From: Bacteroidota bacterium
GTDB taxonomy: Bacteria; Bacteroidota; Bacteroidia; Bacteroidales; JABHKC01
Direction: 5' to 3'
Assembly: GCA_018692315.1 (NCBI GenBank)
Contig: JABHKC010000186.1
Span: 1 to 42,128, forward strand
DNA length: 42,128 nucleotides
Shown here: piece by piece, positions 1-42,128 of the stretch
Layout: the number at the start of each line of letters is the position of its first letter
Position numbering within the stretch: position 1 is the stretch's first letter
The notes under the pieces: generated by a model
What the model saw: only the letters and a program-made list of their open reading frames with translations
Databases searched by the model: none
What the model was told of the DNA's origin: nothing
Position numbers and translations under genes: made by a program

Positions 1-129
1 TCTTTCTATAGCTATGCCATGGCAGATGGTATCTTTAATTATCTGTTTGATAATAAATATGGGCTAATTTATAAAACTAAACCCAAAATCCCTGATAGCC
101 AGCTATCTATAATTTGGGAGGAAAATTGA
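1..129 (+). CDS. C-terminal fragment of an unidentified protein
   Basis: An open frame enters from the left edge and reads 42 codons to a TGA at 127-129. The tail is compositionally protein-like (contains SYAMADGIFNYLF and ends in IIWEEN). I do not recognise the family; the AMADGIFNYL part faintly resembles the last helix of some N-acetylmuramoyl-L-alanine amidases, but that is too short to use. It converges on the leftward gene ending at 186, with 56 bases between them, so it also marks the end of that two-gene operon. The start and most of the gene lie outside the window. Confidence 0.5.
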   Translation, partial: SFYSYAMADGIFNYLFDNKYGLIYKTKPKIPDSQLSIIWEEN

Positions 130-185
130 GGAAACTTCAGGCAATATTTGTATCGTAATACTGTCTAAAATTATGTAGTGCAATC

Positions 186-386
186 TTATTTATTTTCATC
201 TTTTACAGTGTTTTCAATTTCTTTATCAATTGTTTGTTGAATATAATGATTGCCTTTTCTAAGTTTTTTTACTTTTTCGGCATCAATTAGCTTTTCCAAA
301 GATTTATAGTCAATTTCGTTTTCATAACAAAGTTGCATTAAATCTTCATCAAGCTGCTTTTTTACTTTTTTTATATTATGGCTCAT
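186..386 (-). CDS. Small charged helical protein, possible DNA-modification-system-associated small protein
   Basis: This 66-residue protein is rich in Lys, Glu and Asp, has no signal peptide or membrane segment, and looks helical throughout (LMQLCYENEIDYKSLEKLI, then a basic KLRKG turn). Its ATG at 386 lies two bases after the TAA of the 655-aa HARE-HTH protein, so the two are almost certainly translated from one message. From memory it resembles the short proteins annotated as DNA modification system-associated small proteins (core around an LxxlcxenxvdxxxlekLi pattern); this is an unverified resemblance. It is the last gene before a convergent gene, so no further partner is encoded downstream. 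Confidence 0.6.
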   Translation of the reverse strand: MSHNIKKVKKQLDEDLMQLCYENEIDYKSLEKLIDAEKVKKLRKGNHYIQQTIDKEIENTVKDENK

Positions 387-388
387 AA

Positions 389-2356
389 TTATATAGTTAA
401 TGAATTATTTTCTAATTTTAAATATTTCATTTCAATCTGAAATTCAATAAGTTTGTATACTATTCTTTCCTCTATTTCATACTTTTCTGAAAAATATTTT
501 ACAATGTCATTTGTTGGTATATCAGAGTTTTTTCTGAGAAATGATTTTAAACTTTTCCCAAAAAATTTAGGGATATTATAAAATTGCAGATAATCCACTG
601 TTTCAGCATTTTTAATTAATCCAATATATGACTGATTTAGAATAAGAAAAGTATCTGTCTTATCAATTTGAATATTTCTATAAATACTATTAAATTCTGT
701 ATCTCGATATTTTTTCACATGTTTTTCAATATCTAAAATATGAATTGGTTCAGTTGAATTCTGTAATAATTCCATGACCATATTTTTTATCGTGCCTCCT
801 TTAATATCTGAATATTTTTCTTCCCAGATTTTCAAACCGTAAGTACTTGTACGTCCAAAGCAAATAAACCCTTTATCCTTTTGCATTGAAGCCCTTACGC
901 TATCTTGACTGCATTCATAATTAGGGTATTTTTCTGCAATTTTTTGGAATATTACTTTAACAGATACAGGTTCTTGAATTTCTTTCAAAATTTCATATGC
1001 ATATTCATGAACTGATTTATGAATATTCTTTTGAAATATAATATTTTCTTCTAGATCAAGAATTAATTCAAATTCATCAAATAATAATTGATCACAAACT
1101 ATTGTAATTTCTTCAAGATGGGAGTAATCTTTTGGTTTGTAAAATTTCAGTAAATAGCCTTGGAAATTAAAAGAATAGGAATTAATAATACGGTCATTAT
1201 GTCTATTGAAAATATCATTTGTGAATTTTTCAAAATCAAAAATTGAGGTTAGTTTTTTTGATATCAGATACGTAGTTTTCCATTCATGAACAAACCGTCT
1301 TTTAGAACCAAATAATAAATCCTGTTCATATCCAATTATTTCATGTGTTTGACTGAAAAAAATTGAAATGATTTTGGTTATAAATAGTTTATTAAATTTA
1401 TTATTTTCATTTTTATTGATACTATCAACAATTTCGTTTTTGACAGAAATTAAATCTGTATCTGTATTTATATTGTAAATAGAATTAAAATCAATCTCAA
1501 AAATCAATATAAACTTTAAAGTTGTATTTAATTTCCTATATATTGTATTCCTAATCTGCCTTATTCTTTCTGTAGTTAATCCAATAAAAGATGCAATTGT
1601 ACTTAAGTTATTGTGCTTAAAATCAATGAAAAAATTAAAAGTATATTTAAAAATGATAAGCTCCCGTTTTGCAAAAATTTGCTCATTATTTAATAGTTGT
1701 ATGATTAAGCTAAATATTCTTATTTCCTTGTCATTGTAAAAGATATTACTTAGTTTATGAAGTTCAATATTCGGAAAATATATATTCAATTGAGAATAGT
1801 AATATTCTATTTGTAAATCATTTTCATTTTCAAATAAGCATACTAAATTGATATATTCAAGAATATCTGCTTTGAATTGATTTAATTCTTGGACAGATTT
1901 TCCTCCAATGTTGCGTATTCTTTCAAACTTAAAGTTTTTAATCGCAATAATGTAGTGATATACATTATTAACTGTAAATGTTTGATTTAATAACTTTTCC
2001 AAGACATTGTATGAGCTAACTGATAAATTGTTTACACATGATTTAACAAATGAATTAATTATTGTTCTTTGACGTAAATTTAAGTTGTCTATGATTTCTT
2101 TTAACTCGTTCTTTGTTTCTTCTTGTTTATCAATTATTAAGTGATTTTTGTATTTCAAACAAATGTCTAATAATTCATTATTTGTTTTATTCCCACAATT
2201 TCTAAGTTTTTTAAAATCACCATTTTCTTTGTAATGAAGAAGAATTTTTTTCAATGTTTTTAGTCCATTATATTTTAAAGTATTTAAAGCTCTTACAGTT
2301 GTTCCTTCAATATCTGCTAATTCAATAAGACTAATATTTTTTATTACTTCGTTCAT
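389..2356 (-). CDS. Chimeric DNA-binding protein: two alpha-CTD-like, sigma region 4-like and two HARE-HTH modules
   Basis: The protein has 655 residues and no signal peptide. Residues about 10-65 follow the RNA polymerase alpha C-terminal domain pattern (VRALNTLKYNGLKTL, then a helix-hairpin-helix LRNCGNKTNNELL). A second similar unit is at about 110-170 (IRNIGGKSVQELNQF). Residues about 248-276 match sigma-70 region 4 (LSTIASFIGLTTERIRQIR). Residues about 447-512 and 520-583 are two HARE-HTH-like winged helices (the Pfam HARE-HTH fold also seen in the RNA polymerase delta subunit and restriction enzymes), each ending in an FxxxG...YGL/YIGL strand. No nuclease, methylase or ATPase motif is visible. 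It is the promoter-proximal gene of a two-gene unit. The inferred role is transcription control or recognition of modified DNA; the substrate is unknown. Confidence 0.8.
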   Translation of the reverse strand: MNEVIKNISLIELADIEGTTVRALNTLKYNGLKTLKKILLHYKENGDFKKLRNCGNKTNNELLDICLKYKNHLIIDKQEETKNELKEIIDNLNLRQRTIINSFVKSCVNNLSVSSYNVLEKLLNQTFTVNNVYHYIIAIKNFKFERIRNIGGKSVQELNQFKADILEYINLVCLFENENDLQIEYYYSQLNIYFPNIELHKLSNIFYNDKEIRIFSLIIQLLNNEQIFAKRELIIFKYTFNFFIDFKHNNLSTIASFIGLTTERIRQIRNTIYRKLNTTLKFILIFEIDFNSIYNINTDTDLISVKNEIVDSINKNENNKFNKLFITKIISIFFSQTHEIIGYEQDLLFGSKRRFVHEWKTTYLISKKLTSIFDFEKFTNDIFNRHNDRIINSYSFNFQGYLLKFYKPKDYSHLEEITIVCDQLLFDEFELILDLEENIIFQKNIHKSVHEYAYEILKEIQEPVSVKVIFQKIAEKYPNYECSQDSVRASMQKDKGFICFGRTSTYGLKIWEEKYSDIKGGTIKNMVMELLQNSTEPIHILDIEKHVKKYRDTEFNSIYRNIQIDKTDTFLILNQSYIGLIKNAETVDYLQFYNIPKFFGKSLKSFLRKNSDIPTNDIVKYFSEKYEIEERIVYKLIEFQIEMKYLKLENNSLTI

Positions 2357-2427
2357 TTACCCTTAAATCGCATTTGTCAATTTATTTTAATCTGTACTTG
2401 ATTCAAATTGAACCTAATATTGCTGTA

Positions 2428-2435
2428 CAAAGATA
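2428..2435 (-). promoter_or_regulatory. Bacteroidota -7 box for the HARE-HTH operon
   Basis: On the minus strand this reads TATCTTTG, a full match to the Bacteroidota sigma-ABfr -7 consensus TAnnTTTG. It would start transcription near 2421 and give a leader of about 65 bases before the ATG at 2356. A convincing -33 TTTG is missing (only TATG with a 15-base spacer), so the call is moderate. Confidence 0.35.
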
Positions 2436-2688
2436 ATTCCTCATATATTTCATATATCTGATGTTATATTTCCAATTCGTAAAAAGTTAATAATCTTTTT
2501 GTTGTTTTTACTTGCTTCATGAGTGAATGTTTCGTCGAATTAAATTATCGTTTGATAGATTAGTGCTAATTTATTTATTAACTACGTATTTATATTTTGA
2601 CAAATTTATAAAAATCATTTAGTTTTTTGGCATTCAATTTTTTTTGAACAATTTTTATCTGTTGAAAATCCACTGGCTACATCAGAAT

Positions 2689-2856
2689 TTAATCTAAATC
2701 CCCCATTTCGAAATCGCCACCTTGCACAAAAATAAGTTTAAAATCTGGGATTTTTCCTTTTGGGTCTTTATAGGAAAGATTTCCGGTTTTTTCGTCAATT
2801 TCAAAAATGCTTCCGAATTTTTGTTTTAACTCATGCAATTGTTCGGGTTTTATCAT
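2689..2856 (-). pseudogene. N-terminal remnant of a formylglycine-generating-enzyme-like (SUMF1/FGE-sulfatase) protein
   Basis: A 55-codon frame (ATG at 2856, TAA at 2689-2691) encodes a peptide starting MIKPEQLHELKQKFG and ending KLIFVQGGDFEMGD. The FVQGGDFEMGD segment matches the opening strand of the FGE-sulfatase domain (typically VPGGxFxMG). In intact family members about 200 or more residues follow; here the frame stops at once and nothing FGE-like is seen in other frames downstream. I read it as the truncated 5' end of a gene whose catalytic body has been deleted. It lies in an 844-base stretch with no intact gene, next to GC-rich palindromes that may mark the rearrangement. A short functional protein cannot be excluded. 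Confidence 0.5.
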
Positions 2857-2955
2857 ATTTGTTTTAGTTTACAGTGTTCCGCTATCTAATATTCTGCCAA
2901 AATATTTTCATTTTTCTATTCAAACTACAATATTAATAAAAAAATTTAATCAACC

Positions 2956-2986
2956 GACCCTGCGGGTTTTGAAAACCCGCAGGGTC
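2956..2986. repeat. Perfect 15-bp GC-rich palindrome (REP-like)
   Basis: The arms GACCCTGCGGGTTTT and AAAACCCGCAGGGTC are perfect reverse complements around a single G at 2971. It is strongly GC-rich in very AT-rich surroundings and is not placed as a terminator for either flanking gene (215 bases beyond the protease stop). It has the look of a dispersed palindromic repeat. Confidence 0.7.
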
Positions 2987-3117
2987 TCATTGCGATTGTT
3001 ATTGGTACTTAATCTATATTTGGAATTTTCACAACAAAAACACTTGCAGATTATAGTTGAGATTACGAGAAAGAAAAATCATAAATCCCGTCATAACTGT
3101 TTTCTTCTTTTTTCAAT

Positions 3118-3143
3118 TATCCCCGCCATAAATGACGGGGATA
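3118..3143. repeat. Inverted repeat TATCCCCG/CGGGGATA
   Basis: Eight-base perfect arms flank a 10-base loop. A run of eight T follows seven bases later on the plus strand. No plus-strand gene ends here; on the minus strand it lies 58 bases past the protease stop but is not followed by a T-run. The same ATCCCCG/CGGGGAT core recurs at 18690-18713, so this may be a small repeat family that sometimes serves as a terminator. Confidence 0.5.
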
Positions 3144-3200
3144 TAGAACGTTTTTTTTGGGCTTTCCGCTACACTAAGATTTATGCTAAACTCTAAAAAA

Positions 3201-6200
3201 TCACTCTTCAAAATCAACAGTAATTGAACCCTGATTGCTCATTTTAATTTGGTAGCCTTCGCCGGGTTTCATCAAACCAATATAATTTAGTGAAAACTGT
3301 GGCCAATAGACCATACCTAATTCATTTTTCACTAGAATAATATTAGAAACAACAGGATTGAGTATTAATTCCATTTCTTTGTCTTCTTTCGCAGGAAAAC
3401 CAATAAAGCTCCACCCTGCATCCAAATCTATAATGGTTTGTAGGTGTGGAAAGCTTTGTACCGATAATGTTTTCTGAGATGTAAGTTTTATTTGATAACC
3501 TTCTGCTAAGGATACATTTCCTATGTTATTAATATTATATAAAGGCCAGCAAATTTCGCCATCAGAGTCTTTTACAATTGTTACCCAGTTTTGTATTTCG
3601 TTGACAAGCTCTAAAATATTTGAATTTTCAGGCATAATATTTATTGAGAAGATATTCCATCCTTGTTTTAAAACAATTTCTTGCGCGAGGTGCACACCAC
3701 AGATAAGATTAATTGTTTCTCCAGTGCTATAGCTTATTGGATTTGTTTCAGGAATAAGTTCTCCTAAACTGTCTTCTGATAATAAATATGACTGCTGCCA
3801 ACTGAGCAAACTCCCCTCACCCTGACTGTAGTTTATTGAAGCAACACTATCCGGCATATTTAAATGAATAGAAACATCTCCGGATTGCATATAAGGAAGG
3901 TCGATAAAAGAAATTCCATCATGAATGGTCTGGGCAAAACCAATACTTGAAATTACAGCAAAAGAGCTGTCCGTAAATAAAGTTTCTAATGTGTCAATCA
4001 TGCCGTTAGCATTGTTATCTCCCATAATACTAACATAAATTCCCGGCATTTCTATTCCTTCAAAATTTTGTATAATATCGCTATTTACATAATTATGAAC
4101 AGAATATTCAGGATTGAAATAATATGCTACTGCCTGAGGTATTAATGTAATTGTATCTGCAAAATCAACACTTATTGTATAATATCCGTTCGAATCAACA
4201 GACTGACCATTAATGGATGCATTTGGTACAGGGTCTCCTGCCAAATCCAAAACTGAACCGGATATTACGCATGACGCTTGCGATGTACCTAAAAATGTAA
4301 TTGTCTGATTGCTTGTAACATTTATTAAAGAACTTACCGGTGGCACAAAGGAAAATCCAATTGCAAGTGGTGTCAATGTAATGTTATCTCCGTATTCTAC
4401 TGAAACTGAATAATTTCCATTTATGTCAACAAACTGACCATTTACCGATGAATTTGGAATAGGATTGCCACTGGTGTCTAAAACTGCGGCAGTTACTATA
4501 TTTGATAGTTGTGGAGTTCCAACAAAAAATTGATCATGATTACTTGTTACATTCAAAAATGTTACAGAATCAGGATAAAAACTATAACCAATACAATGAG
4601 GAATTACAGTAATATTGTTTCCAACAAAAACACTTATTGAAAAATTACCGGTGTTTGTAACTGTTTGTCCGTTTACAGTTGCATTAGTAATAAGATTTCC
4701 GTAGTCATCAATTAGAGTTCCTGTAATTAAATAAGTCTGAACAATGCCAACAAAATCCTGTACCTGATTGCTTGTTAAATTTGTATAGGAAGCCGAAGCC
4801 GGTGTGAAATAATATCCCGACAAAAATGGGATTACATCTAAATTATTTCCATAATTGACTTGTATTAAATAATTTCCGTTCGAATCAACAGTTTGTCCAT
4901 TTATCTCAACATTTGTTAAGGGTAATCCTGAAATATCAGTAACAGAGCCTGAAACTTCTATGATAGGAATTGGAGCACCTATGAAGTTTTGAATCTGGTT
5001 ATTTATTATATTAGTTAAAGTTACAAATGAAGGTGTAAACTCGTAACCAAGCATAAATGGATCAAAGGTTGCAGTACTCCCATAATTTACCTGTATAAGA
5101 TAATTTCCATTTGAATCCACAGGGTTTCCGCTTACCATAGCATTGGCGAGAGGATTTCCAATTGTATCAATAACTTCACCTGAAATGTCCATTATAGGTA
5201 CAGGATTTCCTGTAAAGTCTTGTGTGATTGAACTTGTAACATTAGTGAAAGTAACGAAAGGCGGAGAAAAACTAAATCCCAGAGCGTAAGGTAACAAAAT
5301 AATATTATCACCAAAATTGACAAATTCTGAATAGCCACCGGCAGTATCTACTGGTTGATTGTTAATAACAGCATTTGTAATTGGAACATTGTTAGAGTCT
5401 TTTGCAGTACCTTGCACTAAAATGGGAAATTGAGCAAGAGCTGTAAAGGATTGTGTTTGATTGCTGGTTACATTATTAAAAACTGCAGCAGATGGAACAA
5501 ATGCATATCCAATAGCCTGAGGTAAAATAATTATATTATCGCCATAACCAACTGTTATCAAATAATTTCCGTTTGCAAATACTGAGTTACTATATGCAAT
5601 ACCATTGACTGAATAATTGACTATTGCATTTGGTATAGGAAATCCGTTATTATCCATAACTATTCCTGAAATTGAATAAGACTGAATTGTGCCTGTAAAA
5701 TCATATGTCTGATTACTTGTTACATTAGTTAATATCATTGCAAAGGGATTGAAAATGTATCCTACAGCTTGTGGAACTATGTTCAAATTGTCTCCATAAA
5801 TGCAAGATATTGAGTAATTCCCATTTGTATCGAGAGTTTGCCCAAGTAATGATGCATTTGGAATGGGATTTCCAAAATTGTCTAATACAGTCCCTGAAAT
5901 AATTACATCCGGCATTGGTAGTCCGATAAAATCCTGAGTTTGATTGCTTAGAATAAGACTGAAAGCTATAGTATCAGGTGAGAATGTGTAGCCAATAGCT
6001 TGAGGGGAAATACTGATGTTGCTGCCACATGCGACACTTATTGAGTAATATCCGTTATTATCAACAAAAAATCCATTAACAGTTGCGTTGGTTATTGGGA
6101 TTCCATTCGTATCTAAAACAGTTCCTGTAATGTTACAAGATCCTGTATAAGCAATAAAGTCCTGATTAGATATGTTTCCCGACAAGGGTGTTGTAATGCT

Positions 6201-9200
6201 GATAGGACCATCAAAAGTATAGTTTTGCCCGCTTGTTTGATAAGAGGCACTTAATGTTCCTGTCCAACCACTCGGAATTGCTATGTAATAAGTTCCATCA
6301 GCATAAGTTGTAGCAGTATTATATCCACTTGCAGTGATAGACACACCTCCTAATCCAGCTCCAGTAGAGCTTCCAATTGTAACAATTCCTGTAATTAAAA
6401 ATAATGAAGCGCTTGGTGTATGGATTGCCAGATAATCCTGATTTATTTTGTTTTCGTCTAAATTACTGTATATCCTTTGATTTGGAATAAAGAGGTAGTC
6501 TTGTTTGAAGGGCTCAATTATTCCGCTCCAGCCTTTCATCTTATCAAATTCGTAATAACCTAAGGAATCGGTCATTGCAAGAGTTAGACTATCATGCATT
6601 ATTTCAACATCGATAACACCAACATCCTGGCTATTAGCAACATATCCGCTGATTCTAAAACTTGAATACGGAACTTTATTATTTAAGCTATGAACATTAG
6701 TTGATGGTAAAGGATATATTTGAATATTACATGCAGAGCCAAAACTATTCGGACTGCTTATTTCAATTAAATTATCAGCTTTGTCAACTGTATATATTTT
6801 TTCGTTTGGTCCCATTTCTAAAGGAGTGTCCATTATAAAAGTCGAAACATAAACATTTGCTATTGACATACTTAAAGAATTCATAAGGTCTATTTGCTTA
6901 ATAAAACCATTGTAACAATAATATAGGAATTCCCCATTTGGAGAAAACTCAAGGCCTCTTTTAGTTTTAACAAATATTGTATTGGGAACTAAGGTATAGT
7001 TTGTTATTGAACCACTGGTGTCGTCAAAATCAAATAACTCAACTCCTGCTTCATAAACTGTTTGTGCCAGCTTACTTCCATCAGGGGAAATTGCCAGAGC
7101 ACCCAATGAAAATAGTCCAAAATTATTACTCTGATATCCTCCTATGTTTATTGCTTGCGAATTTGTATCTACGCCATTTTCATCAAGTAAATAAACTAAA
7201 AATGTATTCCCTATCATAGAGTGAGATATTATCCAAAAGTCCTTACCATTTCCATGCAATACTGCTATCATTTTTTCTGCAGCAATACTGTTTAATTCAA
7301 TATTTTCAAAATTCGGATCAACAGCACCCAGACCACCATTTAGATTCATGTCAATAATAGTGTAACTTGTTCCCAAACCATTGTTTGCATAACAATCATC
7401 AACATTGAAAACAAAATATTTTCCATGATTTTGATTATAACCATTTACAAATTTAGAAGGTTGTGGCAACATCAGACTTCCTTGAGCCGCACTTTCACCT
7501 CCCATAAAAAAGAGCGAAGGATTTATAGTATGATGTCGGTTCCAGACTTTACTTCCATTAGTGTATAAAAGTAAATTACCATCAAAATTTGAAATTGATG
7601 AAGTACCTTCGCCATAATATCCATTGTGTAGATCTACAGAACCTTGTGTAGTAGTAAACGTTCCACTATTATTGTCAAATGATAAAACTCCATCTTTTTT
7701 GAAATACCAATGATTATTTTCTTTTCCGGAAAGATTTTGATATTCGGCTTCAGTTATAACATGAATATATGAAGATTTCGAAACTGTTGCTGAATTTGTT
7801 TGTGTTTGTGTTTGATTTGTAACAGTCAGTGAAACATCATAATAACCTGTTTGAAGGTAAATTACTGCAGGATTTGAAAAAGTTGATGTACTGCTTAATG
7901 AATTCGGAAAGCTCCATTGATAATCGGATAAAGTTCCGCTTTCCGCTTTGGCTGCAAAGGTAGCAGGATGACCAATAACTATGGTTTGAAAATTTGATGA
8001 AAAATCAACATTTGAAGTTATAGCATTGCTTTGCAGCATTAAAAATATCTGTAACAAATCTATTCTGCCACTGCCCAGATTTCCAGCATAGGACAAACTG
8101 TTTAATGGATAGATATCAAAACTGTTGTTTTCTAATAGTAGTTCAATTTGATAAGGTTGAAGTTCAGGTGCATAAGAAGAAATTAATGCAACAGCACTGG
8201 CTACGAGAGGAGATGCCATAGAAGTTCCGTTTAGAATTGCATATGAATTATTGTTGACAGGTACAGTACTTAAAATTAAAACACCAGGAGCCATGATATC
8301 TATAGTAGGTCCATAATTCGAAAAAGTTGCTTTAATATCGGAAGAATTAGTTGCTCCAACACTTATAACATAATTATAACTTGCAGGATACGCAGGAGTT
8401 GTTAGTCCATCATTTCCGGCTGCTGCTATAAGTTTTATTCCTAAATAATGCGCTACAGTCATTAGACTTTGATTAGTTTGCGAATAACCATATCCACCCC
8501 ATGACATATTTATGACATCTGCACCAGCAGCAATTGCATAAGCAACACCTTCATAAGCTGCCTGTAGGCTTGAACCTGTGCTTTGGTCAGTTTTAGTTTT
8601 AACAGCCATAATCTTCACATTATTTTGCCCAGCTCCTGCAATGGAGGCTATTCCTGTATTATTGTTTGATGTAGCACCGGCAATTCCGGCTACATGTGTT
8701 CCGTGCATGAAAAAGCTATTTGTAGCATTTATTGGAGGATTTGGATTGTTATCGAAATTGGCAAGGTCATAACCATTAATATCGTCTATAAATCCATTAG
8801 AATCGTCATCTATATTATTGTTTGGAATTTCGCCCGGGTTTGTCCAGATATTCTCTGTCAGGTCCTGATGGTCAATTTTTACAGCATCATCTACAATTGC
8901 AATTACGACTTCAGCATTGTTAGAATTTGCATTGTAAATGTTCCATGCAAAGGATGAGTTGACTTGATTTAAATGCCATTGTTGAATATACTGAGGATCA
9001 TTTGGAGTATAAAAAGACTCGACTTCTGGAACTCTTTCTGCATAAACTACATAAGGCAAAGCACTCAAGTCTTTTATTATTTCTTCCGGGCTACTATTGC
9101 TATTACACTGAATGGTAAATATATTTTTCAACTTATTAGAATGCCCATTTATTTTTGGATTATTCAATTCTGTTAATGCTTTAAACATTCTTTTTACATT

Positions 9201-9551
9201 TGCATTATTAACTTTATGTCTATCCGCAAATGTTCTAAGCTCAGGGTTGACTGAAAACAAATCTGAGTTTTCTACAAAGTTAAAAAGCGAGATTTGCTTG
9301 AACTTTACATAGAATTTCCCTTTAATATAATCTTCTTCATTGATATTTAGATAGTTTTCAAAACCTTGAAAATTAGATTCATAAGCTTCCCGAATTTTCA
9401 CTTTTGCCGAAGTATCTTTTTGGCTTAAAAAAGTTTCCTGTTCAAATTTAGCAGTTTTTTCATGAAAAGATGTCCCAAAAACATAGTTTGAGAAATGAAA
9501 AACAGTTAAGATAATCGAACCTATTACAATTTTGGATAGTCTATTTCTCAT
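3201..9551 (-). CDS. Giant secreted subtilisin-like (S8) serine protease with propeller, PKD and carboxypeptidase-regulatory-like repeats
   Basis: I start at the ATG at 9551, which opens a good Sec signal (MRNRLSKIVIGSIILTVF); the in-frame ATG at 9686 lies upstream of the predicted transcription start. This gives about 2116 residues. Order: an I9-like propeptide region (about 80-195); the S8 domain with Asp in IVDDAVKIDH (about 222), His in HGTHVAG (about 284) and Ser in NGTSMASP (about 444); a PKD-like domain; a beta-propeller of the type found in gliding-associated Bacteroidota proteins (NNHWYF, GNLLLYTNGSKVWNRHH); about eleven carboxypeptidase-regulatory-like repeats; and a final pair of GW...GYQIKM modules. 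All three catalytic residues are present, so it should be active. No standard T9SS type A sorting domain follows the last module, unlike its relatives here. It is divergent from the 9874-12501 gene. Confidence 0.9.
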   Translation of the reverse strand: MRNRLSKIVIGSIILTVFHFSNYVFGTSFHEKTAKFEQETFLSQKDTSAKVKIREAYESNFQGFENYLNINEEDYIKGKFYVKFKQISLFNFVENSDLFSVNPELRTFADRHKVNNANVKRMFKALTELNNPKINGHSNKLKNIFTIQCNSNSSPEEIIKDLSALPYVVYAERVPEVESFYTPNDPQYIQQWHLNQVNSSFAWNIYNANSNNAEVVIAIVDDAVKIDHQDLTENIWTNPGEIPNNNIDDDSNGFIDDINGYDLANFDNNPNPPINATNSFFMHGTHVAGIAGATSNNNTGIASIAGAGQNNVKIMAVKTKTDQSTGSSLQAAYEGVAYAIAAGADVINMSWGGYGYSQTNQSLMTVAHYLGIKLIAAAGNDGLTTPAYPASYNYVISVGATNSSDIKATFSNYGPTIDIMAPGVLILSTVPVNNNSYAILNGTSMASPLVASAVALISSYAPELQPYQIELLLENNSFDIYPLNSLSYAGNLGSGRIDLLQIFLMLQSNAITSNVDFSSNFQTIVIGHPATFAAKAESGTLSDYQWSFPNSLSSTSTFSNPAVIYLQTGYYDVSLTVTNQTQTQTNSATVSKSSYIHVITEAEYQNLSGKENNHWYFKKDGVLSFDNNSGTFTTTQGSVDLHNGYYGEGTSSISNFDGNLLLYTNGSKVWNRHHTINPSLFFMGGESAAQGSLMLPQPSKFVNGYNQNHGKYFVFNVDDCYANNGLGTSYTIIDMNLNGGLGAVDPNFENIELNSIAAEKMIAVLHGNGKDFWIISHSMIGNTFLVYLLDENGVDTNSQAINIGGYQSNNFGLFSLGALAISPDGSKLAQTVYEAGVELFDFDDTSGSITNYTLVPNTIFVKTKRGLEFSPNGEFLYYCYNGFIKQIDLMNSLSMSIANVYVSTFIMDTPLEMGPNEKIYTVDKADNLIEISSPNSFGSACNIQIYPLPSTNVHSLNNKVPYSSFRISGYVANSQDVGVIDVEIMHDSLTLAMTDSLGYYEFDKMKGWSGIIEPFKQDYLFIPNQRIYSNLDENKINQDYLAIHTPSASLFLITGIVTIGSSTGAGLGGVSITASGYNTATTYADGTYYIAIPSGWTGTLSASYQTSGQNYTFDGPISITTPLSGNISNQDFIAYTGSCNITGTVLDTNGIPITNATVNGFFVDNNGYYSISVACGSNISISPQAIGYTFSPDTIAFSLILSNQTQDFIGLPMPDVIISGTVLDNFGNPIPNASLLGQTLDTNGNYSISCIYGDNLNIVPQAVGYIFNPFAMILTNVTSNQTYDFTGTIQSYSISGIVMDNNGFPIPNAIVNYSVNGIAYSNSVFANGNYLITVGYGDNIIILPQAIGYAFVPSAAVFNNVTSNQTQSFTALAQFPILVQGTAKDSNNVPITNAVINNQPVDTAGGYSEFVNFGDNIILLPYALGFSFSPPFVTFTNVTSSITQDFTGNPVPIMDISGEVIDTIGNPLANAMVSGNPVDSNGNYLIQVNYGSTATFDPFMLGYEFTPSFVTLTNIINNQIQNFIGAPIPIIEVSGSVTDISGLPLTNVEINGQTVDSNGNYLIQVNYGNNLDVIPFLSGYYFTPASASYTNLTSNQVQDFVGIVQTYLITGTLIDDYGNLITNATVNGQTVTNTGNFSISVFVGNNITVIPHCIGYSFYPDSVTFLNVTSNHDQFFVGTPQLSNIVTAAVLDTSGNPIPNSSVNGQFVDINGNYSVSVEYGDNITLTPLAIGFSFVPPVSSLINVTSNQTITFLGTSQASCVISGSVLDLAGDPVPNASINGQSVDSNGYYTISVDFADTITLIPQAVAYYFNPEYSVHNYVNSDIIQNFEGIEMPGIYVSIMGDNNANGMIDTLETLFTDSSFAVISSIGFAQTIHDGISFIDLPYMQSGDVSIHLNMPDSVASINYSQGEGSLLSWQQSYLLSEDSLGELIPETNPISYSTGETINLICGVHLAQEIVLKQGWNIFSINIMPENSNILELVNEIQNWVTIVKDSDGEICWPLYNINNIGNVSLAEGYQIKLTSQKTLSVQSFPHLQTIIDLDAGWSFIGFPAKEDKEMELILNPVVSNIILVKNELGMVYWPQFSLNYIGLMKPGEGYQIKMSNQGSITVDFEE
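4044..6140 (-). repeat. Nine ~77-residue carboxypeptidase-regulatory-like tandem repeats
   Basis: Nine units of about 231 bases sit inside the protease gene. Each encodes an ISGxVxDxxGxPIxNAxVNGxxVDxNGxY core followed by a GYxFxPxxxxxTNVTSNQxQxF tail. Two more divergent units lie just upstream. The DNA copies have diverged, so this is an old array. The family is a transthyretin-like beta-sandwich used as a stalk or spacer in surface proteins. Confidence 0.8.
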
Positions 9552-9673
9552 ATTATCATATATTTTACAATTAATAATATTGAATAAGTTTAGTTCAGAA
9601 TTTGAAAAATTTAGTTCAAATTTATATAAACCCAAACTTTGTAATTCATTCTCATTTTCTGAAACAAAAAAAT

Positions 9674-9704
9674 CAAATATAAACATTTCTTGACATATGA
9701 CAAA
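9674..9704 (-). promoter_or_regulatory. Promoter for the S8 protease gene
   Basis: Reading leftward, TTTG (9704-9701), a 19-base spacer and TATATTTG (9681-9674) match the Bacteroidota -33/-7 consensus at every fixed position. Transcription would start near 9667, downstream of the ATG at 9686 and about 116 bases before the ATG at 9551; this supports the shorter protein. Confidence 0.55.
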
Positions 9705-9873
9705 ATAATATTGCGATTAGTCTAATCAAATTCAAAATATTTATGAAATAATTATCTCAAGGCTTAAGACAACGAAATCATCATAGCATTTGTCAGATGT
9801 TTAAAGTACTTTTTGAAAGAAAATAAACTTAAAGTTTAATGTTTTGAATAAATATGAACTAAATTATCAAATT

Positions 9874-12501
9874 ATGGAAAAGAAATCTTATAAAAAAACA
9901 GTCAAAATAGCAATATGCCTAATTATTGTATTGATTTTAATAAATATTCAGGGCTTTTCGCAAAATCCTGTGATTTGGGCACCTTCTGGCACCGAACAAA
10001 TTGCTACAACATATAGTAATCAAAATATTGATCCTGATCCAATATTCATTTTTTGTGCAGAAGCCAGTGAAGACTCAATTGGCGAACTTTATGTTACAGG
10101 TGGTTATTATAATTGTACTTACACATGGGGATGTTATGATATAGACCCAACATCACCAACTTATAACCAATTTGTTACAATTCAGGATTGGGCGAGTGGA
10201 TTTACTGACAATATAAGCAATTTGCCCAGTGGTCTATATCAGGTTATTGTGAATTGTGGAGGAAATACAACCTGCGCAAGAGCACATGTTTTTGTAAATG
10301 AATCTATAGTCGAATTTGATGCAATTGCAGCGGGTTGCGACACATTTTCTATTAATGGAGCTCATATAGATGCAGTTGATGATTTTACAATTTATGAACC
10401 ACCTCCGAATCCTTTTATTGTGGATTCTCTTACAGAAATAAAAGTTTGTTTCTCTGCAAACCATACTTATGTTTCCGATTTGGGATTTTATCTCGTAGCG
10501 CCCGATGGAGTAACTACCGTTGAACTTCTTCCTTCTATTGCAGCGTGGAACAACAGTACAACTCTTGATGCTTCACAAGTTCTTTTGTGCAACTCAAACG
10601 AAGTAAATACTAACTGCAATAGTGGAAACAATGTTGACGAATTTTGTTTTTCTACAGGACCAATCAATAATGGTTTACCAACATTAATTGCTGGCAATCC
10701 CAATCAAACAGCCTGCATTTGTAATATGTCAACACCACTTAGCGGAACATTTGCATCTGCCGGACCATGGTCGCCACTTTGGTTAGATGGTTCGTTCAAT
10801 GCAGCTGACGATAGTTGGGCAGTACAAATTTATGACTGTATTGGTGCTGATGTTGGATTTTTTAGCGAAGTTTCAATTACTTTCAAAGGTCAATCGGATT
10901 GTGGACTAACAACAATCGACTACGATTCAGGGCCAATAAATTCTACGATTAACGATAATTCTTGCGATCCGGCAACAGCTTCGATTTATGTTGTTCCCTT
11001 AAAATCAACAAGTAGTTACGCACTTCACGATTCTGTTACTGCAACATGGTCGTGTTCGCCGGTCAATTGGGACCCTGCATGGGGAAGTCAGGATTTTAAT
11101 ACAAATCCATCGCCACACATAAATCCAGAACCATCAGTATCAACAACTTTTAGTTTGACAATTGCAGATCATCTTTACGATACTCTTGGGAATGAAATTA
11201 CAGCTTACACTCCTTGTAATCCTTCAGTAACAAACACATACATTACACTGCCTACAGATGCAAGCATCTTATCATTCCCATCTGAAGTTTGCAAAACTGA
11301 TCCTCCTGTTCTGTTAATTCCTGCATATTATGGTGGAGTATGGGAGGTAATTGGTTCAAATGCCTGCAATTCTTGTCTTGCTGGTGGCGGATATTTTTTT
11401 CCTTCGCAAGCCAATATAGGAACTAACGAAATTTGCTATTCGTTCGGAGGCATTTGTCCAAGCGAATCATGCATAATAATAGATGTATTAGATACTCCAA
11501 CAGCAAATGCAGGACTCGACCAACAAATATGTGGCGAAACTGTTCAACTAATGGCAGACACAATGCAAAATTATTTTGGAGTAGGTGCATGGAATGCATC
11601 TGTTGCAGTAAATTGGGCAGCAAGCAATAATATTCCGAACCCAACTGTAAGCATTTCTGATTTCTTAACAAATGCAAATAATAATCCAATAAATACTTAT
11701 GTTGTTTTCACTTGGACAATAACAAATGGACCTTGTAGCCATTCCGATGATGTAAGTGTTACTTTCAAACCAATTCCGACAGCTTTCGCCGGAAATGATA
11801 CTTCAGTTTGTGGTTTAACAGTCGATTTAAATGCTATTTATAGTCTTGGAGGTCCCCCAGCAAGCTATGGAAATTGGACGAGTTTAGGATATTTTGGAGG
11901 AAGTTCTAATAATGATCCTAATGCTTCATTAACTGTTTATAATTATGGTCAATATACTTTTATTTGGAGAGAGAACAATGAAGAATGTTTCGATCAGGAT
12001 TATGTAACTATTGAATTCCTTCAAAATCCACCAATTCCTACAATAACTCATAGTGGAGATTCCTTGATAACTTTGGAAGGATATATCTGCAATTGGTATT
12101 TAAATGGAAACTTATTGCCTGAGATCGGACATAAAATCTTAGCTCTTGCTTCAGGCGAATATTTTGTTGAAATAATAAATGAGAATGGATGCTCATCCGT
12201 TTCAAATCTATATGAAATCATAGTAGTTGGAATTGAAAATGAAAATTTCTCCAAACATTTCAAAATTTATCCAAATCCAAATAATGGTAATTTTTTTGTT
12301 GAAATCAAAAATACCAATTCTTCAAACATAGACGTCAAAATTCATAATGTACTTGGCGAAATTGTTTATTTTGAACAAGTTTCTTCATTAGTCAATAATT
12401 ATAAAAACAGTATTAATTTATGCGAAAATCTAAAAGGTGTATATTTTGTTACAGTAAAAACAGAAGAGAATGTTTTTGTTAGGCGGTTGGTTTTGCAATA
12501 G
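9874..12501 (+). CDS. Secreted P-domain protein with T9SS type A sorting domain
   Basis: I chose the ATG at 9874 because it opens a Sec signal (KKTVKIAICLIIVLILINI, then GFSQ); the in-frame TTG at 9844 only adds ten residues. The product has 875 residues. Residues about 185-340 look like a proprotein-convertase P domain (HTYVSDLGFYLVAPDG, ending VSITFKGQ). The middle has Cys-rich immunoglobulin-like segments typical of Bacteroidota adhesins (NAGLDQQICGETVQL, FAGNDTSVCGLTVDL). The last 85 residues are a T9SS type A C-terminal domain (FKIYPNPNNGNFFVEI ... LKGVYFVTVKTEENVFVRRLVL), so the protein should be exported across the outer membrane and released or surface-anchored. No catalytic domain is visible. 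P domains usually accompany proteases, and the divergent neighbour is one, but a functional link is only inference. Confidence 0.88.
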   Translation: MEKKSYKKTVKIAICLIIVLILINIQGFSQNPVIWAPSGTEQIATTYSNQNIDPDPIFIFCAEASEDSIGELYVTGGYYNCTYTWGCYDIDPTSPTYNQFVTIQDWASGFTDNISNLPSGLYQVIVNCGGNTTCARAHVFVNESIVEFDAIAAGCDTFSINGAHIDAVDDFTIYEPPPNPFIVDSLTEIKVCFSANHTYVSDLGFYLVAPDGVTTVELLPSIAAWNNSTTLDASQVLLCNSNEVNTNCNSGNNVDEFCFSTGPINNGLPTLIAGNPNQTACICNMSTPLSGTFASAGPWSPLWLDGSFNAADDSWAVQIYDCIGADVGFFSEVSITFKGQSDCGLTTIDYDSGPINSTINDNSCDPATASIYVVPLKSTSSYALHDSVTATWSCSPVNWDPAWGSQDFNTNPSPHINPEPSVSTTFSLTIADHLYDTLGNEITAYTPCNPSVTNTYITLPTDASILSFPSEVCKTDPPVLLIPAYYGGVWEVIGSNACNSCLAGGGYFFPSQANIGTNEICYSFGGICPSESCIIIDVLDTPTANAGLDQQICGETVQLMADTMQNYFGVGAWNASVAVNWAASNNIPNPTVSISDFLTNANNNPINTYVVFTWTITNGPCSHSDDVSVTFKPIPTAFAGNDTSVCGLTVDLNAIYSLGGPPASYGNWTSLGYFGGSSNNDPNASLTVYNYGQYTFIWRENNEECFDQDYVTIEFLQNPPIPTITHSGDSLITLEGYICNWYLNGNLLPEIGHKILALASGEYFVEIINENGCSSVSNLYEIIVVGIENENFSKHFKIYPNPNNGNFFVEIKNTNSSNIDVKIHNVLGEIVYFEQVSSLVNNYKNSINLCENLKGVYFVTVKTEENVFVRRLVLQ

Positions 12502-12577
12502 ATATTAAAGTAATACATTTGTTTGCAGTTATACGAAGAGGTATTTCTCAACAAAAGTCTAATTGAAACTTATTTGC

Positions 12578-13324
12578 TCACTTAGAAATACTTATATCAT
12601 CTATAAGAATTCCTTCACTATTATTGCCTGAAGAATATTGATTATAAGTCCATTTTAGTTCATGTGTTCCAATTGGCAATGAGATAATAAATTCCTGCCA
12701 ATCGTATTCATCTGATTGAGAAAAAATTTTAGTATCATCAATATAAAACTCAATAAACTGACCCCAGTTTGGAATATTGAGCTTATACCAAAATTTTAAA
12801 TTCATACCATTTTCAAATACTTCTACTGTTGTTGATATAGAGCATTGCTGGCTATTCCCAGTTATACCTGATTTAGCAGAATAAAATCCCGAATGTGATT
12901 CAGTGTTTGTAATGAACCAATTTGCATTACCGGATAATGTCCACACATCAGTAAATTCTCCACTTTCAAAATCCTCAATAAAATGTTCGAATGGTTCAAT
13001 AGATAATATTTTTGTATTGTTTCCTTCATATAGAATGAAAGAATCATATAAAGGTCTAAATTTTTCTTTTTTTACACTGACAATAGTATTCACTGTTACC
13101 AAATTAGAAAATGAACACTTTCCGCTATCATCAGTTGTACTAACATATTCCTTATCATTAAAAACCTTTACTTCTGCATCAGAAACAGGATTTGAAGATA
13201 TATCATTAACTATTACTGTTATATTTGCAGCTGATATTTCAGATGTTTCATCATTTTCACAAGAAATAATTATCATTAGAAATACTAAAAATCCAATAGC
13301 TGAAAAATCTTTAATTGTTCTCAT
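12578..13324 (-). CDS. Probable surface lipoprotein with a carboxypeptidase-regulatory-like domain and a beta-sandwich
   Basis: The 248-residue product has a lipoprotein signal with lipobox IISC, Cys22. The residues after Cys are ENDE, an acidic stretch of the type that in Bacteroidota directs lipoproteins to the cell surface. Residues about 33-108 resemble a carboxypeptidase-regulatory-like domain (DISSNPVSDAEVKVFNDKEY). Residues about 115-248 form a jelly-roll/MAM-like module (FEDFESGEF-type opening, SGFYSAKSG, LIDDISISK). Its ATG overlaps the TGA of the preceding gene by four bases (13321-13324), so the two are translationally coupled. It is the last gene of an envelope operon with an outer-membrane barrel. 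No enzyme motif is seen; a binding or structural role is likely. Confidence 0.8.
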   Translation of the reverse strand: MRTIKDFSAIGFLVFLMIIISCENDETSEISAANITVIVNDISSNPVSDAEVKVFNDKEYVSTTDDSGKCSFSNLVTVNTIVSVKKEKFRPLYDSFILYEGNNTKILSIEPFEHFIEDFESGEFTDVWTLSGNANWFITNTESHSGFYSAKSGITGNSQQCSISTTVEVFENGMNLKFWYKLNIPNWGQFIEFYIDDTKIFSQSDEYDWQEFIISLPIGTHELKWTYNQYSSGNNSEGILIDDISISK

Positions 13325-14937
13325 TTATTTTCCTCCAATAATTTAAGAATAACAAGATCTCTCCGCTGAGAACCATAGTTTCCATAATCCCCAACTATTA
13401 CAAAAAGCCATACACCATTTACACTTAATTTAATCGACTGAATATCAATGTCATTGGAGAAATAGAAACGGCTAATCTCTTGATATGTATCTATATCAAA
13501 TACATAAACCCATTTCGAACTATTTGCTACAAAAGCAGTTGAACCATCCGGACTTATTGCTATTGCCGTAGGATAAGCTGTATATAACGTACCAACTGAA
13601 TTAAAATCATTGGTATTTAATACTTGTACGTAATATGGATCTTCACAAGCAATAAATATTGAACTAGCATCAAAAGATAATTTCATATCTAAAATATAAG
13701 AACCGATTGAGCCATAATCATTTTCAACAGCCAGTACAGGAGAATCTGTTGAAATATTAAACTTATATAAACTTGCAGGTGTTGAACCAACTTCTCCAAT
13801 ATATAGAAAAGAATCTGTTTTTGATGCTTCACACAAAGAATAAGCCATAATGCCGCTGGCAGCTGTGATTAATCCAATTTCCTCATAATTTTCCACATCT
13901 ATAATTCGTGGATAATGACTACTTTTTGTAGTTGCATAGAGTTTATTTGTAATATTACTGTATGATAAATTATATGGATATGTTGTTGTATTTATTTCTC
14001 TGACCATGGTCATTGTTAAAATATCAATTACTGATATATTATACTCATAAGAGTTTGCTACATACAATTCGTTTTTATTACTATTTATTGCTATGCCATG
14101 CGGTTCGTTCCCAACTGAAATATTATTTTCAACGATTCCAGATTCAATATTGATAACGACAATTTCGTCATTTTCTTTGTCTGATACAAAAAGATATTTA
14201 TTGTTATCGTCTGAAAGAAAAGTTCCAATTTGTATGTTTAAATCAAGATTTGTAACAAATCCGCTTACATTATCCAATTCATTACTACTATTTGATTGAC
14301 CGGAATTATTAAATACGAAAACTTGATAGTAATTTGTGTAACCAAAAAGATTTTCAATGTCTTGATAAGTTGTATCGTCAATCGCTTCAATTGTTGCAAT
14401 CAGGTCTCCGTCCGTTCCCATACCACTATATAAAGAACGATATAATTTGTATGATGTAAAATCTGAGGCTGTACTTTTTGACCAACTTAGGTTAAATGAA
14501 TTATAATCTCTTCCAATATCATAAAGTGTAATTGACTGAGGCTTATTGTAATAAATAATTATAGAGTCTTTCGTAATATTTCCATTTGAATTAGTTATAA
14601 TCAAAGATATTATATGCTCATTTTGAGACAGTTGATTGGTCTCGAATGAAAGCATTCCTGAATAAGCTGCTTGAGCAGAGTCTATCACACCATCCTTATC
14701 GCTATGCCATTGAACATTTAAATAGTCATTTCTATCAATAATATCTAAAATTTTTCCAGAAAACTTAATCGTATCTCCATATGCAAAATCAGAACCTGTT
14801 TTAGGAGATGTAATTTGAATGATTGGATTAAACTGTATATCTTCAACAGAAGTTGGATTTAATGGTTCTTCACTACAACTTGATATTAAGATAAATATGG
14901 AAAATAAACCAAATAAAAAAAAATTGTTTGTTTTCAT
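13321..14937 (-). CDS. Probable surface lipoprotein: Ig-like, fibronectin type III and YVTN-type beta-propeller
   Basis: The product has 538 residues. Lipobox ISSC puts the lipidated Cys at 21, followed by SEEP, which fits a surface-export signal for Bacteroidota lipoproteins. After an Ig-like segment (ITSPKTGSDFAYGDTIKFSG) comes a fibronectin type III domain (about 135-225, FNLSWSKSTASDFTSYKLYR). The rest is a YVTN-type propeller (VGNEPHGIAINSNKNELYVA; PTAIAISPDGSTAFVANSS). It begins 11 bases after the barrel gene and overlaps the next lipoprotein by four bases. The likely role is protein or ligand binding at the cell surface; no catalytic residues were recognised. Confidence 0.85.
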   Translation of the reverse strand: MKTNNFFLFGLFSIFILISSCSEEPLNPTSVEDIQFNPIIQITSPKTGSDFAYGDTIKFSGKILDIIDRNDYLNVQWHSDKDGVIDSAQAAYSGMLSFETNQLSQNEHIISLIITNSNGNITKDSIIIYYNKPQSITLYDIGRDYNSFNLSWSKSTASDFTSYKLYRSLYSGMGTDGDLIATIEAIDDTTYQDIENLFGYTNYYQVFVFNNSGQSNSSNELDNVSGFVTNLDLNIQIGTFLSDDNNKYLFVSDKENDEIVVINIESGIVENNISVGNEPHGIAINSNKNELYVANSYEYNISVIDILTMTMVREINTTTYPYNLSYSNITNKLYATTKSSHYPRIIDVENYEEIGLITAASGIMAYSLCEASKTDSFLYIGEVGSTPASLYKFNISTDSPVLAVENDYGSIGSYILDMKLSFDASSIFIACEDPYYVQVLNTNDFNSVGTLYTAYPTAIAISPDGSTAFVANSSKWVYVFDIDTYQEISRFYFSNDIDIQSIKLSVNGVWLFVIVGDYGNYGSQRRDLVILKLLEENK

Positions 14938-14948
14938 CTGATTTCCTC

Positions 14949-16595
14949 CTAATTAAATGTGTAAATGAAAGATAGAAATAGATTGCTAATATCAGTAAGA
15001 TTTGTAATTCCGGTAATGTCAATATTTATATTATCTGTCATTTTGTATCCAATACCATATGAATAATGTGTTGTATTGTAAATACCGAAAGTAGTTGAAC
15101 TAACATCCGAATCCTGTGAATACGAATTAGACTCTTCATAACCTAAATATGATTTTGTTTTTTTTATGGATGAAAAATTTGTATTCACACCTAATCTAAA
15201 AGCATATTTTTCTTTTAATAAATATTCAAAACCTATTGGTAGAGCAATTCTGTTGTAATAAACAAAATCTTCATCATTTTGAGATATTCCACTATAATAG
15301 TCTGTTAAATCATAAATTGTTTCACTAAAATTATAATACCATTTTAGTCCAAAACCTATTAATAAATTCGATTGAGGATTAACAACCCCTCCGATACCTA
15401 AAAGACTACTAAAAGAATTTCTTTTTTGTGATCCTGATATTTTTATGTCTGAGCTATTACTAAATGAACTACTATATACAAAAGCAGTCATAGTTTCATT
15501 TGTTTTTGTTTGACTTCGATAATCGTCCTTTACTAATAACTGATAATGTAGTTTCCCAATAACTTTAATCTGAACCTTTTCATTTATTTGTTTCGAATAT
15601 TTTCCATCAAATCTGAAACCCATTCCTAAATTGTCTCCCAGAAAAGTTTCCAAACTTTGATAGTTATACAGATTGTAGTTCTCAATATTCCAGCCTGTTT
15701 CAAAACTTTGATAATCATTATCAGGATCAAAATCTATTTGTTTTTCTTTTCGTGATTCCGAATTATCATCAGTTATTGAAAAAGATAAACTTCCAACAAT
15801 ATCAAGATTTGACTTTTCATTTATTTTTTTCGATATTCCATATGTTATAAAATGCTGTGTAATTTGATTATTATATTCACAAATTTCTTGTTGAGTAGCA
15901 AATACAGACTCCATTGGCGAATTTAAACCAACTTCCATAAGATTATATGAATGATATGCGTTCTGTAGGTTATCTATTGGACTATTGGAAGTAGAACGAA
16001 CAAGACGGTAGCTAAAACCAAAATTCTGTTTTCCGAATATCAGCAATAGATCAATACCGAAATCATCAGATAAATAATTTGTTCCATGCTTTTCTTCTGA
16101 TACTCTCCAATCGTCATATAATGTTTCGCTATTGTTGTTATAATCAGTTATCCATGTACCTTCGTCATTGTTAACAGTATTTTGCCACGAAAAACTATAA
16201 TTATCTGAAAAATCTGTACTCATTTGATAACCTTTGGAATACCAGCTTTTGTTTTTCCAATAATCACCAATAATTCCAATATTCCAATTCGAAAGCTGAT
16301 AAAAACCACCAAAAAGATATGAACCACTGTAATTTTGATACAAATTTTCTCCATAATTCAAAAATTGATGAGAATTTCCGGATTGATTACTCAAATTTGT
16401 TAATAACCAATTTGAACCTAAAGTTGTAATTGATGCAGGATTATGAAGAATATCTGTGTATTCATCATCTACAATCCATTTTAGTTCTATACCAATACTT
16501 TTCATTCTAAATGAAGTACTATCGAAAGCATTAACGGTTATTGAAAAAATTAATGCCAATAAAATAAGAATAAATAATACTATTTGTTTTTTCAT
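14949..16595 (-). CDS. Outer-membrane beta-barrel protein
   Basis: The product has 548 residues, with a Sec signal (MKKQIVLFILILLALIFSIT ending VNAF). Most of it alternates aromatic and polar residues in the way of transmembrane beta-strands, and it ends in the aromatic signature SFIYTFN. The N-terminal LHNPASITTLGSNWLLTN segment recalls FadL/TodX- and PorV-like barrels, where an NPA motif near the mature N-terminus is common; family membership is tentative. It is the first gene of a three-gene unit with two lipoproteins, so a barrel plus surface lipoprotein complex is plausible. Transport substrate unknown. Confidence 0.75.
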   Translation of the reverse strand: MKKQIVLFILILLALIFSITVNAFDSTSFRMKSIGIELKWIVDDEYTDILHNPASITTLGSNWLLTNLSNQSGNSHQFLNYGENLYQNYSGSYLFGGFYQLSNWNIGIIGDYWKNKSWYSKGYQMSTDFSDNYSFSWQNTVNNDEGTWITDYNNNSETLYDDWRVSEEKHGTNYLSDDFGIDLLLIFGKQNFGFSYRLVRSTSNSPIDNLQNAYHSYNLMEVGLNSPMESVFATQQEICEYNNQITQHFITYGISKKINEKSNLDIVGSLSFSITDDNSESRKEKQIDFDPDNDYQSFETGWNIENYNLYNYQSLETFLGDNLGMGFRFDGKYSKQINEKVQIKVIGKLHYQLLVKDDYRSQTKTNETMTAFVYSSSFSNSSDIKISGSQKRNSFSSLLGIGGVVNPQSNLLIGFGLKWYYNFSETIYDLTDYYSGISQNDEDFVYYNRIALPIGFEYLLKEKYAFRLGVNTNFSSIKKTKSYLGYEESNSYSQDSDVSSTTFGIYNTTHYSYGIGYKMTDNINIDITGITNLTDISNLFLSFIYTFN

Positions 16596-16651
16596 CTTTC
16601 AGTTCTCCTATTTATTTTTACAATCCTTTTAACTTTATAAATATTCTTTTA

Positions 16652-16681
16652 CAAACATAAATCTGTTCATTTAGTCGCAAT
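16652..16681 (-). promoter_or_regulatory. Promoter for the barrel-lipoprotein operon
   Basis: Reading leftward, ATTG (16681-16678), an 18-base spacer and TATGTTTG (16659-16652). The -7 box is a full match to TAnnTTTG and the -33 box matches three of four positions. Transcription would start near 16645, about 50 bases before the ATG at 16595. Confidence 0.45.
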
Positions 16682-16700
16682 TTTTCATTTTTAAATGATT

Positions 16701-17288
16701 CTAAAAAATTATAAATTTAATACCTATTTCAGATTCAACTCCCTTAGTAATATAATTTGCACCGCTATAATTTGGTCTATATGCAGAAAATATGTAGTTT
16801 ATACTATACTCAGCAATAAATCTTTCATTAAGAATAAATGCTAATCCCCCACCAGCTTCATAATACAGTATTGTAAATTTATATTCTTCATCCGAATTAA
16901 TTTTGTCAATCATTCCGCCCGGACCTACAGAAATATTCAAAAAGGGGCGAAAATAATTTTCAGTAAAATACAAACGAAAAACAGGACAAATCTTATATGC
17001 AAATTCACTAAATTTATCTCCATTTTCAACACGGTCGGAATAGTAAGAAAATGGGGCTTTTAGTCCGACATAAATATATTTTCTGGCAAAAATACCCCCT
17101 TCGAATGTAAAATTTAACTGCGTATTCTCAATATTGTCATCAACAAATTCTCTCCATTCAGAATTTGTTAAACTAAATGACAAATTAGTGCTAGTCCCAA
17201 GAATGAATTTATCTGTGAAGTCTTGCCCTGAAGCTTTTAATGCTAAAATAGAAATAGTAATTATTAAAAATAGACCTCCATTTTTCAT
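16701..17288 (-). CDS. Small outer-membrane beta-barrel protein
   Basis: The ATG at 17288 starts a Sec signal (MKNGGLFLIITISILALKAS, then GQ); the in-frame TTG at 17303 only adds five residues. The mature part of about 175 residues has alternating strands with glycine-rich turns (LYYEAGGGLAFILNERFIAEY) and ends in phenylalanine (GIKFIIF), as expected of an eight-stranded barrel of the OmpW/opacity-like fold. It lies 105 bases upstream of the larger barrel gene, which has its own predicted promoter, so co-transcription is possible but not required. Function unknown. Confidence 0.75.
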   Translation of the reverse strand: MKNGGLFLIITISILALKASGQDFTDKFILGTSTNLSFSLTNSEWREFVDDNIENTQLNFTFEGGIFARKYIYVGLKAPFSYYSDRVENGDKFSEFAYKICPVFRLYFTENYFRPFLNISVGPGGMIDKINSDEEYKFTILYYEAGGGLAFILNERFIAEYSINYIFSAYRPNYSGANYITKGVESEIGIKFIIF

Positions 17289-17348
17289 GTCAATAGATTT
17301 CAAATATCAATAAATAAATGGCAAATTAACTATAAATGATTCTTTGTG

Positions 17349-17356
17349 CAAATTTA
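17349..17356 (-). promoter_or_regulatory. Possible -7 box for the small barrel gene
   Basis: TAAATTTG on the minus strand fits TAnnTTTG, with the ATG 61 bases downstream. A second match, TATATTTG, lies at 17411-17404. Neither has a full -33 TTTG at the usual distance, so which one is used is open. Confidence 0.3.
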
Positions 17357-17470
17357 TCATCATTAAGTTTTCACCATGTTCCGTACCTTTTAAATCAATG
17401 GCACAAATATAGAAATTATCTCATAGAACTTTACAGAATAAATGAAGTACAAAGCGAAAAATAAGACAAA

Positions 17471-18508
17471 TCACAAATTCTCCCTTAGGATCGCTTTATT
17501 AATATCTTTAATCAGCCTCGGTCCTTCATAAATGAAACCTGTATAAATTTGTACTAATGAGGCTCCTGCCTGCAACTTTTCAATTGCATCAGCTGCACTC
17601 ATAATTCCACCGACGCCAATAATCGGGATAGTTTTATTCGATTTTTTGTGAATATATTTTATCACTTCAGTTGCCCGATTTTTCAAAACCTTACCACTTA
17701 TTCCTCCATTTCCAAAACTTTCTACATAAGCTGTATCGTATGATAATCCTTCGCGAGAAATTGTTGTATTTGTAGCCACAAGCCCATGAATTTTGGTTTC
17801 TGCAACTATTTCAATAATATCATCGAGCTGAGAATTTGATAAATCCGGAGCAATTTTTAGCAAAACTGGTTTTGGCTTTTTATGCTCATTGTTCAATTCT
17901 ACCAGTCTGTTCAGAATCTTTTTTAGAGGTTCCTTTTCCTGAAGTTCGCGCAAACCCGGCGTGTTTGGAGAACTAACATTTATTACAAAATAATCGACGT
18001 ATGGAAACAATTCACTGAAACATATTTCATAATCATGTATTGCTTTTTCGTTGGGTGTTATTTTATTTTTCCCAATGTTTCCTCCGATAATGATTTTCCC
18101 TTTGGTTTTTTTTAGATTTTTTATTGCATTTTCTACACCTTTATTATTAAAACCCATCCTGTTTAGCAAGGCATTATCGGTTTTTAGTCTGAATAGTCGG
18201 GGTTTTGGATTTCCCGGTTGAGCTTTTGGCGTTAGTGTCCCAATTTCTACAAAACCAAAACCAAGCTTAGCAAACATTTCGAAAGCTTCTGCTTCCTTAT
18301 CAAGTCCTGCTGCCAATCCAACGGGATTTGGAAAATCTATCCCGAAAATATTTCTCTGTAGTTTTGAATTTTTCTCTACAAAAATTGATTTTGTAAGAAA
18401 AGGAAGGCAAGGAATCTTAGCTCCAATTTTCAAAATAAGGAAAACGAAATGATGTATTGTTTCGGGCTGAAAAAGAAACAATATTGGTCGGATTATACTT
18501 TTATACAT
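17471..18508 (-). CDS. pyrD: Dihydroorotate dehydrogenase, class 2 (quinone-dependent)
   Basis: It oxidises dihydroorotate to orotate in pyrimidine synthesis and passes electrons to the membrane quinone pool. The 345-residue length and the N-terminal helical extension ([20 protein letters not shown]) are those of class 2 enzymes. Family motifs are in order: [16 protein letters not shown] (about 61-76), [29 protein letters not shown] (substrate loop), [14 protein letters not shown] with the class 2 catalytic Ser at about 177, LLKIAPDLS, and the FMN-phosphate-binding [13 protein letters not shown] and [12 protein letters not shown]. The ATG at 18508 is the natural start. A 121-bp MITE-like element ends 14 bases upstream, so its leader or promoter is partly made of that element. 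No other pyrimidine genes are nearby. Confidence 0.96.
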
Positions 18509-18522
18509 TTTTTATTATTAGA

Positions 18523-18643
18523 GGGAACTTCTAAAAATGCAAATTTCTTCGTTGTTTCAAAATGTTAAAATCCTCATTTACAATGGTAAACTGCGGTATT
18601 AAAATTTCTTACGCCTTGAAATTTGCTATTTTTAGAAGTCCCC
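18523..18643. mobile_element. MITE-like 121-bp element with imperfect terminal inverted repeats
   Basis: The left end GGGAACTTCTAAAAATGC and the right end (reverse complement GGGGACTTCTAAAAATAGC) form nearly matching inverted repeats that continue through CAAATTTC, about 26 bases each. The sequence TAGA occurs directly outside both ends (18519-18522 and 18644-18647), as a target duplication would. The interior carries no gene. It lies between pyrD and the S9 peptidase gene. No second copy is present in this window and no transposase is encoded here. Confidence 0.55.
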
Positions 18644-18689
18644 TAGAGTTATTCTTATCTAATTTCCAATTTTAATTTAACTACAAAAG

Positions 18690-18713
18690 AATCCCCGAAC
18701 AATGCCGGGGATT
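18690..18713 (-). terminator. Probable intrinsic terminator of the S9 peptidase gene
   Basis: Perfect eight-base arms AATCCCCG/CGGGGATT enclose an eight-base loop. Leftward, the stem is followed by CTTTTGT; it sits 57-80 bases past the peptidase stop and before pyrD. The plus-strand side is also T-rich, so it may work in either direction. It shares its core with the hairpin at 3118-3143. Confidence 0.5.
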
Positions 18714-18769
18714 TTTATATAATAAATAATTTTTCAATTCTCAATTTTTAATCCCGATAGTTATCTGGA

Positions 18770-20686
18770 TCAATTATCAAGGTGTTTTGCCAAAAATTTC
18801 TCCATTGCTTCGTAAAATTCGAACTTATTTTCTTCATTTCTAAAACCATGGCCTTCGTTATCTTTAACTAAATATTCTACTTCTACACCTCGTTTTTGCA
18901 TAGCTTCAACAATTTGGTCAGACTCGTTAATATTTACACGCGGATCGTTTGCACCTTGAGCAATGAACAAAGGAGCAACAATCTTATCGACATGAAAAAC
19001 AGGCGATGTAGCTCTAAGTGCAATACTGTCTTCTTCAAGATCGCCAACCATTTCGTACATCATTTCAAGGTACGGTTTCCAATATGGCGGAATGCTTTTC
19101 ATGAAGGTAAATAAGTTTGAAACTCCAACATAATCAACTCCTGCTGCATAAAGTTCAGGTGTGAATGCCAAACCTGCAAGTGTGGCATAGCCTCCGTAGC
19201 TTCCTCCGTAAATTGCAACTTTTTCTTTGTCGGCATATCCTTTTTCTATTAACCAATGAACGCCATCAGTTATATCGTCTTGCATGGTTTTTCCCCACTG
19301 CTTAAATGAGCATGTCCAAAATTCTTTACCATAACCGGTTGAACCTCTAAAGTTCATCTGTAACACTGCATATCCCCTATTTGCAAGAAACTGAGTTTCA
19401 GGATTAAAACCCCAACCATCTCTTGCCCAAGGTCCTCCATGAGGATTAATTACTACCGGCAAATTTTTGTGTTCTACACCTTTTGGGAGTGTTAAATATC
19501 CATGAATTGTAAGACCGTCTCTCGATTTATATTTAATTGGCTTGACTGTAGCCATTTCGCTTTCGTCTATCCACGGACTCACGTCTGCAATTTTGTTTAA
19601 TTTATCAGTCTCTTTATCATAAATATAATATGCACCCAAAGAACGATCGCTATAGGTTCTAACTATAAGTTTATTTTCATCTTTGGTTATTCCTGTAATT
19701 CCGATTTCGTAGTCGCCCAAATCTCTATTTAACCTATCAGTAATATTTTTTGTTTCCTTATCGAAAAAATGGCGTTCTCTTTTCCAGGACGTGAATGAGG
19801 CTGAAGTCAGAACTTTTCTTTTCTTAGAATAATATACCGAACTTACATCAAAATCTTTGTTTTCGTATAATACTTCAATTTCTTTCCCATTCTCGATATC
19901 GAATTTTACAACAGCCAGTTTATCTCTTCCAAGATTCGAAATTGCATAAACATCTTTATTGTCGAAAGTAAAAAATGCTACACTTACAGACTCTTTAAAA
20001 TCAGTTGTTAGTACAGTTTTAAATTCATCTTTTTCTGTTATTCTATACAAAAGGCTTGTCTGTATTCCATCGGTTACAGTTGCTATTCTCAATCTGCCTT
20101 CGTGGTCGGTTTGCCATCCTGTAATATTTCCCGGATTCTCGTACAACATTGTTAATTCTCCGGTTTCAATATTCAAGCGATATGGGTCAAATATTTGCTT
20201 GTCTCTTTTGTTAAGCCCTACAATTACTTCGTTTGGAATATCTTCCAAATCGTCAATTATTTGTGTATTTACTTTTTCAAAATCTGTAAGTGCTTTTGGA
20301 TTGGTTCCATCAATATTCACACCAAGTAATTTGTAATTTTCATCACCGCCTATATCTTTTAGATACAAAATTCGGTTGTTGTTCGCCCAGAAATATCCTG
20401 CAATATCTCTTTCTGTGTCTTTCGTAAGTTGAATTACTTCTTCTTTTCCAATTTCCTGAATAAAAATATTCATTCGCTGCTCATAAGGAGCCATATATGA
20501 ATAATATAATCCATTCGGCGAAATTTGATAAGAAGTTTTGTCGGGATTCTTAAAAAAATCCTTCAGAGGGATTGTTTGTGCCTTCATACTTTTTTCTTTG
20601 TTTTTTTTAGGCTGTTCACCGCAGCCAGTCAGCATCAGGGAAGCCCCGAGAATGCTAAACATCAATAAATAAACTCTAATTTTCAT
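18770..20686 (-). CDS. S9 family (prolyl oligopeptidase-type) peptidase lipoprotein
   Basis: The ATG at 20686 starts a lipoprotein signal with lipobox LTGC (Cys22). The in-frame ATG at 20734 lies upstream of the predicted transcription start and is rejected. The 638-residue protein has an N-terminal beta-propeller with WD40/PD40-like strands (about 50-380) and a C-terminal alpha/beta hydrolase. The nucleophile is Ser in GGSYGGYA (about 494), with Asp in ANDPRVN (about 580) and His in EGHGF (about 612); the [12 protein letters not shown] oxyanion segment is also present. Such enzymes cut oligopeptides or acyl-peptides. Residues after Cys (GEQPKKNK) are basic rather than acidic, so I place it in the periplasm instead of on the cell surface. 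Monocistronic. Confidence 0.93.
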
Positions 20687-20713
20687 GATTAAATAATTAA
20701 TGGTTAATAAATG

Positions 20714-20746
20714 CAAAAATATATAAAAATACATATTGTATGCAAA
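20714..20746 (-). promoter_or_regulatory. Promoter for the S9 peptidase gene
   Basis: Reading leftward, TTTG (20746-20743), a 21-base spacer and TATTTTTG (20721-20714) match both Bacteroidota boxes fully. The predicted start near 20707 leaves a leader of about 20 bases and decides for the ATG at 20686. Confidence 0.6.
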
Positions 20747-21098
20747 TTATTTTTATTAAAATATTTTGGTCTATTTTTTTCAATTCCAAAATAGTTATTA
20801 ATCATATTAGAAAGATAATTTTAGTTTTATTAAAAAAGTAAATATCTCTGTAAATTTTTTGATTTGTTTATTTAGAATTTCGTATTTGATACCATTTTTG
20901 GGAACTAATTAGTGTCAAAAACATGCAACTAACAATAACCTTTCTCCATGAAACCCAATAGCTATCGGCAAGCTAATACTCAATAGGGATTATGTAACGC
21001 AAAGATTAAACAAGAATTTTAGGAAACCAATTAAGTTCAGTTTCATCATTCATATTAGTTGTCATATTTCAAATGACAATTCCTAATTGACTTTCATT
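20747..21098. other. Intergenic stretch without a gene
   Basis: It separates the end of the SRPBCC gene from the S9 promoter. It has an imperfect CCAATAGCTATCGG palindrome near 20965 and a weak seven-base inverted repeat TTGTCAT/ATGACAA near 21060-21080, without a T-run. I see no coding potential and no clear terminator. Confidence 0.5.
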
Positions 21099-21605
21099 TC
21101 AGATTGCTTCTTCAAGCCACTCCAATTGTTGCTTTATATAGTAATCTCTTCCTCTAAAAAACAAAAAACTTCTTAAAATTACTTCGTCTATTTCAATTTG
21201 TTCCTGAATTACGAGTTTGCAACCGGTATATATAGGTACGAGAATATAGGTTCTATAACCACTAATTCCATAAATTTTGCTTTTTATTCTTATTGTAATT
21301 CTCTCTTTTGGAATAAGTTCGATAATTTCGTTTGCATAAACTCCACCGTCAGTTGTATATTCTAACCAAAATCTGATTTTGTCTCTATCACTTTCAAGTA
21401 TTTCAATCCCATTTAAATCTTGTCTCCAACTGCTGGAATTATCAATATCATAGATAATATCCCACATACTTTCGACAGAGATGCTGAACTCCTTTTGCAC
21501 TTCACCTTCATAGCTGGGTGATGCAATAAATCCTATGGAAATGAAAATCAAATAAAAAAAAGCGAGAATGCTGATTGCTCCAATAATAAATTTCATAATT
21601 CGCAT
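21099..21605 (-). CDS. Membrane-anchored SRPBCC (START-like) domain protein
   Basis: The product has 168 residues. Residues about 4-28 are a single hydrophobic helix (KFIIGAISILAFFYLIFISI). The rest follows the polyketide cyclase/dehydrase-like SRPBCC pattern: an opening EFSISVESMWDIIYDIDNSSSW, a central GxVYANEIIELIPKERITIRI strand pair and a final long helix (YYIKQQLEWLEEAI). The fold makes a hydrophobic cavity for small ligands; the ligand cannot be told. It begins 25 bases after the 74-aa gene and probably shares its promoter. A start at the second ATG (21596) is equally possible. Confidence 0.8.
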   Translation of the reverse strand: MRIMKFIIGAISILAFFYLIFISIGFIASPSYEGEVQKEFSISVESMWDIIYDIDNSSSWRQDLNGIEILESDRDKIRFWLEYTTDGGVYANEIIELIPKERITIRIKSKIYGISGYRTYILVPIYTGCKLVIQEQIEIDEVILRSFLFFRGRDYYIKQQLEWLEEAI

Positions 21606-21630
21606 TCAAAATATGGAAAACAATGTACCA

Positions 21631-21855
21631 TTAGGTAGCTCTTCTAAGGCGTACACGACCTTTGTGTCTTGTACTGGAACCTGCTGATTTTGTTAAAAAT
21701 CCATCAATCCATTGCTGAGTATCATCATCATATATCTCTACCTTACAACAATCAGTATGCCATTCTATTTCCATACATTCTGTAAGGTTTGATCTTGAGT
21801 TAGGAAGTGGTTGAGATACATCTTTGTGTTTGTTTTCTCCTGATTTTCCGCACAT
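21631..21855 (-). CDS. Small cysteine-containing hypothetical protein
   Basis: This 74-residue frame has four Cys (positions 2, 27, 36, 37), an acidic middle (VEIYDDDTQQWIDGF) and a very basic C-terminus (STRHKGRVRLRRAT). No signal peptide or membrane segment is present and I recognise no family. Three things support it as a gene: a promoter matching both consensus boxes 66 bases upstream, a position directly ahead of the SRPBCC gene with 25 bases between, and no competing frame. The CC pair and basic tail would allow metal or nucleic-acid binding, but that is speculation. Confidence 0.55.
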   Translation of the reverse strand: MCGKSGENKHKDVSQPLPNSRSNLTECMEIEWHTDCCKVEIYDDDTQQWIDGFLTKSAGSSTRHKGRVRLRRAT

Positions 21856-21896
21856 AATTTTTAATTTTAATTATTACTAATTTTTCTAAAAACTTT

Positions 21897-21913
21897 TATC
21901 CTAATTAAGGATA
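21897..21913 (-). promoter_or_regulatory. Inverted repeat in the leader of the 74-aa gene
   Basis: TATCCT and AGGATA flank AATTA, beginning about eight bases downstream of the predicted transcription start. It could be a repressor site or a small leader hairpin; the position, not any known consensus, is the argument. Confidence 0.3.
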
Positions 21914-21927
21914 GGAATAAAACTTCC

Positions 21928-21960
21928 CAAATATACAGATAAAATCTAAAAAAAAACAAA
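21928..21960 (-). promoter_or_regulatory. Promoter for the 74-aa / SRPBCC unit
   Basis: Reading leftward, TTTG (21960-21957), a 21-base spacer and TATATTTG (21935-21928), full matches to both Bacteroidota boxes. Expected start near 21921, leader about 66 bases. Confidence 0.55.
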
Positions 21961-22003
21961 TTTTATCGTCCATTAAAGATTTGTTTGTAACAAGAAATAA
22001 CAA

Positions 22004-23557
22004 TTAGTCCTCATTTACCTGATGAACAACATCAATTACAGTCCCATCAACCCATTTTATTGCAGCAATAATTTTATCGTTTAATACTGGTTTGGCAGCT
22101 TTTCCACAAATTCGTTCTGCTTCTTCTTTCAATTCCTGAATGGTTTTTATTGGCAAATTGGAATTTTTCGATTTTTCAATCAAATCTTTTCTAAGCGGAT
22201 TTATTGCAATTCCTCGTTCTGTTACAATAACATCAATTAATTCACCTGGCCCACATATGGTAGTTACTTCGTCCATAATAACAGGAATTCTATCTCTGAA
22301 AAGAGGAATTGGCAGAATTACTGTTTTTGAGAATAGGCAATTTTGCCATCCACCAATTCCGTGTAACATATAACCATCGGAATGAGTTACAACATTTGCA
22401 TTGAAATTTACATCCACTTCTGTTGCACCGAGAACCACAACATCAACTTTCCCTGCAAAGTTTCCTTTTCCATGATAATTGTAACTGGTAAAAGGGCTTG
22501 TCCAGACATGGTTCGAGTTTTCCGCCATTGAGCGAACACCTTCTAAATCAAATGTTTGACCATCTAAAATATAATCAAGCAGTCCTTCTTCAAGCATTTT
22601 TACAAGGTATTTATTGCTACCTCCTCTGGCAAATCGCGCTTTGATATTTTTGGCAATCATAATTTCACGGAAATATTCACCCACAGCAAGAGAAGTCCCT
22701 CCTGCCCCACTCTGAAATGAGAAACCATTTTTGATTATTCCTAGCTCGTCGCAAAATTTTGCAGTCATTTCGGCAAGTAGCAATCTGTCAGGACTTTTTG
22801 TAATAACTGTTGTTCCTGAAACTATTTTTTCCGGTATTCCAACTTTATCAACTTTTACAGTATAGTCAACATAATTTCCCTGTATTTGCCATGGAATGCA
22901 CGGAAATTCAACAAGATTGTCGGTAACCACAACAACTTTGTCGGCATATTGCGAATCGGCCAGAGCAAATCCAAGTAGTCCGCTTGTACTTTTTCCGTAA
23001 AGCCCATTTGCATTACCAAAATTATCGGCACTACCTGCAACAAGTACTGCAATATCAATTTTTACATCGCCGTCCTGCACAGCCTGATATCTTCCGCCAT
23101 GCGAACGCAAAACTGCTGTCCCTTTCATTTTTCCCTGCGAGGCAAAACGCCCGAGAGCACCGTTCATACTGCCTTCAATTCTGTTTATTGTTCCATCTTT
23201 GAGATATTTTATTAGATCCGAATGACAAGGAAAACTTGCAGACGGAAACCATCTCAAATTTTTAATACCTAATTCGTGGGCTATATCAAATACCTGATTT
23301 GCAATAAGGTCGCCATTTCTAAAATGATGATGTGTAGAAATTGTCATTCCATCGCACAAACCAGATTTAATGAGAGCCTCTTTTAGTGTATCAACCAGTT
23401 TATTTCCATCGTTTGGGAAATTGGCGCAGGTCGAAATTTTTGGTGCATGTATTTTTGCTTCAGGAATATATTTTCCAACTCCCTGAAAAGGTACAACTTT
23501 TTCGCCATTAACTTCAGTAGGAACTAATCTGCCTACACTATTTTTAACTAAGTTCAT
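22004..23557 (-). CDS. citF: Citrate lyase alpha subunit (citrate:acyl-carrier-protein transferase)
   Basis: It exchanges the acetyl group on the acyl-carrier subunit for citrate, the first half of citrate cleavage to acetate and oxaloacetate. I start at ATG 23557 (MNLVKNSVGRLVPTEVNGEK), giving 517 residues, the usual CitF length; the longer frame to 23611 would overlap the upstream gene. Family segments include STHHHFRNGD, FPSASFPCHSDL, LRSHGGRYQAVQDGD, FSFQSGAGGTSLAV and VVTHSDGYMLHGIGGWQN. It follows the fused citD-citE gene after 38 bases, which contain a duplicated 14-base unit. Ligase (CitC) and prosthetic-group genes (CitX, CitG) are not in this window. Confidence 0.95.
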   Translation of the reverse strand: MNLVKNSVGRLVPTEVNGEKVVPFQGVGKYIPEAKIHAPKISTCANFPNDGNKLVDTLKEALIKSGLCDGMTISTHHHFRNGDLIANQVFDIAHELGIKNLRWFPSASFPCHSDLIKYLKDGTINRIEGSMNGALGRFASQGKMKGTAVLRSHGGRYQAVQDGDVKIDIAVLVAGSADNFGNANGLYGKSTSGLLGFALADSQYADKVVVVTDNLVEFPCIPWQIQGNYVDYTVKVDKVGIPEKIVSGTTVITKSPDRLLLAEMTAKFCDELGIIKNGFSFQSGAGGTSLAVGEYFREIMIAKNIKARFARGGSNKYLVKMLEEGLLDYILDGQTFDLEGVRSMAENSNHVWTSPFTSYNYHGKGNFAGKVDVVVLGATEVDVNFNANVVTHSDGYMLHGIGGWQNCLFSKTVILPIPLFRDRIPVIMDEVTTICGPGELIDVIVTERGIAINPLRKDLIEKSKNSNLPIKTIQELKEEAERICGKAAKPVLNDKIIAAIKWVDGTVIDVVHQVNED

Positions 23558-23565
23558 TTTATTTA

Positions 23566-23593
23566 AATTTGTAAACTGTAATTTGTAAACTGT
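23566..23593. repeat. 14-bp tandem duplication between citDE and citF
   Basis: The unit AATTTGTAAACTGT occurs twice head to tail (23566-23579 and 23580-23593) and fills most of the gap between the two citrate lyase genes, just upstream of the citF start. It could change spacing and coupling of the two frames. Similar AT-rich short repeats are common in intergenic DNA of this group. Confidence 0.7.
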
Positions 23594-23595
23594 AA

Positions 23596-24780
23596 TTATT
23601 CCTGATTCCAATTTTTAGCTATTAAACCAAGATTTATAGCAAGATTTATAGTTTTTTCGGCTCTCTTAACTACCGGTGGATCAATCATTTTTGTTCCGAG
23701 CGATACAACACCAAGTCCTTTTTTTTCGGCATCAATAAATGCAGCAACAATCCTTTTTGCTTTTACAATTTCATCGGCTTCAGGTGCAAAACTTTCGTGA
23801 ATGATGGAAATCTGACGAGGGTGAATACAACCCATACCTTCGAATCCTAAAGATTTTGAAACTCTTACGTTTTCTCGAAGACCTTCCATATCGCCCACAT
23901 CCGAGTAAACAGAATCAATTGCTTGAATTCCTGCAGCCTTACTCGCATTTACAATTCGGGTTCTTGCATATAAAGATTCGTCTCCTGCTTTTGTGCGTTT
24001 GGTGCCAAGGTCTGCGGTCAGGTCTTCTAAACCTATGGCTAATGCTACAATATTTTTTGAAGCAGTGGCAATTTCGAAGGCTTTTTCTACACCGAGAGCA
24101 CTTTCAATAATTGGCATAAAATACACTTCTTTGTTCAGCAACTTTTCTTCGCATTTGCGCATATAGTCGGCACTTTCGCATTTTGGCACTAGAATGCAAT
24201 TTACATTGTTTTTTACAATTGTATCAATTTCTGATAAACCGGCCTCACCCTGATTGATGCGTACCATACGTTCGGCACCATAGAAATTAACTTGGCGTAA
24301 AGCATTTCGTACTAAAAATCGTGCTTCGGCTTTTTTCAATGGAGCAACAGAATCTTCAAGATCAAGGATAATTCCATTTGGATTGTGAATTCCGGCATTT
24401 ATCATCATGCTTGGCGAATTTCCGGGCAGATACAATCTCGAAAATCTGAATTGGTCTTTTTTCGATTTTGCTTCATTCTCAGGAATCATTTCCAAAAGGT
24501 ACTCTTTCTCCGTTTCAATCAATTGTTTTACAGCCGCTTCTACTCGGGCAGCAATTACAAATGGTAAGGCACCTGTATCTTCAACAGTAAGCAAAGCATT
24601 TTCTATTTCAAAGTACTTTAGAATATCTTTACACAATTGAATTATCGAATCTCCAAAAAGAACCTTTACTTTACTTTTTAGATCGATTTTTATGCCTCCC
24701 GAATTTTTCAATTCCAGACTAACAAAACAATCCGAACGAACCTTTTCGCCTTTGTTTCCTGCACTTGCAATTCTATTCAT
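23596..24780 (-). CDS. citE: Citrate lyase acyl-carrier / beta subunit fusion (CitD-CitE)
   Basis: The product has 394 residues, about 100 more than a normal CitE. Residues about 1-88 follow CitD: an ASAG start, a SD site suited to the phosphoribosyl-dephospho-CoA group (RSDC, near residue 16), VKVLFGDSI, and DTGALPFVIAARVEAA. Residues about 110-390 are the HpcH/HpaI-type beta subunit that splits citryl-carrier to acetyl-carrier plus oxaloacetate: RLYLPGNSPSMM, LDLEDSVAPLKKAEAR, MPIIESALGV, IGLEDLTADLG, GCIHPRQI. The fusion would tie the swinging arm to the lyase in fixed ratio. It is first in a unit with citF and has its own promoter. Which Ser is modified is inferred, because this N-terminus diverges from the enterobacterial one. 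Confidence 0.9.
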   Translation of the reverse strand: MNRIASAGNKGEKVRSDCFVSLELKNSGGIKIDLKSKVKVLFGDSIIQLCKDILKYFEIENALLTVEDTGALPFVIAARVEAAVKQLIETEKEYLLEMIPENEAKSKKDQFRFSRLYLPGNSPSMMINAGIHNPNGIILDLEDSVAPLKKAEARFLVRNALRQVNFYGAERMVRINQGEAGLSEIDTIVKNNVNCILVPKCESADYMRKCEEKLLNKEVYFMPIIESALGVEKAFEIATASKNIVALAIGLEDLTADLGTKRTKAGDESLYARTRIVNASKAAGIQAIDSVYSDVGDMEGLRENVRVSKSLGFEGMGCIHPRQISIIHESFAPEADEIVKAKRIVAAFIDAEKKGLGVVSLGTKMIDPPVVKRAEKTINLAINLGLIAKNWNQE

Positions 24781-24821
24781 TATATCAATATTTTCAAATA
24801 ATTTAACATTTTTTCAAGCCG

Positions 24822-24854
24822 CAAATATAGAAATATTAAATTGAGATATTCAAG
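24822..24854 (-). promoter_or_regulatory. Promoter for the citrate lyase genes
   Basis: Reading leftward, CTTG (24854-24851; three of four), a 21-base spacer and TATATTTG (24829-24822; full match). Expected start near 24815, leader about 35 bases before ATG 24780. Confidence 0.5.
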
Positions 24855-24879
24855 AGTATTCCTTTCAGAAATAAAAAAA

Positions 24880-24920
24880 ACCTGACAGTTTCAATAACTA
24901 TTGAACCAAAACTGTCAGGT
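24880..24920 (-). terminator. Intrinsic terminator of the 1613-aa gene
   Basis: Perfect 12-base arms ACCTGACAGTTT/AAACTGTCAGGT are separated by 17 bases. Leftward, the stem runs straight into a run of eight T. It lies 86 bases past the stop at 25007 and before the citrate lyase promoter, insulating the two units. Confidence 0.8.
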
Positions 24921-25006
24921 CTGATATTCAGATGTTTAACTTTGGTAAATTTTGTGCGAAATAATTGATTATTATATTAACAAAATCTCACAATTGAAAC
25001 TTGATT

Positions 25007-28000
25007 CTATTCTAAAATCATAATTTTAGTATCAGAAAAGTTCTCAGATTTTAATCTGTAAAAATATACTCCTGATGACAAATTTTTCTTATCAAAAACA
25101 ATCGACTGATTACCGGCAGCATAGCTGTTTGCATCTACAGTTAGAATTTTTTCACCAAGGAGGTTGAATAATTCTATTTCTATAAAAGCCTCTTCGGGAA
25201 TATAAAAACTTATTTCGGTAGTTTCTGAAAATGGATTAGGAGTATTCTGAAATAGTTCAAAGGTTGGAAGTTGTATAGTTGAAAGTTTTTTCACAATCGA
25301 AATTTTATTGGTTTTATAAAATTCATCACCTTCAAGCCAAGTTTCAATTTCGAGAATATCTTCTTCCATCGAATTTTGGGATTCGTTATTCCATATTCTT
25401 ATGATGAATTTTTCATTTTGAATCAATCCATCAATTTCATCAGAAAGTTCATCATTTCCCCAAATAGAAATTGCAAGGTTTTCGCCGATGTAAACTCCTG
25501 CACCAACAAGTTTTCCATTTTGGCTGAAAATACCAATTTCGGAGCCTATTTCAGGCTCCTTGTCCCAAACCTGATTTGGAATCATCAAACTCATATTTGA
25601 GCCAGTGTTTTGTATGTTTTTGAAATGGTATAGTAAAGGAATTTGGATATTCGATTTAGAAAAACTTGTAGTATTTGCCGGATACGTCAAAATATTTGCA
25701 TTAAACATTCTCATTTGATATCCTTGTCCGGGAAGCATATCGCCAATTTGATTTACATACCAGATAGGCCAATAAATTTGTCCGAAATTATCTTTTACCA
25801 GATCAATATCTGAAACTATCGGTTGTATCATAATTTCAATAGGTGCCGGCAATTGTCGCAAATAGGCAATCATATTCCAGCCTGCAGCAAGACTTATTGG
25901 TGTAAGCTCAGGAATAATGATTAATCCTGTAACAACCAAAGTGTCTGTATTGTTCATTTTAACCTGATAGCCTTGGCCCACAATATTGCTTCCTATTTGA
26001 TTGACATTCCATGCAGGCCAGAAAATCTGACCAATATTATTTTTTACAAGTTCAACATTTACAGAAATATCAGCAAATAAACTGTCCATAGTTGCTTCAA
26101 ATGGGACAATATTAGTTGAGAAAATATTCCATCCTATCGGAAGCGGAATTTCCTGACTATAACTTGCTGTAAGGCTTTCTATACCTGAAATTCCATTTGC
26201 AACAAATTCTCCCTGATTCATAAAACCTGTCATATAAGTTGCTATGGCCGGATATTCAATATTATCGGTAGCACTCCAAACTTTCCATTTAAAGGTTTCT
26301 CCAATAGTAAAACCATCTTTTATAGCTGTTTGAGTGTCATTACCCCAAGCTGTGATAGCATTATTTATTCCTTCGTAAATCTGATAACCACCACAAGCCA
26401 ATTCTCCATTGTCATCGGTGTAGAAAACTCCTAGATAATCTCCCACTTGAACAGGATTTCCATTTAATGTAATATTAGCTGATGCCGGAACTAAAATTGA
26501 ATGGTTGATGCCTGTGAGTATAAAATTCCAACCAGGTTCAGGAGTTGCTAATGTGTCAAAAACCTCAATAAAATTTGATTTCAGAATTGTATCAGAGTTA
26601 AAAAAGCTTGAGGCAATTAAAGTAACATCATAAATCCCAGGAGTTTGATATACATGAACCGGATTTTGATTGCTTGAAGTATTACCATCGCCAAAATCCC
26701 AAAGCCAATTAGTTGGATTGCCTGTGGACAAATCGGTAAAACTTACAAGTAATGGTACATCTCCTAAAGTTATACTTGCATCAAAATCGGACAATAATGT
26801 TGATGTCGAATATGGAATTGCAAAAGCTGTATGGCTACTACTGTTTTGAAAATTGCCTACTAAAGTTGTGTTTCCTGTCGTTTTATCGACTAATCTTAAC
26901 TGTGCACCTAAATTACTATTGTTATATGCTGCCATATACAATTCGCCGGAATTATGGTCAAACTCCATATCCTGTGCATAATTGGCATCAAAACCAACAT
27001 GTCCAATTGTTGTTGAAATTCCTGTCTGTGGATCAATGTTGTATAAAGTATCATTTAAATCAAGACTGTATAAATCCCCGTTTAAATCACAGGCAAGGTT
27101 GATAAAACCACCAGCATTTCCAGTTCCAATAAAGCTCGATTGTGCGGTTTGAATATCAATGCTATATAACAAGCCATCAAATGATAAAGCAAAAAGTGTA
27201 TTTGTAGAATAATCATAAGAAATACCAGATATATTTGCCACTGTATAACCAATTGTATCAACAATTTCAGTGAATGGTTCAACTCTGATAAGCTCAGCAG
27301 AATTATATGTTATACCGTACCATGAGTTATTTATCCAGGTACCGGAAGCAATAAAGTCATTTCCACTATAAGTGCCAAAAAAGTACTCAATTTCCGGGTT
27401 GTCCAAGTCGAATAATGAATATTTGAGATTACTATAAACCTGTGCAAATGCAGGCCGTCCTATATGATTTACCTGAACAACTTTATCCAGAACATTATTC
27501 GACTGGCTATTATCATTAGTCAAATCAATTTCAACAGAAAGATTATAAGTATTGGCACTTGATATATCAATTAATTGAGAAAATGTAAAGTTTTGAGTAT
27601 TAAAAGGCAATAGATTAATATACACATTTTCTGTAATTTGTACCCCACCTACTTGATATTTCAAATCTACATACTCTTGAATTGCATTAGTACCAAAATT
27701 TTTAATTGTGATTTCAACTTCTTGGGAAGCACTAAGTAAAACATCTGCATAGATTGAGGCAGGGCTTATGATATCGGCTACTCCGAGGTCCCTCTGAAGA
27801 GGGTCTATTACCGAGAAATTATCTATTGCAAAATCATTTTGCCAAAAATCAATAGCAGAACTAACAATTCCTGAAATTTTGAAATTGATAATACCTGTAA
27901 ATGAAGAGAGATTAATAACTGCATTATACCAGGTGTTACCCTGATTCCCAATTTGCGTCCATAGGGGAGTGTATGTTGATCCACCATTTGTCGAAATCTC

Positions 28001-29848
28001 TAATATAATTCTTCCGTCAGGATCTATTCCTGCACCGTACATATGATACCAAAAATCTAAATGAGGATTTTGTGCACCCGCCAAATTGATATTTGGAGAA
28101 TAAATTATTGCTGTATCTCCATTTGTAACCGGCGATGAGCTTTCGGTATAAATATAATACAAGCCTTCAATTGCTCCCGTTGGGCCTGTTTGAGATGAAT
28201 ATGTTGAGCCGCTGTTAGCGTTCCAGTCGAAATTATCATTTGTTTCCTGCAACCAACATGCATCAATCATACCTCCATCTTCAAAGCCTTCATAGTATGG
28301 AACAGAATAGGCTTGCGGACAAACTGTTATAAAATTTGTTTTTATTATGGTATCAGAAATCAGCTGATTTGATACAATTAAAGTTACATCATAAGTTCCG
28401 TTCAATATATAAATATGTGATGGATTCTGGTCTGTTGATATGGATCCATCGCCAAAATCCCAATACCAACTATCCGGCGACCCTATTGATAAATCAGTAA
28501 AATTTGCAACTAAAGGAACAATCCCGGATGTGTTATTTGCTTCAAAATCAGCAATTAAGTCATATACGCCAAAGTTATCGTTCAAGGTGGTATCTCCATT
28601 GATAAATACTTCTCTATTTGGATTGCCTGCCCATTCGCCACTGTTCCAACCGGAGTTGATAAAATATTTATACGAAATAGTCTGGGCAGAATCAAGATTT
28701 AAAGTTAATGAATAAATACCACTTCCAACATGCGATAAAATTAGAGAAGGATCATTGCCTGGTTCTGCCCAATTTGAAATCGGAGAAAGATCACCAGCAA
28801 TGTATAATGTATCATAGTATGGGTTGAAAACTAACTGATTATTCATATCAACATTAAAACTAACTGAAACTACATTTGGAGCCTGGCCAGTTGAATTTTC
28901 CGATTGCAGAACTTCCATTGTAACAATATCCTGAACAAAAACAATAACTGATAAATCTGTCATATCTTCGATGTTGGTATTGCTCATATCAAAAACATGA
29001 GAATAGGTATAAGGTACTCCAGCATATAAATTGACACCAAGTCCATTTCCAGTATTTAACATTGCATGACAAACATTATAAAATTCAGTTTCCCCATTTG
29101 AACCAACATTTCCTGTTGTTGTGTTTTCAACTACTGCTATATGAAGTTTACTGGTTCCGATAACATCAGCCATTGAATTTATATCAATGCCCACTGAAAC
29201 CAGATTCCCTGAAATTGAATAATTTGATGCAATCTGCATTACTGATAGCTGACTGGAAAAATAATTAAATAATAAATCTGTAAAAGTAGCTGTGTGCATA
29301 CTTGTGTCTCCATTTGCATGCATATGAGGGATTCCGTTTACGCCATAAAAAATCCTTCTATTATCCCCAGCCAAAATATAGTATGGATCTCCATATCCGG
29401 GCCAATTCATTTGATATTTAATCATAGTATATTGGTTTGGATAAGTACTTATAATATTATCTACTATATTATTCGCATCCAGACAAAAAACATTGGATGA
29501 GCTGGTAAATACTTCATAAAGTGGCTTTTTGGGGAAAAATTGAAGCCCACTTTTAATGTTGTTATTAGAATTAACATTTTCAAGATCCAATAATGCTGAT
29601 ACATTTCTTTCCTCTGAATAACCTCCATCAGAATGGAATATTTGGGCAGGATATTGACTATTTGATTTATTACAATCACTAAAATTTTCAAAATAAATTG
29701 AATTAGTGGCAGTATTTACTCCAAATAAATTATTTGTAATCGTTTTGTTTAAGTTTTTAGTTTCAATAGTATTGGAACATTCTTGGACTTGTGCAAATGT
29801 GAATACCGAAATGGTAATCATTGCTAATACAAAGGCAATTTTTCTCAT
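25007..29848 (-). CDS. Giant multidomain T9SS-secreted protein (Omp28-like, PKD x2, MAM-like, GW/GYQIKM modules)
   Basis: The product has 1613 residues with a Sec signal (MRKIAFVLAMITISVFTFAQ). Order, roughly: an Omp28/thioredoxin-like domain (110-310) whose usual CxxC reads NVFC; an E-set or starch-binding-like sandwich (330-430); PKD (430-510, WDFGDGS); a MAM/cleaved-adhesin domain (518-690, YYEGFEDGG ... FAIDNFSV); a CARDB-like domain (700-800); a propeller-like segment (810-1015); PKD (1023-1100, WDFGDGN); a W..GDYLGVFY-type module (1110-1225); two GW...GYQ(V/M)(K/R)M modules (1235-1390); an IGSEIGIF...ISIWGND module; and a T9SS type A sorting domain (from about 1535, LFQNTPNPF ... GVYFYRLKSENF). 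Its last 400 residues are paralogous to the divergent 1814-aa protein. A surface adhesin or scaffold is likely; no enzyme site is evident. Confidence 0.88.
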   Translation of the reverse strand: MRKIAFVLAMITISVFTFAQVQECSNTIETKNLNKTITNNLFGVNTATNSIYFENFSDCNKSNSQYPAQIFHSDGGYSEERNVSALLDLENVNSNNNIKSGLQFFPKKPLYEVFTSSSNVFCLDANNIVDNIISTYPNQYTMIKYQMNWPGYGDPYYILAGDNRRIFYGVNGIPHMHANGDTSMHTATFTDLLFNYFSSQLSVMQIASNYSISGNLVSVGIDINSMADVIGTSKLHIAVVENTTTGNVGSNGETEFYNVCHAMLNTGNGLGVNLYAGVPYTYSHVFDMSNTNIEDMTDLSVIVFVQDIVTMEVLQSENSTGQAPNVVSVSFNVDMNNQLVFNPYYDTLYIAGDLSPISNWAEPGNDPSLILSHVGSGIYSLTLNLDSAQTISYKYFINSGWNSGEWAGNPNREVFINGDTTLNDNFGVYDLIADFEANNTSGIVPLVANFTDLSIGSPDSWYWDFGDGSISTDQNPSHIYILNGTYDVTLIVSNQLISDTIIKTNFITVCPQAYSVPYYEGFEDGGMIDACWLQETNDNFDWNANSGSTYSSQTGPTGAIEGLYYIYTESSSPVTNGDTAIIYSPNINLAGAQNPHLDFWYHMYGAGIDPDGRIILEISTNGGSTYTPLWTQIGNQGNTWYNAVINLSSFTGIINFKISGIVSSAIDFWQNDFAIDNFSVIDPLQRDLGVADIISPASIYADVLLSASQEVEITIKNFGTNAIQEYVDLKYQVGGVQITENVYINLLPFNTQNFTFSQLIDISSANTYNLSVEIDLTNDNSQSNNVLDKVVQVNHIGRPAFAQVYSNLKYSLFDLDNPEIEYFFGTYSGNDFIASGTWINNSWYGITYNSAELIRVEPFTEIVDTIGYTVANISGISYDYSTNTLFALSFDGLLYSIDIQTAQSSFIGTGNAGGFINLACDLNGDLYSLDLNDTLYNIDPQTGISTTIGHVGFDANYAQDMEFDHNSGELYMAAYNNSNLGAQLRLVDKTTGNTTLVGNFQNSSSHTAFAIPYSTSTLLSDFDASITLGDVPLLVSFTDLSTGNPTNWLWDFGDGNTSSNQNPVHVYQTPGIYDVTLIASSFFNSDTILKSNFIEVFDTLATPEPGWNFILTGINHSILVPASANITLNGNPVQVGDYLGVFYTDDNGELACGGYQIYEGINNAITAWGNDTQTAIKDGFTIGETFKWKVWSATDNIEYPAIATYMTGFMNQGEFVANGISGIESLTASYSQEIPLPIGWNIFSTNIVPFEATMDSLFADISVNVELVKNNIGQIFWPAWNVNQIGSNIVGQGYQVKMNNTDTLVVTGLIIIPELTPISLAAGWNMIAYLRQLPAPIEIMIQPIVSDIDLVKDNFGQIYWPIWYVNQIGDMLPGQGYQMRMFNANILTYPANTTSFSKSNIQIPLLYHFKNIQNTGSNMSLMIPNQVWDKEPEIGSEIGIFSQNGKLVGAGVYIGENLAISIWGNDELSDEIDGLIQNEKFIIRIWNNESQNSMEEDILEIETWLEGDEFYKTNKISIVKKLSTIQLPTFELFQNTPNPFSETTEISFYIPEEAFIEIELFNLLGEKILTVDANSYAAGNQSIVFDKKNLSSGVYFYRLKSENFSDTKIMILE

Positions 29849-30293
29849 AATAAAAATTAAAAGTTTAAAAATTCAATACTGTGGTAAAAATAATTAAAAA
29901 TACCATTATTCAACAAATATTTACATTATATTTTTGTTGATTGAATTATGAGAATAAGCTTGCATTGGTACATATGCGACATGCATGAAATCACACTTAG
30001 TGGCTATAAGAAAACGACCATATCTGCGTTACTCTTGTGCATAATCAGTTATTTACAAAAGCAAACTCTTGATTATAAACACTTCAAAAGCCTTATTCTT
30101 GCCGCTCTCATAAAAGCCACTTCAAAAATAATGAGTTTTCTCAGGAACACTATTTATCAATAATCAAATAAACAATTATAGGTAATTTTACTTATATATT
30201 TTTTCTAAAAATTAGGGATTTTTACTTATTAACATAAACTCTGTAATAGCGTATCTTTAAACAGTGTTTTTTTGTTAATTAAAATTTTGTGTT
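29849..30293. other. Divergent intergenic region between two giant secreted-protein genes
   Basis: 445 bases separate the two start codons. About 29950-30165 is less AT-rich than its flanks and holds repeated CACTTCAAAA motifs; on the minus strand one frame reads as plausible peptide (RRYGRFLIATKCDFMHVAYV) but is broken by several stops. It may be a dispersed repeat or a decayed gene. The remaining AT-rich parts must hold both promoters; the only near matches are weak (TATCTTTA near 30250 for the rightward gene). Confidence 0.4.
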
Positions 30294-33200
30294 ATGAAAA
30301 CGAATAGTTTATTTTTAGTATTAAGTTTTAGTTTGATTCTTCTGTTTACGGCAAACGAAATGTCTGCCCAGATTTATTCTACTTCTAATGGAGGAAACTG
30401 GCACAATCCTCAAACATGGATAGGTGGCACGATTCCGGACGGATCAAATAGTGTTGTAATTACAAGCGTTGTGTCGGTCGATAATACTGCCTTTTGCAAT
30501 AATTTGACAGTTCAGCCCAATGGGACTTTACAAAATACCGGCGGAAGCCATACAATTAATGTATATGGCCATGCTTCAAATTCCGGTATTATTCAAAATT
30601 ATGTTAATTCGCTAATAATGTATGTTCATGGAAATATTACAAACAGCGGAGTTTGGTCAATTCATAATACTTGCTTGTCCGGTAGTGCTGATCAAACTGT
30701 TGGAACCTATGGCGGACATATTTTTACAGGGGCAAATTTCACCGACAATGAGGTGTCGAGTCAGGTTATTGCTGACACTGATCTTGTTTTCGATGGAACT
30801 CATATTGACCTGAATTTTAGCAATTTAATTCTTCCTGCCGGTTACAGAATTTCTGTTTCGGGCAGTGGTGTAGCCTTTCGGGATGCCAATATCTATGGCG
30901 ATAATAGTATTCTGGAAATGTCGGCAGGCACAAAAATCTATTTCATAAATGGCTATAATTTGATTATGCAGGGTACAATTTCGATTGATGATAATAATTC
31001 ACATTTTCATAATTATTTAATCAATCAAGGGACAATACAGAATATTGGTGGAAGTCATTCATTATCAATAAATGGCGATTTCACAAATAATGGAATCGTA
31101 CTTAATAATGTTTCGTTTCTGACATTATATATTAACGGAGATATAGTGAATAACGGTACTTGGTCAAATCATTCTACAATATTAAACGGAACAAGTGATC
31201 AGGAACTTAGCTGTCTTGGTACTAACTATTTCTCAGGATCGAATTTTTTAGATTATGAAATTTCAAGCCAAATTATAGGGCTTAGTGATTTAACTTTCGT
31301 TGGTACAAATATAGACCTTGATATTTCTACATTAGTTTTAAATTCAGGTTCAACACTATCGGTTACCGGAAGTGGCATTACTTTTCGCGATGCAATCGTT
31401 ATTGGAAACAACAGTGTTCTGGAAATGTCTTCAGGTAGTCAAATTCAGAATATAGAAATTAGTGATATCACTCTTCAGGGTATATTATCAATTGGCGATA
31501 ACGACAGTCATTTTTATGGCACAACAATTTCAAATGCCACTATCCAAAATACTGGTGGTAGTCATTCGTTGGCAATACATGGCGATTTTACTAATAATGG
31601 CACAATTTTGAATGCTGTGTCATTTCTTACAATTTACATTGCAGGCGATATTGTAAATAACGGTGGCTGGTCGAATCATTCTACTGTTTTGAACGGCACT
31701 TCAACTCAGAATCTAACATTTTCACAGGGTATAGTTTATACTGGCGCAAATGTTTCAGTAAATAATTTGCATACCATAAATGCACTTAGCGACATTAATT
31801 TTAGTGGTACAAATTTAGATTTCAACTATAATACTCTTAATCTGCCGGCAAATTCAAGATTTACTACAACAGGTGATAATTTGTTCATGAGAGACATAAC
31901 TATAGAAGGTAATTACAGCGAATTATTGATGCGTGGAAATCACTTTCAGAATGCGACAATAAATAATATTGTTATGCGAGGCTTGGCCAGAGTAGGAGAT
32001 AGTAATAGTTCCTTAAACGGGAAAACTGTTTTATTAGATACTCTCGACAATCATTCAAGCTCTCATACACTGTATATTAACGGTGATTTCGAAAATTATG
32101 GAACAATCAAAAACTCAGTAAATTATCTAACAATTCACCTCAATGGCGATATTGTGAATCATGGGTTTTGGGATAATTATGAAACCAGGCTCACCGGCCA
32201 ATACTGGCAAGAAATAAATTTTGGACCGGGGATTGTTTTCACAGGGAATAATTTCATTAACAATAATTCTTCTAACGATATTAATGTAACAAGCGATATA
32301 GCTTTTAACAATACAAATATCGATTTCAATTATGCCAATGTTACTTTACCGCAAAATGCCAATATTTCCATTGAAGGAAATGTTTATTTCCGAGATGGTA
32401 ATTTGTATGCAAACGGTGCAGAACTATATATGACAAATGGTGCCCAGCTTGCAAATTGGAATATATACAACATCATTATATCGGGGGTTATTCAAATCGG
32501 CGACAGTAATATAGATTTTTACACAAATGCTGTAAATAACGGTACAATTCAAAATGTTGGTTCATCGCATAGTGTAAATTTTCACGGAAGTTTTACCAAT
32601 AACGGTAATATTTTGAACAGTGTTAATTTTCTTTCCTTATTTTTTCAAGACGATTTGATAAACGGAGGCTCCATTGAATGTCATGAAGTCAGAATTAGTG
32701 GGTACAATGACCAGCATATCAGGCTGATTGAAGATGCAACTATAAATTCGAATGTAAATATTTACAGCAACATTGCAGGATACAATTATCAATGGTATGT
32801 AAACGGGGGCGTAATTCCCGGGGCAAGCAGCGGAACTTTAAATATTAATCCTTTAAGTTCATACAATTACGGTACATTATTTTGCACTACATCTACTGAG
32901 GTTTCGCGTACCATAACCATACAAAAAGCTATGCAGGCAGATTTCATTGCCAATCCTGCTTCTGGCAGTGCTCCTCTCACAGTGAATTTTACCGATAATT
33001 CTATTTCAAATTTTCTAATCACGTCATGGTATTGGGAATTTGGAGATGGTAGTTTCTCTACATCACAAAATCCGACTCATATATACACTTCGCCAGGTTA
33101 CTACACAGTTATTTTGACTATTAGCGATTCATATGTTCAGAATACTGAAATAAAAGACAAATTTATATATGTATGTACAACTCCAAATGTCGATTTCATC

Positions 33201-35738
33201 TTTTCAGATATATGTTTTCAAGACTCAACAATATTTACTGATTTATCAACTTCTGTAAACCATTTCGACTCAAATATTGTTCAATATGCAAGTTCTGTGA
33301 TAGATTTTAGCACCGAATGGGATCCAATTATTTGTGGTTCTCAGCAAATTCTCGGACAAGCTGATGTATATCCGGTTTATGGCGATCATGAGGAAGCCTG
33401 GACTAATTCTACCCCAAACGGACAGCGAGAATTTATTGAACTTGGATTTGCTCAGGCAATGCCAATCAATGCAGTTTGGATATATGAAACTCTCTATCCC
33501 GGAACTGTTGATACTGTATATGTGAAAAATCCAAATTCCGGATTATGGGAGATTGTATGGTCAGGAACTGCAAGTATGCAGGCACAGGAAGCAAGAATTT
33601 TTGAAGTAGAATTTCCTGTTACAGCTTTTGATGTGTCTGAAATAAGAATTGCTACCAATCCGTTTGTAACTCCTTATTGGAGCGAAATTGATGCAGTTGC
33701 AATTGTAAGTCTTGTAGGGCAATTTCCTTACGAAACAGTTAGCTACGAGTGGGATATAGAAAACGACGGAATAGTTCATTATACCAATGCCGGTGATATT
33801 AAACATCTCTTTGCAACCGAAGGCTGGCATCAGGTAAGTTTAACTGTTACCAACGATGGGCTTTGCGAAGATGAAATTGTAAAAGATGTTTATATTTCCA
33901 ATCCTGTTGTGGAGCTTGGCCCTGATACAACTGTTTGTGCCGGCGAAACTGTGATTTTAGATGCAGGCTCCGGTTTCGAATCATATTTTTGGAGCACAGG
34001 TGAAACAACTCAATCTATTTCTGTAACTCCCTTTATTTCAACAAATAAAATGGTAGAAGTAACTGATAGTTATGGCTGCATAGCTTTCGATTACAGGGTA
34101 ATTTACGTAAATCAACTTCCTTCTGTTAGCTTTAGCGGACTCGCTGCAAATTATTGCGAAGACCATCAGGCAGTTACACTTATTGGAAATCCTGCCGGCG
34201 GAGTTTTCAGCGGAAGCGGAATTTTGGGGAACAATTTTAATCCAAGTCTTGCCAGTGTTGGAATTCACGATATTAGCTATAGCTACACAAATTTGAACGG
34301 CTGCAAAAATTCCGAAATTCAGACTACAGAAGTTTTTGCACTACCTATAATATTTATCGGGAACGATACGAATATTTCTACAATAGAAACCATGTTGTTT
34401 GATGCAGGTGCAAATTTTGATGAATATTTATGGAGCGATGGTTCTACTACTCAAACAATCATTATTGATGGTTCTATTCTTGGAGCTGGCATTTTCGATT
34501 ATTCAGTTAGTGTTACAAATTTGAATAGTTGTGTAACTAATGATTCAATTTCTATAGAAGTAATAGGCGATTCTACATATTCACAAACCATAAATCTATC
34601 TACTGGTTGGAGTTTGTTTTCCACATATATATACCCCGATTACCCAAATATTAGTGATGTCCTTTCACTTATTGTAAACGACATTACTATTGTGAAAAAC
34701 GAAAATGGTGGGGTTTACTGGCCTGTGTATGGAATAAATGTTATTGGTGATCTTACAATAGGAAAAGCCTATATTATTAAAATGCTTAACTCTAACACTT
34801 TGACAATTACAGGTACAGCCGCCATTCCTGAAGTTACACCTATTAATTTACAAGTAGGTTGGAGATATTTGGGATACTTGCGTCAAGCTCCTGCTTCAAT
34901 TGTCATAATGCTTTCAAGCATAGACGGTACATTTGAAATTGTTAAAGATGATGTTGGAAATGTATATTGGCCTTTATATGGCATAAATGTAATTGGAAAT
35001 CTTGAGCCCGGAAAAGGTTACCAAATCAAAATGAACACAACAACAAGCCTGACATATCCGGCAAATACAGCAAATTTCTCAAAATCAAGTATCCAAATTC
35101 TACAACCAAAACATTTCAAAGAAATCCAAAATACCGGCTCAAATATGACCCTTGGCATACCAAAAACAGCCTGGGAAACAGAACCTCTGATTGGCTCAGA
35201 AATAGGCATTTTCAGCGATTCCAAAAACTATCGGGAAGGAAAACTTGTAGGTTCATCAGTTTATACTGGAAAAAACCTCGCAATTTCAATTTGGGGCGAT
35301 GATGGATATTCGCAGGAAATTGATGGCATGATAGGCAAGGAGAATTTTACTATTAAAATTTGGAATGGAAATTCAGTGGATGTGGTAGAAATTGAATCAT
35401 GGCTTGAAGGCGATGAATTTTATAAAACCAATAAGATTTCAATTGTAGAGAAATTATCAATTGTCAATTATCAATTATCAATTATTAAGCTCTTTCAAAA
35501 TGCCCCAAACCCATTTTATCAAACTACCAAAATTAGCTTTTATATACCTGAAAAGGCTTTTGTAGAAATTGAATTGTTTAACCTAATTGGTGAGAAAATT
35601 CAAACTGTAGATGCAAAAAATTATCCTGCTGGAAATCAATCGATTATTTTCGACAGGAAAAATCTTTCTTCTGGGGTATATTTTTATAAACTTACATCTA
35701 ATGAATTTGCTGAAACAAAAATTATGAATATAGAATAA
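30294..35738 (+). CDS. Giant T9SS-secreted repeat protein with PKD, discoidin-like and GW/GYQIKM modules
   Basis: The product has 1814 residues with a Sec signal (MKTNSLFLVLSFSLILLFTA, cut after MSAQ). A GGNWHNPQTWIGGTIPDGSN motif opens a beta-helix-like region of four and a half ~168-residue repeats (about 75-825; each has TIQNxGGSHS and INGDIVNNGTWSNHST). Then come PKD (about 885-960, WEFGDGS), an F5/8-type sandwich (about 1000-1140), a second PKD-like domain, Ig-like segments with LGPDTTVCAGETVILDAG, two GW...GYQIKM modules (about 1430-1590), an IGSEIGIF...ISIWGDD module and a T9SS type A sorting domain (about 1732 on). A heptanucleotide tract lies in the linker before the sorting domain. 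Its C-terminal 400 residues are paralogous to the divergent gene. Likely an adhesin or matrix protein. Confidence 0.9.
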   Translation: MKTNSLFLVLSFSLILLFTANEMSAQIYSTSNGGNWHNPQTWIGGTIPDGSNSVVITSVVSVDNTAFCNNLTVQPNGTLQNTGGSHTINVYGHASNSGIIQNYVNSLIMYVHGNITNSGVWSIHNTCLSGSADQTVGTYGGHIFTGANFTDNEVSSQVIADTDLVFDGTHIDLNFSNLILPAGYRISVSGSGVAFRDANIYGDNSILEMSAGTKIYFINGYNLIMQGTISIDDNNSHFHNYLINQGTIQNIGGSHSLSINGDFTNNGIVLNNVSFLTLYINGDIVNNGTWSNHSTILNGTSDQELSCLGTNYFSGSNFLDYEISSQIIGLSDLTFVGTNIDLDISTLVLNSGSTLSVTGSGITFRDAIVIGNNSVLEMSSGSQIQNIEISDITLQGILSIGDNDSHFYGTTISNATIQNTGGSHSLAIHGDFTNNGTILNAVSFLTIYIAGDIVNNGGWSNHSTVLNGTSTQNLTFSQGIVYTGANVSVNNLHTINALSDINFSGTNLDFNYNTLNLPANSRFTTTGDNLFMRDITIEGNYSELLMRGNHFQNATINNIVMRGLARVGDSNSSLNGKTVLLDTLDNHSSSHTLYINGDFENYGTIKNSVNYLTIHLNGDIVNHGFWDNYETRLTGQYWQEINFGPGIVFTGNNFINNNSSNDINVTSDIAFNNTNIDFNYANVTLPQNANISIEGNVYFRDGNLYANGAELYMTNGAQLANWNIYNIIISGVIQIGDSNIDFYTNAVNNGTIQNVGSSHSVNFHGSFTNNGNILNSVNFLSLFFQDDLINGGSIECHEVRISGYNDQHIRLIEDATINSNVNIYSNIAGYNYQWYVNGGVIPGASSGTLNINPLSSYNYGTLFCTTSTEVSRTITIQKAMQADFIANPASGSAPLTVNFTDNSISNFLITSWYWEFGDGSFSTSQNPTHIYTSPGYYTVILTISDSYVQNTEIKDKFIYVCTTPNVDFIFSDICFQDSTIFTDLSTSVNHFDSNIVQYASSVIDFSTEWDPIICGSQQILGQADVYPVYGDHEEAWTNSTPNGQREFIELGFAQAMPINAVWIYETLYPGTVDTVYVKNPNSGLWEIVWSGTASMQAQEARIFEVEFPVTAFDVSEIRIATNPFVTPYWSEIDAVAIVSLVGQFPYETVSYEWDIENDGIVHYTNAGDIKHLFATEGWHQVSLTVTNDGLCEDEIVKDVYISNPVVELGPDTTVCAGETVILDAGSGFESYFWSTGETTQSISVTPFISTNKMVEVTDSYGCIAFDYRVIYVNQLPSVSFSGLAANYCEDHQAVTLIGNPAGGVFSGSGILGNNFNPSLASVGIHDISYSYTNLNGCKNSEIQTTEVFALPIIFIGNDTNISTIETMLFDAGANFDEYLWSDGSTTQTIIIDGSILGAGIFDYSVSVTNLNSCVTNDSISIEVIGDSTYSQTINLSTGWSLFSTYIYPDYPNISDVLSLIVNDITIVKNENGGVYWPVYGINVIGDLTIGKAYIIKMLNSNTLTITGTAAIPEVTPINLQVGWRYLGYLRQAPASIVIMLSSIDGTFEIVKDDVGNVYWPLYGINVIGNLEPGKGYQIKMNTTTSLTYPANTANFSKSSIQILQPKHFKEIQNTGSNMTLGIPKTAWETEPLIGSEIGIFSDSKNYREGKLVGSSVYTGKNLAISIWGDDGYSQEIDGMIGKENFTIKIWNGNSVDVVEIESWLEGDEFYKTNKISIVEKLSIVNYQLSIIKLFQNAPNPFYQTTKISFYIPEKAFVEIELFNLIGEKIQTVDAKNYPAGNQSIIFDRKNLSSGVYFYKLTSNEFAETKIMNIE
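30500..32760 (+). repeat. Four and a half ~505-bp in-frame tandem repeats
   Basis: The marker TIQNxGGSHS recurs at about 30525, 31033, 31544, 32052 and 32545, a spacing of 493-511 bases. The second and third units are the most alike, suggesting a later duplication of the middle. The pattern of short NG/NN-rich strands suggests a right-handed beta-helix. Confidence 0.8.
35454..35488 (+). repeat. Heptanucleotide tract (five TTATCAA-type units) in the linker before a T9SS sorting domain
   Basis: The units are TTATCAA, TTGTCAA, TTATCAA, TTATCAA and TTATTAA in direct succession, all inside the 1814-aa gene. The unit length is not a multiple of three, so a one-unit change shifts the frame. With one unit fewer the frame meets a TAG about 26 codons later; with one more it meets the TAA of the tract end. 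Either would remove the sorting domain. Confidence 0.75.
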
Positions 35739-35810
35739 TCAATAATTCACTTTCTAATCATGATCTTTGATCAGCTTCAAAACTTTGCTAAAGCTAATCC
35801 CTTGAATTTA

Positions 35811-35850
35811 AGACCTTACAGATTCGACAGCTATCGAATCTGTAAGGTCT
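35811..35850 (+). terminator. Hairpin terminator after the 1814-aa gene
   Basis: Perfect 17-base arms AGACCTTACAGATTCGA / TCGAATCTGTAAGGTCT flank CAGCTA and are followed by TCTTTTAT. It lies 73 bases past the stop and before the UbiD gene. The arm length is unusual for a simple terminator and might also mark a palindromic repeat. Confidence 0.65.
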
Positions 35851-35970
35851 TCTTTTATAATAATCTATAAATATTCATAAAGAAAAAAGTAATTGCTAAT
35901 AAAAATAATTTGACCGAAAATTATAATAATATTATTTTCACAAATTTATTGAATTTACTGATTAAAAGCC

Positions 35971-37869
35971 ATGAAAAAGAACAATATAGACAGCTTCATA
36001 GAGAAAACAGAGCAAAAAGGAGAACTCATTCGCATCAAAGAATTTGTTAGTCCGGAATTAGAAATTACAGAAATTACAGATAGAATCTCGAAACAAATCG
36101 ATGGTGGGAAAGCACTTCTGTTTGAAAATACCGGGACTGATTTTCCTGTTCTTATCAACTCAATGGGTTCAATGAATAGAATTTGTTTGGCACTTGGCGT
36201 AGAAAATCTTGATGATATCGGCAAAGAAATTGAAGTTCTGTTCAAACAAATTTCCGAACCAAAACTTGGTATTATTGATAAACTCAAATTTTTACCAAAA
36301 TTAGCACAACTTTCTTCATGGTTCCCTAAAAATATTTCAGGAAAAGGACAATGTCAGGAAGTTGTACAAGAAACTCCGGATTTATCAAAAATACCAATTT
36401 TGAAATGTTGGCCTGCCGATGGTGGAAAATTTATAACTTTGCCAATGGTTATTACAAAAGACCCAAATACCGGAATCAGAAATATTGGAATGTACAGGAT
36501 GCAAGTATTTGACAAGCAACTAACAGGAATGCACTGGCACCGCCATAAAGTAGGAGCTCGACATTATTCTGAATATAAAAAACTTGGTAAAAAAATGCCG
36601 ATTGCAGTAGCTCTTGGTGGCGATTTGACGTATATTTACTCAGCTACTGCACCCCTGCCCGACAATTTGGATGAGTTTATCCTTGCCGGATTTCTCCGAA
36701 AAAAGAAAGTTGAATTAGTTAAATGCCTTACACAAGATATTGAGGTTCCTGCCGATGCCGATTTCATTATTGAAGGATATATTGATCCACAAGAAGAATT
36801 AATTCTTGAAGGACCTTTTGGCGATCATACCGGATTTTATTCGCTGGCAGACTATTATCCCAAATTTCATGTTACTTGTATCACGCATAGGAAAGATGCA
36901 ATTTATCCTGCAACTATCGTTGGAATTCCACCACAGGAAGATGCTTACATTGGAAAAGCTACAGAAAGAATTTTTCTGACACCGATAAGAATTAGTATGT
37001 TACCTGAAATTGTCGATATGGCATTGCCTTTCGAGGGAGTAGCTCATAATCTTACATTAATTAAAATTGACAAATCCTATCCCGGACAAGCCCAAAAAGT
37101 GATGAATGCTCTTTGGGGAGCCGGGCAAATGATGTTCAATAAAATTATGATTGTTATCGACAACGAAGTTAATATTCATAATTATAAAGACTTGGCTCGT
37201 TATGTTTTCGAAAATTTGCAGGTAGAAAGTGATATATTTTTTAGCAAAGGTCCATTGGATATTTTAGACCATTCATCCTCAAAATTTTCCTTCGGTGGGA
37301 AAATGGGAATTGATGGCAGTAAAAAATTCGATGAAGAAAAAAACGATTCTCAAAATGAAAAAATAAATGTAGTTAGCTTTTCAGAAAGTGTAATAAATAG
37401 TATTAAAACGCAATTTCCTGAAATTGAAAATATTAATTCTAATCTAATAGAAGATGGAATTCCAGTAATTTTCGTTTCGATAAAAAAAGACAAAAATCAA
37501 CATGTGAAAACTTTGTGGGAAGCGATGAAAAATTTGCCAGAAATGCAATCTGTGAAGTTTGTAATATTTTTAGATTCAGTGGTCAACATTTTCGATATTT
37601 CAATGAATATATGGATATTAACAAATAATATTGATCCAAAAAGAGATAGCATTATTTCAGAGAATCAGATAGTTATTGATGGAACCAGAAAAACAAAAGC
37701 TGATGATGGTTTTACAAGAGATTGGCCAAATGTTGTTACTTCCGATGAAAAAACTATTAGAACAATTGACTTGAAATGGGAAAAACTCGGTTTGGGCAAA
37801 TTTATCAAATCACCATCAATTAAATATAAAAATTTGGTTATCAATGATGGAGCTACTGTTTTTGAGTGA
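35971..37869 (+). CDS. UbiD-family (prenylated-FMN-dependent) decarboxylase
   Basis: The product has 632 residues and is cytoplasmic. Family segments in order: ISKQIDGGKALLFEN, VLINSMGSMNRICLALG, LPMVITKDPNTGIRNIGMYR and MHWHRHKVGARHY (cofactor-binding region, about 170-205), VALGGDLTYIYSATAPLPDN, and the catalytic-core motif ILEGPFGDHTGFYS (about 278-291), then VGIPPQEDAYIGKATERIF. UbiD enzymes decarboxylate aromatic or unsaturated acids with prenylated FMN. Bacteroidota members are often labelled menaquinone biosynthesis decarboxylases, but no quinone gene and no UbiX flavin prenyltransferase lie here, so the substrate is open. It stands alone between two hairpin terminators. Confidence 0.92.
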   Translation: MKKNNIDSFIEKTEQKGELIRIKEFVSPELEITEITDRISKQIDGGKALLFENTGTDFPVLINSMGSMNRICLALGVENLDDIGKEIEVLFKQISEPKLGIIDKLKFLPKLAQLSSWFPKNISGKGQCQEVVQETPDLSKIPILKCWPADGGKFITLPMVITKDPNTGIRNIGMYRMQVFDKQLTGMHWHRHKVGARHYSEYKKLGKKMPIAVALGGDLTYIYSATAPLPDNLDEFILAGFLRKKKVELVKCLTQDIEVPADADFIIEGYIDPQEELILEGPFGDHTGFYSLADYYPKFHVTCITHRKDAIYPATIVGIPPQEDAYIGKATERIFLTPIRISMLPEIVDMALPFEGVAHNLTLIKIDKSYPGQAQKVMNALWGAGQMMFNKIMIVIDNEVNIHNYKDLARYVFENLQVESDIFFSKGPLDILDHSSSKFSFGGKMGIDGSKKFDEEKNDSQNEKINVVSFSESVINSIKTQFPEIENINSNLIEDGIPVIFVSIKKDKNQHVKTLWEAMKNLPEMQSVKFVIFLDSVVNIFDISMNIWILTNNIDPKRDSIISENQIVIDGTRKTKADDGFTRDWPNVVTSDEKTIRTIDLKWEKLGLGKFIKSPSIKYKNLVINDGATVFE

Positions 37870-37885
37870 TTTCAAAGTCAGTTTA

Positions 37886-37924
37886 TTTACTGACGGTCTG
37901 TCTCCAAGACACACCGTCAGTAAA
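37886..37924. terminator. Bidirectional terminator between UbiD and the VCBS gene
   Basis: Perfect 12-base arms TTTACTGACGGT/ACCGTCAGTAAA enclose a second five-base stem TGTCT/AGACA with loop CCA. It fills the 61-base gap between two convergent stop codons, and AT-rich stem ends supply a T-rich tail in both directions. Confidence 0.75.
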
Positions 37925-37930
37925 ACATTA

Positions 37931-40885
37931 TTATTTCTCAAAAACAACAATCTTCTTAGAAATTTTCAAATCATCTTTTTTAAATTCTACAAAATATACA
38001 CCTTGCGGAAATTCTGATAAATCTATCTGAAATTGTTTTTCGGCGAGTGAAAGTTCTCGTTGTAAAATTTGCTTGCCCAAAGCATCGTAAACTTTCACAT
38101 TTTCAAAACTTTGGCTTAATTGTACCGAAATAATTCCGGTGCTTGGGTTTGGGAAAATTTCAATTTCAGACATAGCCGGATTTTCAATTCCTGTACCATC
38201 AAAAACTGTAATTTGCACTGAGTCGGAATTTGAGCAACCGGTGTTTGGGTCTGTATAAAAATATGAAATCCAGTAAGTTCCAAGGTTAACAATTGTCGGG
38301 TCGAAAAAGTTGCCTGAAACTCCTGCCCCTGAAAAAGTCCCGCCTGCAGGCGTTACGTTTGGTAGATTTATTGGGGCTACATAAAATACGATAGAATCGG
38401 GAAAGCCGGGCTCAAATGCAATTTCGGGCAGTAGGTTTACAATTAGCTGTAATTCAAAAATACTATCGCAGCCATTTATGGTTTGCAGGTTTTCAAAATA
38501 AATACCAGTTGAATCTAAAAGTTGCCCGAAAAATTCGTAGCCTACGCCTTCACATATTTCCGCTATGAAAATGTCGTAGAAAACTGGAAAAGCATCAATA
38601 TAAATAAAATTTATACTATCGCCGCCAAGGTAGTTTTGCGAACTATCGTAATGGTAGCCTGCTGCATTTACCCAATAGTTTTGGAATTGCATACTATCAT
38701 TTCCACAAATTGAGAACGAATCTAAGAAATTTAGCAGGGTGTTTTCGTACCAGGCAATTTTATCGTCTTGCTGCGAGGCTGAGAGTACATCGTTGTCGCC
38801 ATCGTTGTCTAAATCTTTGGCAAAAACCGAAACTGCTCCATCAGCTTCTATTGTTATTATTTGCTGAGTTCCGAAATTACCAAAGCCATCGTTTTCGTAC
38901 CATGCTATTTTGTCGTCGATTGAGGAGGCTGACAATACATCATTGTCGCCATCAAGGTCAATATCTTTTGCATATACAGATTCTGCTCCATTTACTGCAA
39001 GTGATATTAACTGCTCATTTGCAAAATTTCCAGCACCATCGTTTTCATGCCATAATATTTTATAAGCCCATGATACCATAGAAGCCGAAATTACATCATT
39101 ATCGCCATCGCCATCAAGATCGGCAGCACATACTGAATTTGCTCCGTTGCTTGATGTAATAATCTGTGAAGTTCCGAAATTCCCCAAACCATCGTTTTCG
39201 CACCAGAAAATATTGCTATAATAATTTGATGCTGAAATTACATCATTGTCCAAATCTCCGTCTAAATCGCAGGCAAACACTGTACTGGCACCATTTGCAG
39301 AAGCTAATAGCTGCTGAATTCCAAAATTTCCATTACCGAGATTTTCATGCTTTAAAATATAACTTGTAGTGGCTGAAATTAGATCATAATCGTTATCTCC
39401 ATCAATATCAGTCGATATTACTGTGTTGGCACCATCAGCAAAACTTGAGACTATTTGTTCTGTGCCAAAATTTCCACCTCCTGAGTTTTTATGCCAGGCA
39501 ATTTTATCGTCTAAAAATGAGGCTGAAACTACATCATGGTCATTATCTCCATCTAAGTCGTAGGCAAGTACATATTTCGCACCATCGGCAGAAATTGAAA
39601 TAACCTTTTGCAAATCAAAGTTTCCATTTCCAAGGTTTTCATAGCTTGCAATCTTATCATCGGCTATTGAAGCCGAAAGAACGTCATTGTCGCCATCGTT
39701 ATCAATATCAATTGCAAAAACTGAATTAGCCACATCTGCGGCATGAGCAATTGTTTGCTCTATTGTGAAATTTCCAAATCCATCGTTTTCGTAATATTCT
39801 ATTTTGGAGCTATTTTGTGAAGATGATATGATATCAATGTCGTTATCCCCATCCATATCTATAGCATACACTAAAGCTGCACCATCAGCCAAATTAGTTA
39901 TAATTTGTTGTGTTCCAAAATTTCCACTACCATCATTTTCATACCATGCAATTTCATTGTAATACCAAGAGCTTGAAATTACATCATTATCTCCATCTCC
40001 ATCTAAATCGGCTGCAAATACTGACTTTGAAATAGAAACAAGATTCGAAATTACCTGTTGATTTCCAAAATTTCCGTTACCATCATTTTCATACCACGAA
40101 ATTTTATCATTCAAGCCAGAACAATCTGCCGATAAAACATCCTTATCTCCGTCTCCATCAAGATCAATAGAATATACCGAACAAGCGCCATCTGGAACAG
40201 CTGAAACTATTTGTTGTGTTCCAAAATTTCCTGTTCCATCGTTTTCATACCATGCAATCTTATTATCAAAATAGGAAGCTGAAAGAATATCATTATCACC
40301 ATCACCGTCCAAATCAGTTGAGAATACCCAATTTGCACCATCTGCTGTAATTGATATTATTTGCTGAATACCAAAATTTCCGTTTCCATCGTTTTCATAC
40401 CACGCAATCTTATCATCGAACCACGAAGATGATAAAATATCATTATCTCCATCATTATCTAAATCTATTGCAAAAACTGATGAAGCACCATCAGCTATTG
40501 TAGATACTATTTGTTGAGAATTAAAAATCCCACCACCGGTGTTCTCATACCAAGCAATTTTATCTTCAGTTTCTGATGCAGTAATAACATCAAAATCACC
40601 ATCATTATCCAAATCTGATGCAAAAATTCCCGTTGGAGTTATTACTAAATCGCTAATAATTTGAATAGTATCAAAATATCCACTACCATCATTTCTATGC
40701 CAGGCTATCAAGTTATCTTTTGTATAGGAATTGATAATATCCTTGTCTCCATCGCCATCTAAATCTGCTGCAAATATTCCATATGGTTGGGTGCCAAATG
40801 TAAGGTTATGTGGAATGAAAGCTATTTGAGAAAACAAAAATTTTGTTGCAAATAGTATAAACGTCAAGAGTGTTACTTTTTTCAT
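37931..40885 (-). CDS. Secreted FG-GAP/VCBS-repeat protein with T9SS type A sorting domain
   Basis: The product has 984 residues with a Sec signal (MKKVTLLTFILFATKFLFSQ). Residues about 25-690 hold fourteen ~49-residue repeats, each with a DxDGDGDNDV calcium-binding loop and KIAWYENDGxGNFGxQQ, the FG-GAP/VCBS propeller pattern (probably two seven-bladed propellers). Then follow a Cys-containing domain (SICGNDSMQFQNYWVNAAG ... NGCDSIFELQL), an Ig-like domain (GGTFSGAGVSGNFFDPT) and the sorting domain (IEIFPNPSTGIISVQL ... FPQGVYFVEFKKDDLKISKK). Expected on the cell surface or released. It lies downstream of a small secreted protein and of a partial paralogue with which it shares 120 identical bases. 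Repeats probably bind other proteins or sugars in a calcium-dependent way. Confidence 0.92.
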   Translation of the reverse strand: MKKVTLLTFILFATKFLFSQIAFIPHNLTFGTQPYGIFAADLDGDGDKDIINSYTKDNLIAWHRNDGSGYFDTIQIISDLVITPTGIFASDLDNDGDFDVITASETEDKIAWYENTGGGIFNSQQIVSTIADGASSVFAIDLDNDGDNDILSSSWFDDKIAWYENDGNGNFGIQQIISITADGANWVFSTDLDGDGDNDILSASYFDNKIAWYENDGTGNFGTQQIVSAVPDGACSVYSIDLDGDGDKDVLSADCSGLNDKISWYENDGNGNFGNQQVISNLVSISKSVFAADLDGDGDNDVISSSWYYNEIAWYENDGSGNFGTQQIITNLADGAALVYAIDMDGDNDIDIISSSQNSSKIEYYENDGFGNFTIEQTIAHAADVANSVFAIDIDNDGDNDVLSASIADDKIASYENLGNGNFDLQKVISISADGAKYVLAYDLDGDNDHDVVSASFLDDKIAWHKNSGGGNFGTEQIVSSFADGANTVISTDIDGDNDYDLISATTSYILKHENLGNGNFGIQQLLASANGASTVFACDLDGDLDNDVISASNYYSNIFWCENDGLGNFGTSQIITSSNGANSVCAADLDGDGDNDVISASMVSWAYKILWHENDGAGNFANEQLISLAVNGAESVYAKDIDLDGDNDVLSASSIDDKIAWYENDGFGNFGTQQIITIEADGAVSVFAKDLDNDGDNDVLSASQQDDKIAWYENTLLNFLDSFSICGNDSMQFQNYWVNAAGYHYDSSQNYLGGDSINFIYIDAFPVFYDIFIAEICEGVGYEFFGQLLDSTGIYFENLQTINGCDSIFELQLIVNLLPEIAFEPGFPDSIVFYVAPINLPNVTPAGGTFSGAGVSGNFFDPTIVNLGTYWISYFYTDPNTGCSNSDSVQITVFDGTGIENPAMSEIEIFPNPSTGIISVQLSQSFENVKVYDALGKQILQRELSLAEKQFQIDLSEFPQGVYFVEFKKDDLKISKKIVVFEK
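38172..38291. repeat. 120-bp exact direct repeat, copy 1
   Basis: Identical base for base to 42009-42128, where the window ends. It encodes the Ig-like domain end and the entry to the sorting domain (SDSVQITVFDGTGIENPA) of the VCBS protein. Confidence 0.95.
38790..40800 (-). repeat. Fourteen ~147-bp VCBS-encoding tandem repeats
   Basis: The repeated acidic loop (DLDGDGDNDV and variants) recurs fourteen times at about 147-base spacing within the 984-aa gene. Neighbouring units match over short stretches at the DNA level, so copy number could change by recombination. Confidence 0.8.
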
Positions 40886-40916
40886 TTCTATTTTCTATTA
40901 ATGTTAAAATTTAATT

Positions 40917-40975
40917 CCTGAAATCTGCCATGTAGAATAAAAATGATAATCATTTAATGAGCAACAGATTTCAGG
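40917..40975 (-). terminator. Inverted repeat between the 144-aa gene and the VCBS gene
   Basis: Perfect 11-base arms CCTGAAATCTG/CAGATTTCAGG are separated by 37 bases and start 31 bases past the 144-aa stop. No T-run follows, so termination is uncertain. A -7-like TAATTTTG (40986-40979) overlaps its upstream side, so it could instead be a leader structure of the VCBS gene. Confidence 0.35.
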
Positions 40976-41006
40976 ATACAAAATTAATATCAAATTTTCA
41001 ATTTAT

Positions 41007-41441
41007 TTATGGGAATATCTTAAATTTATAATAATCATATCCACCAATATTTTGAGCAATTTCATATTTAAACTGATTATAAATAGGATTACCGAGAGTT
41101 CCTAAATTTGGTGCAACATTTGCTTGTTGAGGATAACCACCACTCATATAGAAACAAGGATCTGGAGGTGAATTGTTTGGTGGATAATAACACTTCATTT
41201 TTTCCAAACTTACATCATCCTCATCAAAAATATATTCTATAACTACCCAATCTTCAGCAGGAACTTCAAAATATACAGGTACATTAGTCGGAATGCAAGC
41301 TTCTGTAAACTGTGCAGAACACTCATAATCTTCAGTTGTAGAATTAATTACCTCAACTATCAATTCTGTCTGTCCAAATCCAGTACTTGCACATAACAAC
41401 AATACTAAAACAATTCCTAAAATTTTATTTATATTTTTCAT
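41007..41441 (-). CDS. Small secreted hypothetical protein
   Basis: The product has 144 residues with a clear Sec signal (MKNINKILGIVLVLLLCAST, then GFGQ). The mature part has four Cys (in YECSAQF, EACIPT, KMKCYYP and DPCFYM) that could form two disulfides, and an acidic centre. There is no T9SS sorting domain and I recognise no family. It lies between two T9SS-cargo genes in the same orientation. Confidence 0.7.
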   Translation of the reverse strand: MKNINKILGIVLVLLLCASTGFGQTELIVEVINSTTEDYECSAQFTEACIPTNVPVYFEVPAEDWVVIEYIFDEDDVSLEKMKCYYPPNNSPPDPCFYMSGGYPQQANVAPNLGTLGNPIYNQFKYEIAQNIGGYDYYKFKIFP

Positions 41442-41770
41442 AACTTTGTAAAAATTTTAATTAATAATAATTTGTGAGCTAAAGATTTTTTTTAGTTGAA
41501 ATTTTCCTCTCTGAAATCCCAAAAACAGAGAGGTTTATTCAAATGAATTTGTTTTTGCCAAGCTCAAAAATGGTCTTTTTTAGTGTTTTTAGACATTGAG
41601 GGGGGCGTAATAGGCTGCGTACCAATCCGTTAACCCGCATCTTATTTCGCTTTTATACTTCATTTTCGTTTTTCTGCTTTCTTTAATTTTCTAAAAAATA
41701 ATAACGCTTGATACGGTGGGTTTTGAAAAAGGTTGCAATTGTTTTAACATTTTTTAATGGTTTTCAATCA
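41442..41770. other. 329-base intergenic region with a hairpin
   Basis: An inverted repeat CCTCTCTG/CAGAGAGG at 41506-41513 and 41526-41533 may end transcription of the partial gene to the right. A GC-richer patch at about 41597-41645 stands out from the AT-rich background. I see no gene and no consensus promoter. Confidence 0.5.
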
Positions 41771-42128
41771 TCAAATCAAAATCAATTTCCGAAACACCAC
41801 AAAACCTTTCACAACAACTTTCACAAAATAAATCCCTTTTTTTTGATTTGAGATATCTATATTATGCAAACCCTCAGGGTTTTTTAGGAGTTTGCTTTTT
41901 TGATAAACTAATTCGCCGGTAATATCCCAAATTTCTGCAGACTGCATATTTTTACCAACTATTGTAAATTTGCCGAAAGTAGGATTTGGGAAAATTTCAA
42001 TTTCGGGTATAGCCGGATTTTCAATTCCTGTACCATCAAAAACTGTAATTTGCACTGAGTCGGAATTTGAGCAACCGGTGTTTGGGTCTGTATAAAAATA
42101 TGAAATCCAGTAAGTTCCAAGGTTAACA
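41771..42128 (-). CDS. C-terminal end of a T9SS-secreted protein (5' part beyond the window)
   Basis: The frame runs through the right edge; the internal ATG at 42055 is not the start. The visible 119 codons encode an Ig-like domain end (LGTYWISYFYTDPNTGCS) and a type A sorting domain (IEIFPNPTFGKFTIVG ... KKGIYFVKVVVKGFVVFRKL). The first 40 codons are identical at DNA level to the VCBS gene, while the sorting domain itself has diverged. The gene is therefore a paralogue or a partial duplicate; its N-terminal domains are unknown. Confidence 0.85.
   Translation of the reverse strand, partial: VNLGTYWISYFYTDPNTGCSNSDSVQITVFDGTGIENPAIPEIEIFPNPTFGKFTIVGKNMQSAEIWDITGELVYQKSKLLKNPEGLHNIDISNQKKGIYFVKVVVKGFVVFRKLILI
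42009..42128. repeat. 120-bp exact direct repeat, copy 2
   Basis: Copy of 38172-38291, offset 3837 bases, truncated by the window end; the true length may be greater. Confidence 0.95.

What the first reader, a model, noticed from the sequence alone, without database searches (positions are those of the whole stretch)
186..2356. Orphan two-gene unit: chimera of three RNA-polymerase-type DNA-binding modules plus a 66-aa partner
Seen: one polypeptide joins two alpha-CTD-like helix-hairpin-helix units, a sigma region 4-like helix-turn-helix and two HARE-HTH units, and a 66-aa gene follows after two bases. Known: HARE-HTH occurs in the RNA polymerase delta subunit and in restriction or modification contexts. 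Inference: it senses modified DNA or redirects polymerase as the regulator of a modification or defence system whose other parts are absent or elsewhere. The convergent gene at 1-129 shows no more partners lie downstream.
Basis: partly seen in the sequence, partly recalled or inferred. Interest (0 to 1): 0.65.

Follow-up and report, generated by a model that had tools for sequence, protein, structure and literature searches.

The report
Dnd-like operon lacking its sulfur enzyme
The two genes are the front half of a four-gene bacterial DNA-scanning cassette, probably for defence, related to the system that puts sulfur into DNA but lacking the sulfur-inserting enzyme, and here cut in two by a jumping element at the end of the contig.

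Summary
The two genes are real but not an orphan unit. The window is one whole contig (C186). Bases 1-140 are the end of a dispersed insertion element, and the small gene overlaps the first 20 or so codons of a dndD gene which that element interrupts. The rest of dndD, followed by a dndE-HerA/FtsK fusion gene, lies at the end of contig C205; both sides carry the same 9-bp duplication. The four-gene operon (A-B-dndD-dndEH) occurs in 30 of 37 named loci, nearly all Bacteroidota. A, the 655-aa protein, has two alpha-CTD-like units, a sigma-region-4-like unit (both largely keeping DNA-reading residues), a middle domain of unclear fold, and winged helices; its C-terminal module differs between relatives. 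B, the 66-aa protein, is homologous to the C-terminal tail of DndC; published work places E. coli DndC's DndD-binding surface near its C-terminus. DndC is missing from 29 of 30 public genomes with the cassette; three loci have A followed by full DndC. Best reading: a Dnd-derived complex without phosphorothioation, A supplying DNA recognition and B sitting in DndC's dock on DndD. Defence is inferred; the effector step is unknown.

The parts
389..2356 (-). gene A: 655-aa DNA-binding protein (two alpha-CTD-like units, sigma-region-4-like unit, middle domain, three winged helices)
   Evidence: ORF; Pfam; profile search against PDB; AF2 model; relatives
2147..2338 (-). A residues 7-70: alpha-CTD-like unit 1; equivalents of alpha R265, N268, G296, K298, E302 kept (S299 is T)
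   Evidence: Pfam 25.0 bits; VIA 7vpd_S Z 7.8, 57 aligned, 26% identity; residue counts (residue roles and numbers recalled)
1838..2107 (-). A residues 84-173: alpha-CTD-like unit 2; the R265 equivalent is S in the window, R in 26 of the 27 rows with a letter there
   Evidence: alignment; model
1502..1717 (-). A residues 214-285: sigma-region-4-like helix-turn-helix; recognition helix (residues 261-267) at 1556-1576
   Evidence: E and two R of the helix in 29 of 29 operon A proteins aligned
1025..1507 (-). A residues 284-444: middle domain, confidently modelled, no clear fold match
   Evidence: AF2 pLDDT 87.7, pTM 0.83; best VIA Z 4.3, an extended winged helix; best Foldseek E 0.83
812..1024 (-). 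A residues 445-515: winged helix 1 (HARE / RNAP delta-like)
611..799 (-). A residues 520-582: winged helix 2
392..565 (-). A residues 598-655: winged helix 3, at the place where some relatives carry HA repeats or homing-endonuclease-associated repeats
186..386 (-). gene B: 66-aa protein, stand-alone homologue of the DndC C-terminal tail (PF20306 Sp-DndD type)
141..199 (-). 5' end of dndD (19 codons and two bases), overlapping gene B by 14 bases, cut by the insertion
   Evidence: continuation in L094 (contig C205)
141..149 (.). 9-bp target-site duplication, also present at the end of contig C205
1..140 (+). end of a dispersed insertion element (contains the 43-codon ORF 1-129); contig boundary
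   Evidence: 11 other places listed in the genome; the other end at C205 and nine other places listed; no Pfam match

Best explanation
The locus is the first half of an A-B-dndD-dndEH operon, a self-contained Dnd-derived DNA-scanning cassette that normally does no phosphorothioation. Shown by comparison: the four genes are contiguous, mostly overlap and diversify together, and B is homologous to the C-terminal tail of DndC. Published: in E. coli, a C-terminal region of DndC binds DndD. Inferred: B occupies DndC's docking site on DndD; A, in place of DndC's sequence-reading core, brings the DndD ABC ATPase and the DndE-HerA/FtsK motor to chosen DNA, using alpha-CTD and sigma-4 surfaces that read promoter-like DNA plus an exchangeable C-terminal DNA-binding module; the ATP-driven complex then loops or translocates the DNA and blocks or silences incoming genetic elements. 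No nuclease or modification enzyme was recognised in the proteins scanned, so the effector step is unknown. In this genome the system is probably off, because an insertion element splits dndD after about 20 codons.
For: Operon in 30 of 37 loci with a >=40% identical EH. In 27 of these 30 with four long gene models, A-B and B-D overlap in all and D-EH in 26 (longest-ORF starts); with the window added, A co-diversifies with the others (Mantel r 0.85-0.91, highest of 1000 permutations 0.46). B against DndC profile: E 2.2e-11 over 64 columns at the C-terminus; a DndC-tail profile finds 26 of 26 B, the B profile 11 of 14 DndC. Three loci have A followed by full DndC (L170, L171, L174). Published DndD-binding region of DndC and a mutant that breaks it (PMC12193691 section 2.3). 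DndC absent over the cut-off from 29 of 30 public A-B genomes. DNA-reading residues: E585, R586, R588 equivalents in 29 of 29, Q589 in 28 of 29. C-terminal module swaps. ATPase motifs kept: DndD Walker A 30 of 31; EH Walker A and DEAH 28 of 28 (EH over 450 aa only). No recurrent fifth gene in 30 loci: the widest neighbour family is in 4. Insertion.
Against: No experiment and no complex model: contact of A with B or DndD is inferred from gene order and co-diversification alone, which an operon regulator would also show. Neither tail profile finds E. coli DndC, so the mapping onto the published interface rests on one MAFFT alignment. The window's own genome does hold a DndC-DndD pair on another contig (C61), and G410 has DndC. 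In the window A and B do not overlap (two-base gap). Antiphage activity is inferred; the defence-gene neighbours had no control set. A nuclease in the unmatched middle domain is not excluded. The window's A differs at two positions mostly kept elsewhere (R584 equivalent T; unit-2 R265 equivalent S).
Confidence: 0.6

Rival explanations
1. A is only the transcriptional regulator of the operon (doing the job claimed for DndB in classical dnd), repressing or activating the A promoter with its sigma-4 and alpha-CTD surfaces, and is not part of the working complex.
For: A is the first gene, where regulators often sit; A homologues mostly stand alone in the genome (27 of 30 fetched same-order loci without DndD/EH in the held flank), 11 of 13 short forms next to ribosomal-protein genes (gene names by eye), which suits a transcription factor. 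The sigma-4 and alpha-CTD promoter-reading residues are largely kept.
Against: A is present in 33 of the 34 EH loci not cut by a contig end, overlaps B in the 27 loci measured, and keeps pace with B, D and EH in divergence. Its C-terminal module is swapped between relatives, odd for a regulator of one promoter. It also accompanies full DndC.
Confidence: 0.22
2. The system still makes phosphorothioate DNA, borrowing DndC from another locus or another sulfurtransferase, with B completing or competing with that DndC.
For: The window's genome has a DndC gene on contig C61 and G410 has one. In Aureimonas plasmid pAU20f a DndC without tail (379 aa) sits beside a 71-aa 'DNA modification system-associated small protein' and dndD, so a split DndC seems to exist.
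Against: 29 of 30 public A-B genomes have no DndC over the family cut-off. The 30 A-B operons hold no DndC within the sequence held. Rakesh et al. note that no close PP-loop enzyme could stand in for DndC (PMC10853773 section 24).
Confidence: 0.08
3. One reading: an orphan two-gene regulatory unit sensing modified DNA or redirecting polymerase.
For: The modules are there; in the assembly the contig stops 185 bases after the second gene.
Against: The dndD start, insertion-element end, target duplication and matching C205 end; the operon in 30 other loci.
Confidence: 0.03

Closest known systems
DndCDE(A) phosphorothioation systems with DndE fused to HerA/FtsK (the 'clade-3' HerA/FtsK of Rakesh, Aravind and Krishnan 2024, PMC10853773)
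   Same: DndD over the TIGR03185 cut-off in L056, L059 and the window's genome; DndE (PF08870 over cut-off) fused to a HerA/FtsK ATPase; EH proteins in one well-supported group with those of DndC-type systems (100/100)
   Different: The catalytic DndC is gone; only its tail is left as protein B. A large alpha-CTD / sigma-4 / winged-helix protein precedes it. No such protein came up in the sections and term passages of that paper that I saw; its supplement was not read
Small protein SP / PbeB-like / PF20306 Sp-DndD ('DNA modification system-associated small protein')
   Same: L056's B is over the PF20306 cut-off (34.6 against 27.2 bits), the window's B just under (24.5); B and SP-type small proteins align (hhalign E 4.8e-6, probability 86)
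   Different: The paper describes SP as rapidly evolving and mostly disordered, a possible negative regulator; here B aligns with the DndC tail (E 2.2e-11). Direct SP-DndC similarity is weak (E 0.0043, probability 8%). The helicase-like genes seen by eye in SP-type loci (L140, L142, L185-L187) are not in the A-B operon
DndFGH / DptFGH restriction (DndH HerA/FtsK)
   Same: EH matches the C-terminal HerA part of DndH (PADLOC E 6.9e-26 for L056) and solved DptH (7es4, E 1e-8 for the C205 EH)
   Different: No recurrent neighbour gene family that could be DndF or DndG in 30 loci; the N-terminal part is DndE, not the DndH nuclease region
PglW and BrxL of BREX (alpha-CTD-like plus winged helices; sigma-HTH)
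   Same: Use of alpha-CTD-like, sigma-HTH and winged-helix DNA-binding modules inside a defence protein (PMC12839542, passages only)
   Different: No kinase, AAA+ or Lon part; different system
MzaA, sigma-70-family protein of the MZA antiphage system
   Same: A sigma-4 stretch like that of the L056 A protein (NCBIfam E 9.3e-5, PADLOC E 0.0022)
   Different: Only about 50 residues match

Membership tests
Dnd phosphorothioation system (DndABCDE) | DndD ABC ATPase | tested here: met
   TIGR03185: 274.5 and 269.0 bits in L056 and L059, 266.5 on C205; cut-off 245.85
Dnd phosphorothioation system (DndABCDE) | DndE | tested here: met
   PF08870 37.9 bits (C205) and 46.4 (L056), cut-off 25; TIGR03184 under its cut-off (23.9 for L056 and 21.3 for L059 against 71.85)
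Dnd phosphorothioation system (DndABCDE) | DndC PP-loop sulfurtransferase | tested here: not met
   Absent from 30 of 30 A-B operons within the sequence held and, over cut-off, from 29 of 30 public A-B genomes; the window's genome has one elsewhere (C61)
Dnd phosphorothioation system (DndABCDE) | DndA / IscS sulfur donor | not tested
   Not searched
Dnd phosphorothioation system (DndABCDE) | Sulfur in the DNA backbone | not testable with these tools
   Needs chemistry
DndE-HerA/FtsK fusion group ('clade-3') | DndE and HerA/FtsK in one polypeptide next to a DndD-type ATPase | tested here: met
   placement in the paper's own clade-3 tree was not tested
CxC-ATPase / PbeABCD system | CxC zinc hook in the ABC ATPase | tested here: not met
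   No CxC in 31 of 31 A-B DndD sequences. The same simple search found none in the six SP-type ATPases either, so I do not call those CxC
CxC-ATPase / PbeABCD system | HKD-SF2 helicase gene | tested here: not met
   No recurrent extra gene family in 30 A-B loci; the helicase model itself was not searched
PF20306 Sp-DndD | Score over the curated cut-off | tested here: inconclusive
   Window B 24.5 bits (under 27.2); L056 B 34.6 (over)
Sigma-70 factor | Regions 2 and 3 besides region 4 | tested here: not met
   Only region 4 is matched significantly
HARE-HTH (PF05066) | Score over the curated cut-off | tested here: inconclusive
   Window 13.0 bits (cut-off 25.9); L167 26.9; fold like RNAP delta, Z 8.2, tied with other winged helices
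DndFGH | DndF and DndG present | tested here: inconclusive
   No recurrent extra gene family among neighbours in 30 loci; DndF and DndG models were not searched across the genomes

The most novel reading that the evidence does not exclude
A defence machine that neither modifies nor cuts DNA: A mimics the promoter-reading parts of RNA polymerase (sigma-4 for -35-like DNA, alpha-CTD for upstream DNA) to load a DndD / DndE-FtsK motor onto invaders' promoters and shut off their transcription or strip them from the cell. B would be a fossil of DndC kept only because it is the clamp that holds the recognition subunit on DndD.
Probability: 0.15. Interest if true: 0.88.

Novelty: new variant of a known kind. 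Interest (0 to 1): 0.64.

Why it matters
Rakesh et al. (PMC10853773, passages of section 12 and section 24) point out that many DndD-DndE systems lack DndC and might use another modification or mechanism. This cassette is a concrete and compact candidate, with cultured hosts (Flavobacterium daejeonense, Belliella aquatica, Filimonas zeae, Chryseobacterium sp. Leaf201 among the record titles). It names what stands in DndC's place, suggests a simple origin for at least some of the small proteins seen beside DndD (a detached DndC tail that docks on DndD), and makes that testable with pull-downs of the kind already done for E. coli DndC-DndD. It also explains why a two-gene 'orphan' appeared: an insertion element at a contig end.

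Tried and rejected
Viral, plasmid and phage collections with the window A: no relative. Another A (L161) in plasmids: only its HA repeats matched, in three actinobacterial records. L056 EH: none in plasmids at E<=1e-20; two weak hits in phage records, covering 65-67% of the query. The first genome-contig scan, with A, found nothing; the second, with an EH alignment, worked.

PADLOC has no model matching the window's A or B at E<=1. No solved DndC or DndD relative by sequence at E<=0.01. Foldseek on the whole A model gave only partial winged-helix or SelB-like hits; its two matches under 0.001 (UFL1/DDRGK1) have TM-score 0.13 over the query and I give them no weight. The middle domain matched nothing clearly, which does not exclude a known fold.

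Considered and dropped: A as a true sigma factor (no regions 2-3); A as nuclease (no model hit; open for the middle domain); the 1-129 ORF as a host gene. The transposase of the insertion element was not identified. A conserved operator upstream of A was not looked for. The order of gain and loss of DndC is not resolved: the DndC-side branch of the EH tree is weak (85/45).

Rows dropped before counts. Tree: of the 37 EH loci, L175-L177 were left out by name and L167, L179, L184 because their EH pieces are under 450 aa; only the nine DndC loci and three SP loci with full EH were used. Alignment A4 (29 A proteins): window plus 28 of 33 loci with A; left out were L157, L162, L183 (close copies), L179 (broken) and L174 (cut); its L181 row is only the 555-aa C-terminal piece. 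Alignment A5 (26 B): window plus 25 of 30 A-B loci. Among the 30 A-B loci, L148 is cut at the contig start, L179 has A and EH broken, L181 has A in two frames, L167 and L184 have short or split EH. Neighbour scan: 139 of the 146 proteins listed (28 loci; seven longer ones left out to stay within the residue limit); only the first 25 of 114 and 121 families are shown by the tool; no control set.

Corrections: an earlier count said '14/14 DndC match B profile'; that output was cut and the recount gives 11 of 14.
Full report
WHAT IS THERE. The window is the whole of contig C186 of a 4.98-Mb, 248-contig genome. The two genes are as described: A (389-2356, minus, 655 aa) and B (186-386, minus, 66 aa), two bases apart. 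A has a Pfam alpha-CTD match over the cut-off, and weak sigma-region-4 and HARE matches. A profile of 29 operon-borne A proteins finds solved sigma region 4 (best E 4.2e-6) and alpha-CTD structures (best E 2.1e-5). The AlphaFold2 model is confident (pLDDT 88.1; pTM 0.61, so domain placement is loose).

THE ORPHAN IS AN ARTEFACT. Bases 1-140 recur at 11 other listed places in the genome, all 11 at contig ends (40 of 42 candidates were scored). On the minus strand a frame opens at 199, overlapping B by 14 bases, and reads MKINKIALHNFRQYYDTNIA before it stops in the repeat; DndD proteins of the relatives begin alike. The genome's only DndD over the family cut-off ends 100 bases short of the end of contig C205. 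C205 ends with a second repeat end, listed at nine other places (40 of 72 candidates scored). Read from the junctions, the two element ends are imperfect inverted repeats (17 of the first 19 bases alike) and a 9-bp duplication flanks the element. Joining the flanks in a script gives an open frame of 695 codons, within the range of dndD in the A-B relatives (685-703 aa). Behind it on C205 lies a 532-aa DndE-HerA/FtsK fusion. So the contig break and the 'convergent gene' are an insertion element inside dndD. Its transposase was not identified.

THE OPERON ELSEWHERE. A scan of 84,980 species genomes with an alignment of three EH proteins gave 55 loci; 37 (L148-L184) have EH at 40% identity or more. 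Of these 37, 30 have A-B-dndD-dndEH (five with a cut, split or short gene: L148, L167, L179, L181, L184); three have A-full dndC-dndD-dndEH (L170, L171, L174, the last with A cut by the contig start); one has dndC with a broken dndD and no A found in the 1.7 kb held upstream (L172); three are cut by contig ends (L175-L177). L148 and L150 are the same contigs as L059 and L056. By record title the hosts are Bacteroidota of several families; the exceptions are a Desulfococcaceae genome (L167) and a MAG labelled Patescibacteria (L151), whose EH groups with that of Filimonas (support 91/56) and which may be misbinned. In the window's own order three of 393 genomes searched, its own included, hold an EH at 50% or more, so the cassette is sporadic. 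In the 27 loci with four long gene models, A-B and B-D overlap in all and D-EH in 26 (start codons as the longest ORF gives them); distances of A, B, D and EH, window included, go together (Mantel r 0.85-0.96; highest of 1000 permutations 0.46). The 28 A-B EH proteins in the tree, window included, form one side of a branch (92/97).

B IS A DndC TAIL. B profiles align to DndC columns 378-441 of 446 (E 2.2e-11, probability 97.3). A DndC-tail profile finds 26 of 26 B proteins (worst E 3.4e-5 at Z=1000); the B profile finds 11 of 14 DndC and two of six SP-type small proteins; neither finds E. coli DndC. L056's B hits the end of DndC models in NCBIfam and PADLOC (E 0.0007-0.0023) and is over the PF20306 Sp-DndD cut-off. 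Published work (PMC12193691, section 2.3 read, other passages) reports that E. coli B7A DndC 433-482 and its last helix contact DndD in an AlphaFold3 model and that L458D/E462A/R471A breaks binding in pull-downs. In an E. coli DndC of 544 aa (L203; the paper's has 540) residues 458, 462 and 471 are L, E and R, and they fall in the stretch that aligns with the Bacteroidota DndC tails (alignment only). In Aureimonas plasmid pAU20f a DndC without tail (379 aa) is followed by a separate small protein, dndD and an FtsK gene: it looks like a split DndC in nature, though that small protein matches the tail profile only weakly (E 0.0069).

NO DndC. Of 28 further A-B genomes, 27 have no DndC over the cut-off (one, G410, has; G417 has a hit far below the cut-off); G215 and G262 have none. 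That is 29 of 30 public A-B genomes. All four genomes with a DndC locus ring, as they should. Completeness of the 28 is not given by the tool; G215 is 95% and G262 79% complete. The window's own genome has a DndC-DndD pair on contig C61. So the usual state is a Dnd core without the sulfur enzyme, which Rakesh et al. suspected for DndC-less systems in general (PMC10853773, sections 14, 16, 17, 22, 24 read, others as passages).

WHAT A PROBABLY DOES. The residues that read DNA in sigma region 4 (E. coli R584, E585, R588, Q589) and in alpha-CTD (R265, N268, G296, K298, S299, E302) are named and numbered here from memory. In the 29 operon A proteins aligned the E585, R586 and R588 equivalents are invariant, Q589 is kept in 28, R584 is R in 20 and K in 7 (T in the window); alpha-CTD unit 1 keeps R265 in 24 of the 26 with a letter there but N268 in only 17 of 26, unit 2 keeps R265 in 26 of 27 (S in the window) and N268 in 27 of 27. 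The C-terminal end is exchangeable: a winged helix in the window, helicase-associated (HA) repeats matched in 13 of 29, homing-endonuclease-associated repeats in L167. Together this looks like a DNA-recognition subunit with a variable reading head. DndD keeps Walker A in 30 of 31; EH keeps Walker A and DEAH in 28 of 28 over 450 aa. No nuclease or modification domain was recognised in the 29 A proteins, the window's and L056's B, or the D and EH of C205 and L056, and no fifth gene family recurs in more than 4 of 30 loci. Neighbours, scanned without a control and with only the 25 commonest families shown, include phage integrases (4 of 139 proteins) and single CBASS cyclase, DRT reverse-transcriptase and DNA-methyltransferase proteins, as in defence islands.

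A'S WIDER FAMILY. Homologues of A occur in 35 of 393 same-order genomes at E<=1e-8. Of 30 loci fetched, 27 have no DndD or EH in the held flank (in one of them, L029, even A falls below the threshold), two are the operon, and one (L026) is a 349-aa protein of alpha-CTD units whose C-terminus is that of EH, a likely deletion relic of the operon (sequence). Short forms of about 490 aa with one alpha-CTD keep the sigma-4 residues in 13 of 13; 11 of these 13 lie directly after an rpsF-rpsR-rplI-rRNA-methyltransferase-like run (gene names by eye, one gene hidden by a longer wrong-strand ORF in L072 and in L073). So the Dnd cassette seems to have recruited a chromosomal DNA-binding protein.

VERDICT. 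The membership claim is firm: a DndD/DndE-HerA system with A, and with DndC reduced to a tail. The mechanism is inferred. I searched for prior descriptions in open-access full text and saw none of A or of the B-DndC-tail link in their listings or in the passages I opened; the supplements of PMC10853773 and subscription papers (including the 2020 ABC-ATPase survey and the 2012 HARE-HTH paper, both recalled and not held) were not read, so priority is not established.

Noticed in passing
L022-L024 and L068-L075 (same-order genomes): Short A homologues (about 490 aa, one alpha-CTD, sigma-4, winged helices) sit directly after a ribosomal-protein run (rpsF-rpsR-rplI and a SpoU-like methyltransferase by eye) in 11 of 13 short-form loci: a conserved chromosomal protein that looks like a promoter-reading factor of unknown function.
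   Followed up: partly
L026:6071-7120 (G016 contig C582): A 349-aa protein with three alpha-CTD-like units ending in the C-terminus of DndEH: likely relic of an internal deletion of the A-B-dndD-dndEH operon. By eye it lies next to a STAND-like ATPase and a DNA methyltransferase-like gene.
   Followed up: partly
L179 (Leeuwenhoekiella blandensis): Another copy of the operon with both A and EH broken, by eye through insertion elements.
   Followed up: no
L095 (contig C61 of the window's genome): A separate DndC-DndD pair, DndD cut by the contig end; the genome once held or still holds a second, DndC-type system.
   Followed up: partly
L205 (Aureimonas pAU20f, 5941-10905): DndC without its tail next to a 71-aa small protein, dndD and an FtsK gene: apparently a naturally split DndC, which may explain other annotated 'DNA modification system-associated small proteins'.
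   Followed up: partly
L140, L142, L185-L187: A second DndEH lineage with a 72-aa small protein (PF20306 over cut-off in the two scanned, L140 and L187) and, by eye, a helicase gene instead of DndC; its DndD-like ATPases show no CxC by simple pattern.
   Followed up: partly
window 22004-24780: Citrate lyase alpha (CitF) and beta-like genes; the beta-like protein carries an N-terminal ACP-like domain (CitD-CitE-like fusion).
   Followed up: no
window 3201-9686: 2161-aa subtilisin-like protein with a PKD domain and carboxypeptidase-regulatory-like repeats.
   Followed up: no
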